This document shows positions 1 through 64,000 of a stretch of DNA of 64,000 nt, one piece after another. The stretch is from Nocardia jinanensis (lineage in GTDB: Bacteria; Actinomycetota; Actinomycetes; Mycobacteriales; Mycobacteriaceae), in assembly GCF_014645735.1 (NCBI RefSeq), contig NZ_BMMH01000002.1, forward strand, positions 434,001 through 498,000. Direction: 5' to 3'. Numbering within the stretch: position 1 is the stretch's first letter; every line of letters starts with the position of its first letter. The notes beneath the pieces are model-generated. The model did not search any database, was not told where the DNA came from, and saw only the letters and a list, made by a program, of their open reading frames with translations. The position numbers and the translations under genes are program-made.

Positions 1-1037
1 GGTTCGCCACCGCGGTCCAGACGCAGGCGGTCCGGCTCGGGAAAGACGTCCGGATCGCGGTTGGCCGCGCCCAGCAGAATGACAACGCGCTGTCCGGCCG
101 ACAGTGCCAAGCCCCCGCTGTGCAGATCCTCCGACGCGGTGCGGGAGGTGAGCAGTTGTACCGGTGAGTCATAGCGCAGCAGCTCCTCGGTGGCCGGACC
201 GGCCAGCTCGGGGTCGTCCCGCAACAGCGACGCCTGCTCCGGATGTTCGAGCAACGCGACCAGACCGTTGGCGAGCAGTCCGGTGGTCGTTTCGAAACCG
301 GCGGCGAACAGCAGGGCCGCCATGGTGATCAGTTCGTCGTCGTCCAGGCGCGCACCGTCGGCCGCCGGTACGACCAAGGCCGACAGCAGATCGTCCAGGG
401 GTTCGCGCCGCCGCTGCGCGGCCAGATCACGCAGGTAGTCACTGATCTCGTCGGCCGCGGCGTCGGCCTTGGCGACGGCCGGGCCGTCCAGCAGATCGAG
501 CACACCGGCCCAGTCCCGTACCAGCGGCTGGAACCGGAGCCGGTCGGCTTCGGGCACCCCGAGCAACTCACCGATCACGGTGACGGGCAACGGAAACGCG
601 AACGCGTCGATGAAATCCAGCGGGTCGGTACCCGCCAGATCACCGAGCAGGCGTTCGACGGTCCGGGTGATCGCGCGGCGCAGCCCGGCCACCCGGCGCG
701 CGGTGAAAGCGCCGGATACCAGTCGGCGCAGCCGGGTGTGATCGGGTGGGTTGCGCACGAGCATGCTGGTGAACATCAGTCGCAGGCCGGGGTGATCACG
801 CCAGTCCGGAAATCCACTGACGGCGAGGCCGTGTTCCGGACGTTTCAGAAACCGGTGGTCGCGCAACAGTGTGGAGGCGAGCCGGTAACCGCTGACCACG
901 AGTGTCCGGTCCGGGGTGTGGGCGGCGGGACCGAGCTCGCGTAACTCCCGGTACAGCGGATAGGGATCGGCCTGCCCGGCCGGTGTAGTGAGGGCGGACA
1001 TCAGTCCGCCCACGGTGTTCGCGGTTGTCGTCGTCAT
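1..1037 (-). CDS. Cytochrome P450 (3' end beyond window edge)
   Basis: Bacterial cytochrome P450, a soluble haem monooxygenase that needs ferredoxin partners; none is visible here. Reading the minus strand from the ATG at 1035-1037 gives an N-terminus beginning MTTTTANTVGG. The I-helix motif AAGFETTTG lies near 300 and the K-helix ExxR (EELLR) near 170-180. The sequence leaves the window just after the ANRDPDVF segment, so the cysteine haem-ligand loop is outside. No in-frame stop occurs in the 345 visible codons. The substrate cannot be told. It runs in the same direction as ilvD upstream, with a 96-base gap. Confidence 0.93.
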   Translation of the reverse strand, partial: MTTTTANTVGGLMSALTTPAGQADPYPLYRELRELGPAAHTPDRTLVVSGYRLASTLLRDHRFLKRPEHGLAVSGFPDWRDHPGLRLMFTSMLVRNPPDHTRLRRLVSGAFTARRVAGLRRAITRTVERLLGDLAGTDPLDFIDAFAFPLPVTVIGELLGVPEADRLRFQPLVRDWAGVLDLLDGPAVAKADAAADEISDYLRDLAAQRRREPLDDLLSALVVPAADGARLDDDELITMAALLFAAGFETTTGLLANGLVALLEHPEQASLLRDDPELAGPATEELLRYDSPVQLLTSRTASEDLHSGGLALSAGQRVVILLGAANRDPDVFPEPDRLRLDRGGE

Positions 1038-1133
1038 GGTCACCCCCGGTTCGTGGTGTCTCGGAGCGTCCGCGCCGAGCGTACCCCCGGGGGCGGCGGC
1101 CGGACCGCGGCCGCCGCCGAATCGACTACGGCC

Positions 1134-2840
1134 TCAGTCGCATACGGCCCCGTACGAAGCCGAACCCACGAGCTTCGAATACTTGGCGAGCACCCCGCGC
1201 GTGTACCGGGGCGGCAGCGGAACCCAGCCCTCACCCCGGCGAGTGAGTTCGGCGGGTTCGACCAGCAGGTCCAGCGTTCCCGCACCCACATCGAGACGGA
1301 TCCGGTCGCCGTCGCCGACGAACGCGATCGGTCCCGCATCGACCGCTTCCGGGGCCACATGGCCGACGCACAGACCGGTGGTTCCGCCGGAGAAACGTCC
1401 GTCGGTCAGCAGCAGCACATCTTTGCCGAGACCGGCGCCCTTGATCGCCGCCGTGATGGCGAGCATCTCCCGCATACCGGGGCCGCCCTTGGGTCCCTCG
1501 TACCGGATGACCACCACATCCCCCGCCGATATGGTCCCGTCCTCCAGGGCATCCATCGCGGCCCGCTCGCCGTCGAAAACCCGGGCAGTGCCCTCGAAGA
1601 CATCGGATTCGAAACCGGCGGACTTGACCACGGCGCCACCGGGGGCGAGTGAGCCGTGCAGGATGGTGATCCCGCCGGTCGGGTGGATGGGCGCGGACAG
1701 GGCGCGCACGACCTTGCCGTCCGGGTCCGGCGGCGCGATATCGGCCAGGTTCTCGGCCACCGTCCGGCCGGTGACGGTGAGACAGTCACCGTGTAGCAGT
1801 CCGGCGTCCAGCAGCGCTTTCATCAGCACCGGGACACCACCCACCCGGTCGATATCGGTCATCACGTGCCGGCCGAACGGTTTCACATCGGCCAGATGCG
1901 GGACGCGTCGGCCGACCCGGGCGAAATCGTCCAGACTCAGGGCCACCCCGGCCTCGTGGGCGATCGCCAGCAGGTGCAATACGGCGTTGGTGGACCCACC
2001 GAAGGCCATCACTACCGCGATCGCGTTCTCGAACGCCTCGTGGGTGAGGATATCGGAGGTGGTGATCCCCTTCCGGATCAGTTCGACCACCGCCTGGCCG
2101 CTGCGGCGCGCGTATCCGTCGCGGCGACGATCCGTGGCAGGCGGCGCCGCGCTACCCGGCAACGACATACCCAGGGCCTCGGCCGCGCTCGCCATGGTGT
2201 TGGCGGTGTACATACCGCCGCACGCGCCCTCGCCCGGACAGATGGCCCGCTCGATCGCGTCCACGTCCGCCCGGCTCATGAGACCGCGAGAGCAGGCACC
2301 CACCGCCTCGAACGCGTCGATGATGGTCACCTCGCGTTCACTGCCGTCGGACAGCTTCGCGATACCCGGCAGGATCGAGCCGGCATAGAGGAACACACTC
2401 GCCAGGTTCAGCCGGGCCGCCGCCATGAGCATGCCGGGCAGGGATTTATCGCAGCCGGCCAGCAGTACCGACCCGTCCAGCCGTTCGGCCTGCATCACCG
2501 TCTCCACGCTGTCGGCGATCACCTCACGTGAGACCAGCGAGAAATGCATCCCCTCGTGGCCCATCGAGATACCGTCGGAGACCGAGATGGTGCCGAACTG
2601 CATCGGGAATCCACCGGCCGCGAACACCCCGTCCTTGCACGCGCCGGCGAGCCGATCGAGCGACAGGTTGCACGGCGTGATCTCGTTCCAGGAGGAGGCC
2701 ACCCCGATCTGGGCCTTCCCCCAGTCGTCGTCGCCCATACCGACCGCGCGCAGCATTCCGCGCGCCGCCGTCTTCTCCAGCCCGTCGGTGACATCGCGGC
2801 TGCGGGGTTTCATATCGGGAACATTCGGTTCAGAAGCCAC
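1134..2840 (-). CDS. ilvD: Dihydroxy-acid dehydratase
   Basis: Dehydrates 2,3-dihydroxy-isovalerate and 2,3-dihydroxy-3-methylvalerate to the 2-oxo acids in valine and isoleucine synthesis. It is an iron-sulphur enzyme of the IlvD/Edd family. Family motifs include [12 protein letters not shown] at the N-terminus, [10 protein letters not shown] with a cluster cysteine, and [16 protein letters not shown]. With the GTG at 2840 ([16 protein letters not shown]) the protein has 568 residues, close to the mycobacterial enzyme. A GGAGG lies 11 bases upstream. The alternative ATG at 2813 would remove nine residues. The open frame continues to 3005 over the end of the MarR gene, but that part looks non-coding. 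Confidence 0.97.
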
Positions 2841-3001
2841 GGGGCCATCATCCTCCAACCGCCCCGGAACACGACCGGACCACGCCCGGCGAACGCTCCC
2901 TTCCCTTCCCTTCGCCCGCCACCGCGGCGGCGACGCTTCGGATCCGGGGCTACCCACGCCGGGCCTGGATCCGCGATCCGGCCGGCTCCCCGCCGGGATC
3001 C

Positions 3002-3475
3002 TCACCCGGCGCCGGTCTCGGCACGAGCACTCGTCCCGCTTGTGTCCATCAGCGCTTCCAGTTCGTCGAGCAACTCGACCACCCGGCGTTGCCGCTCCGG
3101 TGACAGATGCGGAAGTTCGCTGCCCAGGGCGAATTCGATCGGCGCCCGCCCGCGCGCCCGGAAGACCTCCTCGGCGACGCCGGGTTCCACGGTGATCAGC
3201 ACGCGGCGGCCGTCGGCCGGGTCGGGCGCGGTCGTCAGTAGGCCCTGGTCGCGGAAACGGGCGACGATGCGCGAGATCAGGCTCTGTGTAATGGCCGTCC
3301 GCTCGGTGATATCGCGAATCGACGATCCCGGATGCAGCGCGACATCCTCGAGAACGGCGTATTCGCTCGGCGGAATCCGCCGCCGGCCCGTGTTACCGGT
3401 CGCGACGAACGCGATCGCCCGCAGGCGCCGGGCGACCAGGTGCAGGCTGGCAGCATCCATCCCGGCAATATACAT
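3002..3475 (-). CDS. MarR-family transcriptional regulator
   Basis: Winged-helix regulator of 157 residues. The recognition-helix region ([18 protein letters not shown]) and the wing ([13 protein letters not shown]) are clear, with helical dimerisation segments at both ends. A second ATG at 3460 would start five codons later and is equally possible, since neither start has a strong ribosome site. It is divergent from the SDR gene, with only 30 bases between starts. That gap holds an inverted repeat that would suit a MarR dimer, so it probably represses itself and the SDR gene. The ligand is unknown. Confidence 0.9.
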
Positions 3476-3481
3476 CTCTAG

Positions 3482-3496
3482 TCATATAAATTATGA
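3482..3496. promoter_or_regulatory. Candidate MarR operator between divergent genes
   Basis: Inverted repeat TCATA-N5-TATGA in the AT-rich 30-base gap between the divergent marR and SDR starts. It overlaps where both core promoters must lie. Assignment to the neighbouring MarR protein is inference from position. Confidence 0.55.
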
Positions 3497-3505
3497 TCCA
3501 TCACT

Positions 3506-4372
3506 ATGCATGGAGTGTCTCGCCTGCTCTACGAAGTCGGCCACGGCCTGGACACCCATCTCGGGCTCCCCCGGTTGCGTCGCCGTCCCGCGCTGCCCGA
3601 AGTGGTGGCCGGGCGGACCGTGCTGATCACCGGAGCGTCCTCGGGGATCGGCCGAGCCGCGGCCTTACGTATCGGCGGGGCGGGGGCGCGGGTCGCACTC
3701 GTCGCCCGGCGAGAAGCGGAACTCGAGCAGGTGGCCACGGAGATCCGGAGGGACGGCGGTACGGCCACCGTGCACCCGGGCGACCTGAACGATTTCGACG
3801 CGCTCGACGGCGCGGTCGCCGCGATACTGGCCGAGCACGGCGGTGTGGACATCCTGATCAACAACGCGGGCCGATCCATCCGCCGTCGGCTCGACGAATC
3901 CTATGACCGGTTCCACGATTTCGAGCGCACCATGCGGCTGAACTATTTCGCCGCCCTGCGGCTGATGCTCGCCGTACTACCGGGCATGCGCGAGCGGCAA
4001 TCGGGCCATATCGTCAATATCCTGTCGGTGGCGAACCTGTTCGGCGGTCCGGGATACAGCGCCTATGTCGCCTCGAAGGCGGCGCTGGATTCGCTCGCCG
4101 CCAGTCTGCACGCCGAAACCCTTTCCGACGATGTGCATTTCAGTTCGGTCTACATGCCGCTGGTCCGCACTCCGATGCTCGCACCCAATGCGCGGTACCG
4201 CGATACCGCGGCCCTGACGCCCGAGCAGGGCGCGCAGGTCGTCTGCCGGACCCTCACCGCCCGCCCGCCGTACGTCGGACCGCTGCTGGGGCGGATGGCC
4301 GCTCTGGTCGACACTGTCCTCCCGGAGCGCGCGCTGGCCGGGCGGAGCGAACGGTTCACCCGCGGAATGTGA
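3506..4372 (+). CDS. SDR-family oxidoreductase
   Basis: Classical short-chain dehydrogenase/reductase of 288 residues. The cofactor motif TGASSGIG lies near residues 43-50, INNAG near 118 and the catalytic YVASK near 191. An N-terminal stretch of about 35 residues precedes the Rossmann fold, as in several mycobacterial fatty-acyl or lipid reductases. There is no clear ribosome site before the ATG at 3506, so the message may be leaderless. The adjacent divergent MarR gene and the inverted repeat between them suggest control by that regulator. The substrate is unknown. Confidence 0.92.
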   Translation: MHGVSRLLYEVGHGLDTHLGLPRLRRRPALPEVVAGRTVLITGASSGIGRAAALRIGGAGARVALVARREAELEQVATEIRRDGGTATVHPGDLNDFDALDGAVAAILAEHGGVDILINNAGRSIRRRLDESYDRFHDFERTMRLNYFAALRLMLAVLPGMRERQSGHIVNILSVANLFGGPGYSAYVASKAALDSLAASLHAETLSDDVHFSSVYMPLVRTPMLAPNARYRDTAALTPEQGAQVVCRTLTARPPYVGPLLGRMAALVDTVLPERALAGRSERFTRGM

Positions 4373-4474
4373 TCGGGCGGGGTGAACCACCGGCCCACGG
4401 AAACGGTTCGCGACGAGCCATGTTCCGTCCTGCGCCCTTCGGGCCCCTGGCGGCCGAAGCGATAACGTGGGCCG

Positions 4475-5074
4475 ATGCAGAGCACCGAGTCACCGGCGCG
4501 GGTCATCTTCCTGAACGGGACATCGAGCACCGGCAAGACCACCCTGGCTCGGGCTGTTCAGGACGAGAGCGATATTCCGTTCGTCTACTGGGGAATCGAC
4601 ACGCTGTTCGGGCTGGTGCCTCCGAACTGGGGCGGTGGGCGCGACGGTCCGCTCAGCCGCGACGGATTCTGGTACGACCGGACCGGCCACGACGCGGACG
4701 GTCGTCCGCTGGTGGTCATCCGTTACGGCCCGACCGGGCGACGGATGTTGCGCTCGGCGTGTACCGCGGCCGCCTCGTTCGCGCACGGCGGCGATCATCT
4801 GATCGTCGATGAGATGTTGCTGACTCCCGACCTCCTACCGATATGGCTGGATGCGCTGACCGGGCTGGACGTTCAGCTCGTCCGCGTCATCTGCCCGCCC
4901 GCCGTCGCCGAACGGCGGGAACGAGATCGTGGGCACCCGATCGGTTTGGCCCGTGGACATCTGCACACGGTCCACGACCACGGCTACCCCTACGACACGG
5001 TGGTCGATACGACCACGGGTACTCCCGCCGAACTGGCCCGGGCCGTATTGCGACAAGAGCGCACTGTGCTCTGA
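4475..5074 (+). CDS. Chloramphenicol phosphotransferase-like P-loop kinase
   Basis: 199-residue P-loop protein of the CPT-like family. The Walker A motif GTSSTGKTT is at residues 15-23. An internal DHLIVDEML stretch and the CPP(A)VAERRERDRG region match chloramphenicol 3-O-phosphotransferase relatives. These enzymes phosphorylate small hydroxyl compounds with ATP. Most genomic copies outside chloramphenicol producers have no proven substrate, so resistance should not be assumed. The ATG at 4475 is chosen because the P-loop follows at the usual short distance. It is a single gene with gaps of 100 bases before and about 300 after. Confidence 0.85.
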   Translation: MQSTESPARVIFLNGTSSTGKTTLARAVQDESDIPFVYWGIDTLFGLVPPNWGGGRDGPLSRDGFWYDRTGHDADGRPLVVIRYGPTGRRMLRSACTAAASFAHGGDHLIVDEMLLTPDLLPIWLDALTGLDVQLVRVICPPAVAERRERDRGHPIGLARGHLHTVHDHGYPYDTVVDTTTGTPAELARAVLRQERTVL

Positions 5075-5383
5075 CAGTACCGAACCGCCCGGTCAGGACC
5101 TCGTACCACCGCCCGCCACGATTGCCGCCGAGATGAGATCCGCGATCTCGCGCGGACACTCGTCGAGAGAGGAACAGCCGCCGGGAAACCGGCGGACCGC
5201 GAGTTCTCCTGTCGTGTGGTCGCGCCGGTTCTCCAGCTGTTATCGCGTGGTCGCCGGATCGACCCGCCCGAGCAGGGCGAAGATAACGCAGCACAGCCGG
5301 TCTCCCGCCGAGGACCACGCCGGAGCGGGCCGGGGCGTGTACTGCGTCCGGCCCGCCGGCAATACTTCGATACCGGGGCCGGC
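5075..5383. other. Intergenic stretch, nothing recognised
   Basis: About 310 bases between the ends of the convergent CPT-like and YceI genes. Frames that cross it have no recognisable protein content. No hairpin with a T-tract or other element stands out. Confidence 0.5.
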
Positions 5384-5935
5384 CTACTTCGGCTCGATGA
5401 GCTGGATCTCCAGTTCGACCTTGACGGCGTCGCTCAACATCCCGGGCAACGGGCCACCGACACCGAATTCGGTGCGCTTGATGGTGCCGGTCGCCGAGAA
5501 CCCGGCGTGGCGTTCGCCATCGGGGCCGAAATCACCGATACCGCCCCACTCGGCATCCAGGACGACCGGCCGGGTGACCCCGCCCAGGGTGGCTTCTCCC
5601 GCCACGGTGAACGATTCGGCGACGCGGACCGGCGCGACGGCGCGAAATGTCAGGGTGGGACGGTTGGCGACATCGAGGAAATCGGCGGTCCGCACATGGG
5701 CGTCGCGGTCGGGATTGCCGGTGTCGAACGAGTCGAGGTGGATGGTCGCGCCGATGGTGGCGGCGCCGGACTCGTCCACCACGAACTCCGTCTCGAAGCG
5801 GGTGAATCCGCCGCGTACCTTGGCGATGCCGAGATGGCGGAGAGTGAAGGCGACCGAGGAGTGCGCGGTGTCGAGCGCCCAGTCGCCGGGGCGCAGGGCA
5901 GTGGTGGATCTGGAGGTTTCCGGTGGTGTGGTCAT
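5384..5935 (-). CDS. YceI-family lipid-binding-type protein
   Basis: YceI-like protein of 183 residues from the ATG at 5935 (MTTPPETSRS); an upstream in-frame ATG at 5947 adds four residues. The fold is recognised from WALDTAHSSVAFTLRHLGI at the N-terminus, VRGGFTRFETEF, the DVANRPTLTF segment and the C-terminal EFGVG(G)PLP. YceI proteins form an extended lipocalin-like barrel that binds isoprenoid or amide lipids. No signal peptide is visible, so this copy is probably cytoplasmic, as is common in actinobacteria. It is divergent from the XRE regulator gene, about 100 bases apart. Confidence 0.93.
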   Translation of the reverse strand: MTTPPETSRSTTALRPGDWALDTAHSSVAFTLRHLGIAKVRGGFTRFETEFVVDESGAATIGATIHLDSFDTGNPDRDAHVRTADFLDVANRPTLTFRAVAPVRVAESFTVAGEATLGGVTRPVVLDAEWGGIGDFGPDGERHAGFSATGTIKRTEFGVGGPLPGMLSDAVKVELEIQLIEPK

Positions 5936-6036
5936 GTCATCGACCATCGCGGGGCCGGGCCCGGTTTACCAGACCCCCTTTATCCTGGACCTGACAAGGC
6001 GCGGCTGCGCGGGCCGGAACAGGGCACGATGGTGGG

Positions 6037-6873
6037 ATGGCCCGTAACGCATTCGCGGAGTACCTGGTCAGACGCCGCGCCGAACTGCGACCCGGTGATA
6101 TCGGGCTGCCCGCGGGCGGCCGCCGCCGCACCCCAGGGCTGCGGCGTGAGGAGGTCGCCGTGCGCGCCGGTGTCAGTGCCGACTACCTGGCCCGGCTCGA
6201 ACAGGGCCGCGATACCAATCCCTCGATCGCGGTGGTGGAAGCGCTGGCCACGGCGCTGCTGCTCGACGAGCGGGAGCGCAGCACCTTCGGCTGGCTCGCC
6301 TTGACCAGCACCCACGAGGCCAGATGCCCGGAGACGACCGACGAGTCCGAACATGTTCCCGAGACGATCGAAACCGTGCTGCGGGCGCTGGCACCCACCT
6401 CGGCGTTCGTACTGGGCAGGCGTCTGAACGTCCTGGGCTGGAATGCGGCCTGGGAGGATTTCGTCACGCCGCTGGGTCTCCTGGACAACCGGGACGAGGT
6501 GAATCTCGCCCGCTATGTCTATCAGCATCCGATGGCACGCAAGGTCCTGCGCAACTGGACCGAGGCCGCCGATACCTTCGCCGAGACATTGCGCCGCGCG
6601 AGTCTGCGCTGGCCCGGCGATGCCGGCTTGCGGGAGACCATCGACGCATTGCACAAGACCCCCGAATTCGCGGCGCGCTGGCGCCCCCAGGGGGCGGGGC
6701 GCCCGGTCACGCCGACGCTGCGCTTCGACCATCCGGGCCTGGGTGCGGTCGACGTACCGTTCGAGAGTCTGGAGAGCGACCGGGAGCAGAGCGTGGTGGT
6801 GTGGCTGGTCGCCCGGGCGCCCGAATCCGCCCAGGCGCTACGGCTGGTACCCCCGCGAGCCGCTGGGCAGTGA
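6037..6873 (+). CDS. XRE-type regulator with MmyB-like ligand domain
   Basis: 278 residues. An N-terminal helix-turn-helix with the actinobacterial signature TPGLRREEVAVRAGVSADYL and LARLEQGRDTNPS covers about residues 30-65. It is followed by the MmyB-like domain (LNVLGWNAAWEDF, then NLARYVYQHP near 150-160) that in related regulators binds a fatty acid or other small hydrophobic ligand. Genes for these proteins often sit beside the oxidoreductase they control. Here the divergent partner encodes a YceI lipid-binding-type protein. The ATG at 6037 is preceded directly by GGTGGG. Confidence 0.93.
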   Translation: MARNAFAEYLVRRRAELRPGDIGLPAGGRRRTPGLRREEVAVRAGVSADYLARLEQGRDTNPSIAVVEALATALLLDERERSTFGWLALTSTHEARCPETTDESEHVPETIETVLRALAPTSAFVLGRRLNVLGWNAAWEDFVTPLGLLDNRDEVNLARYVYQHPMARKVLRNWTEAADTFAETLRRASLRWPGDAGLRETIDALHKTPEFAARWRPQGAGRPVTPTLRFDHPGLGAVDVPFESLESDREQSVVVWLVARAPESAQALRLVPPRAAGQ

Positions 6874-7339
6874 CCTTCTCGCCGGGAAGGTGTGTTGTAT
6901 CACGGTGGACGCGCGCTCGGCCCGAGGCCGATCCAGTTCACGAGCGGCACGCCGCGCTGTCGAAGTTCCAGGCCGCGCGACTCGAACGCGGCTGATCGAA
7001 TCGAACGCCACCGGGCACCTGAAGCGCTGAGTTCCCGCAGGTACGGCCGACCGACACAACGCGCCGCTCAGTAAACGAATGCGGGATCCCGCGTGGCCGA
7101 TGCTGCGGAACGGCGCACACCGTTCGAACGAATTTCGGGCAATTCGAATTCGTATCCGGCGGGATGCGCCGACCAGAATCAACGGAAGGACTTTTCCAGC
7201 CCTTTCCATCATCAATATATAGCGGACCCGGGGCCTTGCGGCAAGGCCCCGGTCATACCGCAGAATCGTCGAGCGCACAGGCGGGAAGTACGGCCGGGCG
7301 CCGTACAAGGGCAGCGATCGTCGAACGAAGTGAGGGCAT
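6874..7339. other. Leader region of helR containing the RAE
   Basis: Non-coding stretch of 466 bases. The antisense frame over it has no protein-like features. Its main element is the strong inverted repeat at 7228-7252, described separately. An AT-rich run near 7208-7222 (ATCATCAATATATAG) lies just upstream of that repeat and is the best place for a promoter. Confidence 0.6.
7228..7252. promoter_or_regulatory. Rifamycin-associated element (RAE) upstream of helR
   Basis: Near-perfect inverted repeat CCGGGGCCTTG / CAAGGCCCCGG around a GCGG centre, with a ten-base-pair stem and a five-base loop. The core GGGCCTTGCGGCAAGGCCC differs at one base from the published 19-bp RAE as I remember it (GGGGCTTGCGGCAAGGCCC). 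RAEs precede rifamycin-inducible resistance genes in actinomycetes, including rph, rgt and helR. It ends 87 bases before the helR start. There is no T-tract after it, which argues against a plain terminator. Confidence 0.82.
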
Positions 7340-9544
7340 GTGTCGGAACAGGGGTACGAAGACGAGCTGCGGTCCGAACGGAACTATGTGGACGGGCTCT
7401 ACGCACGGCTGGATGCCGAACGCACGCTGGCGAAAGGGAAGTACCACGCCGCTCTGCGCGGGAACGGGACCACACTGCTGGAGCGTGACGCCGAGGTCCG
7501 AGCGCTGGCCAGGGAGGTGAAGCGGCTGGACGTGGCGGACAACAAGCTCTGTTTCGGACGGTTGGACTCGAAAACGGGGGAAACCTTCTATATCGGACGC
7601 ATCGGCCTGTTCGACGAAGCGAACGAATACGAACCGATGTTGCTCGATTGGCGAGCTCCGGCCTCACGGGCCTTCTATACCGCGACCGCCGCCAACCCCG
7701 AGAACATGCGGCGCCGCCGCCAGTTCCACTCCCGTGGGCGCCGAGTGGTCGAGTTCAGCGACGAGGTGCTGGGCCGGCCCGGTGGCGACGAGCGCGGCGA
7801 TGCGGCCCTGCTCGCCGCGGTCGCGGCGCCGCGGGGCGAGGGTATGCGCGATATCGTCGCCACGATCCAGGCCGAACAGGACGAGATCATCCGGCTGGAC
7901 CACCCCGGAGTGCTGGTGATCGAGGGCGGCCCGGGCACCGGAAAAACGGTGGTGGCGCTGCACCGTGTCGCATATCTGCTCTACACCCAGCGAGAACGGA
8001 TCGAGCGCCACGGTGTGCTCGTGGTCGGACCCAATCCGGCGTTCTTGAACCATATCGGCCGGGTGCTGCCCTCACTCGGCGAGTCCGACGTGGTTTTTAC
8101 GACCACCGGCGATTTCGTCCCCGGTCTGCGCGTAACGGCCGAGGACGCTCCGGAGGTGGCGCGGATCAAGGGTTCACTGCGGATCCTGGAGGTGCTCGCG
8201 GCCGCGATCAGAGATCGGCAGCGCCTGCCGGAGCAGCCGCTGCCCATCGAACTCGCCGATATCACCGTGCGGATCGACGCCGGAACCGCCGAATGGGCCC
8301 GCGAGGAGGCTCGCGGGAGCGGGCTACCGCACAACGACGCCCGCGCGATGTTCCGCGAGATCGTCACCTACGTCCTCACCGAACGGGCGATCGCCCGGAT
8401 CGGGCGGGGCTGGATCACGCGCGCGGACAAGGAAGCGTGGGAGGACCTGCGCAAGGATCTGATCGCCGAACTCGCGGAGAACGCCGAGTTCACCCGCGCG
8501 TTGGACCTGCTCTGGCCGGTGCTCACACCAGAGACCCTGCTGGCGACGCTGTACACCTCCCCCGACCGGCTGCGCGCGGCGGGCGCCGATCGGCTGCTGC
8601 TGCGCACCGACGGCGCGGCCTGGACCGTCTCGGACGTACCGCTGCTCGACGAGCTGGCCGATCTGCTGGGTGGCGGCGATTCGGACGAACAGACCATCGC
8701 ACACGAACGCCGGGCCGAAGCCGAGTACGCGGCGGGCGTACTGGACATCATGATCGACCGCACCGACATGATGGACGACGAGGACCATCTGTTCGCCCAG
8801 GACCTGCTCTACGCCGAGGATCTGGCCGATCGGTTCCTCGAACGCGATACCCGCGAACTCGTCGAACGCGCGACCGCCGACCGGAGCTGGACCTACCGGC
8901 ACGTGGTCGTCGACGAGGCGCAGGAACTGTCCGAGATGGATTGGCGGGTACTGATGCGACGATGCCCGGGCCGATCGTTCACCGTCGTCGGCGATCTCGC
9001 GCAACGGCGGTCGGCGGCCGGGGCGCGGTCGTGGGATTCGGTGCTGGAGCCGTACGTGCCGGGTCGCTGGGTATACCGGTCACTGACGGTGAACTACCGC
9101 ACCCCCGCGGAGATCATGACCGTCGCGGCCGCGGTGCTGGCCGACTTCGCGCCCGAGGCCGAGCCGCCGGAATCGGTCCGCGCCTGCGGTGTCCGGCCGT
9201 GGTCCAGGCAGGTCTCCGAGGACGAATTGCCCGCTGCCGTAGCGGGATTCGTACGCGAGGAAGCGGATCGTGCGGGCACCAGCATCGTGATCGGACCGCC
9301 GGATGTACCCGGCGCGGTCGCGGCGTCGGAGACCAAGGGCCTGGAGTTCGACGCCGTACTGGTCGTGGAGCCGGAGCGGATCCTCGCCGACGGCCCGCGT
9401 GGCGCGGCCGAGCTGTACGTCGCGCTCACCCGCGCCACCCAGCGGCTCGGCGTCCTGCACCGGCAGCCGCTGCCGACGGCGCTGGACGGACTGACCGATT
9501 CCGGTGCACCGCGATCGGCCGGAGATCAGCGAATCGCGCGGTGA
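7340..9544 (+). CDS. helR: HelD-family RNA polymerase-binding ATPase (HelR type)
   Basis: 734-residue UvrD/HelD-like superfamily 1 ATPase. The N-terminal arm (residues 1-90) is charged and helical, as in HelD proteins that enter the RNA polymerase channels. Walker A GGPGTGKT is near residue 196, Walker B DEAQELSEMDW near 524, and the late motif TKGLEFDAVLVVEP near 664. HelD proteins use ATP to free stalled RNA polymerase. The HelR branch also displaces rifamycins and gives resistance in Streptomyces and M. abscessus. The RAE in the leader is the reason for the HelR assignment over a housekeeping HelD. The GTG at 7340 follows a GAGGG. Rifampicin protection is inferred, not shown. Confidence 0.87.
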   Translation: MSEQGYEDELRSERNYVDGLYARLDAERTLAKGKYHAALRGNGTTLLERDAEVRALAREVKRLDVADNKLCFGRLDSKTGETFYIGRIGLFDEANEYEPMLLDWRAPASRAFYTATAANPENMRRRRQFHSRGRRVVEFSDEVLGRPGGDERGDAALLAAVAAPRGEGMRDIVATIQAEQDEIIRLDHPGVLVIEGGPGTGKTVVALHRVAYLLYTQRERIERHGVLVVGPNPAFLNHIGRVLPSLGESDVVFTTTGDFVPGLRVTAEDAPEVARIKGSLRILEVLAAAIRDRQRLPEQPLPIELADITVRIDAGTAEWAREEARGSGLPHNDARAMFREIVTYVLTERAIARIGRGWITRADKEAWEDLRKDLIAELAENAEFTRALDLLWPVLTPETLLATLYTSPDRLRAAGADRLLLRTDGAAWTVSDVPLLDELADLLGGGDSDEQTIAHERRAEAEYAAGVLDIMIDRTDMMDDEDHLFAQDLLYAEDLADRFLERDTRELVERATADRSWTYRHVVVDEAQELSEMDWRVLMRRCPGRSFTVVGDLAQRRSAAGARSWDSVLEPYVPGRWVYRSLTVNYRTPAEIMTVAAAVLADFAPEAEPPESVRACGVRPWSRQVSEDELPAAVAGFVREEADRAGTSIVIGPPDVPGAVAASETKGLEFDAVLVVEPERILADGPRGAAELYVALTRATQRLGVLHRQPLPTALDGLTDSGAPRSAGDQRIAR

Positions 9545-9564
9545 TCACGAGGCCCGGCCCGGTC

Positions 9565-10383
9565 CTACCGTTTGTTCAACTGGCCCGCATCGACGGGAAC
9601 GACCGTGCCGGTGACGTAGCGGGCGTCGTCGGAGACCAGCCAGGCGATGGCGTTGGATACGTCGAGCGGTTCCACCAGGTCCACGGGCATCGCATTGGAC
9701 AGCGCCCGCGCAAGTTCCGGGGCGTGCTCCATGATGGCCTGTAGGTTCCCGTCCCCGGCCATCGGCGTGCGGACGGCGGTCGGGGCGACGCTGTTGACCC
9801 GGATATTGTGCGGCGCCAGGAAGTTCGCCCACGACCGCATCAATCCGATGACTCCGTGCTTGGCCGCGGTATAGCCGAGGAAACCGGCGGTCGGGATGCC
9901 GACACCCATCAAGCCGCCGGTCGAACTGGTCAGCACGATCGATCCGCCGCCACCGTGTTCGAGCATCGACGGAATCGCGACCCGACCGGTGTTCCACACA
10001 CCTTTCAGGTTGACGCCGACGACCTCGTCCCATTCCTGGTCCTCGGACGCCACCGCCCCGCCCGCACCGATCCCGGCGTTCGCCAGCACGATATCGACCG
10101 GACCCAGTTCGGCGCGGCCCTCGTCGAATGCCTGCTTCAGTGCGGTCACATCACGAACATCGGCCTGCCGCGCGACGATACGCCGCCCGAATTTCTCGAC
10201 CTCCCGGACGGTCTGCTCGAGTTCCTCGGCCGTGCCCATCGGATATTGCACCGATCCCAGCTGCTCGCAGATATCCACGGCGATCACATCGGCACCTTCC
10301 TGCGCCAGCCGGATCGCATGGCTGCGACCCTGGCCGCGGGCGGCTCCGGTGATGAAGGCGACTCTGCCGTCGAGCTTTCCCAT
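9565..10383 (-). CDS. Mycofactocin-type SDR oxidoreductase
   Basis: 272 residues from the ATG at 10383 (MGKLDGRVAFITG), which has GGAGAG seven bases upstream. The family of mycofactocin-coupled SDRs is recognised from TGAARGQGRSHAIRLAQEG and IAVDICEQ, with insert sequences between the cofactor loop and the ADVRD segment. The catalytic residues are in LTSSTGG and FLGYTAAKHGV. These enzymes hold their nicotinamide cofactor tightly and pass electrons to mycofactocin. The mft biosynthesis genes are not in this window. It lies 36 bases downstream of a P450 C-terminal fragment in the same direction, so the two are probably co-transcribed. Confidence 0.93.
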   Translation of the reverse strand: MGKLDGRVAFITGAARGQGRSHAIRLAQEGADVIAVDICEQLGSVQYPMGTAEELEQTVREVEKFGRRIVARQADVRDVTALKQAFDEGRAELGPVDIVLANAGIGAGGAVASEDQEWDEVVGVNLKGVWNTGRVAIPSMLEHGGGGSIVLTSSTGGLMGVGIPTAGFLGYTAAKHGVIGLMRSWANFLAPHNIRVNSVAPTAVRTPMAGDGNLQAIMEHAPELARALSNAMPVDLVEPLDVSNAIAWLVSDDARYVTGTVVPVDAGQLNKR

Positions 10384-10419
10384 GGTCTCTCCTCGGGACA
10401 TCGTGGATTGCGTGGGTGG

Positions 10420-10815
10420 TCAGGAAGGTCGGTTCGCGCGCAGCAGCGGCTGATTCACGGTGATCGGGAGCGTTTCCCAACCCCGCATGGTCGAGGTGGA
10501 GGACAGCGCGAGTGCGTCCCAGTCGACCTCCCACAGCGGGAAGCGCCGCAGGAACTCCTCCAGCGCGACTTTCGCCTCGAGCCGGGCCAGGGACGCGCCC
10601 AGACAGTAGTGGGTACCGAAACCGAAGGTCCGCAGATTGCTCATCCTGCGGTGGATATCGAAGCTGTCGGGGTCCGGCCAGCGGTCGGAGTCCCGATTCG
10701 CCGAGGCGACGAGCAGCATCATCGCGCTGCCCGCGGGCACTGTGGTGCCGTAGAGCTCGATATCGGACGTCACATAGCGGGCGATCACGTGACCGGTCGG
10801 TACGTCGTCAAGCAC
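10420..10815 (-). pseudogene. Cytochrome P450 C-terminal fragment with its own ribosome site
   Basis: 131 codons equal to roughly the last third of a P450. They contain ARYVTSDIELYGTTVPAGS, the ANRDSDRWPDPDSF segment and the haem loop FGFGTHYCLGASLARLE, then a normal C-terminus. The I-helix and ExxR regions are missing, and nothing P450-like remains upstream on either strand, so the first 260-270 residues have been lost. A GTG at 10815 follows GAAGGAG at good spacing, so the fragment may still be translated. Loss of the substrate and oxygen-binding half makes a working monooxygenase very unlikely. Confidence 0.85.
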
Positions 10816-11183
10816 GGGCGGGCTCCTTCGATCGCTGGGGCGCGCTGGGCCCTCCTGCCTTCCTTCCGGGCAACGAGCCGACGCCGCCCGTCGATAATAT
10901 CGTTACCGATTGCCGCAAACATCGATATGGATAGAAGAAAGTGTCATTCTCATCCAGCATCGCGGCGCGCCGGTCGGTGACGCCTTCCCTTACCCGCTTC
11001 CCGATCTATGCTCGGACTGGACCCGCTCCGACCCGTTCTCCAGCGTTTCCGCTTCCAGCACTCCCACACCTCGACACTCCCCCGCGGACGAGTGTTGCCG
11101 CGCCGACGAGACGACCGCAGGGCCAACACCTCCCGGCATACCGAGCAAGCGACAGCAGCGATATCCGCACAGGAGGATCGGGT
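10816..11183. other. Intergenic region between P450 fragment and HD gene
   Basis: 368 bases between divergent genes, without a convincing gene. It holds an AT-rich promoter-like stretch near 10890-10935. The odd palindrome CGATA-A-TATCG at 10892-10902 is followed at once by a TTACCGAT direct extension, which could be a TetR-type operator. AGGAGG at 11171-11176 is the ribosome site of the HD gene. Frames that read through it are shadows. Confidence 0.5.
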
Positions 11184-11822
11184 ATGACCGAGTACATCGC
11201 AGGAGTCGCGATACCCGCCGGCCGACTGGCCGCGGAGGCCACCGAACTGGTCCGCGACAGTGCGTCCCCACTTCTGTTCCACCACTCCCGGCGTGTCTAT
11301 CTGTTCGGGATGCTGCACGGGCGGCGGCGCGGGCTCGATCCCGACCCCGAACTGCTGTACGTCGGCGCGCTCTTCCACGATCTGGGCCTGACCGATACCT
11401 ACCGCACCACCGAGCAGCGGTTCGAGGTCGACGGCGCCGACGAAGCGCGCCGGTTCCTCACCGCGCACGGTATCGACGCCGCGGCGGCACAGCGGGTGTG
11501 GACCGCCATCGCCCTGCACACCACGCCCGGTATCCCCGAACATATGGACCCCGAGATCGCGCTGGTGGCGGCCGGTGTCGAAACCGACGTTATCGGCATC
11601 GGTTACCACGACCTGGACCCCGGCGAGATCCGCGCGGTGGTCGCGGCCCATCCGCGACCGGACTTCAAGAAACAGATTCTGGCCGCCTTCGCCCACGGTT
11701 TCGGCGATCGACCCGACACCACCTTCGGAACCATCAATGCCGACGTCCTGGCCCACTTCCAGCCCGGTTTCACGCGCACGGACTTCGTCGACGTCATCGA
11801 ATCCGGCCCGTGGCCCGAATAG
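11184..11822 (+). CDS. HD-domain protein
   Basis: 212 residues from the ATG at 11184, placed seven bases after AGGAGG; the longer open frame upstream is non-coding. The HD-superfamily metal-binding pattern is present: H of LLFHHSRRVYLFG near residue 30, the HD pair in ALFHDLGLTD near 68, and a later H in TAIALHTTPG. This arrangement resembles the cyanamide hydratase and HD phosphohydrolase group. A small-molecule hydrolase is likely, but the substrate cannot be told. It is followed by the arabinosyltransferase gene after 271 bases. Confidence 0.88.
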   Translation: MTEYIAGVAIPAGRLAAEATELVRDSASPLLFHHSRRVYLFGMLHGRRRGLDPDPELLYVGALFHDLGLTDTYRTTEQRFEVDGADEARRFLTAHGIDAAAAQRVWTAIALHTTPGIPEHMDPEIALVAAGVETDVIGIGYHDLDPGEIRAVVAAHPRPDFKKQILAAFAHGFGDRPDTTFGTINADVLAHFQPGFTRTDFVDVIESGPWPE

Positions 11823-12093
11823 CGGCCCCATTCCGGCTGCGGTCCGGCGCGGGTCGAATGCCGCATCGCGCATGATCTGCACCGTGGCCCCAGCCGCTCC
11901 CGGGATACACCACGTGCGCTCACGCGGGGATGTCAGCCGACCCGCTTTCCCTCCGGTGAAAACCGGCCGGCCACCACGACACGACCATCGTCGCTGTTCA
12001 CACGGCTACGCGGGATTCCCGGCCTGAACGCGGCCTGAGAATCCCTCGTCCGATTCCTCCGGTTACGAATGCGTCACGATACGATCGCCCCCC

Positions 12094-15000
12094 GTGACGG
12101 ACACCATGGTGCGGGCGGACGAGGCGCCCACGGACGAGCAACCACCACCACCGGGGCCGGCACGCGGTAGATGGGCGATGTGGACAGCCCTCGTTTCCGG
12201 CCTGCTCGCGACGGTGCTCGCGGTCGCGGTGCCACTGCTTCCGGTGCACGTGGACAAGACGACTCTCAACTGGCCCCAGCAGGGATCGACGGGCAGTATC
12301 ACCGCCCCGCTGATGTCCTACGCGCCGCTCACCTTCGACGCCACCGTTCCCGGCGCGGCGCTGGAACAGCTCGCCGAGACCGGCGGACAAGCCGCCGCGA
12401 CCATGCCTGCGGGCGCTCCCGACCTCGAGGAATACGGGTTCGTCGCACGAGTCCAGCCGGCCCAGGACGGCAGACCCGCCCACCTCGAGGTGGTGCTGCG
12501 CAGTCAGTCGATGTTCAGTGTGCCGCTCGACGAACTCCGTGACGCCACGCTCACCGTGCACTCCGACAGTTCCGCCACGACGGCCGAACTGACCGGGACC
12601 GATATCGAACCACTGTTCCTGGCCGGTGACTTCCGGCCCCAGTTGGTCGGCGTGTTCAGTGATCTGACCAGTTCGGCGGGAACCAGCGTCAGCGTGGAGG
12701 TGGACAGCCGGTTCTCGGTCACGCCCACATTCACCAAGCGCACCGCGACGGTACTGGCCGTGCTACTCGCCGCGATCGCCCTCGGCGCGCTGCTACGACT
12801 CGACCGCTTCGACGGCCGCCGGGTCCGGAGTCTGCTGCCGCAGCGCTGGCGGACTTTCACCGGTATCGACGCCGGTGTGCTCGCCACTCTGTTGCTATGG
12901 CATTTCATCGGTTCCACCACCTCCGATGACGGCTACCAGTTCGGTATGGCCCGCACCTCACTGGTCTCCGGCTATATGGCCAACTATTTCCGGTTCTTCG
13001 GTGTCCCGGAGAACCCCGTCGGTACGCCGCCCTACGACGTGATCGCCCAGATGACCGAGCTCAGCACCGCCAGTCCCTGGGTGCGCCTGCCCACCCTGCT
13101 CGCCGCCGTCCTCGCCTGGCTGGCGCTGAGCCGGGAGGTCATCCCCCGGCTGGGCGCCGGGTTACGGCGCGACAAGATCGTCGTAGGCACCGGCGCGCTG
13201 GGTTTCCTCGCGATCTGGCTGCCCTACAACAACGGGTTGCGGCCGGAACCGGTGATCGCGGTCGCTGTCCTGCTCACCTGGGTCTTCGTGGAACGCGCCA
13301 TCGCGACCGGGCGGCTGCTGCCGTATGCGATCGCCATCATGATCGCGGCGTTCAGTCTCACCGCGGCACCGTCCGGGGTGATCTGTCTGGCACCGCTGGC
13401 GGCCGGGGCGCGGTCGGTGGTGCGGTGCGGTATCCGCCGCGCCCGCGCGTTGTCCGCCGCGACCGAGCGACCCGGCCGGGGCGCGTGGTGGTTCGCCCGG
13501 ATCTCCTCCTACGGCGCCCTGCTGGCACCATTGGCCGCGGCCGGCACCCTGGTGCTGGTCTTCGCCTTCGGTGTCCAACCGCTGTCGGCGATGTTCGAGA
13601 TGACCCGGGTACACAACGCGGTCGGCCCCTCGGTGCCCTGGTTCGACGACTACCAGGCCTATCAGCGCCTGTTCACTCCCACCGCCGACGGTTCCATCGG
13701 CCGCCGCTTCGGTGTCGTCGCGATGTGGCTCGGACTGCTGGTGTGCGCCTTCGTGCTGCTGCGCAAAGGCGGGCGCATTCCGTTCGTCACCTCGGGCCCC
13801 GCGAAACGCCTGCTGGGCATCACCTTCGGGGCGATGCTGCTGATGGCTACGGTGCCGACCAAGTTCACCCACCACAACGGCGTTTTCGCCGGTCTGGCCG
13901 GTGCGGTCGCCGTCGTCACCGCGGTCGCGGTGGGCCCGAAGGTCATGCGGGCACCGCGATACCGCGCACTGTTCGCCGCCATCGTGGCGGTGGCGATGGC
14001 CCAGATCTTCACCGGTGTCAACAAATGGTTCTACGCGTCCGGCCACGGCATCCCGTGGTGGGATACAGCACCGGCGATCGGCGGCATCGGGATGAGCGAG
14101 ATCTTCCTGACCATCGCCGTGCTGTGCCTGGCGCTCGCCGGGTGGTGGCATCTGCGGGCACCGGAACCGGGAACACCGCACCGGGTTTCGCCGCGCGCCT
14201 GGCGGCTGGCGAAGATTCCGCCGCTCACCGTGGCCGCCGCCGTTATCGTGGTCTTCCAGGTAGGGTCGTTCGCCACCGCCGCGGTCACCCAGTATCCGGC
14301 GTTCTCACTGGCCCGCTCCAATATCGATGCGGTACTGGGTCAGCCGTGCGGACTGGCGAACGACGTCCTGGTCGAAGCCGACCCGAACGCCTCCATGCTC
14401 GCCCCGCTGACCGGTGACCCGGCGGACGCCTTCGCGGCGGACGCCACCGGCTTCGTCCCGGGTGGGGTCGCCGACGTCACCTCCGACGACGACCAGCCGG
14501 CGAACGACAACAGCATCGCCGATGCGCTGAAGGACACCTCCGACGGCACCTCGGTCACGCAGACCGGCGGTGCGCCCCTGCCCTTCGGCCTGTCGAACGA
14601 CACACCGGTCCTCGGGACCGCCAGGCAGCAGGAAGCGGCCGAACTGACCACCGGCTGGTACCGGTTGCCCGAACCGGGCCGGCGCGACGGAATCATGGCC
14701 ATCACCGCCGCGGGGCGGTTCCGGGCGATCACCCAGGACGGCGAGGTGATGCCGGGCCAACCCGTGGACATCGAATACGGCGTCGCGGATCCGGCGTCGG
14801 GCGCACGGTCGCTCGGACAGGTCATGCCCATCGATATCGGTCCTACCCCTTCCTGGCGGAACCTGCGCGTACCGCTGGAGGAGATTCCCGACGACGCCGA
14901 TGTGGTCCGCATCGTCGCGAAGGACAAGACGATCGATCCCGAACAGTGGATCGCGTTGACCCCGCCGCGAATTCCGCAGACCCGCACGATCAACGACCTG

Positions 15001-15366
15001 ATCGGATCCGACCAGCCGGTATTGCTCGACTGGGCAGTGGGCCTGCAGTTCCCGTGCCAGCGGCCGTTCGACCACAAGGACGGCATCGCCCAGGTGCCCG
15101 GCTGGCGCGTCCTGCCCGACCGCCCGGCCGCGAACACCACCAACCTCTGGCAGCGCCACGACGGTGGCGGACCGCTGGGCTGGAGCCGTCAGATACTGCG
15201 TTCGCAGACCCTGGCCACTTACCTGAAGGACGACTGGAGCCACGATTGGGGCCAGCTGCAACGGCTGACCCCCCTTGATGTCTCGGCCCGCCCGGCCGCG
15301 CCGGCGGTAACTCAGGAGAAGCACTCCGGTCTGTGGAGTCCCGGCCATATCAACGTCACCTGGTAG
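12094..15366 (+). CDS. Arabinosyltransferase, EmbA/B/C family
   Basis: 1090-residue GT-C membrane glycosyltransferase that uses decaprenylphosphoryl arabinose to build arabinan for arabinogalactan or lipoarabinomannan. Features in order: an N-terminal membrane helix (residues 32-50), a large outer loop, then the conserved TTSDDGYQFGMARTS near residue 275 with the catalytic acidic pair and the ANYFRFFGVPE segment. About ten further helices follow to residue 720. A C-terminal extracellular carbohydrate-binding domain ends the protein. The GTG at 12094 is used. No emb paralogue or galactan genes lie beside it, so which of A, B or C it matches cannot be decided. Ethambutol acts on this family. 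Confidence 0.95.
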   Translation: MTDTMVRADEAPTDEQPPPPGPARGRWAMWTALVSGLLATVLAVAVPLLPVHVDKTTLNWPQQGSTGSITAPLMSYAPLTFDATVPGAALEQLAETGGQAAATMPAGAPDLEEYGFVARVQPAQDGRPAHLEVVLRSQSMFSVPLDELRDATLTVHSDSSATTAELTGTDIEPLFLAGDFRPQLVGVFSDLTSSAGTSVSVEVDSRFSVTPTFTKRTATVLAVLLAAIALGALLRLDRFDGRRVRSLLPQRWRTFTGIDAGVLATLLLWHFIGSTTSDDGYQFGMARTSLVSGYMANYFRFFGVPENPVGTPPYDVIAQMTELSTASPWVRLPTLLAAVLAWLALSREVIPRLGAGLRRDKIVVGTGALGFLAIWLPYNNGLRPEPVIAVAVLLTWVFVERAIATGRLLPYAIAIMIAAFSLTAAPSGVICLAPLAAGARSVVRCGIRRARALSAATERPGRGAWWFARISSYGALLAPLAAAGTLVLVFAFGVQPLSAMFEMTRVHNAVGPSVPWFDDYQAYQRLFTPTADGSIGRRFGVVAMWLGLLVCAFVLLRKGGRIPFVTSGPAKRLLGITFGAMLLMATVPTKFTHHNGVFAGLAGAVAVVTAVAVGPKVMRAPRYRALFAAIVAVAMAQIFTGVNKWFYASGHGIPWWDTAPAIGGIGMSEIFLTIAVLCLALAGWWHLRAPEPGTPHRVSPRAWRLAKIPPLTVAAAVIVVFQVGSFATAAVTQYPAFSLARSNIDAVLGQPCGLANDVLVEADPNASMLAPLTGDPADAFAADATGFVPGGVADVTSDDDQPANDNSIADALKDTSDGTSVTQTGGAPLPFGLSNDTPVLGTARQQEAAELTTGWYRLPEPGRRDGIMAITAAGRFRAITQDGEVMPGQPVDIEYGVADPASGARSLGQVMPIDIGPTPSWRNLRVPLEEIPDDADVVRIVAKDKTIDPEQWIALTPPRIPQTRTINDLIGSDQPVLLDWAVGLQFPCQRPFDHKDGIAQVPGWRVLPDRPAANTTNLWQRHDGGGPLGWSRQILRSQTLATYLKDDWSHDWGQLQRLTPLDVSARPAAPAVTQEKHSGLWSPGHINVTW

Positions 15367-15373
15367 CCGAAGT

Positions 15374-15399
15374 CGCCGGGCCCGCACCGGGGTCCGGCG
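15374..15399 (+). terminator. Hairpin after the arabinosyltransferase gene
   Basis: CGCCGGGCCC and GGGTCCGGCG form a ten-pair stem, with one G-U, around a six-base loop. It starts eight bases after the emb stop. There is no T-tract, which is common for actinobacterial terminators. Confidence 0.6.
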
Positions 15400-15679
15400 A
15401 GCACGGTGCGCGGGTGGGGCGCCGCGACCGGACACCATCGGGAAAATTCGGGGCATCGGTGCCGTTGGTGAGTGCAGCGCTTCGAGATCGGGCTTTCGGC
15501 TTCAGTCGATCGTGAAACGAACGAATACCAGTCTCCGGACAGCTTTTCGAATCGTCGGGCGGTGACCCGACGCCTGATCCTCCGCGCTCGGCTATCTCCC
15601 ATCGAACTCTACGGCGGTCGGCCCACTGACCTTGATCGGCCGAGTGTCCTACCAGCGCGCATGCGACCCGCGCCTTTTG
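15400..15679. other. Intergenic stretch, nothing recognised
   Basis: Part of the 338-base gap between the arabinosyltransferase and the MarR-methyltransferase gene. Beyond the flanking hairpin and operator-like repeat I see no gene or element here. Confidence 0.45.
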
Positions 15680-15691
15680 ATTAGCACTAAT
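15680..15691. promoter_or_regulatory. Candidate operator of the MarR-methyltransferase gene
   Basis: Inverted repeat ATTAG-CA-CTAAT in an AT-rich patch directly before the MarR-methyltransferase start. Half-site length and spacing are typical for MarR dimers. It overlaps the upstream ATG at 15690, which favours the later ATG at 15705 as the true start. Confidence 0.55.
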
Positions 15692-15704
15692 GTATTTTGG
15701 GCTC

Positions 15705-16946
15705 ATGATCGTGCGACCAGCACCCGGACTAGGTGAACTCCTCCGCTATGTCGGCGAACTGGTGGACCACGGCGCCGGGGAGATGTACGAGTCCCTGGGG
15801 ATGTCGTACCGGCCGCGATACACACCGGTGTTGCGGGCGATGAGCCTCGGCGCCGCGACGGTCACCGATATCACGGCACTGACCCATGTCACCCAGGGTG
15901 CGGTCAGCCAAGCCGTCGGGCTGATGGTGACCGACGGCCTGGTCGTGCGTGAGCAATTGCCGGACGGCCGTAAGAGTGGGCTGCGCCTGACACCGGAGGG
16001 GAGAAAGCTCGTCGGGTTGCTCGAGCCGCACTGGGAAGCCACCTTCGCCGCGGTCGTGGGACTGGAGCGCGAGATCGGCTTCCCGATCCGGCGCGCGCTC
16101 GCCGACGCCGCGACCGCACTGGAGAGCAGGGGCTTCGCACCCCGGATCCGGGAAGCCCGCGTGCGTACGGCCGAGCCGGATATCTCGCCGGGCCGCGGCA
16201 TCGCCACTGCGACCAACTGGTTCGATCGCGGCGGGCAAGCGTACGCGCAGTTCCGTCCCGAATACCCCGGCCGACTGTCGATGTTCCTGGCCGCGCTGGC
16301 TCCGTCCACGGACCTCGCCGTCGATGTCGGTTGCGGCAGCGGGCAGCTGACCACTCGACTCGCCTCCCATTTCGACACCACAATCGGCATCGACCCCAGC
16401 GACGACCAGCTCGCGAACGCCCGACCCCGAGACCGGGTTCGCTACCTGCGCGCCCCAGCCGAGGAACTACCCGTTCCGGATCGCAGCGCGACGCTCATCA
16501 CCGCCGCCCAGGCCGCGCATTGGTTCGACCGGCCCGCCTTCTACTCGGAGGTCCGCCGGATCGCGGCCGACGACGCGGTGATCGCGTTGATCAGCTACGG
16601 CGTGCTGCGCCCGGAACCCGCTATCGCACCACGATTCGACCACTTCTACGGCAACGAGATCGGGTCGTACTGGCCGCCGGAACGCAAACTGGTCGACACC
16701 GGATACTCCGAGATCGACTTCCCGTTCGAGGAATACCCGGTGCCGCCCATGCAGATCCGGAAGAACTGGAACCTCGCCGAACTGCTCGGCTACGTGTCGA
16801 CATGGTCGGCGGTCCGCCGAGCCGAAGCAGACGGCGCCACCGCAGTCCTGCACTCCTTCGCCGCAGACCTCACCGAACTGTGGGGCGATCCCACAGCGAA
16901 GCGAACGGTCAGCTGGCCCCTCGTCATGCGCTTGGGGATCCTGTAA
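15705..16946 (+). CDS. MarR regulator fused to SAM-dependent methyltransferase
   Basis: 413 residues in two domains. Residues 1 to about 145 are a MarR winged helix (LTHVTQGAVSQAVGLMV, then the wing LPDGRKSGLRLTPEGRKL). After a linker, residues 175-413 form a class I methyltransferase with motif I VDVGCGSGQLTTRLA near 206, motif II acidic end IGIDPSDDQ and AAQAAHWFDR further on. The C-terminal part resembles the trans-aconitate or UbiE-like methyltransferases of actinobacteria. The frame is continuous across the linker, so this is a real fusion. It may methylate its own inducer or a toxic compound and be regulated through the operator-like repeat at its start. Confidence 0.88.
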   Translation: MIVRPAPGLGELLRYVGELVDHGAGEMYESLGMSYRPRYTPVLRAMSLGAATVTDITALTHVTQGAVSQAVGLMVTDGLVVREQLPDGRKSGLRLTPEGRKLVGLLEPHWEATFAAVVGLEREIGFPIRRALADAATALESRGFAPRIREARVRTAEPDISPGRGIATATNWFDRGGQAYAQFRPEYPGRLSMFLAALAPSTDLAVDVGCGSGQLTTRLASHFDTTIGIDPSDDQLANARPRDRVRYLRAPAEELPVPDRSATLITAAQAAHWFDRPAFYSEVRRIAADDAVIALISYGVLRPEPAIAPRFDHFYGNEIGSYWPPERKLVDTGYSEIDFPFEEYPVPPMQIRKNWNLAELLGYVSTWSAVRRAEADGATAVLHSFAADLTELWGDPTAKRTVSWPLVMRLGIL

Positions 16947-17023
16947 GAGCGGATCCGTTCACGCTGCATCAACTCCGTCATAACCGGTTGCCGCACGCGG
17001 CGGAGGACGGGACGTTCACGCCG

Positions 17024-17812
17024 ATGCGGAACGGATGCGGCCCACATGATGAATGGGTGCGCTTCACAGCGATAGTCGAGGCCGTCACGACCGGACTGCG
17101 CTGGGCCTACGCTGAGCTCCCCGCCGGTGATCCGGTGCGCGACGGCGTCGCGCAGGCCCGGGACCTGCTACTGCGGCGCCTGGACAATCCCGACGTGCTG
17201 CTGAACAACCCGGTCCGCCACGTACCACCGGACACCATAACCGGCAGGTTCGGCACAGTCCGCTATCTCCGTCGGGGCGAACATGATGCCGATTTCGTCG
17301 ACGATGGGCTCACCGTCGTCGGAATCGACAGGGAGGGAAGGTCTGGCCTGTTCTTCCGGCCCGCCGAACTCGACAAAGACGAGCGAACCGGTCACCTCGA
17401 TCTCACCGTGACCGAGAGCTCCGATACCGATCTGGTGCGGAAGGTCGCCGAGGAGCTCGGCCTGGACGTCGATGCCGCCGCGCTCTACCTGCAATTTCTG
17501 GCCCTTCCCGAACCCACCGACCACAATGTCCGCACATGGAACCACTGGAGCCCGGCCCGGCACAGGAAAGCCGGCACCACGCTCCTGGGCCGGAAGCTGG
17601 TGGTACACGGCTCACGAACCCGCGCGGGCCGCACCCTGTTCCTACCGGGCGAGTGGATCGAATACGACTGGCTCGGCTCCGTCCACCCGCGCGAGAAATT
17701 CAAAGACGACCTGACAGCCGCCGCCGAAACCAGCGATCGCCCCGGCAGTTTCGACTGGTGGCTGCTGCCGGACCGCTTCGCCTTCGCCTGGAACAACCGC
17801 CCGGCCCCCTGA
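17024..17812 (+). CDS. Protein of unknown function
   Basis: 262 residues from the ATG at 17024; GGAGG lies 17 bases upstream and the GTG at 17057 is an alternative. The open frame extends far upstream over the methyltransferase, but only as a shadow. Composition is that of a normal soluble protein, with helical N-terminal third, acidic centre (DKDERTGHLDLTVTESSDTD) and an aromatic C-terminus (GSFDWWLLPDRFAFAWNN). I do not recognise the family. It follows the MarR-methyltransferase gene by 77 bases in the same direction and borders a transposase remnant, so it may be accessory. Confidence 0.7.
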   Translation: MRNGCGPHDEWVRFTAIVEAVTTGLRWAYAELPAGDPVRDGVAQARDLLLRRLDNPDVLLNNPVRHVPPDTITGRFGTVRYLRRGEHDADFVDDGLTVVGIDREGRSGLFFRPAELDKDERTGHLDLTVTESSDTDLVRKVAEELGLDVDAAALYLQFLALPEPTDHNVRTWNHWSPARHRKAGTTLLGRKLVVHGSRTRAGRTLFLPGEWIEYDWLGSVHPREKFKDDLTAAAETSDRPGSFDWWLLPDRFAFAWNNRPAP

Positions 17813-17829
17813 CCGCCCTATCGGGGCGG
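17813..17829. terminator. Short hairpin at convergent gene ends
   Basis: CCGCCC and GGGCGG around a five-base loop, immediately after the stop of the unknown protein and overlapping the end of the transposase remnant. Confidence 0.45.
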
Positions 17830-18225
17830 CCGCATTACCCGGTCAGAAGAGACCCTCCGACGTGCCCAGTCGTCCTCGTCGGGGACATCGGGATCTCGTA
17901 GTGGCCGGTGGCCCTCGCCGGGCTCGGGCAGACGGGGGGTCTGTAGTGGCTTCCAGTCGGACGTGTTTACCGACGAACGCCGACAATCGGGCGGCGTCCT
18001 CCTGCGCACCGGATAATGCTCGGCGCGTAACTCGGCGAGCGCCCGGTCCAGGTACACCGAATTCCACAGCACCACACAGTTCAAGATCAGGCCGAGCGCT
18101 GAGAGCCGGTCTTCCGTACCGTCGAGGTAGGCGCGGGTGACCTCGCCCTTCTTCCCGTGAAAGATGTTGCGGCCCAGTTCGTGACGGCCCGATCGGCGGT
18201 GGACCGTGCTGTCGCTCCGAGCGAT
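17818..18225 (-). pseudogene. Tn3-family transposase, C-terminal remnant
   Basis: Only the tail of a TnpA-type transposase remains, in pieces over two frames. In one frame are GRHELGRNIFHGKKGEVTRA, YLDGTEDRLSALGLILN and CVVLWNSVYLDRALAELRAE, which is the end of the Tn3 DDE domain. The next conserved piece, EDAARLSAFVGKHV, is in another frame near 17960-18000. The terminal RPLRDPDVPDEDD is back in the first frame. Two small indels therefore disrupt it, and at least 800 N-terminal residues are missing. The remnant abuts the end of the oxidoreductase gene. No terminal inverted repeat or resolvase is visible. Confidence 0.88.
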
Positions 18226-18232
18226 TCCGGGA

Positions 18233-19309
18233 TCAATCGGACCCCGGCCCCGCAGCGCCGATAGCGACGCGAGTCCGCTCAGCGGCGGATTCCCGGGCTG
18301 CCTCGAGCACCCGGAGTCCGGCGAGTGCCTCGGCCGGATCGACCGGGACCGGCGCGCCGTCCAGGACGGCGGCCGCCGTGGCGGTGTAGAAGGCGGGATA
18401 GTCGCCGGGCAGAGTGGGATAGGACGCCGACTCGGAACCGGCGCCGAGCACGCCGTGGTCCGCCTCGGCCGCGACGCCCCACGGTTCGCCGCCTCCCGGC
18501 CGGTGACCGGCCCGCAGTGCCGCCTCCTGGAGATCCAGTCCGTGCACTTCGTACCCGGCCCGGTCGCCGAGCACCCGGAACCGGGGGCCCAGCAGTGGCG
18601 CCACCGCACTGGCCCACAGATGGGAGTGCACGCCGCCGGTGTGGGTGAGGGCGAGGAACATATCGTCGTCGGTGGTGACGCCGGGGCGGCGATGGGCCAG
18701 TTCGCAGTAGACGGTCTCGACCGGCCCGAACAGGGTCAGGGCCTGGTCGACGAGGTGACTGCCCAGGTCGTACAGGATCCCGGCGGCGTCGGCCGGGCCG
18801 CCGACCTCACGCCAGCCGCCCTTGGGTACCGGTCGCCAGCGCTCGAAGCGTGATTCGAAACGGTGCACCGACCCCAGTGCGCCGTCGGCCATGAGCTTTC
18901 GTACCGTCCGGAAATCACCGTCCCACCGCCGATTCTGGAAAACGGTGAGTATCCGCCCCGTGGCCTGTGCGCAGCGCAGCAGATCTTCGGCTTCCGCGGC
19001 CGTCACCGCGAAGGGTTTGTCCACCACCACCGCGGCTCCGGCTTCCAGCGCCCGGCGGGCCAGTTCGGCGTGTACACGGTTGGGTGCGGCCACGACCACC
19101 AGATCGATCCCGGACATATCGGCGAAGAGGCTGTCGGCGTCGGGCAGTACCCGGACCCCGGGATGTTCGCGCCGCGCCTGCTCTGCCCGTTCGGCCGAAC
19201 CCGTCACCACCGCGGCGACCCGCAACCTGGGTTCGGCGGCGACGAGCGGTGCGTGGAACACCGATCCAGCCAGCCCGTATCCGATGATGGCGACTCCGAG
19301 GCTGCTCAT
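18233..19309 (-). CDS. Gfo/Idh/MocA-family oxidoreductase
   Basis: 358 residues. The N-terminal Rossmann fold (GVAIIGYGLAGSVFHAPLV) binds NAD(P). DKPFAVTAAEAEDLL carries the conserved KP pair near residue 98, here with D in place of the usual E. RRWDGDFRTVRKLM and LGSHLVDQAL, with the usual histidine, lie in the substrate half. Members oxidise or reduce sugars, inositols and related compounds, and the substrate is not predictable here. It stands alone. Its 3' end is eight bases from the Tn3 remnant, yet its C-terminus looks complete. Confidence 0.94.
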   Translation of the reverse strand: MSSLGVAIIGYGLAGSVFHAPLVAAEPRLRVAAVVTGSAERAEQARREHPGVRVLPDADSLFADMSGIDLVVVAAPNRVHAELARRALEAGAAVVVDKPFAVTAAEAEDLLRCAQATGRILTVFQNRRWDGDFRTVRKLMADGALGSVHRFESRFERWRPVPKGGWREVGGPADAAGILYDLGSHLVDQALTLFGPVETVYCELAHRRPGVTTDDDMFLALTHTGGVHSHLWASAVAPLLGPRFRVLGDRAGYEVHGLDLQEAALRAGHRPGGGEPWGVAAEADHGVLGAGSESASYPTLPGDYPAFYTATAAAVLDGAPVPVDPAEALAGLRVLEAARESAAERTRVAIGAAGPGSD

Positions 19310-19337
19310 ACCGCCCGACGTTACCCGGCGGCCGTGC

Positions 19338-19751
19338 TCACCCCGCGGAGGTCAGGAACGACAACCGCACCTCGCGGTCCGGATTGTCGATATTGAGGTC
19401 GATCAGCGCGATGGACTGCCAGGTTCCCAGCGCGGGTGCACCGTCGAGCACCGGGACGGTCGCATAGGGGGCGATGAGCGCGGGCATGACATGGGATCGT
19501 CCGTGTCCGCGTGATCCGTGCGCGTGCCGCCACCGATCGTCGGCCGGCAGCAGGTCGCGCAGGGCGGCCAGCAGGTCCTCGTCGCTGTGGGCGCCCAGTT
19601 CCAGGACCGCGACGCCGGCGGTGGCGTGTGGCACGAAGATGTGCAGGAGACCGTCGCCGCCCGCCTCGTTCACGAACGCCCGGCATTCCGGGGTGATATC
19701 ACGGACCATTTCGCTGCGGCCGGTGTGCACCGCGATGACTGTGCTGCGCAT
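19338..19751 (-). CDS. YjbQ-family protein
   Basis: 137 residues from the ATG at 19751 (MRSTVIAVHTGRSEM). The UPF0047/YjbQ fold is shown by HATAGVAVLELGAHSDEDLL, then HAHGSRGHGRSHVMPALI with its histidines, and LGTWQSIALIDLN. Relatives show weak thiamine-phosphate synthase activity, and their true role is not settled. Its start lies 11 bases after the stop of the sirtuin gene, so the two form an operon. Confidence 0.92.
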   Translation of the reverse strand: MRSTVIAVHTGRSEMVRDITPECRAFVNEAGGDGLLHIFVPHATAGVAVLELGAHSDEDLLAALRDLLPADDRWRHAHGSRGHGRSHVMPALIAPYATVPVLDGAPALGTWQSIALIDLNIDNPDREVRLSFLTSAG

Positions 19752-19762
19752 ATCCGGGCAGC

Positions 19763-20665
19763 CTACGCGGATCCTGCGGCGGTCCCCGCCGGGCGCGCGC
19801 CCCGGGCGCGACATCGTTGGGCCAATCCGGCCAGTATCGGTGAGCATCCGGCGTCGAAGCGGCGGTGGGCGAGGCCGTCGCTGCGGGTGGCGCCGCGGTT
19901 CACGATCACGACCGTGCCGCCGTTCCGGGCGACCCGGTGTACGAACCGGCGGCCCGACAGCACTGTCAGACTGGATCCTGCCACCAGGATCACTTCGGCC
20001 GAATCGACCAGCTCGTAGGCGGCCGCGGCCCGTTCGGCCGGCACGCTCTCCCCGAAGTAGACGATATCGGGCTTCCACATCCCGCCACAGCGCGGGCAAT
20101 CCACCATGTGGAAACCACTGGTGTCCTCGACCACGGCGTCGGCGTCGGGCGCCACCTCGAGACCGGTCACCGAGGCGGCCGCGAAACCCGGATTGGCCAG
20201 CTCCAATTGTTCGGCCAGAGCCATCCGGGAGATCTTCGCCCCGCACCCCAGGCAGCGCACCTGGGCGTAGCTGCCGTGCAGATCGATCACCCGGCGGCTG
20301 CCCGCCTTGGTATGCAGCAGATCGACGTTCTGGGTGATCACACCGGTGACCACACCCTGCCGCTCCAATTCGGCCAGGGCACGGTGGCCGGCGTTCGGGC
20401 GAGCGGCGTCCATATGGCGCCAGCCCACGTGATTACGCGCCCAATAGCGCTGCCGGAATACTGGATCACCGACGAACTGCTGGTAGGTCATCGGATTGCG
20501 CGGCGGCGCATCGGGTCCACGGTAATCGGGTATACCGCTGTCCGTAGAGATTCCGGCGCCGGTGAGCACGACCGTCGATCGGTCGCCGATCAGCCCGACC
20601 AGATCGTCGAGGGTGTCGGTCCAGGAATCCGGGTGATGATCGTCGAGCAGCGCCGTGGCGGGCAT
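19763..20665 (-). CDS. Sirtuin-type NAD-dependent protein deacylase
   Basis: 300-residue SIR2 family enzyme that removes acyl groups from protein lysines and consumes NAD. Visible motifs are GAGISTDSGIPDYRG (residues 37-50), TQNVD (111-115), the catalytic histidine in LHGSY (H130), and zinc-binding cysteine pairs CLGC (138/141) and CPRC (190/193). VAGSSLTVLSG and IVNRG complete the NAD site. The N-terminal extension of about 25 residues is typical for actinobacterial copies. It is the first gene of a two-gene operon with yjbQ. Confidence 0.95.
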   Translation of the reverse strand: MPATALLDDHHPDSWTDTLDDLVGLIGDRSTVVLTGAGISTDSGIPDYRGPDAPPRNPMTYQQFVGDPVFRQRYWARNHVGWRHMDAARPNAGHRALAELERQGVVTGVITQNVDLLHTKAGSRRVIDLHGSYAQVRCLGCGAKISRMALAEQLELANPGFAAASVTGLEVAPDADAVVEDTSGFHMVDCPRCGGMWKPDIVYFGESVPAERAAAAYELVDSAEVILVAGSSLTVLSGRRFVHRVARNGGTVVIVNRGATRSDGLAHRRFDAGCSPILAGLAQRCRARGARPAGTAAGSA

Positions 20666-20730
20666 ACCCCGAGCGTACGTGCCGGGTGGCGGCCGGGTCC
20701 GGCCACCACCCGGGATCGGGAACTACTCGC

Positions 20731-20964
20731 TCAGGTCTGGATTCCGGCGAGCTTGCCCGCTTCCGCGTCGAGGCCCAGCATGGCCAGCAGGCTGCGGCAG
20801 TCGGCGGCGTCGGTGGAATGGCCGGCGACGATCCGGGCGGCGACGGCGCTGCGGCGGGCGGCCTCGGCGCGTTCAGCACTGCGGATCTCTGCGAATTCGG
20901 CCAGATCGGGCTCGGGAACAGCGTGATCGACGGGGGTGTTGCTGCGGCTGGATATGCCAGGCAT
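20731..20964 (-). CDS. Small conserved-looking protein of unknown function
   Basis: 77 residues from the ATG at 20964, with AAGGAG at ideal spacing. A longer open frame upstream has no such support. The first 20 residues are polar (MPGISSRSNTPVDHAVPEPD). The rest is helical and alanine-rich (EIRSAERAEAARRSAVAARI) and ends LLAMLGLDAEAGKLAGIQT. No membrane helix or cysteine motif is present. I do not recognise it. The strong ribosome site and codon pattern support translation. Confidence 0.7.
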   Translation of the reverse strand: MPGISSRSNTPVDHAVPEPDLAEFAEIRSAERAEAARRSAVAARIVAGHSTDAADCRSLLAMLGLDAEAGKLAGIQT

Positions 20965-21403
20965 GGGTCTCCTTCGAGTTCTCCGAAGCCTACGCCGAGG
21001 ACCGGTGACGCACAGCGCAACCGGAAACTGGCATCCGCCGCCGCGCCCCTGTGCGGGCCTCCGCTTTCGCGGATCACGGGACCCGCCATCGGCGTGTTCG
21101 CCGAATCCTCCCGGCGCGCCCCGGAACTCGACCGGATCGGGCACAGCGGATTGCGGAAACGACATGCCGATCGATTGCCAGGATTCATGACCGAACTTCA
21201 TGTAATGTGGCCTGCGTCATAATCAGGTCGCAGAACCGCCGCCGCCCGGCCTTCGTGTCACAGGTGCGCCGATGTCGTTTTTGCGGCCCTTGTTTTTTAT
21301 GACACAACTCATTTAAATTCACCTCCTGCACGTTCACCAATTTGGAATGCTCGTGTTCCGCTGTAGCGGGGGCGGTATTCCACCCCAGCGAGGAGGTACA
21401 CCG
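20965..21403. other. AT-rich leader region of the MHYT gene
   Basis: 439 bases without a convincing gene. The part from 21270 to 21345 is strikingly AT-rich for this genome (runs TTTTTG, TTGTTTTTTATGACA, ATTTAAATT). Inverted copies of TGTCATAA-like sequence occur near 21217-21224 and 21296-21303. This looks like a promoter or control region for the MHYT gene; which factor binds is unknown. Confidence 0.5.
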
Positions 21404-22171
21404 GTGGAGATCGACCACTTCAGCCATGGCTGGCTCACCCCCGTGGTCGCGTATGTCATGTCGTTCACCGGATCGTTGCTAGGACTACGGTGCATGAGCC
21501 GCGTGCGCAGCGGATCGCCGTTCGACGGCTGGCTCATCGCGGCGTCGGTCGCCATCGGTGGCACCGGGATCTGGGTCATGCATTTCATCGCCATGCTGGG
21601 ATTCCGGATCAATGGCGCGGCCATCAAGTACGACGTACCCGTGACCCTCATCAGCGCGGCCATCGCCATGGTGGTTGTCTGGGCCGGACTGTGCCTGGCC
21701 CAGCAACGCCGATTGGGCGGACAGAGCCTGCTGGTCGGTGGCGTGGTCACCGGAATCGGCGTGGGCGCCATGCACTACGCCGGTATGTACGCCATGAAGA
21801 CCGATGTCGAAATCGGTTACGAATGGTCGACCGTGACGTTGTCGATGGTGATCGCGGTGATCGCCGCGACCGCCGCGCTCTGGTTCACCCTCAATGTCCG
21901 CGGAACCCTGGCCACCGTCGGCGCGGCGCTGGTGATGGGCGTGGCTGTGGCCGGTATGCACTACACCGGCATGTACGCCATGCACCTGGGCACGCCGCAT
22001 CATATGACCCCGTCGGGCGCGGGGGCCGCGCAGTTGCTGACTCCGCTGATCGTCGGTGTCAGCCTGATGACGGTGGGCATGCTGTTCCACCTGGGCCTGA
22101 CCGAGGTGAGCGGGGGCGCCGCGATGGCGCGCCGTCCCGCGGCCGATAACTACTGGCCCACCCGCGACTGA
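21404..22171 (+). CDS. MHYT-domain membrane sensor protein
   Basis: 255 residues from the GTG at 21404, seven bases after AGGAGG; the ATG at 21347 is upstream of that site. The protein is almost entirely membrane, with about seven helices. It carries three MHYT repeats: MHFIAML near residue 59, MHYAGMYAM near 123 and MHYTGMYAM near 185. The methionine, histidine and tyrosine residues are proposed to bind copper and sense O2, CO or NO. There is no attached GGDEF, EAL or kinase domain, so any output must come from a partner not visible next to it. Confidence 0.93.
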   Translation: MEIDHFSHGWLTPVVAYVMSFTGSLLGLRCMSRVRSGSPFDGWLIAASVAIGGTGIWVMHFIAMLGFRINGAAIKYDVPVTLISAAIAMVVVWAGLCLAQQRRLGGQSLLVGGVVTGIGVGAMHYAGMYAMKTDVEIGYEWSTVTLSMVIAVIAATAALWFTLNVRGTLATVGAALVMGVAVAGMHYTGMYAMHLGTPHHMTPSGAGAAQLLTPLIVGVSLMTVGMLFHLGLTEVSGGAAMARRPAADNYWPTRD

Positions 22172-22275
22172 TCCGGATCGTCCACGCCGGGACATTTCGA
22201 CCGCATGGCCGAAATGCGTCACGTGACACGACCCGCGCCGAATGCTCCGCTGTGGCGCCCCGATAGGGTCAAGGG

Positions 22276-23343
22276 GTGCGGCAGCGGATCATCCTGGATG
22301 TGGACACCGGAGTGGACGATTCCCTCGCGCTGCTCTATCTGCTGGCCAGCCCGGACGCCGAAATAGCCGGTATCGCCTCCACCGCCGGTAATGTGCCCGC
22401 GGCCCAGGTGGCGATCAACAATCTCGCATGGCTCGAGCTGGCCCGGGCACCGGAGATCGAGGTGGCGCTCGGGGCGGCCGATCCACTCGAGATCCCGCTG
22501 CGCACCACCGAGGACACCCACGGACCCCACGGGGTCGGCTATGCCGAACTCCCCACCCCGATCCGCCGTATCTCCACGCGCAGTGCCGCGCAGATGTGGG
22601 TGGACCTCGTCCGGCGCCATCCAGGGGAACTGGTCGGCCTGTGTACCGGGCCGCTCACCAACCTGGCTCTCGCCCTGCGCGAAGAACCCGACCTGCCCCG
22701 GCTGCTGCGCCGGTTGGTGATCATGGGCGGCGCGTTCAACCATCCTGGGAACACGACGCCGACCACCGAGTGGAACATCCACGTCGACCCCGAGGCGGCG
22801 AAGGTCGTCTTCGACGCGTTCTCCTTCGCCCCACCCGATCGCCGGCCGATCGTCTGCGCTCTCGATATCACCGAATCCATCGAAATGCGGCCCACGCACC
22901 TGATCCGGCTGGCCGAACGCGCCGGCAGCCACCCGATAGAGACGGTGTCCCCCGCCGATCCGCCCGAGGCGCGTTCGGTGGCGAGCAATCCGATCATCCG
23001 GCACCTGACCGACGCGGTCCGCTTCTACTTCGATTTCCACGACGGCTACGACCTCGGCTATCTGGCACATATGCACGATCCGTTCGCCGCGGCGGTAGCC
23101 CTGGACCCGGCCTTGGCGCGCACCCGGCCCGCGACGGTGGATATCGAACTCGAGGGCGCGCTCACCCGCGCCACCACGGTCGCCGATTGGGCCGGAATAT
23201 GGGGGCGCCCGCCCAACGCCGATATCGTCGTCGGCACCGACCCCGTGCGGTTCTTCGACCGGATGATCGCCCGGATCGGCGACCACGCCCGGGCCCTGTA
23301 TCCCGGGCAGCCCGTCGGCGACCCCGTCACCCGGCTGCGATGA
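22276..23343 (+). CDS. Inosine/uridine-preferring-type nucleoside hydrolase
   Basis: 355 residues. The calcium-binding aspartate cluster of nucleoside hydrolases, DVDTGVDDSLALLYLL, is at residues 8-23. GPHGVGYAE, LCTGPLTNLALAL, IMGGAF and TEWNIHVDPEAA follow in family order, and the C-terminal MHDPFAAA holds the last metal-site residues. It cleaves the N-glycosidic bond of ribonucleosides for salvage; base preference cannot be read from the sequence. The GTG at 22276 is the only start that keeps the aspartate cluster at the N-terminus. The amidohydrolase gene starts 43 bases after its stop. Confidence 0.95.
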   Translation: MRQRIILDVDTGVDDSLALLYLLASPDAEIAGIASTAGNVPAAQVAINNLAWLELARAPEIEVALGAADPLEIPLRTTEDTHGPHGVGYAELPTPIRRISTRSAAQMWVDLVRRHPGELVGLCTGPLTNLALALREEPDLPRLLRRLVIMGGAFNHPGNTTPTTEWNIHVDPEAAKVVFDAFSFAPPDRRPIVCALDITESIEMRPTHLIRLAERAGSHPIETVSPADPPEARSVASNPIIRHLTDAVRFYFDFHDGYDLGYLAHMHDPFAAAVALDPALARTRPATVDIELEGALTRATTVADWAGIWGRPPNADIVVGTDPVRFFDRMIARIGDHARALYPGQPVGDPVTRLR

Positions 23344-23386
23344 CACGCCGGCGAACCCCTGTCCGACCCGAGCGAGAGGTACGACC

Positions 23387-24289
23387 GTGAGCACCTCCGG
23401 AGTCAGCGAGGTTCCGGCCGACGAGGCGTATCTGGCCGGATTCCGGGAGCGATTGGATCTGCCCGGGATGATCGATGTGCATACCCATTTCATGCCGCAC
23501 CGGGTGCTGCACAAGGTCTGGGCGTATTTCGACGATGTCGGACCACTCACCGGCCGCCCCTGGCCGATCACCTATCGCGCCGAGGAATCGGTGCGGCTGG
23601 ACGCCCTGCGCCGTTTCGGTATCCGCGCCTTCACCGCGCTGGTGTACCCGCACCGCCCGGATATGGCGGCATGGCTGAACGAGTGGACCGCGAAATTCGC
23701 CGCCGAGGTCCCGGAATGCCTGTACACCGCCACCTTCTATCCGGAACCGAGCGCCGCCGGGTATGTGGCGGCAGCCGTGGATCAGGGCGCGCAGGTGTTC
23801 AAATCGCATATCCAGGTCGGCGCCTACGACCCTCGCGACCCGCTGCTGGATCCGGTCTGGGGCACTCTCGAGGATGCGGGCGTACCCACTGTGATCCACT
23901 GTGGCTCCGGCCCGGCACCCGGCGCGTTCACCGGCCCCGCACCGGTCGCCGACGTACTGCGGCGGTTCCCGCGATTGCCCCTGATCGTCGCGCATATGGG
24001 TATGCCCGAGTACCGGGATTTCCTGGATCTGGCGGACCGGTATTCCGGAGTCTGCCTGGACACCACGATGGCGTTCACCGATTTCGCCGAGGCCGACGTC
24101 CCGTTCCCGGTGGCCGACCGGCAACGTTTGATCGATCATGGCGATCGCATCATGTTCGGTAGCGATTTCCCGAACATCCCATACCCGTACCGGCATGCCG
24201 TCCAAGCCCTGGAACGGCTCGAACTGGGCGAGGACTGGTTGCGCCGCGTCTGCTATCGCAATGCCGCCGACCGGTTCGGCCTGACCTGA
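23387..24289 (+). CDS. Amidohydrolase-2 family metal-dependent hydrolase
   Basis: 300-residue TIM-barrel hydrolase or decarboxylase. The metal motif DVHTHFMPH is at residues 29-37, a lysine in FKSHIQVG near 130, HCGSGP near 170, VAHMGMPEY near 203 and the closing aspartate in FGSDFPNIPYPY near 263. This is the ACMSD/amidohydrolase-2 pattern. The GTG at 23387 is preceded by GAGAGG. It probably shares a transcript with the nucleoside hydrolase, which suggests a role in handling a base or ring product, but that is inference. Confidence 0.93.
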   Translation: MSTSGVSEVPADEAYLAGFRERLDLPGMIDVHTHFMPHRVLHKVWAYFDDVGPLTGRPWPITYRAEESVRLDALRRFGIRAFTALVYPHRPDMAAWLNEWTAKFAAEVPECLYTATFYPEPSAAGYVAAAVDQGAQVFKSHIQVGAYDPRDPLLDPVWGTLEDAGVPTVIHCGSGPAPGAFTGPAPVADVLRRFPRLPLIVAHMGMPEYRDFLDLADRYSGVCLDTTMAFTDFAEADVPFPVADRQRLIDHGDRIMFGSDFPNIPYPYRHAVQALERLELGEDWLRRVCYRNAADRFGLT

Positions 24290-24346
24290 CCTGCGACGAT
24301 CCCACCGGGATCGCATCGGCGCCGCTGAACGCGACGGAATCCGGCA

Positions 24347-25939
24347 TCAGCTCGTTCCGTCCGTGGCACTCACCGCCGTCACTACCGGTGCGCGCGGCGC
24401 TTCGACCCCGGCCCAGCGCGCCAGCGCCGCACGGCATGCGGCGATCTCGCCGGGCCCGGGCGCGGATTCGGTGGCCCAGGCCACCCGGCCGTCGGGCCGC
24501 AGTAGTAATGCGGTGGCCGCGGTCTCCGTGGTCCGGGCGCGCACCACACCGATCCTGCTCGGCAGGCCGGTGAGCGCGGAGGACCACGCCCCGTCCGCAG
24601 CGAGGTCCAGCAGCAGCGGACGGGAGTCCCGGATCATTTCGGTCAGGCGTACCGAGCCGTCACCGGTGCGCAGCGTGAGGTCCGGTGCGCTGTAACCGAC
24701 GAGCGGGTGCGGGTCGGCGACTTCCATGTCATAGCGCACATCCGTCCCGGCGATCAACGCGGCCACCCGCGCCACGGTGGACTCGTCCGCGAGCAGCTCG
24801 CCGAACACCGCGCGCAACGCGGTGCCGTTTCCGCCCGGTGCGAGCAGGGCCGATTGGGCGCGGGCCGCGAGTTCCGTCCGGGTGGCCGCCTGCCGCCGCT
24901 CCCGGTCGTAGCTGTCGAGCAGGCCGGCCGGCGCCCAGCCGTTGATCTCGGCGGCCAGTTTCCAGCCGAGGTCCACCGCGTCCGGCAATCCCACGTTCAG
25001 TCCGGGCCCACCGCCACCGGTGTACACATGCGCCGCGTCTCCGGCCAGGAAAACCGGTCCGTCACGGAACTGTTCGGCCACCCGGGTATGCCCGCCGCGC
25101 AGCCGGCGCAATAGATGCGGGCCCGGTCCTGCGGGGACGCCGAGCGGGATGTCGGCGCCGAGCACCCGGGTGATACTCGCCCGCATCTCCACCAGCGTCA
25201 TCGGCTCGTCGATCGGTGGTTCGTCCCATTCGACGGTGGACAGCATCGGTGGCCGATCCGCGAACGGGGCGTAGGTGAAACCGCCGTGCTCGGTACGCAG
25301 CGACAGGAACGGCCGGATCGGACCGAAGCCGGGCACCCGGAGTTCGCCGGTTACCGGGTCCACCCAGTCGGCGGGGATCGAGGCGTGGACCGTGCGGGCG
25401 GTCGTCCGGTCGTATCCGATACCGGGGAAATCGATTCCGCGCTGTTTACGGACCACGCTGTGGGCGCCGTCCGCCCCGACGAGGTAGCGAGCGCGCAGCC
25501 GGGCCGGGCCGTCGGGGCCCGCGAGTTCCACCGCGACTCCGTCGCCGTCGTTCTCGACTGCCACCACTGCCCCACCGCGGCGGATCTCGATACCGAGTTC
25601 GGCCGCGTATCCTGCCAATGCGGCGACCAATTCCCGTTGCGGGATCGGCAGGGTGTAGACCGGCCCGTTGTCGAGCAGGCTCAGATCGAGGGCCAGCCCG
25701 CCGAACATGAAGTAGCGGTCGTTGGGGCGGGGCGGGCCCGCTGTCCCGCTGAGACGCTCGTACAGCCCGCGCCGATCCAACAGCGGCACCACATGGCCCA
25801 CCAGGCCGTTGGCCCTGGGTTCGGTCTCGGTTTCGGCATTCCGTTCGACCACGAGCGGCCGGATCCCGGCGCGACCCAGCTCGCAGGCCAGTAGCAGACC
25901 CACCGGGCCGGCCCCGGCGATGATCACGTCGTAGCGCAT
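24347..25939 (-). CDS. FAD-dependent aromatic monooxygenase (TetX/Rox/PHBH class)
   Basis: 530-residue class A flavin monooxygenase. GAGPVGLLLACELGRAGI binds the ADP of FAD at residues 8-25, YLVGADGAHSVVRK carries the DG motif, and FLAGDAAHVYTGGGGPGLNV holds the GD motif. A C-terminal thioredoxin-like domain (from about 420) is as in phenol and polyketide hydroxylases. Rifamycin monooxygenases belong to this class, but no RAE is seen here. The ATG at 25939 comes one base after the tetR stop, so translation is coupled. The regulator probably responds to this enzyme's substrate. Confidence 0.93.
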   Translation of the reverse strand: MRYDVIIAGAGPVGLLLACELGRAGIRPLVVERNAETETEPRANGLVGHVVPLLDRRGLYERLSGTAGPPRPNDRYFMFGGLALDLSLLDNGPVYTLPIPQRELVAALAGYAAELGIEIRRGGAVVAVENDGDGVAVELAGPDGPARLRARYLVGADGAHSVVRKQRGIDFPGIGYDRTTARTVHASIPADWVDPVTGELRVPGFGPIRPFLSLRTEHGGFTYAPFADRPPMLSTVEWDEPPIDEPMTLVEMRASITRVLGADIPLGVPAGPGPHLLRRLRGGHTRVAEQFRDGPVFLAGDAAHVYTGGGGPGLNVGLPDAVDLGWKLAAEINGWAPAGLLDSYDRERRQAATRTELAARAQSALLAPGGNGTALRAVFGELLADESTVARVAALIAGTDVRYDMEVADPHPLVGYSAPDLTLRTGDGSVRLTEMIRDSRPLLLDLAADGAWSSALTGLPSRIGVVRARTTETAATALLLRPDGRVAWATESAPGPGEIAACRAALARWAGVEAPRAPVVTAVSATDGTS

Positions 25940-25940
25940 C

Positions 25941-26576
25941 TCAACTCCCGGCATTCGGTACGGGCAGCCCGGCGGCCACCTGGTTCAGGGCGGCGCGGAG
26001 TGCGGCCGCGAGCGGTTCGGGCGGGTGGGCGCTGCGGGAGTGTTCGGTGGCCACCGCACAGGCCGATCCCACTACCGCGGCCACCAGTTTCGGATAGATA
26101 TCCCGCTCGGGGTCGGTGCCGATCCGCGCCGCCACCGCCGCGGCCAGTTCCCGCTGCGCGAGCGCGTCGGCCTCCAGTACGGCACCGCGCACCGCGGGCT
26201 GGGACAGGATCTCCCCGACTCCCTCGGCCCAGCGGGTATCACCCGGCCAGTTCACCTGTGAGTCCCCTTCGCCCAGCTCGAAACCGTGCAGGACAGCAGT
26301 GGTGATCGCCGCCCAGAGCGGCTCATCCGCCGGGCGGGTACTCAGCAGCCGGCCGATCTCGTACATCCGGTCGAGATGCCGTGAGGCCACCGCTTCGGCT
26401 TTACCGCCGAAGTAGTTGCGGAAAGTGCGGTCGGAGACACCGACCGCCGCCGCGATGTCCTCGACGGTGACCGCGTCCCAGCCCTTCTCGATCGACAGCC
26501 GGATGGTCGCGAGACTCAGCGCGAGGCGGGTCTCGCGTTTCTTACGTTCCCGCAACCCGGGTTCGTCATCGTTCAT
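25941..26576 (-). CDS. TetR-family repressor of the monooxygenase operon
   Basis: 211 residues from the ATG at 26576 (MNDDEPGLRERKKRETR). The helix-turn-helix TVEDIAAAVGVSDRTFRNYF and the following GKAEAVASRHLD are typical. The in-frame ATG at 26603 lies inside the palindromic operator-like sequence and is rejected as start. It is the first gene of a two-gene operon with the monooxygenase and most likely controls its own promoter. Confidence 0.93.
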   Translation of the reverse strand: MNDDEPGLRERKKRETRLALSLATIRLSIEKGWDAVTVEDIAAAVGVSDRTFRNYFGGKAEAVASRHLDRMYEIGRLLSTRPADEPLWAAITTAVLHGFELGEGDSQVNWPGDTRWAEGVGEILSQPAVRGAVLEADALAQRELAAAVAARIGTDPERDIYPKLVAAVVGSACAVATEHSRSAHPPEPLAAALRAALNQVAAGLPVPNAGS

Positions 26577-26596
26577 ACGAACCACGGTACAGATAA

Positions 26597-26618
26597 TTTC
26601 CAAAAAGGAAAAATTTCC
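26597..26618. promoter_or_regulatory. Candidate TetR operator
   Basis: Alternating half-sites TTTCC (26597-26601), GGAAA (26607-26611) and TTTCC (26614-26618). They form two overlapping inverted repeats in the only AT-rich patch between tetR and meaB. The position over the tetR promoter suggests autoregulation. Confidence 0.6.
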
Positions 26619-26633
26619 TCGGCGGAAACTTTC

Positions 26634-27626
26634 TCAACTGTCGAAGGCGTCCAGTAGTTTCTCGGCGGCCAGGGCCGCGGTCAGCGTTCCGTCCCGAACC
26701 GCACGCTCCACTTCACCGCGCAGCGCCTTCACCTTCGGATTATCGGCGAGGCGGCGCAGCAGCTGATCGTGCACCATGGTCCAGGTCCAATCGACCTGCT
26801 GTCGGCGCCGCTTCTCGGCGAACTCCCCGGCGTCGGTGAGCACGCGGCGGTGGTCCAGTACGGTCTGCCAGAACTTCTCCAGACCGATACCCTCCAGACC
26901 GCTCATGGTCAGCACCGGCGGGCGCCACAGCGCATCGTGCGGATGGATCAGCCGCAGCGCGCCGGACAGTTCCCGGGCCGCCGATTTCGCCTCGATCTCG
27001 TGTTTGCCGTCGGCCTTGTTCACCGCGACCAGATCGGCCAGTTCCAGCACACCCTTCTTGATGCCCTGCAACTGGTCGCCGGTGCGGGCCAGGGTGAGGA
27101 AACAGAACACGTCGACCATGTTCGCCACGGTCACCTCGGACTGCCCCACGCCGACGGTCTCCACCAGGATCACGTCGTAGCCGGCCGCTTCGAGCAGCAC
27201 GATTGTCTCGCGGGTCGCCTTCGCCACCCCGCCGAGGGTGCCCGCCGTCGGCGAGGGGCGGATGAAAGCGTTCTCCTCCACCGACAGCCGCGCCATCCGG
27301 GTCTTGTCACCGAGGATCGAACCACCGGTCCGGGTCGAGGACGGATCGACCGCGAGCACGGCGACCCGGTGCCCCTGGCCGATCAGCTGCATGCCCAGGC
27401 CGTCGATGAAGGTCGACTTCCCCACCCCGGGCACCCCGGTGATCCCCACCCGGTTCGACAGTGCCGCACCGGTTTCCGGAGTCAGTCTCAGCAGTAGCTG
27501 CTGGGCCTGGTCCCGATGGTCGGACCGGGTGGATTCCACCAGGGTGATCGCCCGCGCGAGGGCGGCCCGCTCACCGGAGCGGACCGCCTGCGCGAGGACT
27601 TCCACGTCGACTACACGTGTGCTCAT
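26634..27626 (-). CDS. meaB: Methylmalonyl-CoA mutase GTPase chaperone
   Basis: 330-residue G3E GTPase of the MeaB/ArgK family. It gates cobalamin loading and protects or reactivates methylmalonyl-CoA mutase. Walker [10 protein letters not shown] is at residues 64-72, [18 protein letters not shown] at about 94-111, ETVGVGQSE near 155 and NKAD for base recognition near 204. Its ATG overlaps the mutB stop by four bases, so it is translationally coupled. The order mutA-mutB-meaB matches Rv1492, Rv1493 and Rv1496. Confidence 0.96.
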
Positions 27627-29908
27627 CCCTGGGCTTCGACCTCGGATTCGGTATCACCGGAACCGAGTTCGTGCCCGAGCGCGGCACCGAGCTTGCGCAG
27701 CAGATCGATCGCCGCGTCGGCGATCACGGTGCCCGGCGGGAAGATCGCCGCCGCACCCGCCTCGTACAGCTCGTCGAAATCACCGGGCGGGATGACCCCG
27801 CCGACGATGACCATGATGTCGGGCCGGCCGACATCGGCCAGCGCCTGCCGCAGGGCGGGCACCAGCGTGAGATGACCGGCGGCCAGTGAGGACACACCGA
27901 CAACATGTACGTCGTTGTCCGCCGCCTGGCGGGCCACCTCTTCGGGGGTCTGGAACAGCGGGCCCACATCCACGTCGAATCCGAGATCGGCGAAGGCCGT
28001 GGCGATCACCTTCTGGCCGCGGTCGTGACCGTCCTGCCCCATCTTCGCGACCAGGATCCGGGGACGCCGGCCTTCGGCCTCGGCGAACTCCTCCACCAGA
28101 TCCCCGGCGGTGGTGATGTTGGTGACCTTGCCGGCCTCGTCACGATACACACCGGACAGGGTACGGATCTCGGCCTGATGCCGGCCGTAGACCTTCTCCA
28201 GCGCGTCCGAGATCTCACCGACCGTGGCCTTGGCGCGGGCGGCGTCGATCGCCAGGGACAGCAGGTTGTTCTCCATCCCGCCCTCGGACGAGTCGGCGGC
28301 CCGGCTGAGTTCGCCCAGCGCCCGCTCCACAGCGTCCTGGTCACGGTCGGCCCGCAGCTGTTGCAGCTTCTCGATCTGCTCGGCGCGCACCCGGGAATTC
28401 TCGACCTTGAGGACCTCGACCTCGTGGTCCTCGGCGACCTGGTACTTGTTGACACCGATCACCGGCTGCTGGCCGGTATCGATACGCGCCTGGGTCCGAG
28501 CCGCGGCCTCCTCGATCCGCAGCTTGGGAATACCCTCGCCGATCGCCTGCGCCATGCCGCCGTGCGCCTCGACCTCGGCGATATGGGCCCGGGCCCGTTC
28601 GGCGAGCTGATGGGTGAGCCATTCGACGTAGTAGGAACCGCCCCACGGGTCGATCGGCCGCGTGGTGTTGGACTCCTGCTGGATCAGCAGCTGGGTGTTG
28701 CGCGCGATCCGGGCCGAGAAATCGGTGGGCAGCGCGAGCGCCTCGTCGAGAGCGTTGGTGTGCAGCGACTGGGTATGCCCCTGGGTCGCCGCCATCGCCT
28801 CGATGCAGGTGCGGGCCACATTGTTGTAGGCGTCCTGCGCGGTCAGCGACCAGCCCGAGGTCTGCGAATGGGTCCGCAGCGATAGCGATTTCGGGTTCTT
28901 CGGATCGAACTTCGCGACCAGTTCACTCCACAGCAGCCGGCCCGCGCGGAGTTTCGCGACCTCCATGAAGAAGTTCATCCCGATGGCCCAGAAGAACGAC
29001 AGCCGCGGCGCGAACTTGTCGATCTCCATCCCGGCGTCGATCCCGGCCCGCAGGTACTCCACGCCGTCGGCGAGGGTGTAGGCCAGTTCGAGATCGGCGG
29101 TCGCACCGGCTTCCTGGATGTGGTAGCCGGAGATCGAGATGGAGTTGAACTTCGGCATCTTCGCGCTGGTGTAGGCGAAGATATCGGAGATGATCCGCAT
29201 CGAGGGCTTCGGCGGATAGATGTAGGTGTTGCGGACCATGAACTCCTTCAGAATATCGTTCTGAATGGTTCCGGCCAGCTGTTCGGGTGCCACGCCCTGC
29301 TCTTCGGCGGCCACCACGTACAGCGCCAGGATCGGCAGGACCGCGCCGTTCATGGTCATCGATACGCTGACCTGATCGAGCGGGATCTGGTCGAACAGCT
29401 GGCGCATGTCCAGGATGGAGTCGATGGCGACACCGGCCATACCGACATCGCCCTGTACCCGGGGATGGTCGGAGTCGTAGCCGCGGTGGGTCGCGAGGTC
29501 GAACGCCACCGACAGACCCTTCTGCCCGGCCTGCAGATTGCGCCGATAGAAGGCATTGGAATCCGCGGCCGTGGAGAAACCCGCGTACTGACGGATGGTC
29601 CACGGCTGGTTCACATACATCGTCGGGTACGGGCCGCGCACGAACGGCGCGACACCGGGGACGCTGTCGAGCGGGAAACCCGCGTCGGCGACGGTGTCAC
29701 GATCGGCCTTGGTGAACACCGGCGGAACGTCGATCCCCTCCGGCGTCGACCACACCAGCTGTTCGGGGGCGTAGTTGTTGGCGGCGGCCGCCTGCCGCAC
29801 GTACGCGTCCCGTGCGCTGTCGTCGGCCTTGCCGGGGGTGAAACCCGGCTCGGTGAGCGGCACCTCGGCGAAACTGCCGACCACCTGCTCGATTCGCTGT
29901 GTCGTCAT
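27623..29908 (-). CDS. mutB: Methylmalonyl-CoA mutase large (alpha) subunit
   Basis: 761-residue catalytic subunit that interconverts (R)-methylmalonyl-CoA and succinyl-CoA with adenosylcobalamin, linking propionate and odd-chain or cholesterol-derived carbon to the TCA cycle. The N-terminal TIM barrel has the substrate-contact region [19 protein letters not shown] and [15 protein letters not shown]. The C-terminal cobalamin domain has DGHDRGQK near residue 624, whose histidine is the lower cobalt ligand, then GVSSLAAGH and VGGVIPPGD. The start overlaps the mutA stop by one base (TGATG). Confidence 0.98.
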
Positions 29909-31797
29909 CAGGCTCCTACCTTCTCCAGCAGGGCGGTCAGGGCGGCGACCGCGTCGATCCGGGCCGCCAGGAACCCGTCCGGACGCCGGGCCTCCTCGAT
30001 ACCGGTCAAGACCTTCTCCGGTCCGGCCAGCAGCACGGTCCCGACTCCGGCACCCCGCAGTTGTTCCACCGCCCCGGCCGCGTCGGTTCCGTAGCGGGCG
30101 TCGGTACCGCAGAGCACCGCGATCGACGCTCCGGATTCCTTTGCCGCCGCGGCGATATCACCCTCGGCGAGCGGACCCGGATTGATGGTTTCGATCCCGC
30201 CCGAGGCCAGCAGGTTGGCGATGAAGGTGACCCGCACATTGTGCTCGGCGACCGTGCCGAGCGGCACCAGCAGTGCCTGCGGGCGAGCGCCGTGGGCCGC
30301 CAGGTAGGCATCCGAGCGGTCCCGCAGCACCTCGAACGGGGCCCCGTACCGCTGTCCGGGCCCCGCCGTACGGGCGGCCTCCGACAGCGGCGACTCGGCG
30401 AGATTCGGGAATTCGTTCACCCCGGTGACCGCGGTCCGGCGATGGGCGATATCGCTCTCCCGCCGGTGATTCGTCGCACCGATCCGGGTGGCCAGCAGAC
30501 CGGAGTCCAGCGCCGACCGGTACCCACCGGCGGCCTCGATCTCCTGCATGAATTCCCATGCGGCGGCGGCGAGGTCGTCGGTGTACTGCTCGACGTACCA
30601 GGAACCCGCGCCGGGGTCCTGCACATGCCCGAGGTGGGACTCCTCGAGCAACAGCAGCTGGGTGTTGCGGGCCATCCGTTCCGAGAACGACGCCGAGACG
30701 CCGAGTTCACCGGCGGGCAGGGCGGAATCGAACGGCAGCACGGTGACGGTGTCGGCGCCGCCGACGCCGGCGCCGAAGGCGGCCAGGGTGGTACGCAGCA
30801 GGTTCACCCAGGGGTCACGCCGGCTCATCATGGCCGCCGAGGTCACCGCGTGTTGCGGGGCCGCGCCCTCCGCCGGCGCGCCCAGCGCGTGGGCGACCCG
30901 CGCCCACAGGCGCCGGGCGGACCGGAACTTGGCGAGCGTGGCGAACTGGTCGTCGGTGGCGGCGAACCGGAACTCCAGCTGCCGCAGTGCTTCGGGAACC
31001 GGCACCTCCCCGGACAGCACGCGCAGGTATTCGAGTCCGGCGGCGACGGCCGCGCCCAGTTCCTGGGCGTCGGAGGCGCCGGCGGCGTGGAAGACGGTGC
31101 CGTCCACGGTGATCGCCCGCACCGTCTCCGGCCGCTGCGCGGCCGCGACGGCCAGGGCCGTGGTCTCGGCGAGACCTAGATCATCGGCGCCGGCGAAGGC
31201 GCTGGTGAGGGGTGCCGCGCCGAGAGCGACCCGGATGGCGGCACGATCGGGCGCCGAATACCGGTCGATCACCTCGTATACGGCGGCGGCCGCCGCTGCG
31301 GCGTCCGGCCCGGCGCGCAGGGTCAGCGGCGCCAGCTCGAACAGCAGACCGTCGAGCGCGGCGGCGATCCCGTCCACCGGTACGCCGTGGGTCCCCACAC
31401 CGAGTTCGACGGCGCTCAGGCCGTTCTCCAGGCCGCCGGTGATCTGCCGGTTGGCGGTCGCGGCATCGGCGGCGCCGATGCGGGCACTGACGAACCAGCC
31501 GCGGTGGACATCGCGGGTGGCGTCACCACCTCGGACGAACGGGTAGGCACCGGGCAGCGGCTGCTCGGGCAGTTCGTCTCGGCGGGTGTACAGCGGTGCG
31601 ATACTCAGTCCGTCGTAGGTGGACTGGTTCAGTAGCTTTTCGGGTTCCGCACCGAGTCCGGCCGCGTCGACCTTGCGGGCCTTGGCCAGCACTCCCGCCA
31701 CACCTTTGCGCCAGGCGGGATATTCGGGCACCGCGGACGAGGTCGGATCAGCTCCGGCCGCGGGCTCTGCAGCAATCGGCATACCCTGTTCCCTCAT
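29908..31797 (-). CDS. mutA: Methylmalonyl-CoA mutase small (beta) subunit
   Basis: 629-residue non-catalytic partner of MutB in the actinobacterial heterodimer. Barrel motifs are related to MutB ([43 protein letters not shown]). The C-terminal domain lacks the DxHxxG cobalamin ligand motif, as expected for this subunit. An ATG at 31782 (MPIAAEP) is an alternative start five codons in. It is first in the mutA-mutB-meaB operon and divergent from the TVP38 gene, as in M. tuberculosis. Confidence 0.96.
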
Positions 31798-32137
31798 TTT
31801 TCGTTCCAGTACAAGCGCACCACAGGTGTGCGCGGGTACCTTGGCATCCGCCCAGCTCAGCGAATACTTAGGTTAACGAGCATTCAGCCCGCCCCTCCGA
31901 TGCTAGCGGGATGCCCGTACGGCATCGTCCGTGGCCACCACTACCAGCCAGTAACCTCGCATCCGCGAACACCGCAGTCCCTGTTCACCGAGCCGCCGTC
32001 ACCCCGGGCCGCGAGGGCTCGACCCGAAGACAGCGCCGCCCGTGGTCGGGATCCAGGTGTTCACCGCGTCGCGGACAGCCGAGGTGCACCCGGCCCGCCC
32101 GCGGACGCCACTCCCGGACAACCGGTAACCTCGGCCG
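31798..32137. other. Divergent promoter region mutA / TVP38 gene
   Basis: 340 bases without a gene. An inverted repeat GCGCAC-N7-GTGCGC lies at 31815-31833, close to the mutA start, and could be an operator. TTAGGTTAA near 31869 resembles one half of an iron box, but the other half is missing. I assign no regulator. Confidence 0.45.
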
Positions 32138-32806
32138 GTGCCCCGTATGCTCCGTGACCGGCGGCTGGTCCTCCTCCTGTGCGGCGCCGCGCTCGTCTGC
32201 GCGGCCGCATTGCTGACCCCGCTACCGAGCCCGGCGCAGATCCAGCAGTGGGCCGGCGAGGCCGGTCCCTACTTCCCGCTGTTGTTCTTCCTCGCACACA
32301 CCGTGCTCACCGTCGCTCCCGTACCTCGCACGGTGTTCACTGTGGCTTCGGGTCTGCTGTTCGGCCCCGCCGTCGGGCTCACCGTGGCCGTCGGCGCGTC
32401 CGTACTCAGCGCGGCCACCGCTTTCCTGCTCGTCCGCGCCTACGGGCGGGATCGGGTCAGTATCTATCTGGACCATCCCACCGTGCGCCTCGTGGACGAG
32501 CGCCTGCACCGGCGCGGCTGGCTGGCCGTCGGCGCACTGCGGTTGATCGCCTTCGCACCGTTCTCGGTAGTGAACTACTGCTGCGCCCTGTCGTCGATCC
32601 GCTTCTGGCCCTACCTGGGCGCGACCGTGATCGGGATTCTGCCCGGTACCGCCGCCACCGTCATCCTGGCCGACGCGCTGACCGGAGGCACCCATCCGGT
32701 CATGGTGGCGGTCTCGATCGGTTGTATCGCCGCCGGACTGCTGGGGCTGGCGGTCGACCAACGCTGGAAACCGGCCGTCGAGGCGCCGGTCGCCGCCCTC
32801 GACTGA
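32138..32806 (+). CDS. TVP38/TMEM64 (VTT/DedA-like) membrane protein
   Basis: 222 residues with about six membrane helices. The VTT-domain core runs from APVPRTVFTVASGLLFGPAVG, which has the conserved re-entrant loop, to LRLIAFAPFSVVNYCCALSS and GTAATVILAD. Relatives are scramblase or transporter-like proteins of the inner membrane with unclear substrates. The GTG at 32138 or the ATG at 32147 could start it. The position next to mutA matches Rv1491c. Confidence 0.92.
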   Translation: MPRMLRDRRLVLLLCGAALVCAAALLTPLPSPAQIQQWAGEAGPYFPLLFFLAHTVLTVAPVPRTVFTVASGLLFGPAVGLTVAVGASVLSAATAFLLVRAYGRDRVSIYLDHPTVRLVDERLHRRGWLAVGALRLIAFAPFSVVNYCCALSSIRFWPYLGATVIGILPGTAATVILADALTGGTHPVMVAVSIGCIAAGLLGLAVDQRWKPAVEAPVAALD

Positions 32807-32915
32807 ACCTGTACCCGGTAGGCGCCACCACGCCGATGAGACTCATCGGAGGGGCTGTCCACCCCGGGGACCGATCAGGGCTGATCGCCCGCTTCATCAG
32901 AGCTGATCGCCCGGC

Positions 32916-34592
32916 TCACAGGAGCTGCTCGTCCGTATCACGCACCTCCAGAGGCCAGCGCGCGAATTCGGGTGGTTCGGCCACCTCGCGGATCAGCGCC
33001 GCCCGGTCGGCGTAGAAACCCACATGAGCGGCATCCGGATTCCGCCGGCCCGCCTCGGCCAGCCAGCTGTGCGCGCAACGCAACACCTCGCCGATACCGG
33101 GTGCGGCATCCTCCTCGAGCACCAGATCGCCGTGCTCCGGCGCGACCAGTACCGCGGCGCCGAGATGCTGCAGGCACCGCCCGATACCGTTGTCGTCGGC
33201 CAGATCCCGGTAGGTGGTCAGGGCACGCTGCCAGCAGCGCAGCGCACCCCGCGGTTCGCCGCGTGCCCAAGCCACCGCACCGGCGATCTCGTGCACCCGG
33301 GCCCATCCGTCGGCGTCCTCGTCGTCGAGCGCGCGCAGCGCCGCCAGCTCCAGCCGGTCCTGGGCAGCGTCCAGCCTGCCCTGATGGATATGCGCCACAG
33401 CGAGATCGGTCAGCACCCGGACCTGGTTCGCCAGATCTTCGCGCGGTAGCCGCCACCAGGCCGTTCGCAATCGGTCCACCGCGTCGGCCAGCTGCTCCGG
33501 GGTAGTCGCCGCACGGAGCAGCGCCAGCCCGGCGGCATGCTCCACTCGGGCACCGACGCCGGTGGCCCGCCGCGACCACGGGCGCCACCGCCGTCCCTCC
33601 TGCCCGAGGGCTTCCCCGGCGCGCAGCGCTGTCGCCCGATGGTGACCGCCGAGCACCGTGGGACCCAGCTCCACCAGCTCCAGTGCCACCGTATGAGTTT
33701 CGGCGCCGTCGCCGGGGCCGACGGAGTACCAGATATCGAGGGCGTCACCGATTCGGACCAGCTGAGCGGCCGTGGCCGGTGGCACCGCCGCGGCGATATC
33801 ACCACCGCAGCACTGGTGGATCAGCGCCCGCAACCGCCGCTCCTCCACAGCGAACCAGCGGCGGGCCCGCGGCCCGAAGGGCACCGTGCCGGATCCGATG
33901 GCCCAACTGGTCGCCCGGTCCGCGGTGTGACACAGCAGTGCGAACAGGGCCGCCTGCCATACCGGCCCACCGATCACCGTGGCGCGGTCCGGCGAGTCCG
34001 GAAACCTCGCGAGCCGGTAGCGCTGGGGTTCGTGGCAGTCCAGCACACCCGCCGAGACCAACCGCGCGAGCAGTCCGGTCGCGGTCCAGCGCTCGCCCAG
34101 CACGATCTGCTGGTCACCGGTCGGTGGGTCGCCGGTTTCCGGAAGCAGCGCCAGTTCCATTCCGACCGCGGTCAGTACCGCGCGCACGGTCGCCGCGTCG
34201 TATTCGGTGACCGGCAGTTCGCGCAGCACGGCCGCGACCGGATGATCACCGAGGTCGGGGTCGCGTTCCGGTGGGTCCGGGAGCGGACGCGGCGTCGACG
34301 GCCCGGTCAGTGGCGGTCCGTCCAGGTCGGCCAGCAGGGTCCGGCGCCGCAGCAGCCGGCGCCGGTCCCGCCGTTCGGCGGTCATCCGGTACCCGGTGTA
34401 GAGCAGGGCCAGCACCACGATCAGCACCGCCAGCCAGCGCAAGCCGGAGGCCAGCAGTTGCACCTCCGCGCTGTCGCCGAAGGAGTTCATCACCAGATTG
34501 CGGCCCAGCTCCAGCAGCAGGGCCGATGCGAGCACCGACAGTCCGCTCAGCACCCCCGGGACGACCGGGGCCCGCGGCAGGGGTTCCCTCAT
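32916..34592 (-). CDS. Membrane-anchored protein with TPR-like C-terminal half
   Basis: 558 residues, family not recognised. Two membrane helices at about 12-33 and 48-68 are followed by a basic stretch (RDRRRLLRRRTLL) and a cytoplasmic domain. The C-terminal 250 residues are alanine- and leucine-rich helical pairs (LAVAHIHQGRLDAAQDRLELAAL and similar), suggesting tetratricopeptide-like repeats. Its start overlaps the stop of the ABC permease gene by four bases, so the two are made together. A scaffold or regulator of the transporter is possible but unproven. Confidence 0.75.
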   Translation of the reverse strand: MREPLPRAPVVPGVLSGLSVLASALLLELGRNLVMNSFGDSAEVQLLASGLRWLAVLIVVLALLYTGYRMTAERRDRRRLLRRRTLLADLDGPPLTGPSTPRPLPDPPERDPDLGDHPVAAVLRELPVTEYDAATVRAVLTAVGMELALLPETGDPPTGDQQIVLGERWTATGLLARLVSAGVLDCHEPQRYRLARFPDSPDRATVIGGPVWQAALFALLCHTADRATSWAIGSGTVPFGPRARRWFAVEERRLRALIHQCCGGDIAAAVPPATAAQLVRIGDALDIWYSVGPGDGAETHTVALELVELGPTVLGGHHRATALRAGEALGQEGRRWRPWSRRATGVGARVEHAAGLALLRAATTPEQLADAVDRLRTAWWRLPREDLANQVRVLTDLAVAHIHQGRLDAAQDRLELAALRALDDEDADGWARVHEIAGAVAWARGEPRGALRCWQRALTTYRDLADDNGIGRCLQHLGAAVLVAPEHGDLVLEEDAAPGIGEVLRCAHSWLAEAGRRNPDAAHVGFYADRAALIREVAEPPEFARWPLEVRDTDEQLL

Positions 34593-36397
34593 CGCAGCAC
34601 CCCGCCGGTCAGTCCGGGCACGATCCAGCGCCGCCAGGTCGCCAGGACCAGCGCCACCGGTAGCAGGGCCGCGATGAGCGCCCCGGCGGCCAGCTGCGCG
34701 GCGTTCTCGCCGAACTGCCGGGCCTCACCCCACAGCAGCAGCGACCACGGCGACGCACCGGCCCCGCTGATCAGCAGCCCGACGATGAAATCGTTCCACA
34801 CCTGGACGAATTCGAGCACCGCCACCGCGACCAGCGCAGGCCCCGCCGAGCCGAGCAACCGGCGGCTGATGGTGCCCGGAGCGGCCAGGCCGCGCAGCGC
34901 GTCGGCGGCCGGGCTACCGGGTGGTGCGGCCACCGCGCCCCGCAGGATGAGCACCGCGATCGGCAGTCCGGCGGCGGCGTGCACGAGAACCAGGGGCACC
35001 CGGGTGCCCGACAGACCGTGATCGTCGATGAAGATGTCCAGCGGACCGAGATAGGCCTGGACCGGCAGCACCGCGAGCACCACCAGGGCGGTAACGATCG
35101 TGCGCGTCACCCATCCGGCGGGAGCGACCGCGAGCCGGTAGGCCAGCGGCGCGGCGGTCGCCACCACGATGATCGTGGCCAGTACCGCCACCCAGAACGT
35201 GGCCTCGACCGAATGCAGCAGCCACCGGTCGCGCCAGACATCGGTGAACGCCGCCGCCGACCAGCCGTCCGGTCCGCGCAGGGCCACCACCGCGAGCACC
35301 ACCAGCGGGATCACCGCGGCCACCGAGACCGCGCCGATCACCACACCCCGGGCCCATCCGGCGATAGAACCGCCGGCGGGCGCGCCGGCCCCGGGGCCGG
35401 GATGTTCGGCGGGTGGGAAACCGGTGCGGCGGTCCTGGATATCGGTTTGCAGCGCCCATGCCACCACCCCGAGCAGGGCGGCCAGCGGAAGCGCGTACGC
35501 GGCGGCATCGCCCGCGGTCGCCGGGTCGGTGGCCAGCCGCCACCACGAGACGGTGGCGCTGTCCACCTGATACTGGACCGACCCCGGCACTCCGATGAGC
35601 ACCACGTCGAAGACCCGGGCCGCGGCCACCCCCACCACGAGCCCGGCCACCAGGACAATCGGCCGCTGCAAAGTGAACAGCCGCCACACCAGCGTGATAC
35701 CGGGCTTCTCCCGGAGCAGAGTCCACCGCACCGGATCGCGTTCCAGCGCCCGGATACCGGCCCGGAACACACCGATCAGAAACCCGAGCCAGGTCCACAG
35801 GAACGCCGAGCCGAGCATCACCACGAACCAGGCCCGGTACCCCGGAAAACCGTCGAAGCCCAGCCGGGCGCCCGAGTACTGGAAGATCAGGCGGAACGCG
35901 ACTCCCGACACGATCGCCGAGATACCGAACGGCACGATCAGCGGTAGCCACAACCCCCGGCTGTACCGGGTCCACCAGGCCAGCAGCATCGCCGCGACCA
36001 GTAGCGCCGCCGCGAACGCCATCCAGTACAGGCTGCGTGCATACGATTCGTCCGACCAGTACAGCGCGGCGAGGGCGACCGTCCCGACCGCCGCCGGAAC
36101 GGCCCACAGACTCCGGTGCGCGCCGCGACGGGCCACCTCCAGCGCGGCCACGAACGCCACAGCCGCCACCACGCACCCCACCACAGGCCACAACCGGGTC
36201 CGTACGGCGAGGACGACGGTACCGGCGGCGGGCACCAGCAGCAGGGTCAGCAACAGCACCGCGGGCAGGCACGCCACCAGCGTGATGCCCCGCTGCGGCG
36301 GCCGGCCTGACACCAGCGGCCCGCGCATCGGCCCGACGGGCAACTCCACGCGCAGCCCATGTGCTTCGAATTCCGGTGGCGCCGTGGTCATCTCCAT
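34589..36397 (-). CDS. Fused ABC sugar-type permease (MalF-MalG-like in one chain)
   Basis: 602 residues with two permease domains. The first (residues about 30-310) resembles MalF/UgpA-type permeases, with a weak EAA loop (ALERDPVRWTLLREKPG). The second (345-600) resembles MalG, with a better loop (DALRGLAAPGTISRRLLGSA) and the typical LEFVQVWNDFIVGLL. About 13 helices are visible. Such fusions replace the usual two separate permeases. The start overlaps the binding-protein gene by ten bases and the end overlaps the next gene by four. No ATPase gene lies in the operon, so a shared MsmK-like ATPase elsewhere would be needed. Confidence 0.85.
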   Translation of the reverse strand: MEMTTAPPEFEAHGLRVELPVGPMRGPLVSGRPPQRGITLVACLPAVLLLTLLLVPAAGTVVLAVRTRLWPVVGCVVAAVAFVAALEVARRGAHRSLWAVPAAVGTVALAALYWSDESYARSLYWMAFAAALLVAAMLLAWWTRYSRGLWLPLIVPFGISAIVSGVAFRLIFQYSGARLGFDGFPGYRAWFVVMLGSAFLWTWLGFLIGVFRAGIRALERDPVRWTLLREKPGITLVWRLFTLQRPIVLVAGLVVGVAAARVFDVVLIGVPGSVQYQVDSATVSWWRLATDPATAGDAAAYALPLAALLGVVAWALQTDIQDRRTGFPPAEHPGPGAGAPAGGSIAGWARGVVIGAVSVAAVIPLVVLAVVALRGPDGWSAAAFTDVWRDRWLLHSVEATFWVAVLATIIVVATAAPLAYRLAVAPAGWVTRTIVTALVVLAVLPVQAYLGPLDIFIDDHGLSGTRVPLVLVHAAAGLPIAVLILRGAVAAPPGSPAADALRGLAAPGTISRRLLGSAGPALVAVAVLEFVQVWNDFIVGLLISGAGASPWSLLLWGEARQFGENAAQLAAGALIAALLPVALVLATWRRWIVPGLTGGVLR

Positions 36398-37671
36398 CCT
36401 CTTTCGAAGCGGCTCAGGGTCGTGACGGCGGTCCCGGTCGCAGCGGCGACATCACCGCCCCTGTCACCCACGGTGATCAGGAATTCGGTGAGCACCCGCC
36501 ACAGGCCGTCACGGCCACCGACCGCGCCGAGCCGGTCGGACAGGTCGAAATCCGGCCAGTCCGCCAGTGCCCCGGCCGTCGGCGCCGCCCACCGCGAATA
36601 TCGGGCCCGGGTGCCGAGATTGGGGCCGAGGAACCCGCCGACCTCTTCGATCCACGGCACCGGCACCCGCTCGGCCGCCAGCCCGGCGACCACCGCCTCG
36701 GCCCGCGAACCCGCCGCCCGGGTCAGCACCATGACATCGCCGCCCACGATCCGTGGGCCCGCCGCACCGGGCCCCGTACCCGGGAACGGCACCACCGCCG
36801 CGGCGTCCTCGGACCGGCCCGATCGCCGCAGCGCATCGCGCACCACGGGCTCGGCGAAATCCGGCGCCGCGACCGCCAGCGCCCGCCGATGATCGAAAAC
36901 ATCGCGGACCGAATCCGCGAACTGTCTGGTCAATGCCGTCCCTACCCCACCTGGCAGCCCGTCGCGGATACCCCACAAACCGCCCAGCCGCCGGAAGGTT
37001 TCGCGGACTGCCGCGACATCCCAGTCGCGGGGCCCGGCCCCCAGCGCGCGGTACACCGCCGGTGATTCGGCCAGCAGAAGATTTTCGAACAGATCGGTCA
37101 GTACCCAGCCGTCGGCGGCGCCGAGGGCGAGCAGCCGCCGGTCCGAGCCCGCGGCCTCACCGACACCGGCGAGCCAATCGTCCACCGTCCAGGCCGTCGG
37201 GTCGCCCAGCCCGGATCCGGCGAACGCGTCCCGGTCGTACCAGATCAGGGATTTACCGCTGGCTTTGAAGGGCACGCCGTACGGGCGGCCGCGGTGGTGG
37301 CACAGTTCCCGCCACTGGTCGGCGTACCGCGGCCCGTCCGGGCCGTACCAGAGCTCGCCGGGCACCTCCCGCAGCCGTCCGGCCGCGACCAGGTCCCGCA
37401 GTTGTCCGGCCTGCGGGAGCATGACGATATCGGGGGCCGATCGCCCCAGCGCGGTGAGCGCGGTCCCGATCTCGTCGCCCAGCGGCACCACCTCGACCGG
37501 ATCCGGCAGCGCCGCGGCATCGAGCACCGACCGGAAGGCGGTCAGCTCGAGACCGCTCCAGGCGACAGCGATGCGCACCACATCGCGATCACCGAGTAGT
37601 ACATCGGGTGAGCAGGCCGCGAGCAGCGGGGCGAACGCAGCCGTCCGGAGTACGGCACGACGTGTCCTCAC
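36388..37671 (-). CDS. Extracellular solute-binding lipoprotein (sugar ABC type)
   Basis: 427 residues. The N-terminus MRTRRAVLRTAAFAPLLAAC ends in a lipobox, so the cysteine at 20 should be lipidated. Twin arginines suggest Tat or Sec export. The body follows the family 1 sugar-binding-protein pattern: PDIVMLPQAGQLRDLVAAG, YGVPFKASGKSLIWYDRDAF and IVGGDVMVLTRAAGSRAEA. It is the first gene of a three-gene unit with the fused permease and the TPR-like membrane protein. The ligand is unknown; a carbohydrate is likely from the family. Confidence 0.88.
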   Translation of the reverse strand: MRTRRAVLRTAAFAPLLAACSPDVLLGDRDVVRIAVAWSGLELTAFRSVLDAAALPDPVEVVPLGDEIGTALTALGRSAPDIVMLPQAGQLRDLVAAGRLREVPGELWYGPDGPRYADQWRELCHHRGRPYGVPFKASGKSLIWYDRDAFAGSGLGDPTAWTVDDWLAGVGEAAGSDRRLLALGAADGWVLTDLFENLLLAESPAVYRALGAGPRDWDVAAVRETFRRLGGLWGIRDGLPGGVGTALTRQFADSVRDVFDHRRALAVAAPDFAEPVVRDALRRSGRSEDAAAVVPFPGTGPGAAGPRIVGGDVMVLTRAAGSRAEAVVAGLAAERVPVPWIEEVGGFLGPNLGTRARYSRWAAPTAGALADWPDFDLSDRLGAVGGRDGLWRVLTEFLITVGDRGGDVAAATGTAVTTLSRFERGWR

Positions 37672-37793
37672 GATCCCCCGATACGCTTGCCCGGCAGTGG
37701 GTTCCGATTATGACCCAGGTGGCGGACGGATGCGCACGGTTCGGCGAAGCCGACGGTGGCCGCCGTCGCGATGCGGCGGCGGCCGACCGGTAG

Positions 37794-39008
37794 CTACTGC
37801 CCCGGATGCTGCCGGGGCTGGTACTGCTGCGGCGGTTCGCCGGGCTGCTGCGGCGGCAGGGCCGGTGGTGTAGCGGGACGACCGGGTTTGCTGGTCGTCA
37901 CCGGTGCGGCGGTGTCCACCGGGGTACGGGCGACCGATTCCGCGGCTCGTACCGCCCGTTCCACCGCCGGGTCGGTGCTCGTATCGAACCAGTCGGCCAC
38001 CTCGTCGGAATCGTCTTCCGGTTTCCCGGGGACCTCCTCGCCGGTGGGCGGCTCGTACCGGAACACCCCGTCCTCGCCCTGGGTCGCGAAATTCTTCGCG
38101 AACCCCTCCAGCGCCTTGCCGAAATCGCTGGGCACCAGCCATACCTTGTTCGAGTCGCCGCGCGCCACCAAGGGCAGGGTCTGCATGTACTGGTAGGCCA
38201 GCAGTTCGGGCGTCGGTTTACCGGACTTGATCGCCGCGAAGACCTTCTCGATGGCCTTGGCCTGCCCCTGGGCCTGCAGATACGAAGCGGCCCGCTCGCC
38301 CTGGGCGCGCAGGATCCGGCTCTGGCGCTCGCCCTCGGCCGACAGGATCGCCGATTGTTTCGCGCCCTCCGCCGACAGGATCTGCGCCTGTTTGGCACCC
38401 TCGGCGGTCTTGATCTGCGATTCCCGGGTGCCCTCGGCGGTGAGGATCATGGCGCGCTTCTCCCGGTCCGCCTTCATCTGCTTCTCCATCGACTCCTGGA
38501 TCGACGGCGGCGGATCGATGGATTTGAGCTCGACCCGGGCCACCCGCAGACCCCATCGTCCGGTGGCTTCGTCGAGCACCCCGCGCAGCTGGTTGTTGAT
38601 CTGGTCGCGGGAGGTCAGCGTCTCCTCGAGAGTCATCCCGCCCACCACATTGCGCAGGGTGGTGACGGTGAGCTGTTCCACGGCGGCGATGTAGTTGGAG
38701 ATCTCGTAGACCGCGGACTGCGGCTGCATGACCTGGAAATACACTACCGAGTCGATCTGCAGGGTCAGATTGTCCTGAGTGATCACCGGCTGGGGCGGGA
38801 AGGAGACCACTCGTTCACGCAGATCGACCTTGGCACGGATCCGGTCGACGAACGGGACCAGGAAGGCCAGCTGTCCCGATGCCGTGCGGGAGTACCGGCC
38901 CAGTCGTTCGATCACCGCCGCCTCGGCCTGCGGGATCAGCGCGATCGATTTGAACACCACCACCGCCGCCAGCAGTACCAGTGCCAGGACGACTATCAGT
39001 GCAGCCAT
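37794..39008 (-). CDS. SPFH/Band-7 (stomatin-like) membrane protein
   Basis: 404 residues. One N-terminal membrane helix is followed by the PHB/SPFH domain (PQAEAAVIERLGRYSRT to VELKSIDPPPSIQESMEKQM). Then comes a coiled-coil with near-repeats of AEGAKQAQIL (residues 200-250) and a proline- and glutamine-rich tail. Such proteins form large membrane rings and work with NfeD partners in membrane quality control. Its start overlaps the nfeD-like stop by one base. The pair matches Rv1488-Rv1487. Confidence 0.95.
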   Translation of the reverse strand: MAALIVVLALVLLAAVVVFKSIALIPQAEAAVIERLGRYSRTASGQLAFLVPFVDRIRAKVDLRERVVSFPPQPVITQDNLTLQIDSVVYFQVMQPQSAVYEISNYIAAVEQLTVTTLRNVVGGMTLEETLTSRDQINNQLRGVLDEATGRWGLRVARVELKSIDPPPSIQESMEKQMKADREKRAMILTAEGTRESQIKTAEGAKQAQILSAEGAKQSAILSAEGERQSRILRAQGERAASYLQAQGQAKAIEKVFAAIKSGKPTPELLAYQYMQTLPLVARGDSNKVWLVPSDFGKALEGFAKNFATQGEDGVFRYEPPTGEEVPGKPEDDSDEVADWFDTSTDPAVERAVRAAESVARTPVDTAAPVTTSKPGRPATPPALPPQQPGEPPQQYQPRQHPGQ

Positions 39009-39439
39009 TACGGCCCTCTCCAGACGACGGCGGTCGCGCCGTCGATCTTCATCACGTACACGGTCGCGCCCTCCGGGTACTCCTCACCCGGGTCCAGGGC
39101 ACGCGCGGTCCACACCTCACCGCCCAGTTTCACCAGGCCGCCGTGTTCGCCCACCGGTTCGAGCACCCGCGCCGTCTTACCGGGGAGCGCGTCCGCGTTG
39201 GTCAGGGTGGGCGGCGGGGTCCCGAAGCGGCGCAACAGAACCGGGCGTACGCCCAGCAGCAGCACCACTGCCGACACCGCGAACACCACCGCGTCCACGA
39301 CGGGCGTGGTGCCGGCGAGGAAACTCACCCCCGCGGTGAGGAGCGCGGCGGAACCGAGCATCAGCAGAGTCAGTTCACCGACGAACATCTCGGCCGCCGC
39401 CAGCAGTATCCCGGCGACCAGCCAGACTATTGCGGCCAC
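39008..39439 (-). CDS. NfeD-like membrane protein
   Basis: 143 residues from the GTG at 39439, which follows AAGGTGG at six bases. That start gives MAAIVWLVAGILLAAAEMF, in line with the 144-residue Rv1487. Open frame to 39490 lacks a better site. Three membrane helices precede a C-terminal OB-fold with GKTARVLEPVGEHGGLVKL, GEVWTAR and KIDGATAVVW. It partners the SPFH protein encoded directly downstream. Confidence 0.92.
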   Translation of the reverse strand: MAAIVWLVAGILLAAAEMFVGELTLLMLGSAALLTAGVSFLAGTTPVVDAVVFAVSAVVLLLGVRPVLLRRFGTPPPTLTNADALPGKTARVLEPVGEHGGLVKLGGEVWTARALDPGEEYPEGATVYVMKIDGATAVVWRGP

Positions 39440-39540
39440 GTAGCCCACCTTAGTGCGATACCGCGCATCCTGGGGGCGGACGGGCGACACCCCGGCACCG
39501 GAGGAGCGCCGGGAGCGTCGCGTGCGCTACGTTCGGCCCG

Positions 39541-40368
39541 GTGAGCGATCGATACGGCGATATCTTCTCCGGCCACCCGCACACCGCCCGGCGCACCGTC
39601 CCGCGGGTCGACGCCGATCCGGACCTCGTTGTCGAGGATGCCGCCAGTGGGTTCTGCGGGGCCGTGGTCGGATTCGACCGGAGCTACGACGGTGATTTCG
39701 TGAAACTCGAGGACGCGCGTGGCGCGGTACGCCTGTTCGCCCTGCGGGAAGCGGCGTTCCTGATCGACGGCGAACCGGTCACCCTGGTGCGGCCACGGAC
39801 ACCGGCGGCCGCGCGCCCCACCCGTTCCGCATCGGGGTCCACCCGCGTCGAGGGGCTGCGCGCGAAAGTCGCCGCGCCCAGCCGGATCTGGGTCGAGGGT
39901 GTACACGACGCGGCACTGGTGGAACGGGTCTGGGGCCACGACCTGCGTGTGGAGGGGGTGGTCGTCGAACATCTGGAGGGTCTCGACAACCTCGCCGCCC
40001 GGCTCACCGATTTCGGCCCCGGTCCCGGGAAGAAGGTCGGCGTACTGGTCGATCATCTGGTCACCGGCTCCAAAGAAACTCAGCTCACCACCGGGCTCGG
40101 CGAATACGTTCTGGTCACCGGGCACCCGTACATCGACGTCTGGCAGGCGGTGAAACCGGCGGTCCTCGGAATTCCGGAATGGCCGCGGGTGCCGCGTGGG
40201 GAGGATTGGAAGACCGGGGTGTGCCGGCGGCTCGGCTGGGGCACGCCGCAGGAGGGGTGGCGCCGGGTGTATTCGGCGGTGAACTCGTTCCGCGATCTGG
40301 AAGCCCCGCTCCTCGGCGCGGTGGAACGTCTGATCGACTTCGTGACCGAACCGGGCGGACCATTCTAA
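39541..40368 (+). CDS. DUF3097 family protein
   Basis: 275 residues of an actinobacterial conserved family (Rv1486c-like) with no proven function. Motifs are MSDRYGDIFSGHP at the start, IWVEGVHDAALVERVWGHDL, which is TOPRIM-like, GVLVDHLVTGSKE and GHPYIDVWQAVKP. The TOPRIM-like EGxHD pattern suggests a nucleic-acid or nucleotide enzyme, but this is inference. It starts with GTG and is divergent from nfeD across about 100 bases. Confidence 0.9.
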   Translation: MSDRYGDIFSGHPHTARRTVPRVDADPDLVVEDAASGFCGAVVGFDRSYDGDFVKLEDARGAVRLFALREAAFLIDGEPVTLVRPRTPAAARPTRSASGSTRVEGLRAKVAAPSRIWVEGVHDAALVERVWGHDLRVEGVVVEHLEGLDNLAARLTDFGPGPGKKVGVLVDHLVTGSKETQLTTGLGEYVLVTGHPYIDVWQAVKPAVLGIPEWPRVPRGEDWKTGVCRRLGWGTPQEGWRRVYSAVNSFRDLEAPLLGAVERLIDFVTEPGGPF

Positions 40369-40426
40369 CCGCCGGATACAGCCTGCGCCGAGGCTGCCCG
40401 CGGGGTGCCGACACCCTTTATGCTCG

Positions 40427-41248
40427 ATGATTATGTGCTCTCCCAGTGCCACCCTCACACTGTGGGCCGGATCGTGGCTCGCGGGTCGCAGCGCGCCCGA
40501 TGACGTGCTCGAGGCGCTGCACGCCTGGGCGGCCCGGCATACGCTGGCGGCCGGGGATCCGGTCACCGGCGGCCGTACCGATCTACCGTGGTCGGCGCAC
40601 GGGAATCCGGGCAGCACCGGAGTCATGGCGCTGCTCAAGCTGATTCGCGAGGAATTGGCCGTTCCCGGCGCCGAACTGCGCCTGGTGCTTCCGGTCCCGG
40701 GGGATGTCCGCGGCCTGCCGACCGGCACCGCCTTCGCCGCCGATGCGGTGGAATCCGGTGAGGGAATGCTGCTGGGGGTCCCGGGTGCCGAAGGTACCGG
40801 GCTCATCCCCTACCAGGAGGACGAGAACACGTTGCAGTGGACCGTCTACAGCGTGCCGATGCCCCGTACCGCCGGGTCCGATATGTCACTCGGCGAGGCC
40901 GAATACGCGATGCGCGAAGCGGTCCGGGACGCGGCCGACGCGCTCATGCGCCTGCACACCACCGGCCTCGGCGTCGGGGATGCCGACCCCCGCGAGCTCA
41001 TCGAGGCCGAGCTCGCCGACTACTCCCGGCACACCTACCCCGAATACGTCCCGCTCCGCGCCAAACGGATCCTCGATTCGGCCGACCACGTCGCGGCGAT
41101 CCTCACGGTCGCCCAGCGCGAGCCCGCCTCCGCGCCGACCTCGGCCAGCGCCGCCACCGCACACGAGACTTTGCTGCGTCCCCTGTGGGATGCCATCCGC
41201 GCGGCCCGCCTCGTCGCGGTGCACACCGCCGCGCCGCAATCACGCTGA
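40427..41248 (+). CDS. Conserved-looking protein of unknown function
   Basis: 273 residues, soluble, not recognised. The N-terminal half is compact (LTLWAGSWLAGRSAPDDVLE, then WSAHGNPGSTGVMALLKLI). The C-terminal half is helical (AEYAMREAVRDAADALMRLH). It contains no membrane helix or metal motif. The ATG at 40427 or 40433 could start it; neither has a ribosome site. It follows the DUF3097 gene by 58 bases in the same direction, so a joint transcript is likely. Confidence 0.75.
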   Translation: MIMCSPSATLTLWAGSWLAGRSAPDDVLEALHAWAARHTLAAGDPVTGGRTDLPWSAHGNPGSTGVMALLKLIREELAVPGAELRLVLPVPGDVRGLPTGTAFAADAVESGEGMLLGVPGAEGTGLIPYQEDENTLQWTVYSVPMPRTAGSDMSLGEAEYAMREAVRDAADALMRLHTTGLGVGDADPRELIEAELADYSRHTYPEYVPLRAKRILDSADHVAAILTVAQREPASAPTSASAATAHETLLRPLWDAIRAARLVAVHTAAPQSR

Positions 41249-41600
41249 TCCCGATCCTGGGCCGCCCACGGCGCACGCGTAGCAGGTTCTCGCCGAATCA
41301 CTCCACCGGAGTATCGAATTCGCGCAGCTGTGGACCAACCGCGCCACGCGGGAAAATCGCTGGAGAGCACGAGCTTCGACTGTCACTCCGTCTGGCCGCC
41401 GACACCGGTGCGGCAAACCTTCGAGCCGGAAGCCGCCGGGCGGCGGGCCGACGAGTTCGGTGCAGCGAGAGACTTTTTCCGGCCCGGCCGACCACTCGTC
41501 GGCTACCACGCCGAATCCGGCTTCTCCGGTCGCGAGACTCTCGCCCGCTCGGCTCCCCGGCCGCGACCGCCCAGGAGGGCTCGCGACCGGGAGCGCCGGT
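41249..41600. other. Intergenic stretch, nothing recognised
   Basis: 352 bases between convergent gene ends. Short frames crossing it have no protein-like content, and no strong hairpin or repeat was seen. Confidence 0.5.
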
Positions 41601-42803
41601 TCAGCGGGAGGCGATGATCGCCGAGCCGTGCCCGAAGAGGCCCTGATTCACCGCGATACCCGCGCGGGCGTTCTCCACCTGGCGGTCGTCGGCTTGTCCG
41701 CGCAATTGCCAGGTGAGCTCGCAGACCTGGGCGATCGCCTGCGCGGGGATCGCCTCACCGAAGGAGGCCAGCCCACCGCTGGGGTTCACCGGCACGCGTC
41801 CACCCAGTGTCGTCGCGCCGCTGCGCAGCAGTTCCTCGGCGCCGCCCGTATCGCAGAGCCCGATATCCTCGTACCAGTCCAACTCCAGCGCGGTGGAGAG
41901 GTCGTAGACCTCCGCGAAGGACAGGTCCGAGGGCCCGAGTCCGGCTTCCTCGTACGCGGCGCGGGCGAGGGAAGAACGGAACGTGTGCGGCGGGGGTTCG
42001 ACGGCCACAGCCGAGTCCGTCGCGAAATCCGGCAGGTCGACGACGGTTTTCGGGAACGTGGGTGTAACCGTCGACAGTGCCCGGATACGGACCGGGTCGC
42101 TGATGCCGTGGCGGCGGGCGTACTCCACCGATGTCAGTACCAGTGCCGCGCCGCCGTCACTGGTCGCGCAGATATCGAGCAGTCGCAGCGGGTCCGAGAC
42201 GATGGCCGAGGCGGCGACCTCCTCGGCCGAGACCTCTTTGCGGTAACGGGCGTACGGATTGTTCAGTCCGTGCTTGGCGTTCTTCACCTTCACCGCGGCG
42301 AAGTCGTCGAGCGTGGCGCCGTGCAGTGCCATCCGGCGGCGGGCGTAGAGCGCGAAATAGATGGGGTTGGTCGCGCCGAGCAGGTGGAAGCGCAACCAGT
42401 CCGGATCATCGCGGCGTTCACCGCCGACCGGCTGGAAGAAACCTTTGGGGGCGGCGTCCGCGCCGATCACCAGCGCCACATCGGTCAGTCCGGCCAGGAT
42501 CTGGGCGCGGGCGTTGGCGATGGCCTGCGCACCGGAGGCGCAGGCGGCGTAACTGCTCGAGATCCGCGCACCCGACCAGCCCAGCGCCTGGGCGAATGTC
42601 GCCCCGGACACGAAACCGGGGTATCCGTTGCGGATCGTGTCCGCGCCGGCGATATAGCCGACGTCGCGGTGGTCCACACCGGCGTCCGCCAGTGCCGCGC
42701 GGGCCGCTACCAGCCCGTATTCGACGAAATTGCGTCCCCATTTGCCCCACTGGTGCATGCCCGCACCGAGGACGGCGATATCGCGATCATTCCTGTCCGT
42801 CAT
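41601..42803 (-). CDS. Thiolase-like lipid-transfer/β-ketothiolase protein
   Basis: 400 residues from the ATG at 42803 (MTDRNDRDIAVLGAG). It is a thiolase-fold protein of the SCP-x/Ltp group. The acyl-accepting cysteine is in SYAACASGAQAIAN near residue 86. NPSGGLASFGEAIPAQA near the C-terminus has GEA where true thiolases have GHP, so the second catalytic histidine is altered, as in Ltp-type aldolases or thiolases. It overlaps the preceding OB-fold gene by 17 bases. Such pairs act in steroid side-chain degradation (Ltp3/Ltp4, ChsH types). The KstR-like boxes upstream support that. Confidence 0.9.
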   Translation of the reverse strand: MTDRNDRDIAVLGAGMHQWGKWGRNFVEYGLVAARAALADAGVDHRDVGYIAGADTIRNGYPGFVSGATFAQALGWSGARISSSYAACASGAQAIANARAQILAGLTDVALVIGADAAPKGFFQPVGGERRDDPDWLRFHLLGATNPIYFALYARRRMALHGATLDDFAAVKVKNAKHGLNNPYARYRKEVSAEEVAASAIVSDPLRLLDICATSDGGAALVLTSVEYARRHGISDPVRIRALSTVTPTFPKTVVDLPDFATDSAVAVEPPPHTFRSSLARAAYEEAGLGPSDLSFAEVYDLSTALELDWYEDIGLCDTGGAEELLRSGATTLGGRVPVNPSGGLASFGEAIPAQAIAQVCELTWQLRGQADDRQVENARAGIAVNQGLFGHGSAIIASR

Positions 42804-43242
42804 CGACCGGCCTCCACATCCACACCGTGTGATCGGCTTCCTCGTCCGTGTACAGCACACCGAGAGCGAGCTCTACCGGCATCCCGACGGCCAGGTCGTC
42901 CACCGTGAGGCCGCGCACGACCTGCCCGAGAATCACCATCTGCTCGACCTCGAGCTCCACCGCCGCGACGACATACGGTTCGAACGGATCGGGTGAGACA
43001 TAGGGCGGGGGCGGTTTGTACCGGGCATCCGCGTACGACCAGATCCGGCCCCGTGTGGAGAACAGGTATTCGGACAGTTCCGAGCCGTCCTTCGGACTCG
43101 CACACTGCGGGTTTCGACAGGCCAGTGAGTTCCGCGGGAAGTACGGTGTGCCGCACACATCGCAGCGGCTTCCCACGAGACGCGGCGTGCCGTCGTCCGT
43201 GGTGAACCAGTCCGGCACCGCGGGGCGTTGTTCCTTCTGCAC
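42787..43242 (-). CDS. Zn-ribbon OB-fold (DUF35) acyl-CoA-binding partner
   Basis: 151 residues from the GTG at 43242 (MQKEQRPAVPDWF). The ATG at 43287 lies inside the second regulatory repeat and is not used. A rubredoxin-like zinc ribbon (CDVCGTPYFPR and CRNPQCA) is followed by an OB-fold (GRIWSYADARYKPPPPYV). DUF35 proteins bind acyl-CoA and complement thiolase-fold partners, as ChsH2 does for Ltp2. The 17-base overlap with the thiolase gene supports a complex. Confidence 0.9.
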   Translation of the reverse strand: MQKEQRPAVPDWFTTDDGTPRLVGSRCDVCGTPYFPRNSLACRNPQCASPKDGSELSEYLFSTRGRIWSYADARYKPPPPYVSPDPFEPYVVAAVELEVEQMVILGQVVRGLTVDDLAVGMPVELALGVLYTDEEADHTVWMWRPVDDGQE

Positions 43243-43256
43243 AGCCCCGACACTAT

Positions 43257-43293
43257 AGGAACACGTTCTATTTCGGGATAGGAACACGTTCCA
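43257..43293. promoter_or_regulatory. Tandem KstR-like boxes
   Basis: Two copies of TAGGAACACGTTC, 23 bases apart: AGGAACACGTTCTA at 43257-43270 and AGGAACACGTTCCA at 43280-43293. Each carries the AAC-NN-GTT core of the KstR operator (TnnAACnnGTTnnA) and misses only the first T. KstR represses cholesterol catabolism genes until a steroid CoA thioester is present. The boxes lie directly upstream of the OB-fold/thiolase pair and 57 bases before the divergent EF-G-like gene. Confidence 0.72.
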
Positions 43294-43349
43294 TTTTTCG
43301 AGCGGAAACCACCTCCGCCGATGTATCGGCGGCGGTACGGTGAACCACG

Positions 43350-44141
43350 ATGGGTACCAGAGCCGTCGACCCGCAGTCGATCCGAAATGTCACGATCGTC
43401 GGGGAGCCCGCCGAGACGACACGGGTCGTCCGGCGCCTGCTCCGCGGCCGCACCGAAACCGGATCCGGTACGGCCGCCGCGATCCATCGGGCGATGGGCG
43501 GTGTCGAGCACATGATTCGCGTCGCCGAGTTGTCGAGCCAGGCGTCCATCGCGGATCTGGAACGGTCCCTCCGGGTGGCCGATGGCGTGATCGTGGTCCT
43601 GAACGCCGCCGTGACGAGCGCCCCGCGACTCGAGACGATTCTGCGGGTGGCCGACGACCATCAGGTCGCGCGGCTGTGCCTGGTGACCGGACTCGATCAT
43701 CCCGCCGCCGATTTCGACCGCTGCGTCCGCGCGGTCGCCGATACGCGCGGCGCGCGGCCGCTGCCACTGCACCTCCCCCTCGGCATCGGTCCCGGATTCG
43801 AAGGTGTCATCGATCTGGTCCCGATGTGGGTGCTCGAACCGATGGCCGCCGAATTCTACGGAAGCCATTGGCAAGTCGCCGAGCAGTGGTACCGCGACCT
43901 CGCGGCCGCGGCGATGGAGCAGGACGGCATGGATTCGGATGCCACCCGCGGACCGCGGGAGATCCCGCCCGAACAGTTGCACGACCATATCCGCAATATC
44001 ACCCGCATAGGTGAGGCCGTGCCGGTGCTGTGCGACGCGACGTGGTACGGCGACGATATCGCTCCCCTCCTGGACGCCATCGTCCGCTATCTGCCGTCGC
44101 CCATGCTCGTCTGCCAACCGGAACACGCTCTCGACTACTGA
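43350..44141 (+). CDS. Degenerate EF-G-like G-domain protein
   Basis: 263 residues that align with domain I of elongation factor G, including the G' insert, and nothing else. Matches to EF-G are IRNVTIVG at the start, LERSLRVADGVIVVLNA, LPLHLPLGIGPGFEGVIDLV, and VPVLCDATW...PLLDAIVRYLPSP at the end. All GTPase motifs are lost: the P-loop is GEPAETTRV instead of GHxDxGKTT, DTPGH is replaced by ELSSQ, and NKMD by TGLD. It cannot bind GTP in the normal way. It ends where EF-G domain II would begin, so it may be a stable remnant or a non-catalytic paralogue. Confidence 0.8.
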   Translation: MGTRAVDPQSIRNVTIVGEPAETTRVVRRLLRGRTETGSGTAAAIHRAMGGVEHMIRVAELSSQASIADLERSLRVADGVIVVLNAAVTSAPRLETILRVADDHQVARLCLVTGLDHPAADFDRCVRAVADTRGARPLPLHLPLGIGPGFEGVIDLVPMWVLEPMAAEFYGSHWQVAEQWYRDLAAAAMEQDGMDSDATRGPREIPPEQLHDHIRNITRIGEAVPVLCDATWYGDDIAPLLDAIVRYLPSPMLVCQPEHALDY

Positions 44142-44164
44142 GGGGATGCTGCCGAAAGGTGGGA

Positions 44165-44186
44165 CTTCGGCCCCCGGATGCCGAAG
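44165..44186 (+). terminator. Hairpin after the EF-G-like gene
   Basis: CTTCGGC and GCCGAAG around an eight-base loop, 24 bases after the stop. No T-tract follows. Confidence 0.45.
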
Positions 44187-44365
44187 GCGAGGCAGCACTC
44201 GCCCAGCAGCGAACCAACCCCTTCCCCGGGATGGCACGGCGTCCAGCGGCCCGGGAGACGGCGGCACCGGCCTATAAGCGATAGCCGACTTCGGTCACCA
44301 ACCGCCCACTCGAAAATCGCAGGTCGTCCCGGTTCCCAGGCACCCGCCGACGGGCTCCGGCCGCC

Positions 44366-45424
44366 TCACCGACCGATGGGGCGCCGCGGCGGCGCACAAC
44401 AGTCGACAGCACACGGCTCGCCGTCGGTCGTGCAGCCGTACCCGGGCACCGCACCGAGACGGCGCGGTGTGACCCCACCCAGGTGCTCACCGATCAACTC
44501 CACCACCATTTCGGCGAACCGCGGATCGGTGCCGGGTGTCGCGGCGCGGGCGAAGGACAGACCGAGTTCGGCGGCCTTCTCGGCGGCCTCGTTGTCCAGA
44601 TCCCAGATCACCTCGAGGTGATCGGAGACGAATCCGACCGGGCAGACGATCACGGACTCGAATCCCTTGTCCGCCAGCACTTCCAGATGGTCGACGATAT
44701 CGGGCTCCAGCCACGGGATATGCGGCGGACCCGACCGGGACTGCCAGACCACGTCGTACTCGCCGAAACCGGTTGCCGCGGCGCACAATCGGGCCGCCTC
44801 GGCGACCTGCCTGCTGTAGAGCCGCCCACCGTCGGCCGGCGGCCCGGCCGCGGCGTCGGCGCTCACCGGCACCGAATGCGCGGTGAAGACCAGCCGGGCG
44901 ATCTCCCGATGCGCGGCGGGCAGTGTGTCCCGCGCCGCGCGAACGGCATCGGCGAACGCTGCGACGAGCAGGGGGTGATCGAAATACTGGCGCAGTTTCA
45001 CCAGTTCCGGAGCGTCCGAGCCGGCAGCCGCGCGGGCCCGGACGATATCCTCGTCGTACTGGCGGCAACCGGAGTACCCGCCCCAGGCCGAGGTCGGGAA
45101 CACCAGTGCCGAACGGACCCCGTCCGCGGTCATCCGGGCCAGGGTGTCCTCCACCATCGGATGCCAGTTGCGGTTGCCGAAGTACACCGGCAACTCCGTC
45201 CCGGCGGCGGACAGTTCCCGTTGCACCGCCGCGATGATGTCGCGGTTGAGGGCATTGATCGGCGATACCCCACCGAAGTGCAGATAGTGTTGCGCGACCT
45301 CGGCGAGCCGTTCCGGGGGAACGCCGCGGCCGCGGGTCACGTTCTCCAGGAACGGCAGCACATCGTCGGGCCCTTCCGGACCGCCGAAGGACAGCAGCAG
45401 CAGTGCGTCGGCCGCACGGGCCAC
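44366..45424 (-). CDS. hemH: Ferrochelatase (coproporphyrin III ferrochelatase type)
   Basis: 352 residues from the GTG at 45424, with AGGAG seven bases upstream. It inserts ferrous iron in the last steps of haem synthesis. Actinobacterial enzymes use coproporphyrin III (also named CpfC). [14 protein letters not shown] opens the fold, FTAHSVPVS carries the catalytic histidine, and [16 protein letters not shown] closes the active site. The tail [16 protein letters not shown] supplies cysteines for a [2Fe-2S] cluster. It lies 25 bases after inhA, as in the fabG1-inhA-hemZ operon of M. tuberculosis. Confidence 0.96.
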
Positions 45425-45449
45425 GGTGTCTCCTCCTCGATCGATTCCG

Positions 45450-46283
45450 TCAGTCCAGCGGCATGTTCTCGGGGAACCAGGTGTTGTGGCTGGCACCGCC
45501 GTCGACGTAGATGATCGAACCGGTGGTCGCGGGCAGCCAGTCCGACAGCAGCGCGACGATCGATTTGCCGACTACCTCGGCACCGCCGTCCCAGCCGATC
45601 GGCGAGGCACCGTCCCAGTAGGTGTCCAGCTGCTTGAGCTGTTTCGCGTCGTCGGTGGCGGTACCGGCGATCGCCTTGGCGGCGAGCGTTTTGACCGGGC
45701 CCGCGGCGATCAGGTTGGACCGGATCTTCTTCGCGTAGCCGACCTCACGCGCCACGTACCGATTCACCGATTCCAGCGCGGCCTTGGCCACACCCATCCA
45801 GTTGTAGTACGGCATGGCGGTCCGGGGATCGAAATCCATTCCGACGATGGAACCGCGCTCGTTCATCACGGGCAGTACCGCGCGGGCCAGCGCCGCGTAA
45901 CTCCAGGCCGAGATCTCGAAAGATTTCGCCGCATCCGCGCTGGGTCCGTCGAGGAACGGCAGGGCGTCCGGACCCATGAGGGTTTTGGGGGCGAAAGCGA
46001 TCGAATGCAGCACACCGTCGATACCTTCGGGGGCCAGGCGGCGGATTTCGTCGGGCAGTTTGCGCAGGTCCTCGTCATTGGTGACATCGAGCCCGATGGC
46101 CGGCGGCACCTCCTCGGGCAGCCGCTTGGCGATCCGGTCGATCAGTCGCAGGCGCTCGGTGAGGCCGGTGATGATCACTCTGGCCCCTTCCTTCTGCGCG
46201 ATCGCCGCCGCATGGAAAGCGATGGAGGCATCGGTGATGATGCCGGTGACGAGGATCGTCTTGCCTTCGAGCAATCCGCCCAT
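45450..46283 (-). CDS. inhA: NADH-dependent enoyl-ACP reductase
   Basis: 277-residue FAS-II enoyl-[ACP] reductase that elongates meromycolate chains. It is the target of isoniazid-NAD and triclosan. [10 protein letters not shown] forms the NAD loop at residues 14-23, LHSIAF contains S94 (wild-type at the common resistance site), and [10 protein letters not shown] holds the catalytic tyrosine and lysine at about 160 and 167. C-terminal [14 protein letters not shown] matches mycobacterial InhA. It lies between fabG1 (114-base gap) and hemH. Confidence 0.97.
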
Positions 46284-46397
46284 GAGTTCTCGGTTCTCCC
46301 TGAGTGTGATGTCGTGTATCGCCGCGCCCGGCCGAAGTGCCGACCTCGCGCACGGAAACGCCGCGGCGGTGGATCTGAACTGAACGAACGACGGGCG

Positions 46398-47147
<750 letters not shown>

Positions 47148-47271
47148 TCACATGGGACGTCGGCCGATATTTTCCGGGTGTGTTTGTACATCCCGCACAA
47201 TGCGGGGCATACCGGAACGGGCCGGAGCCGTACTCGACGACACCGGCCCGAACCGCTTCACGAAGACTGTG

Positions 47272-47628
47272 TCAGCAGGAGGGACACCACATGATCGAAC
47301 GTGCGGTGAACCCGAGTGACGGCACATCCGCACCGTCGCCCACGTACCGATATTCGTGCGGTGTCGAACCACTCCCACACGGGTTCGAACTCATCAGGAT
47401 CTCCCTGCCGACCCGGTTGGCAACCGACCTGGCCGGAGCCACATCGAGGCAATAGTTCGCCGCCGAATCGGTGTGGACCGCCCCGTGTAGCTGCCCCGTG
47501 TAATTGTCTCCGCTCCAGAAACACGCATCCCAGCCGCACGATACCGACGCCGACGCCGACGGCGCAGGCATCGAGAAAAGCGCGAACAGAACCGAGACCA
47601 TCGCAGCGGCGACCGTCGCTCCACGCAT
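47272..47628 (-). CDS. Small secreted cysteine-containing protein (peptidase inhibitor I36-like)
   Basis: 118 residues from the ATG at 47628, which has GGGAGGGG five to six bases upstream. A Sec signal peptide is clear (MRGATVAAAMVSVLFALFSM, cleaved after the ASA near residue 27). The mature part begins VSCGWDACFWSGDNYTG, the pattern of the I36/SMPI-like β/γ-crystallin-type inhibitors (CPxGxxCLWxxxNYxG). Four further cysteines allow disulphides. It stands between the fabG1 and VWA genes and is absent from the M. tuberculosis order as I know it. Inhibitor function is inferred only. Confidence 0.8.
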   Translation of the reverse strand: MRGATVAAAMVSVLFALFSMPAPSASASVSCGWDACFWSGDNYTGQLHGAVHTDSAANYCLDVAPARSVANRVGREILMSSNPCGSGSTPHEYRYVGDGADVPSLGFTARSIMWCPSC

Positions 47629-47716
47629 TGGAACCCCTCCCGTAGAGGTGCCACCCCTACGGCACCCACCGCACAACACTACGTGCGGAAAACGGGACGG
47701 GCCAAGGCTTTTTGCG

Positions 47717-48718
47717 TCAGGGCAGCCGCTGCCGGAGCGCGAGGGCCACAACGATCCCGACAAAAGTCGACAGCAGTCCGAGTAACCACCAGGGCCGGCT
47801 CGCGTCACCTCGCGTCGTCTCGTATCCGATCTGCTCCTCCAGGGTGTCGTACACCCTGGACAGTTCCTGCAGCGTTGCGGCACTGTAGAAATCACCGCCC
47901 GACAAATTCGCGATCTCCTGCATCGCCTCGTCGTCGACCTCGACCTTCACCCGGTCGGTACCACCATCGTCACGGGGAATATCGACAGTTCCCCACTTTG
48001 TCCCGAAGGAGATGGTCGACACCGGAATCTTCTTGGTCTTCGCCAACCGAGCCGCCACGAATTCGTGGCGCGGATTGTCGACATCCTCGAAATCCGGAAC
48101 CGTCTGCTTACCGTCGGACATGAGCACGATCCGCGCCGGTGGTGGCGTCTCGGAACCACCGAGTACGGAAGCGAGTGTCTCGATCGACTGCAAGGCGGTG
48201 AGGATGCCCTCACCGGTCGCCGTTCGTTCGGCGAGCTTGATGTTGTCGATCGCGGCCTTCACCGATCCACGATCGGTGGTGGGCGAGACGAGCACCGAGG
48301 CGGTGCCCGCGTAGGTCACGAGGCCCAGGTTGATCCCGGGTGTGAGCCCCTCGGCGAAGTCCTTGGCCGCCTGTTGCGCGACCTCCAGTCGGCTCGGTGA
48401 GACATCGGTGGCCTCCATGGACAGCGAGACATCCATGACCAGCACGACGGTGGCCCGATTACGCGGCACCTTCTGTTCGGCCGTCGGACCGGCCGCACCG
48501 ATCGTGGAGAACACCATGCCCAGGATCAGCAGCACGATCGGCACATGACGCCAGAAGCTGGGCCGCTGAGGTGCGACCTTCTCGAGCTGCTCCATATTGC
48601 TGAACCGCAGCATATGCCGGTGTTTACTGCGCTGAGCCAGCAGATATCCCAGCGCCAGCAGCAGGATGACAGCAAGGAATCCGAGCCAGACAGGGGCGGT
48701 GAAATTCGAAATACTCAC
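47717..48718 (-). CDS. VWA-domain membrane protein of the MoxR operon
   Basis: 333 residues. Two N-terminal membrane helices frame a short loop. A von Willebrand A domain follows with the metal site DVSLSMEATD near residue 95, LVTYAGTASVLVSPTTD and IVLMSDGKQT, and one C-terminal helix anchors it. In Rv1481-type operons the VWA protein works with MoxR ATPase and DUF58 protein, probably in maturing cell-envelope enzymes. Its start overlaps the DUF58 stop by four bases. Confidence 0.94.
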   Translation of the reverse strand: MSISNFTAPVWLGFLAVILLLALGYLLAQRSKHRHMLRFSNMEQLEKVAPQRPSFWRHVPIVLLILGMVFSTIGAAGPTAEQKVPRNRATVVLVMDVSLSMEATDVSPSRLEVAQQAAKDFAEGLTPGINLGLVTYAGTASVLVSPTTDRGSVKAAIDNIKLAERTATGEGILTALQSIETLASVLGGSETPPPARIVLMSDGKQTVPDFEDVDNPRHEFVAARLAKTKKIPVSTISFGTKWGTVDIPRDDGGTDRVKVEVDDEAMQEIANLSGGDFYSAATLQELSRVYDTLEEQIGYETTRGDASRPWWLLGLLSTFVGIVVALALRQRLP

Positions 48719-49704
48719 TGGCGTGGCACCCGGGAGGTCGAGGCGCCGAGGCTGTGGCGCCGGGTGGAGACGAACCGGACCACATCGGCGATCCAGTCCC
48801 GGTCGGTCTGCAGGGTCAGCACCGGGGCGCCGCAGCTGCGTAAGGTCTGCTCGACCTCTTCCCGGTGCCGTTGCGCGGCCGCCGCGTAGTCGGCGCGCAA
48901 CTGTGGGGTGACGCTGAACTCGCGGGTCCGACCGGTCTCCGGATCGTGCAGCACCACATCCCCGATATCGGGCAGGGCGATATCACGCGGGTCGAGTACC
49001 TCGACGGCCAGCAGATCGTGGCGTGCGGAGATGGCCCGTAGCGACCGTTGCCAATCGATATCACCCAGGAAATCGCTGATGACGACCGCGAGGCCACGTT
49101 TACGCTGCGGCCGGCGCAACGATTCGATAGCGCCGCGCAGATCACCGCGCACCCCGTCGCGCGGATGCGGCGTGGTGGCGATACTGCGCAGCAACGACTG
49201 CGCGTGCACCCGGCCGCTGCGCGCGGGGATCCGCTGCATCTGCTCACCGGTCGCGACCACCGCGCCGACCCGGTTCCCGCCGCCCATCGTCAGATGGGTG
49301 ATCGCGGCGGCCGCGGCCACCGCGAGATCGCGTTTCTGGCAGGCTGCGGTGCCGAAGTCCAGGCTGGCGGACAGATCCACCACCATCCAGGTCTCCAGTT
49401 CGCGGTCGGCGATCATCTGCCGGACGTGCGGATGGGTGGTCCGCGCGGTGACCGACCAGTCCATCTGCCGCACATCGTCGCCGGGCTGATAGGCCCGTGC
49501 CTCCCCCGGCTCCGAACCGGGGCCGGGGATGAGGCCGAGGTGGTCGCCGTGCAGGACGCCGTCGAGGCGGCGGCGCACGGTGAGCTCGAGCGTTTTCAGG
49601 GCAGCCGTCAGATGCGGATCGGTCAGCTCGCCCGATCGGAACGACGGCGGGGCGTGGGGGTCGGGCACGGTCTCTCGGGCGCGGGGGTCCGGCGGCCGGG
49701 TCAC
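48715..49704 (-). CDS. DUF58 family protein of the MoxR operon
   Basis: 329 residues, Rv1480-like. The DUF58 core is R.YQPGDDVRQMDWSVTAR with DREL(ETW) further on and LVISDFLGD-like VVISDFLGDIDW. It has a VWA-related fold without membrane helices. It overlaps both neighbours by four bases, so moxR1, this gene and the VWA gene form one translational chain. Confidence 0.93.
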   Translation of the reverse strand: MTRPPDPRARETVPDPHAPPSFRSGELTDPHLTAALKTLELTVRRRLDGVLHGDHLGLIPGPGSEPGEARAYQPGDDVRQMDWSVTARTTHPHVRQMIADRELETWMVVDLSASLDFGTAACQKRDLAVAAAAAITHLTMGGGNRVGAVVATGEQMQRIPARSGRVHAQSLLRSIATTPHPRDGVRGDLRGAIESLRRPQRKRGLAVVISDFLGDIDWQRSLRAISARHDLLAVEVLDPRDIALPDIGDVVLHDPETGRTREFSVTPQLRADYAAAAQRHREEVEQTLRSCGAPVLTLQTDRDWIADVVRFVSTRRHSLGASTSRVPRQ

Positions 49705-50861
49705 TGGGGCTGGTTCGTGCCGGCGGTCTGCGGTACCTGAGGCGCCGGAGCCTGCTGCGGCGGCGCGGGCGGGCGATTGCCGTTCTCCGCGACGGGCGGG
49801 GCGCCGCCGGGCGCCACGGCCTGCGGCGCGACCTGCGGGAGGCCGACGGTCTGCAGGACCCGCTGGACCACGTCCTCCGGGCTGACCTCGTCGGCGAGCG
49901 CGTCGTAGGACAGTACGAGCCGGTGCCGCAGCACATCGGGGATGACCTCGATGACGTCCTGCGGGACCACATAGTCGCGGCCGCGGATCAGCGCCACGGC
50001 GCGGGCGGCCGCGATGATACCGAGGCTGGCACGCGGCGAGGCACCGTAGGACACCCAGTTCGCCACATCGTGCATACCGAATTCCGCCGGGGTACGGGTC
50101 GCGGAGATGACCCGGACCACGTAGTCGACCAGGGCGTGGTGTACGAAGGTGTTCGCGGCCAGTTTCTGGAGTCGGATGAGCTCCGTCGGTTCCAGGATCC
50201 GGCTCGGCTCCGGCGGGGTCACACCCATCCGGTAGATGATCTCGCGCTCTTCCTCCACCGAGGGATAGTCGACGACGACCTTGAACAGGAAGCGGTCGCG
50301 CTGCGCTTCCGGCAGCGGGTACACGCCCTCGCTCTCGATCGGGTTCTGGGTGGCCATCACCAGGAACGGATCGGGCATCGGGTAGGTCTTACCGCCGATC
50401 GACACATGCCGCTCGGCCATCACCTCGAGCAGCGCCGACTGCACCTTGGCCGGGGCGCGGTTGATCTCGTCGGCGAGGACGAAGTTCGCGACCACGGGCC
50501 CGAGTTCGGTATCGAACTCCTCCCGGCCCTGCCGGTAGATGCGCGTCCCGACGAGGTCGGTCGGCACCAGGTCGGGGGTGAACTGGACGCGGGAGAACGA
50601 ACCGCCCACCACTTTGGCGAAGGTCTCGACCGCGAGCGTCTTGGCGATACCGGGGACACCCTCCAGCAGAACGTGTCCTCTGGCGAGCACCCCGACGAGC
50701 AGCCGCTCGACCAGCCGGTCCTGCCCGACGATGACCCGCTTGATCTCGTAGATCGCCTTTTCCAGGGTCTGGACGTCACGCTCGAGGGCGCTCGAAGCAG
50801 GCGCCGGCGGTTCCTTCGCCAAATCTGCCCCGCTGACACCGTCCGTCGAAGTCACCAACAT
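49701..50861 (-). CDS. moxR1: MoxR-family AAA+ ATPase
   Basis: 386 residues from the ATG at 50861 (MLVTSTDGVSG). The longer open frame upstream is non-coding. Walker A GVPGIAKT is at 68-75, Walker B FVLADEIN near 126 and sensor MATQNPIESEGVYPLPEAQ near 165. A C-terminal helical lid and a proline- and glutamine-rich tail end the protein. MoxR proteins remodel or insert metal cofactors with VWA and DUF58 partners. Orthologue of Rv1479 by position. Confidence 0.95.
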   Translation of the reverse strand: MLVTSTDGVSGADLAKEPPAPASSALERDVQTLEKAIYEIKRVIVGQDRLVERLLVGVLARGHVLLEGVPGIAKTLAVETFAKVVGGSFSRVQFTPDLVPTDLVGTRIYRQGREEFDTELGPVVANFVLADEINRAPAKVQSALLEVMAERHVSIGGKTYPMPDPFLVMATQNPIESEGVYPLPEAQRDRFLFKVVVDYPSVEEEREIIYRMGVTPPEPSRILEPTELIRLQKLAANTFVHHALVDYVVRVISATRTPAEFGMHDVANWVSYGASPRASLGIIAAARAVALIRGRDYVVPQDVIEVIPDVLRHRLVLSYDALADEVSPEDVVQRVLQTVGLPQVAPQAVAPGGAPPVAENGNRPPAPPQQAPAPQVPQTAGTNQPQ

Positions 50862-51216
50862 CCCCGCTTTCGCCTTGGTCCTGTGCGTGCTGTCACAACT
50901 ATTCCAGGTGATGGCCGTATATGCCGTAACCGGCTCCACCATAGGCGCAAAACCGACGCGCTCGCATGCGCACAGAACCCGGAGTGCCGCCGTCGAGCTC
51001 CGCCGCGGTCCGTGCGCCGAACTGCCCCGATCACACAAAAGTGTCCGATCACGATCGTGATCGGACACTGTCGATTCGCAGCCGTGGGCCGTCCGAGCGG
51101 TCCTGGGCCTACTCGTATAGGACCACTTGCCGCGGCCATGCGGCTTCTCATAGCAGTCGATATGCTTCGACCCGGTCTGCGCGCGGCTCCCCCAGGAAGT
51201 CCGGTATCCGGCGATC
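50862..51216. other. Gap where M. tuberculosis has ripA/ripB
   Basis: 355 bases between moxR1 and the Rv1476-like gene. No NlpC/P60 gene or remnant is visible in any frame. The region contains the 30-bp palindrome at 51040-51069, described separately, and presumably the moxR1 promoter. Confidence 0.6.
51036..51069 (-). terminator. Perfect 30-bp palindrome with T-tract
   Basis: 51040-51069 reads the same on both strands (half-site AGTGTCCGATCACGA). On the minus strand it is followed by TTTTGTGTG, so it can work as an intrinsic terminator for the Rv1476-like transcript or as an attenuator before moxR1. As DNA it is also a possible dimer-binding site. Confidence 0.6.
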
Positions 51217-51792
51217 CTAGCGGGCCACCCGCTCCTCTTCACGCGAATCATCTTCGGGCAGAAGAACTTTCACGCCGTTGCGCGCCTTGAGCCAGGCCAG
51301 GCCGGCAATGGCGGCGACGAATCCGAGCAGAATCACGATCGTGACCGTGGTCGGATCGATCAGACCCTCGTGCTGGACCCGGTCCACGAACGTCCGCGTT
51401 TTGACATCGACGGAGTCAGCCGGACGCACGGCCCGCACATGATCCTCGGCCAGTTCGAGGCGGACCCGGCTGATGTTGTCGCTGTAGGTGCCCACCCAGT
51501 CCTGGCTCAGCACCAGGACCGTCCCGTGTTCGGTCTTGGCCACCTCGGTCGCCAGATCACGCAGCTCGGAATCATGACCGGGGTTGCCTTCGATCACCAC
51601 CACACTCAACTCGATCCCCTGCTCCCGCGCCGTATCGACGATGGTGGCCAGGTCTTCCTGGTCCGTCCCTTCAGGAGTAGCCACCGAATTATCGGCAAGA
51701 TCGTTCCGGACCTCTGTCATGGTCTCCGAATCGAATCCGTCCGGGAGCTTGGTGGCCCTCGGGGAGAAGGCCGAGGTGTGGGTGACGGTCAT
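51217..51792 (-). CDS. Rv1476-like membrane protein (DUF6676 type)
   Basis: 191 residues from the ATG at 51792 (MTVTHTSAFSPRATKLPDGF). In-frame ATGs at 51819 and 51855 are possible but less like the family. The N-terminal domain has GIELSVVVIEGNPGHDSELRDLATEV and LVLSQDWVGTYSDNISRVRLELAEDH. A single C-terminal membrane helix (TVTIVILLGFVAAIAGLAW) and a charged tail follow. In mycobacteria it lies in the same operon as the ripA/ripB hydrolases and moxR1. Confidence 0.85.
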   Translation of the reverse strand: MTVTHTSAFSPRATKLPDGFDSETMTEVRNDLADNSVATPEGTDQEDLATIVDTAREQGIELSVVVIEGNPGHDSELRDLATEVAKTEHGTVLVLSQDWVGTYSDNISRVRLELAEDHVRAVRPADSVDVKTRTFVDRVQHEGLIDPTTVTIVILLGFVAAIAGLAWLKARNGVKVLLPEDDSREEERVAR

Positions 51793-54945
<3,153 letters not shown>

Positions 54946-54994
54946 TCACGCCGTGCGGGACGGCGCCGCTTCCGGCGCGTATACGCGCCCCCAG

Positions 54995-55062
54995 GGCTCG
55001 TCGTTGCGGACCCGGGACTCCGCGCCTACGGCGCATGTGCTCCGGGTCCGCAACGACGAGCC
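54995..55062. terminator. Long inverted repeat after acn
   Basis: 21-base arms at 54995-55015 and 55042-55062 (GGCTCGTCGTTGCGGACCCG... and its complement) are exact reverse complements. A small inner hairpin GCGCC-TAC-GGCGC sits in the loop. It lies 50 bases after the acn stop and should end acn transcription. The length is unusual. Confidence 0.7.
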
Positions 55063-55144
55063 GGGCGCCGCTCGCAGGACTCGCTCCCGGCGGGGTTGCG
55101 AGGGCGCCGGGAGGTCACTTGTTCGTTCGCTCGTAATCTGATGG

Positions 55145-55171
55145 CCCCGCGCGGTGATCCGCCGCGCGGGG
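55145..55171. terminator. Hairpin before acnR
   Basis: CCCCGCGCGG and CCGCGCGGGG around a seven-base loop, followed by TTCGT. It lies 23 bases before the acnR start. It may be a second terminator after acn or a structure in the acnR leader. Confidence 0.5.
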
Positions 55172-55194
55172 TTCGTATCCGTTGAAGGAGCACG

Positions 55195-55761
55195 ATGCCC
55201 AAGGTCAGCGACGATCATCTGGCCGCCCGGCGTAAACAGATACTCGACGGCGCCCGGCGCTGTTTCGCCGAGTTCGGGTACGACGGCGCCACGGTGCGGC
55301 GCCTCGAGGACGCCATCGGCCTGTCCCGTGGTGCGATCTTCCACCATTTCCGGGACAAGGACGCGCTGTTCTTCGCGCTCGCCCAGGAGGACGCCGAGCG
55401 GATGGCGGATGTGGCGGCCAACCAGGGTCTCGTACAGGTGATGCGGGATATGCTCGCCGACCCGCAGGAGTACAACTGGCTGGGGACCCGGCTCGAGATC
55501 GCCCGCCGGCTGCGCACCGATCCGGAGTTCCGGGCCGGCTGGACCCAGCGGTCGGCCGAGCTCACCGCGGCGACTCTGGCTCGCCTGGAACGCCGCAAAG
55601 CAGCCGGAGCGCTGCGCGACGATGTGCCCACCGATGTCCTGCTGGGTTATCTCGATCTGGTGCTCGACGGTCTCATCGCCCGAATCGCTTCCGGGCACAC
55701 CAACGAAAACCTCACCGCTGTCCTGGATCTCGTCGAGGCCTCGGTGCGCCGCCGCCCCTGA
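55195..55761 (+). CDS. acnR: TetR-family aconitase repressor
   Basis: 188 residues. The helix-turn-helix TVRRLEDAIGLSRGAIFHHF and the following RDKDALFFALAQEDAERMADVA are nearly the sequence known for AcnR of Corynebacterium and Rv1474c. AcnR represses acn and is released by citrate with magnesium. AAGGAG precedes the ATG. It is separated from acn by strong hairpins, so it probably has its own promoter or depends on read-through. Confidence 0.93.
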   Translation: MPKVSDDHLAARRKQILDGARRCFAEFGYDGATVRRLEDAIGLSRGAIFHHFRDKDALFFALAQEDAERMADVAANQGLVQVMRDMLADPQEYNWLGTRLEIARRLRTDPEFRAGWTQRSAELTAATLARLERRKAAGALRDDVPTDVLLGYLDLVLDGLIARIASGHTNENLTAVLDLVEASVRRRP

Positions 55762-55795
55762 GCGTACTGCGCCCCGCCCGCGCCACCCGGCGCGC

Positions 55796-56302
55796 TCAGC
55801 TCCCGGATTCCAGTGCGGTGAGCAGCTTTCCGGCAATCCGGTCCAGTTCCCGGCATTCGGCCGCGGTCAGCGCCGACAACATGCGCGTCTCGTTGGCGGT
55901 GTGTTCGGTGACCACGATGTCGACCAGCTCGCGGCCCACATCGGTCAATGCGACCCGCACGGCCCGGCGGTCGCCCACGTCCGCGATACGGCGCACGTAG
56001 CCCGCCGATTCCAAGCGGTCCAGCCGCCCCGTCATCCCCGCCCGCGACAGCATGAGGGTGTCCGCCAGCGCGGAGGGGTTGAGCTCGAAGGGTTCACCGG
56101 CCCGCCGCAGCGCGGCCAGCACGTCGAATTCCCCCCGGCGCAGACCGTGGGCGAAGAACACCGCCTCGATCTCCCGTTCAGTGACGACCGCCAGCCGACC
56201 GAGGCGGCCGAAGACCACCATCGCCGCCAGATCCAGGTCGGGGCGTTCCCGTCGCCACTGCCGCTCGATGGCATCGATCGCATCTGATTCGGGTTCGGAC
56301 AT
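55796..56302 (-). CDS. MarR-family transcriptional regulator
   Basis: 168 residues from the ATG at 56302 (MSEPESDAIDAIERQW). The winged helix includes NPSALADTLMLSRAGMTGRL and the wing GDRRAVRVALTDVG. It is divergent from the cupin gene. The 71 bases between them carry repeated TTCG-N4-CGAA elements, so it probably controls the cupin gene and itself. Ligand unknown. Confidence 0.92.
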   Translation of the reverse strand: MSEPESDAIDAIERQWRRERPDLDLAAMVVFGRLGRLAVVTEREIEAVFFAHGLRRGEFDVLAALRRAGEPFELNPSALADTLMLSRAGMTGRLDRLESAGYVRRIADVGDRRAVRVALTDVGRELVDIVVTEHTANETRMLSALTAAECRELDRIAGKLLTALESGS

Positions 56303-56330
56303 GGACACGAGTCTATTCGCCGGCATATAG

Positions 56331-56357
56331 TTCGGTATCGAATTATTCGGAAGCGAA
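56331..56357. promoter_or_regulatory. Candidate MarR operator between marR and cupin gene
   Basis: Two elements TTCG-N4-CGAA at 56331-56342 and 56346-56357 share the palindrome CGAATTATTCG (56339-56349). They lie 15 bases apart, which allows binding of two dimers over the cupin promoter. Confidence 0.6.
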
Positions 56358-56373
56358 TTACATAGGAGCGTCC

Positions 56374-56871
56374 GTGAACACCACCCCGCACCCCCTCGCC
56401 GTCCGGCAGCCGGGAGAAGCCGAAACGCTGCACACCGAATCAGTCACCATGCGTCTGCTCATCGACGCCGAGCAGGCCCACGGCACGGCCAGCACGCTCG
56501 AGGTCACCATGGACCGCGGCGCAGACGGCGCGGCACCGCATTTCCACACGCTGTCCGATGAACTCTTCTACGTCGCCGACGGCGAACTGCAGCTCATGGC
56601 CGGGGACCGTATCGTCACCGTGGGAGCCGGCGGGGTCGCCGTGGTGCCGAAGACGACCGTCCACGCTTTCGGCGCCGCACCCGGCCACGGGGCCCGCATT
56701 CTGATCGCCCTCATGCCCGGCGTACAGCGGTTCGGCTACTTCCGGCTGCTCGAACGTATCGCCCGCGGCGAAGCCACCCTGGACGAACTCGCCGCGTCTC
56801 AGGACGAATACGACAACCACTTCGTCGACGCGCCCCGGTGGTGGCAGGAACGCAACGCCCAGCGCCGCTGA
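56374..56871 (+). CDS. Cupin-domain protein
   Basis: 165 residues. A single conserved β-barrel cupin: GAAPHFHTLSDELFYVADGEL is the first metal motif (H-x-H...E), with a later G-x-VAVVPKTTVHAF as the second. Cupins of this size include quercetinase- and pirin-like enzymes as well as isomerases. The C-terminal helix region (LDELAASQDEYDNHFVDAP) is an extension seen in several actinobacterial copies. Starts at a GTG. Probably under the divergent MarR protein. Confidence 0.88.
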   Translation: MNTTPHPLAVRQPGEAETLHTESVTMRLLIDAEQAHGTASTLEVTMDRGADGAAPHFHTLSDELFYVADGELQLMAGDRIVTVGAGGVAVVPKTTVHAFGAAPGHGARILIALMPGVQRFGYFRLLERIARGEATLDELAASQDEYDNHFVDAPRWWQERNAQRR

Positions 56872-56909
56872 ACGGGAACAACCGGGGGCACCGGCGGGTT
56901 CGCACCGGC

Positions 56910-57485
56910 ATGACCTTCTCCGTCCCCGTGACCGTTCGCGGTTACGAACTAGATGTCCAAGGCCATGTCAATCAGGCGGTCTACCTGCAGTACGCCGAAC
57001 ACGCCCGCTGGGAGTTCCTGCTCGCCGCGGGTCTGCAAGCGGACAAACTGGTGGCCGCGCGGGTGGGGCCGGTGGTCCTGGAGAGCACCATCAAGTACCG
57101 GCGCGAACTGCGCGGCGGCGACGATTTCCGGGTCACCTGCGAGTTCGAATGGGGTAGCGGGAAGACCTATCGCATCCGGCAGGAGATGATCCGCACCGAC
57201 GACACCCTCTCCGCCGAGGTGGCGGTGATCGGCGGCCTGCTGGATCTGGATGCTCGCCGGTTGCTCGCCGATCCGGGCGGTCGTTTCCGCGAACTGGCCA
57301 CGAATCCGGAACTTCTCGGACCTGATCGCCGGCAGGCCGGTACGGCAAACAATTCTCCAGCGACCGGCCGCTGCCCCGTTTCCGGAAATTCTCCGCCACG
57401 GGAAAATTTCCGAGGACAAGATCAGGTATCCGAACAGGGGAGATCCGGCGATATCGGCTGCCGGAGCCTCCGGTCGGCGATATGA
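56910..57485 (+). CDS. Hotdog-fold acyl-CoA thioesterase with unusual C-terminal extension
   Basis: 191 residues from the ATG at 56910. The first 140 are a 4-hydroxybenzoyl-CoA-type thioesterase: DVQGHVNQAVYLQYAEHARWEF has the catalytic aspartate region, and VLESTIKYRRELRGGDDF follows. Family members end near residue 140-150. The last 50 residues (from RQAGTANNSPATGR on) are low-complexity and read like translated intergenic DNA. The original stop may therefore have been lost. It follows the cupin gene by 38 bases. Confidence 0.85.
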   Translation: MTFSVPVTVRGYELDVQGHVNQAVYLQYAEHARWEFLLAAGLQADKLVAARVGPVVLESTIKYRRELRGGDDFRVTCEFEWGSGKTYRIRQEMIRTDDTLSAEVAVIGGLLDLDARRLLADPGGRFRELATNPELLGPDRRQAGTANNSPATGRCPVSGNSPPRENFRGQDQVSEQGRSGDIGCRSLRSAI

Positions 57486-57536
57486 TCCGGACGCGCTCGG
57501 GTCGTGGCACACTGCGAGCAAGATCGGAGAATCCAG

Positions 57537-57977
57537 ATGACCGATGCCCTCCACCTGCTCGACACACCCGGACGCGGTGTGGTGGCCACCCTCACAGGTG
57601 CGCTGGTCGGCGAATCCGACCGCGATATCCGTGTCCGGGTGGCAGACGGGATGTGGACGTTCCGCCGCGGTGACGTACTCGCCGTCCAGGACCTCGACGA
57701 CCGGACGGCCGGCCGCCGGGTCCGCGTCGACATCCGCCCCGGCAGCACCGCCGATTTCACCCGCAGCCTCCGGATCGATGTAGTGGAACGGCCGATGACC
57801 CTGGCGGCACCGCCATCCGAGGCGTTCGGCGACCCACAGCTACGCCGCCTCACCGAATCCTGGGCCCAGCGCCTCGACCTGGCCGATACCCCCGAATTCC
57901 CCGCGACGTTCACGTGCGCTCAGACCCGGTCGCGCAATACCAGCGACGACGGTATCCACAGCGACAGCTTCGACTGA
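57537..57977 (+). CDS. Unknown protein, possible precursor or adaptor for the ATP-grasp enzyme
   Basis: 146 residues from the ATG at 57537, with GGAG eight bases upstream. Residues 10-100 are β-strand-rich (VVATLTGALVG, IRVRVADGMWTFRRGDVLAV, RVRVDIRPGSTADF). A helix (QLRRLTESWAQRLDL) follows, and then a tail of about 20 residues rich in Thr, Ser and Asp (RNTSDDGIHSDSFD). Such Ser/Thr plus Asp tails are what graspetide core peptides look like. I do not recognise the folded part. The ATP-grasp gene starts 12 bases after its stop. Confidence 0.7.
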   Translation: MTDALHLLDTPGRGVVATLTGALVGESDRDIRVRVADGMWTFRRGDVLAVQDLDDRTAGRRVRVDIRPGSTADFTRSLRIDVVERPMTLAAPPSEAFGDPQLRRLTESWAQRLDLADTPEFPATFTCAQTRSRNTSDDGIHSDSFD

Positions 57978-57989
57978 ACGGCGGGCGCG

Positions 57990-58952
57990 ATGAGCACCCG
58001 GGAGACCGCAGCGGTCCTCATCGTCTCCGAATCCGACGATCTGCACGCCGCTGCCATGGAGGTGACGCTGCGGGAACAGCACGCGATCGTCCCGCTCCGC
58101 CTCGATCTGCGTGATTTCCCGCGCGAGCCGGGCAGTTTCCGCCTCGACGAGGCCGGCGTCGAACGGTCGCTGGCCGGACTGGACGGGCTGGACGGGGTCC
58201 GCTCGGTCTGGTGGCGGCGCCCGCATCCGAGCTCGGTGCCGTCCGGCGTCCGCGCCGACGACAACGCCTACCGGCAGGCCGAATGCGACGGCTTCGTCCA
58301 GGGACTGCTGTGGTCGCTGGGTGCCCAGTGGGTCAACGACCCGGGTAACGACCGGATCGCCCACCGCAAGATCGTCCAGCTGGATACCGCGCGCCGAGCG
58401 GGCTGCGCGGTACCGGAGACCCTGGTCACCAATGACCCGGACGCGGCCCGCGACTTCATCGAACATCGTGGCGACCGTGTCGTTTTCAAACGCACCGGCA
58501 CCTCCCGCGCCGAATTCTCCGAGACCAGGCTGGTCGGCGCCGCCGATCTGGACCGGCTCACCGGGATCCGCTGGGCGCCCACCATCTTCCAGCGTTATAT
58601 CGACCCGGAATGCGATCTGCGGGTGGTGTGGGTAGATGGGCAGGAGTGGGCGGTACGCATCGATTCCCGCTCCGGCGCCGGGCGCGTGGATTCCCGGCTG
58701 GACACCTCGGTCGATTTCGCGCCCGCGCTCCTACCGGCGGCCGTCAGCAAATCGCTGGCGACGCTGATGGGCACGCTGGGCCTGAGTTTCGGCGTGCTGG
58801 ATCTACGGGTGGGCCTCGACGGCGAATACTACTTCCTCGAGGTCAACCCGCAGGGACAGTTCGCCTACCTCGAGATCAAGACCGGACTGCCGATCTTCAC
58901 CAGCCTGGCCAATCTCCTGACCCACGGGGACGGCTCCGTCTCCGGCTGGTGA
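57990..58952 (+). CDS. ATP-grasp enzyme of the MvdC/MvdD (graspetide maturase) type
   Basis: 320 residues. The N-terminal pre-ATP-grasp domain begins AAVLIVSESDDLHAAAMEV and continues PLRLDLRDFPR. SVWWRRPHPSS is the family's conserved W/Y-RRP loop. The ATP-grasp core has VNDPGNDRIAHRKIVQLDTA, RVVFKRTGTS, IFQRYIDPECDLRVVWV and, at the end, FLEVNPQGQF with the metal-binding Glu and Asn. In this family the enzyme joins Asp or Glu side chains to Ser, Thr or Lys in a precursor peptide. The short-spaced gene before it is the natural candidate substrate or partner. Confidence 0.85.
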   Translation: MSTRETAAVLIVSESDDLHAAAMEVTLREQHAIVPLRLDLRDFPREPGSFRLDEAGVERSLAGLDGLDGVRSVWWRRPHPSSVPSGVRADDNAYRQAECDGFVQGLLWSLGAQWVNDPGNDRIAHRKIVQLDTARRAGCAVPETLVTNDPDAARDFIEHRGDRVVFKRTGTSRAEFSETRLVGAADLDRLTGIRWAPTIFQRYIDPECDLRVVWVDGQEWAVRIDSRSGAGRVDSRLDTSVDFAPALLPAAVSKSLATLMGTLGLSFGVLDLRVGLDGEYYFLEVNPQGQFAYLEIKTGLPIFTSLANLLTHGDGSVSGW

Positions 58953-58989
58953 GCGCACCGACGGGGGCGGTCCACACGCGGACCCTCGC

Positions 58990-59011
58990 CGCCGGGCGCG
59001 TCATCCCGGCG
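58990..59011. terminator. Hairpin between convergent genes
   Basis: CGCCGGG and CCCGGCG around an eight-base loop, between the ATP-grasp stop and the end of the Rv1473A-like gene. No T-tract. Confidence 0.5.
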
Positions 59012-59034
59012 ACGGAGCCTGCGAATACGGTGGA

Positions 59035-59268
59035 CTAGCGGGCTTTACGGCGGTTGGCACCGCCGCGGCTGCGGAGTTGCACATGCGACTCCGTCAGCAC
59101 ATTGTGGATGAACCCGTAGGAGCGCCCGGTCGCACGTGCCAGCGACCGAATACTCGCCCCCGCCTCGTATTGCTTCTTCAATTGGTTTTGCAGGCGATCC
59201 CGTGACTTACCTGTGACGCGGGTGCCCTTGCCCAATGTGCTCTTGCTCTGTACCGGCCTGTCGCCCAT
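59035..59268 (-). CDS. Rv1473A-like helix-turn-helix protein
   Basis: 77 residues from the ATG at 59268, four bases after GGAGGAAG. Conserved mycobacterial-type sequence: QSKSTLGKGTRVTGKSRD, then a helix-turn-helix EAGASIRSLARATGRSYGFI and the basic end RSRGGANRRKAR. It is a small DNA-binding protein of unknown target. It lies next to the ABC-F gene exactly as Rv1473A lies next to Rv1473. Confidence 0.9.
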   Translation of the reverse strand: MGDRPVQSKSTLGKGTRVTGKSRDRLQNQLKKQYEAGASIRSLARATGRSYGFIHNVLTESHVQLRSRGGANRRKAR

Positions 59269-59350
59269 GGCTTCCTCCGAGTCGCCGAGCAGCGTCACTC
59301 TCAGGCTAAGCACTCCGCGACCATCCGGCAATGAGTTCTTGTGATGAAAC

Positions 59351-60982
59351 TCACGCGAGCTGAATCAATTCCAGGTACTCGGCGGACCAGTGGTCCTCGC
59401 TGCCGTCCGGGAGCAGGATCACCCGTTCCGGATTCAGGGCCTCGGCGGCGCCCGGATCGTGGGTCACCAGCACCACCGCGCCCGCATAGGTGCGCAGCGC
59501 GTCGAGGACCTGTTCCCGCGAGATCGGGTCGAGGTTGTTGGTGGGCTCGTCGAGCAGCAGGACATTGGCCGCCGAGGAGACCAGTCCGGCGAGCGCGAGC
59601 CGGGTCTTCTCACCGCCGGACAGCGTCCCGGCGGGCTGCTCCAGCTGCGGACCGGTGAACATGAAGGCGCCCAGTAGGCCGCGCAACTCCTGCTCACCCG
59701 CGTCCGGAGCCGCGTGCCGGATGTTCTCCCAGACCGAGGCCGAATCGTCGAGGGTGTCGTGTTCCTGGGCGAAGTACCCCACCTTGAGCCCGTGCCCGGG
59801 TACCAGGCCCCCGGCGGTCGGTTCCTCGGTACCGGCCAGCAGCCGCAGCAGTGTGGTCTTACCGGCACCGTTGAGGCCGAGCACCACCACCCGGCTGCCC
59901 CGGTCGATGGCCAGGTCCACACCGGTGAAGATCTCCAGTGACCCGTAGACCTTGGTGAGGTTCTCCGCCATCAGCGGGGTCTTCCCGCAGGGGGCCGGTT
60001 CGGGGAATTTGATCCGGGCGACTTTGTCGGCCACGCGGACCTCGTCGAGCTCCGACATCAGCCGGTCGGCCCGTTTCGCCATATTCTGCGCGGCAACGGC
60101 TTTGGTGGCCTTGGCGCCGAGTTTGGCGGCCTGGGCCCGCAGCGCCGAGGCCTTCTTCTCCGCGTTGGCCCGCTCACGGCGGCGCCGCTGCTCGTCGGTC
60201 GCGCGGGCGTCGAGATATTTCTGCCAGCCCATGTTGTAGACATCGGCTTCACCACGTACCGCGTCGAGGAACCAGACCTTGTTGACCACATCCGCGAGCA
60301 GCTCGACATCATGGCTGATCACGATCAGGCCACCGCTGTGGTTCTGCAGGAAGCCACGCAGCCAGGTGATGGAATCGGCGTCGAGGTGGTTGGTGGGCTC
60401 GTCCAGCAGCAGGGTGGTATCGGACCGGCCGCCGCTGCCGTCGGAAGCGGCGAACAGGATGCGCGCCAGTTCGATTCGCCGGCGCTGACCGCCGGAGAGC
60501 GTGCGCAGCGCCTGGTCCAGTACCCGATCCGGTAGCCCGAGGCTGTTGCAGATCCGGGCGGCCTCGCTTTCGGCCACATATCCGCCGAGCGCGGAGAAAC
60601 GGTCCTCCAACCGGCCGTATTTGCGGACAGCGCGTTCACGTTCGGTCTCGTCGGCGAGTTCGGCCATCAGCGCCTGCTGCTTCTCCATATCGCGGATCAG
60701 CGCATCGAGACCGCGGGCGGAGAGCACCCGGTCGCGGGCGAGGACGTCGAGATTGCCCTCCCGCGGATCCTGCGGGAGGTAACCGATATCACTGGACCGC
60801 GTGATCGCTCCGGCGTAGGGCTCACCCTCACCCGCCAGAATCCGCAGAGTAGTGGTCTTACCGGCGCCGTTACGCCCGACCAGACCGATCCGATCGCCGG
60901 CCTGAACCCGCAGCGCCGGGCCGGGCGCGGACAGCAGGGTACGGACGCCGGCCCGGACCTCGAGGTCGGTCGCGGTGATCAC
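59351..60982 (-). CDS. ABC-F family ATPase (Rv1473-like)
   Basis: 543 residues with two ABC domains in one soluble chain. The first has GRNGAGKTTTLRILAG (36-51) and LSGGQRRRIELARIL. The second has GLNGAGKTTLLRLLAG near 343, LSGGEKTRLALAGLV, and LLLDEPTNNLD. The linker between them is charged and helical (EQRRRRERANAEKKASALRA), as in ribosome-binding ABC-F proteins that release antibiotics or aid translation. Rv1473 is described as a putative macrolide-related ABC protein. Resistance here is not shown. Confidence 0.95.
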   Translation of the reverse strand: MITATDLEVRAGVRTLLSAPGPALRVQAGDRIGLVGRNGAGKTTTLRILAGEGEPYAGAITRSSDIGYLPQDPREGNLDVLARDRVLSARGLDALIRDMEKQQALMAELADETERERAVRKYGRLEDRFSALGGYVAESEAARICNSLGLPDRVLDQALRTLSGGQRRRIELARILFAASDGSGGRSDTTLLLDEPTNHLDADSITWLRGFLQNHSGGLIVISHDVELLADVVNKVWFLDAVRGEADVYNMGWQKYLDARATDEQRRRRERANAEKKASALRAQAAKLGAKATKAVAAQNMAKRADRLMSELDEVRVADKVARIKFPEPAPCGKTPLMAENLTKVYGSLEIFTGVDLAIDRGSRVVVLGLNGAGKTTLLRLLAGTEEPTAGGLVPGHGLKVGYFAQEHDTLDDSASVWENIRHAAPDAGEQELRGLLGAFMFTGPQLEQPAGTLSGGEKTRLALAGLVSSAANVLLLDEPTNNLDPISREQVLDALRTYAGAVVLVTHDPGAAEALNPERVILLPDGSEDHWSAEYLELIQLA

Positions 60983-61154
60983 AGATATCTCCTAGGAACA
61001 CGGGTTGGGGGCAGCGGCCCGGCTCGCCCGACAGTGGGCCCATCCACCGATCATCGGATGTGTCCGGACACGGAACCACCGATTTTACCCCGGACCACGA
61101 CACCGCCCGGTCACGGTGGCTGCCGGGCGGTCGGTGCCCGCCGACGGCATATCC

Positions 61155-61172
61155 GGGCACGGTAACGTGCCC
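61155..61172. promoter_or_regulatory. Palindrome just before the SDR gene
   Basis: Perfect inverted repeat GGGCACG-GTAA-CGTGCCC, ending four bases before the ATG at 61177. Its place at the probable transcription start suggests an operator; the regulator is unknown. Confidence 0.55.
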
Positions 61173-61176
61173 GCAT

Positions 61177-61941
61177 ATGAGCACCGATCTGTTGGGCAAG
61201 AGCGCGCTGGTCTCCGGAGCCAGCCGTGGTATCGGCTACGCGGTGGCCGCCGAGCTGCTGAGCCGGGGCGCGAATGTGCTGATCACCGCGCGCAAGCCCG
61301 AACCGCTGGAGAAGGCGGCCGCCGAACTGCGGGCGCTGGGACACCAGGGCGAGGTCGTCGCCCTGGCCGGCAATTCCGGCGACGACGAGGCGCGCAGCGC
61401 CGCTGTGCAGCGCGCGGTCGCCGAATTCGGTTCGCTGGACATCCTGATCAACAACACCGGCATCAACCCGGTGTACGGCGCGCTGATGGAAGCCGATCTG
61501 GACGCGGTGCGCAAGATCTTCGACGTCAACGTCGTGGCCGCGCTCGGCTACATCCAGGAGGCGTACAGGGCCTGGATGGGCGAGCACGGTGGCGCCGTGG
61601 TGAACGTGGCCAGTGTGGCCGGTATCCGCTCCACCGGGGTGATCGCTGCCTACGGCGCCTCCAAGGCGGCGCTGATCCGGCTCACCGACGAACTGGCCTG
61701 GCAGCTCGGCCCGAAGATCCGGGTCAACGCGGTCGCCCCCGGCGTGGTGAAGACCAGCTTCGCCGACGCGCTGTACTCGGCGGACGAGGAGGCGGCCGCG
61801 CAGGTCTACCCGATGAAGCGGCTGGGTTCGCCGGAGGACGTGGCGCGGCTGATCGCGTTCCTGGCCTCCGACCAGGCGGCCTGGATCACCGGTGAGACGG
61901 TGCGTGTCGACGGCGGTCTGCTGTCGACCGGCGGTCTCTGA
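61177..61941 (+). CDS. SDR-family oxidoreductase (FabG-like)
   Basis: 254 residues from the ATG at 61177 (MSTDLLGKSALVSG). The longer open frame upstream is not coding. Motifs are SGASRGIGYAV for the cofactor, INNTG, the catalytic serine in VASVAGI, and YGASKAALIRL. No ribosome site is seen, so the mRNA may be leaderless. It is divergent from the ABC-F gene. Probably a 3-oxoacyl reductase or related dehydrogenase; substrate unknown. Confidence 0.93.
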   Translation: MSTDLLGKSALVSGASRGIGYAVAAELLSRGANVLITARKPEPLEKAAAELRALGHQGEVVALAGNSGDDEARSAAVQRAVAEFGSLDILINNTGINPVYGALMEADLDAVRKIFDVNVVAALGYIQEAYRAWMGEHGGAVVNVASVAGIRSTGVIAAYGASKAALIRLTDELAWQLGPKIRVNAVAPGVVKTSFADALYSADEEAAAQVYPMKRLGSPEDVARLIAFLASDQAAWITGETVRVDGGLLSTGGL

Positions 61942-61952
61942 ATCGATCGATC

Positions 61953-61990
61953 AGGGCCGGGGTGGTGTCACCGCCCCGGCCCTTTGTTGT
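61953..61990 (+). terminator. Intrinsic terminator after the SDR gene
   Basis: AGGGCCGGGG and CCCCGGCCCT with an inner GGTG-T-CACC hairpin, followed by TTTGTTGTT. It starts 11 bases after the stop. Confidence 0.85.
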
Positions 61991-62007
61991 TGCGCCCCGC
62001 CCGATGT

Positions 62008-62454
62008 TCAGGAGCGATGGGGCAGGTTCTGCAACCGGACCTGACCGCGTGCGATCAGCCGGCCGTCCGCGTCGGTGACCACGACCTGCCAGAGTTGCTG
62101 CATCCCGCCGCGATGCAGCGGGGTGGCCTCGGCGCTGAGCTGCCCTTCGCGGACGGCGCGCAGGAAGTCGGTGTTGTTGTTGACACCGACCACCACGCCG
62201 CGTTCGCCGTACCAGGCGGCGCCGCCGGAACTGGCCAGCGTTTCCACCACGGTGCACAGCACCCCGCCGTTCTGGATTCCGGCGGGCTGGTGCAGCTGCG
62301 GCGTCACGGTCCATTCGCCGCGGACGCGGTCGGGCCCCAGCTCGGTCACGTGCAGACCCATCAGATCCGCGAAGGTCCCCTTGCTGATCTCGTTGAGTTG
62401 TTCGGCACTGAGATCGGCCGTCGACATCGGGGAGCGGGTCTGTTGTTCGGTCAT
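62008..62454 (-). CDS. Hotdog-fold thioesterase (Rv1847-like)
   Basis: 148 residues. PaaI-type hotdog protein: GIQNGGVLCTVVETLAS carries the conserved active-site region, and GVNNNTDFLRAVREG and LHRGGMQQLWQV follow. The end RLIARGQVRLQNL matches Rv1847 closely. It probably hydrolyses an acyl-CoA; substrate unknown. The ATG at 62454 gives the short acidic leader typical for the family. It lies about 60 bases downstream of the hairpin that ends the sRNA candidate, in the same direction. Confidence 0.92.
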   Translation of the reverse strand: MTEQQTRSPMSTADLSAEQLNEISKGTFADLMGLHVTELGPDRVRGEWTVTPQLHQPAGIQNGGVLCTVVETLASSGGAAWYGERGVVVGVNNNTDFLRAVREGQLSAEATPLHRGGMQQLWQVVVTDADGRLIARGQVRLQNLPHRS

Positions 62455-62512
62455 GGCTCAACAATCGCATGCTCGTCCCGGAAGCCGGAGTACGGGCCCG
62501 GAGGCCAGGAGC

Positions 62513-62615
62513 GGAAATGAAGCGGCGGACCCCACCTCCATGATGGGGTCCGCCGCGGGCATTGGATCGGGGGTCACCGCAGCCCTCGGGACTCTCGCGC
62601 GATCCGTACGCCGGT
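62513..62615 (-). ncRNA. mrsI: Candidate iron-responsive small RNA, MrsI-like
   Basis: About 100 nt from a predicted start near 62613-62615 to the hairpin at 62522-62556. The hairpin has 13 perfect pairs (GCGGCGGACCCCA and complement), a nine-base loop UCAUGGAGG and then UUCAUUUCC. The promoter just upstream is overlapped by an IdeR box. In M. tuberculosis the iron-sparing sRNA MrsI (ncRv11846) lies between blaI (Rv1846c) and Rv1847, divergent from blaI and in the direction of Rv1847. Here the neighbours and directions are the same, with one extra gene inserted. No coding potential is evident inside. Primary-sequence likeness to MrsI could not be checked. Confidence 0.7.
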
Positions 62616-62619
62616 ATCG

Positions 62620-62649
62620 AGTATAGGTCAGGCTTACCTAACTAAGCAA
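62620..62649 (-). promoter_or_regulatory. Promoter with IdeR box for the small RNA
   Basis: On the minus strand TTGCTT (62649-62644), an 18-base spacer and TATACT (62625-62620) form a good vegetative-type promoter. The box at 62623-62641 matches 17 of 19 positions of the IdeR consensus TWAGGTWAGSCTWACCTWA and covers the spacer, so iron-loaded IdeR should block transcription. Confidence 0.78.
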
Positions 62650-63349
62650 CACGTTGCGCACGCCGGATCGCCATACCGCGATCTTCCAGCGCCATCAGCA
62701 GCCCCTGACCCCGCCGCGCGCCCGCCACCGGATCGGTGCGAGCCAGGTCCGGGACGTAGGTGGCCGCACCGGAAACGGATTCGGCCACCAGCGCCCAGAA
62801 TCGACGCGAACTCAGACCCGCGCACCGCGCCAGCGCGCCCTGAACCAGCAGCAGCGACGGTTCGCAGCGATAGGCCAGCCACACCCACATCGCTCGCTCG
62901 CACGGTAGCGACACGACTCCGGGTGAACCTTCCAGCGGATCGCCCGCCACGACACGAATGGTGGTGTCGGTCAGGCCCGCCCAGTCGATCCCACCGTCGT
63001 TGTCGGTGTGGATCCACACGTTCTCCAAGCCGGGATCCCAGGCGCGGCCGTCGGCGATCCACAACGCCGCGACCCGGCCGACCACGGCGTGGATGAGGGC
63101 GGTGGCCACCACCTCCGACGCGGCGGTCGCGCTGATCATCTCCGCGACATGCCGCCGGTACATCAGATCGATCCGGCCCTCCCGCAGACCAGTCGACAGC
63201 GCCCACCAGCGCCGCTTGCCCTGCTCGGCCATGGCGGCGGCGGCATAGACACGCGGATGCTCCGGCTGCAGGGACCGTAACCGGGCACAGGCCGACCCGA
63301 ACGGCGCCTCGTACGGACGGGGGATGCGCACAGTGGCCAGTTCGGACAT
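62642..63349 (-). CDS. Iron-regulated protein, possibly FhuF-related
   Basis: 235 residues, with AGGAGGTT at ideal distance before the ATG at 63349. The middle region (ALIHAVVGRVAALWIADGRA followed by a D/N-rich VWIHTDNDGGIDW) resembles ferric-siderophore reductases of the FhuF type. The C-terminal CCxxY...CxxC iron-sulphur motif of FhuF is not present; only isolated cysteines are seen (PCERAM, YRCEP, ARCAG). An IdeR box overlaps its promoter, so it should be made when iron is low. Function in siderophore iron release or transport is inferred from that control. Confidence 0.7.
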   Translation of the reverse strand: MSELATVRIPRPYEAPFGSACARLRSLQPEHPRVYAAAAMAEQGKRRWWALSTGLREGRIDLMYRRHVAEMISATAASEVVATALIHAVVGRVAALWIADGRAWDPGLENVWIHTDNDGGIDWAGLTDTTIRVVAGDPLEGSPGVVSLPCERAMWVWLAYRCEPSLLLVQGALARCAGLSSRRFWALVAESVSGAATYVPDLARTDPVAGARRGQGLLMALEDRGMAIRRAQRVA

Positions 63350-63395
63350 TCGAACCTCCTCGAGATCGGCGTCGCAGCAACGACTTGATCGAAAG

Positions 63396-63414
63396 ATAGG
63401 TTAGCCTAACCAGA
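63396..63414 (-). promoter_or_regulatory. IdeR/DtxR box of the iron-regulated gene
   Basis: ATAGGTTAGCCTAACCAGA with the perfect core GGTTAGCCTAACC (63399-63411), matching the IdeR consensus except at its ends. A possible -10 (TATCTT, 63398-63393) overlaps it. It lies 46 bases before the gene start. Confidence 0.85.
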
Positions 63415-63616
63415 CCTAGCAAGTATTTCTCGCGAACAAGGATGTAACGACCCCGTGACGATCTTCGACCCACTCGGGCCGGTGGCGCATGTCCCAACCG
63501 GCCGCTCACCGCAACACCGGGCGCCGGACACGGCGGGCGCACCGGCCACCGGACCGCCCCGCACCACACATCGGGCTTTTCCGGTGGTCCACGCCCTATG
63601 ATCAATCCCACCAAAT

Positions 63617-63633
63617 TACGACACCCTGTAGTA
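63617..63633. promoter_or_regulatory. BlaI-type operator
   Basis: Inverted repeat TACGACA-CCC-TGTAGTA, like the TACTACA/TGTAGTA half-sites bound by BlaI. Further GTCGT/GTCGTA copies follow at 63642-63657. It lies 34 bases before blaI, so BlaI should repress itself. Confidence 0.75.
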
Positions 63634-63667
63634 CGGCACAGCGTCGTTGGAGTCGTAAAATCAAAAG

Positions 63668-64000
63668 ATGGCTGGACTTGGTGAGCTCGAGAAAGCGGTT
63701 ATGGACCAACTGTGGTCGGCCGATGAACCACAAACGGTCCGGCAGGTCCACGAGGCCCTGTCGGCGCGCCGCGAACTCGCCTACACCACGGTGATGACCG
63801 TGCTGCAGCGTCTCGCGAAGAAGAATCTGGTGGTGCAGCGACGCGACGATCGCGCCCACCGGTACGCTCCCGTACACACCCGCGACGAGCTGGTCGCCGG
63901 CCTCATGATGGACGCGCTGCAACAAGCGGACGAGGCCGGTAGCCGGGCCGCGGCCCTGGTGCACTTCGTGGAGCAGGTCGGCAAGGACGAGGCCGCGGCC
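63668..64000 (+). CDS. blaI: BlaI/MecI/CopY-family repressor (3' end beyond window)
   Basis: 111 codons visible, no stop before the window edge. The winged helix is clear: GELEKAVMDQLWSADEPQTV, then SARRELAYTTVMTVLQRLAK and the wing RRDDRAHRYAPVHTRDELVA. BlaI represses β-lactamase and other genes and is cleaved by the BlaR1 protease, whose gene probably follows outside the window. Orthologue of Rv1846c by neighbourhood. Confidence 0.93.
   Translation, partial: MAGLGELEKAVMDQLWSADEPQTVRQVHEALSARRELAYTTVMTVLQRLAKKNLVVQRRDDRAHRYAPVHTRDELVAGLMMDALQQADEAGSRAAALVHFVEQVGKDEAAA

Follow-up and report, generated by a model that had tools for sequence, protein, structure and literature searches.

RyhB, a Fur-controlled RNA of enterobacteria, is an iron-repressed small RNA (sRNA) with iron-sparing targets. 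An sRNA with an iron-sparing target set, IsrR, is also described in Staphylococcus in the passages on IsrR and MrsI that we consulted. The described system closest to the one analyzed here is MrsI (ncRv11846) of M. tuberculosis and M. smegmatis. In the excerpts available from three reviews, it is presented as a mycobacterial RNA of 100-106 nt, which lies between blaI and Rv1847 and possesses an IdeR box and a terminator (PMC8628891, PMC11188477, PMC12101431). The same excerpts describe a six-nt seed and a seven-nt apical loop, the size of which is given and the letters of which are not, and they name bfrA, hypF, and fprA as targets (PMC8628891, PMC11188477, PMC12101431). The literature on MrsI combined with Nocardia or Rhodococcus, and on Nocardia small RNAs and IdeR, was also searched, with subscription journals mostly uncovered; it contained no description of the RNA outside Mycobacterium.

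In this work, a stretch of 64,000 nucleotides from Nocardia jinanensis (the window) was analyzed. A sequence-only reading had noted an MrsI-like sRNA at positions 62513-62649, and this initial observation is real. The features of the locus are collected in Table 1. As far as the review excerpts describe MrsI, the window RNA agrees with it in the blaI/Rv1847-type locus and in direction, as well as in the predicted length of about 100 nt, the promoter IdeR box recognized by sequence, the 3′ terminator, and the seven-nt apical loop. We consider it very probable that the segment is the MrsI orthologue, which would be repressed by IdeR when iron is present and would bind, through its AGGGCUG loop, leader regions of mRNAs that encode dispensable iron proteins. 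The orthology is based on the locus, the structure, and the copies from other Mycobacterium species.

Table 1. Positions and strands of the sRNA, its control elements, and the neighboring genes in the window.
Feature	Position	Strand	Basis
Thioesterase gene with 4HBT hotdog fold, Rv1847-type by position	62008..62454	-	PF03061, 46.7 bits; TIGR00369, 65.5 bits
Predicted MrsI-like sRNA, about 100 nt	62515..62615	-	promoter and terminator positions, covariance models; both ends estimated
Terminator-like hairpin of 13 bp; nine-base loop variable, tail TTCATTT	62522..62556	-	read from sequence
Conserved 5′ domain, with outer stem GGAUCG/CGAUCC, an inner stem, and an apical loop of seven bases	62564..62605	-	structure counted on 57 copies
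Apical loop AGGGCUG, likely target-pairing seed	62580..62586	-	near-invariance; complement in Mycobacterium bfrA leaders
-10 element TATACT of predicted sRNA promoter	62620..62625	-	read from sequence; 18-base spacing to -35
IdeR-like box covering the spacer of the sRNA promoter	62623..62641	.	consensus match 16/19, by sequence
-35 element TTGCTT of predicted sRNA promoter	62644..62649	-	read from sequence
FhuF-like gene between sRNA and blaI	62642..63349	-	PF06276 (FhuF), 23.7 bits, just below curated 25.2
IdeR-like box of FhuF-like gene	63396..63414	.	three mismatches to the consensus used; chance expectation 0
Divergent blaI-type gene of the penicillinase repressor family, running off the window	63668..64000	+	PF03965, 94.1 bits

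The consensus-like promoter TTGCTT-N18-TATACT, as it had been described, is present on the minus strand (62649-62620). The IdeR-like box over it is also there, at a slightly weaker score than the 17/19 first assigned: 16 of the 19 positions of the consensus used here, to which all box scores are relative, are matched and three are not. Over 100 shuffles, the mean number of boxes with no more than three mismatches was 0. An IdeR-like box (at least 12/19) was found within 130 bases upstream of the core in 220 of the 228 unique copies of the RNA, compared with 6 of 666 control windows taken elsewhere in the same loci. The best box was surrounded by the pattern TTGnnn-N16-19-TAnnnT in 211 of 228 unique copies, compared with none of 672 same-size windows elsewhere in the loci. 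The set of 228 includes a few spurious entries (L137 twice and the second hit in L109), which were kept in the count. The 220 copies with an IdeR-like box were used for the counts on the loop, the reading frames, and the thioesterase. An open reading frame of at least 30 codons starts within the RNA body in 144 of 220 copies, as often happens in GC-rich DNA, but its start is not conserved, the commonest position being used in 69 of the 220. The sequence evidence supports a putative RNA gene that is IdeR-boxed, independently promoted, and about 100 nt long by prediction.

In the window, bases 62500-62613 folded better than shuffled sequences, with a z of -2.4 (3 of 200 shuffles were equally good). 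The most conserved part of the RNA is the 5′ domain. When the structure was counted on 57 copies, 98.0% of the cells in the outer helix of this domain were paired, with double changes in three of six pairs; the corresponding values for the inner helix were 88.9% and four of nine pairs. The terminator hairpin had double changes at all 13 pairs. For the whole structure, 93.0% of the cells were paired, and 20 of 28 pairs had double changes. None of 500 shuffles scored as high, and slid versions of the structure were 35-49% paired.

The apical loop reads AGGGCUG in 218 of the 220 copies. Its closing pair was U-A in 178, C-G in 36, and A-U in 5 copies, with one copy unpaired there. The agreement with the seven-nt loop of MrsI rests on covariation; by energy alone, the core in the window favors another fold, in which the loop has three bases. 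An inner fold with a three-base loop was also given by RNAalifold from 28 close copies; it was rejected, having double changes in one of nine inner pairs versus four of nine for the fold with the seven-base loop. On the 57 copies, two of the three inner helices of the rival three-base-loop fold had no double change, and the third had one pair with such a change. The 13-bp hairpin with a nine-base loop is present as previously described, and the tail that follows it, TTCATTT, is weak as a U tail. The sequence-only reading had assigned target pairing to the terminator loop UCAUGGAGG. This candidate was rejected, as the sequence of this loop differs among copies and the invariant loop is that of the 5′ domain. 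By its sequence conservation, AGGGCUG rather than the terminator loop is likely to be the seed. In one locus (L043:1501-1619), some 16 bases of the terminator loop are tandemly duplicated, and this locus gave the longest model match in its search.

In the case of the window's genus, a 161-base segment matched 56 of 59 genomes, and the three misses were two incomplete assemblies and one genome of 1340 contigs. A covariance search, which had been suggested along with the first observation, was then extended over the family. The model R1, built from 28 of 30 genus loci after dropping two with garbled contig ends (L014 and L016), matched 122 of 201 family genomes in 18 of 31 genera. At the end of L014 (1-300), a long single-base run lies beside the sRNA, which is probably an assembly artefact. 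The model R2, built from 57 copies across the family, matched 129 of 148 Mycobacterium genomes. A repeat search of 12 of the 19 Mycobacterium misses under looser filters gave only two matches, with E of 0.3-0.4. Nearly all hits of R1 and R2 were matched at full length. At the level of the order, 46 of 298 genomes matched, and all 46 belong to the window's family; among the misses listed, 9 came from this family and 11 from other families. A core pattern for slow growers gave 83 matching stretches, all of them in Mycobacterium or Mycolicibacterium.

The Mycobacterium copies at the blaI/thioesterase locus are homologous to the window RNA in sequence and structure. This result bears out the proposal of an MrsI-like sRNA outside Mycobacterium, as the homologous RNA occupies the locus where the reviews place MrsI. 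In a search of Rfam (release 15), the window had no match at gathering scores, and no match at the sRNA was found in loci L001, L074, and L133 at E up to 1. In the Mycobacterium locus L074, a 5_ureB_sRNA match of 56.5 bits was found at 476-759, at a distance of about 1.7 kb from the sRNA, and urease coding sequence may account for it.

Three Mycobacterium-group genomes showed a different state of the locus. In two genomes of 3.27 Mb (G319 and G354, loci L134 and L135), a size reminiscent of the leprosy bacilli, the sRNA adjoins blaI in decayed form, scoring 36.5 and 23 bits, and no thioesterase match was found beside it. In genome G531 (L264:411-543), blaI adjoins the thioesterase gene without the RNA core and without an IdeR-like box above 9/19.

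If AGGGCUG is the seed of MrsI, the leaders of bfrA are expected to carry CAGCCCU. Of 25 RNA-bearing Mycobacterium genomes, 10 have the exact CAGCCCT in the bfrA leader. It occurs in none of 20 genomes scored as without the RNA, a group that contains some fragmented assemblies and in which G531 was counted. The count in the 25 RNA-bearing genomes ranked first of 210 permutations, the mean of which was 0.37. Shorter sites were found in 17 (CAGCCC) and 21 (CAGCC) of the 25 leaders, compared with 0 of 20 for both in the genomes scored as without the RNA. The full 7-mer is absent from 15 of the 25. At many of the sites, the 7-mer immediately precedes the ribosome-binding site, at a distance of about 20-30 bases from the ATG. 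Two entries were dropped from the test, namely the second copy in G232 (L336) and genome G298, which has no close BfrA; in G449 and G345, BfrA gave no match. The duplex energy between the loop and the bfrA leader of the same genome was calculated for 22 of the 25 RNA-bearing genomes. The z value was below -1.5 in 10 of 22 pairs and positive in 4 of 22, which indicates a moderate advantage over shuffles. On the bfrA tree, the presence of the RNA changes four times, and the loss of the RNA and the loss of the site are clumped. Three independent pairs could be placed on supported branches; the CAGCC site went the same way in 2.6 of them on average and never the opposite way, and three pairs are too few for significance.

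The thioesterase gene lies downstream of the sRNA and is read in the same direction, as had been claimed. It starts 67 bases past the end of the terminator in the window, and in 187 of 220 copies a thioesterase gene follows the core at a distance of no more than 320 nt. A search of viral contigs for the thioesterase gave nothing. Such proximity would suit an arrangement in which the hairpins are the leader (attenuator) of the thioesterase mRNA, with IdeR controlling the thioesterase and the hairpin modulating read-through. We regard this as improbable. Among 219 copies with enough downstream sequence, 32 have no thioesterase within 320 nt (it is farther off in 19 and absent in 13), and these copies keep the box and the core. 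Moreover, the near-invariant 5′ loop has its complement in trans, in the bfrA leader.

A gene with its own IdeR-like box had been noted between the sRNA and blaI, and both the gene and the box were found (Table 1). The 3′ end of this FhuF-like gene overlaps the sRNA promoter, in which its stop codon lies. The RNA might accordingly be viewed as mainly a processed 3′-UTR product of the FhuF-like mRNA, with the box at the RNA start being incidental. This appears even less probable, as blaI is directly adjacent and divergent, without a FhuF-like match upstream, in 101 of 228 copies, and the box is kept in 220 of 228. A FhuF-like relative upstream of the sRNA was detected by tblastn in 108 of 228 copies. 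For an independently promoted MrsI, the same overlap may have another consequence: with a box of its own and its 3′ end within the sRNA promoter, the FhuF-like gene could also give transcripts that terminate at the sRNA terminator.

The presence of this gene between the RNA and blaI sets the window apart from the MrsI locus, and it had been read as a sign of how the locus changed. The gene is indeed present; its arrangement is not peculiar to this genome, as the same layout is common to many Mycobacterium genomes. In a quick tree of 150 loci, the label (FhuF-like or blaI) changes five times, and two of these changes are forced by starred branches, which indicates that the arrangement of the locus has changed more than once. 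That a convergent iron-responsive RNA occupies the same locus, homologous within the family but not to MrsI of M. tuberculosis, would fit with an alignment that covers other Mycobacterium copies and not the M. tuberculosis copy, but it has very little probability in view of the core sequence common to the slow-growing M. gastri, M. szulgai, and M. asiaticum, of the BlaI and thioesterase genes that flank the RNA in L257 (M. colombiense), L258 (Mycobacterium sp.), and L259 (M. celatum), and of the point-by-point agreement with the published MrsI features in the excerpts available.

The mode of action proposed for the MrsI orthologue is as follows. Iron-loaded IdeR would repress the sRNA promoter, and the repression would be lifted when iron is short. 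The AGGGCUG loop would then base-pair with mRNA leaders of dispensable iron proteins, which would likely lower the translation of these mRNAs and save iron. The likeness to RyhB and IsrR is that of an iron-repressed, iron-sparing sRNA, a mode of action which for the window RNA is predicted only. Neither RNA is known to be related to MrsI. The regulator of the window RNA would be IdeR, a member of the DtxR family, and its predicted seed lies in a closed apical loop; on these points it is set apart from RyhB and IsrR.

The targets in the window's genus appear to differ from those in Mycobacterium. MrsI acts on bfrA according to the review excerpts, whereas no conserved site was found in 11 bfrA leaders of the genus. 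The 7-mer occurred in one of the 11, about 75 bases upstream and apparently within the preceding ORF, and bfrA was rejected as a target in this genus. The genome of the window has three ferritin-family genes, none of which is a close BfrA. The ferritin (BfrB-type) mRNA was rejected as well. Its start was found in 29 of 30 loci, the 29 leaders contained no CAGCCCT and no conserved site, and a single leader had AGCCCT at -28. Around the start of the aconitase gene in the window, no site was found. The ferritin (BfrB-type) genes of the genus (L307:1530-1640 in G000:C10; L266-L295) are preceded by several AAGGCAACACT-like half-boxes and by a ACTTGGATGAC-like stretch. By sequence, these elements are suggestive of direct IdeR control.

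The pattern CAGCCCT placed before a ribosome-binding site and ATG was searched in 49 genomes of the genus. It gave 215 matches compared with 223 for the reversed pattern, and no overall excess of such leader sites was observed in these genomes. Among the matches listed, a recurrent site stands before the gene for a KshA-like Rieske [2Fe-2S] oxygenase; the genome of the window has this site as well. In the orthologous leaders of this gene, which was picked post hoc after seeing the pattern, CAGCCC was present in 15 of 29 (13 of the 15 at -24 to -28) and CAGCCCT in 7 of 29; the set leaves out L440, which is partial, and hits without loci. The KshA-like oxygenase is the best target candidate in the window's genus and should be treated as a lead from sequence. 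Also among the matches listed, CAGCCCTCGGGAGTATGG was found at L402:529-547, and the same string occurs in G013, G029, and G044, that is, in four genomes of the genus. The gene that follows it is acyl-CoA dehydrogenase-like by eye. It is a second recurrent candidate site, before no obvious iron protein.

The family-wide, IdeR-boxed sRNA gene is most likely MrsI, the range of which is thereby extended and the seed of which is pointed to. The data further suggest a turnover of targets between Mycobacterium and the window's genus. It is possible, and we propose it tentatively, that MrsI spares iron throughout the family by means of a frozen seed of seven bases, AGGGCUG, and that its targets have turned over: bfrA in Mycobacterium would have given way to a Rieske iron-sulphur oxygenase in the genus of the window, and the bfrA site would have disappeared where the RNA was lost. 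The family-wide set of copies provides a covariation-supported structure of MrsI together with a pointer to its seed. Genomes with and without the RNA form a natural comparison set, and harmless relatives can be used for testing the iron-sparing mechanism, in which a frozen seed apparently meets changing targets.
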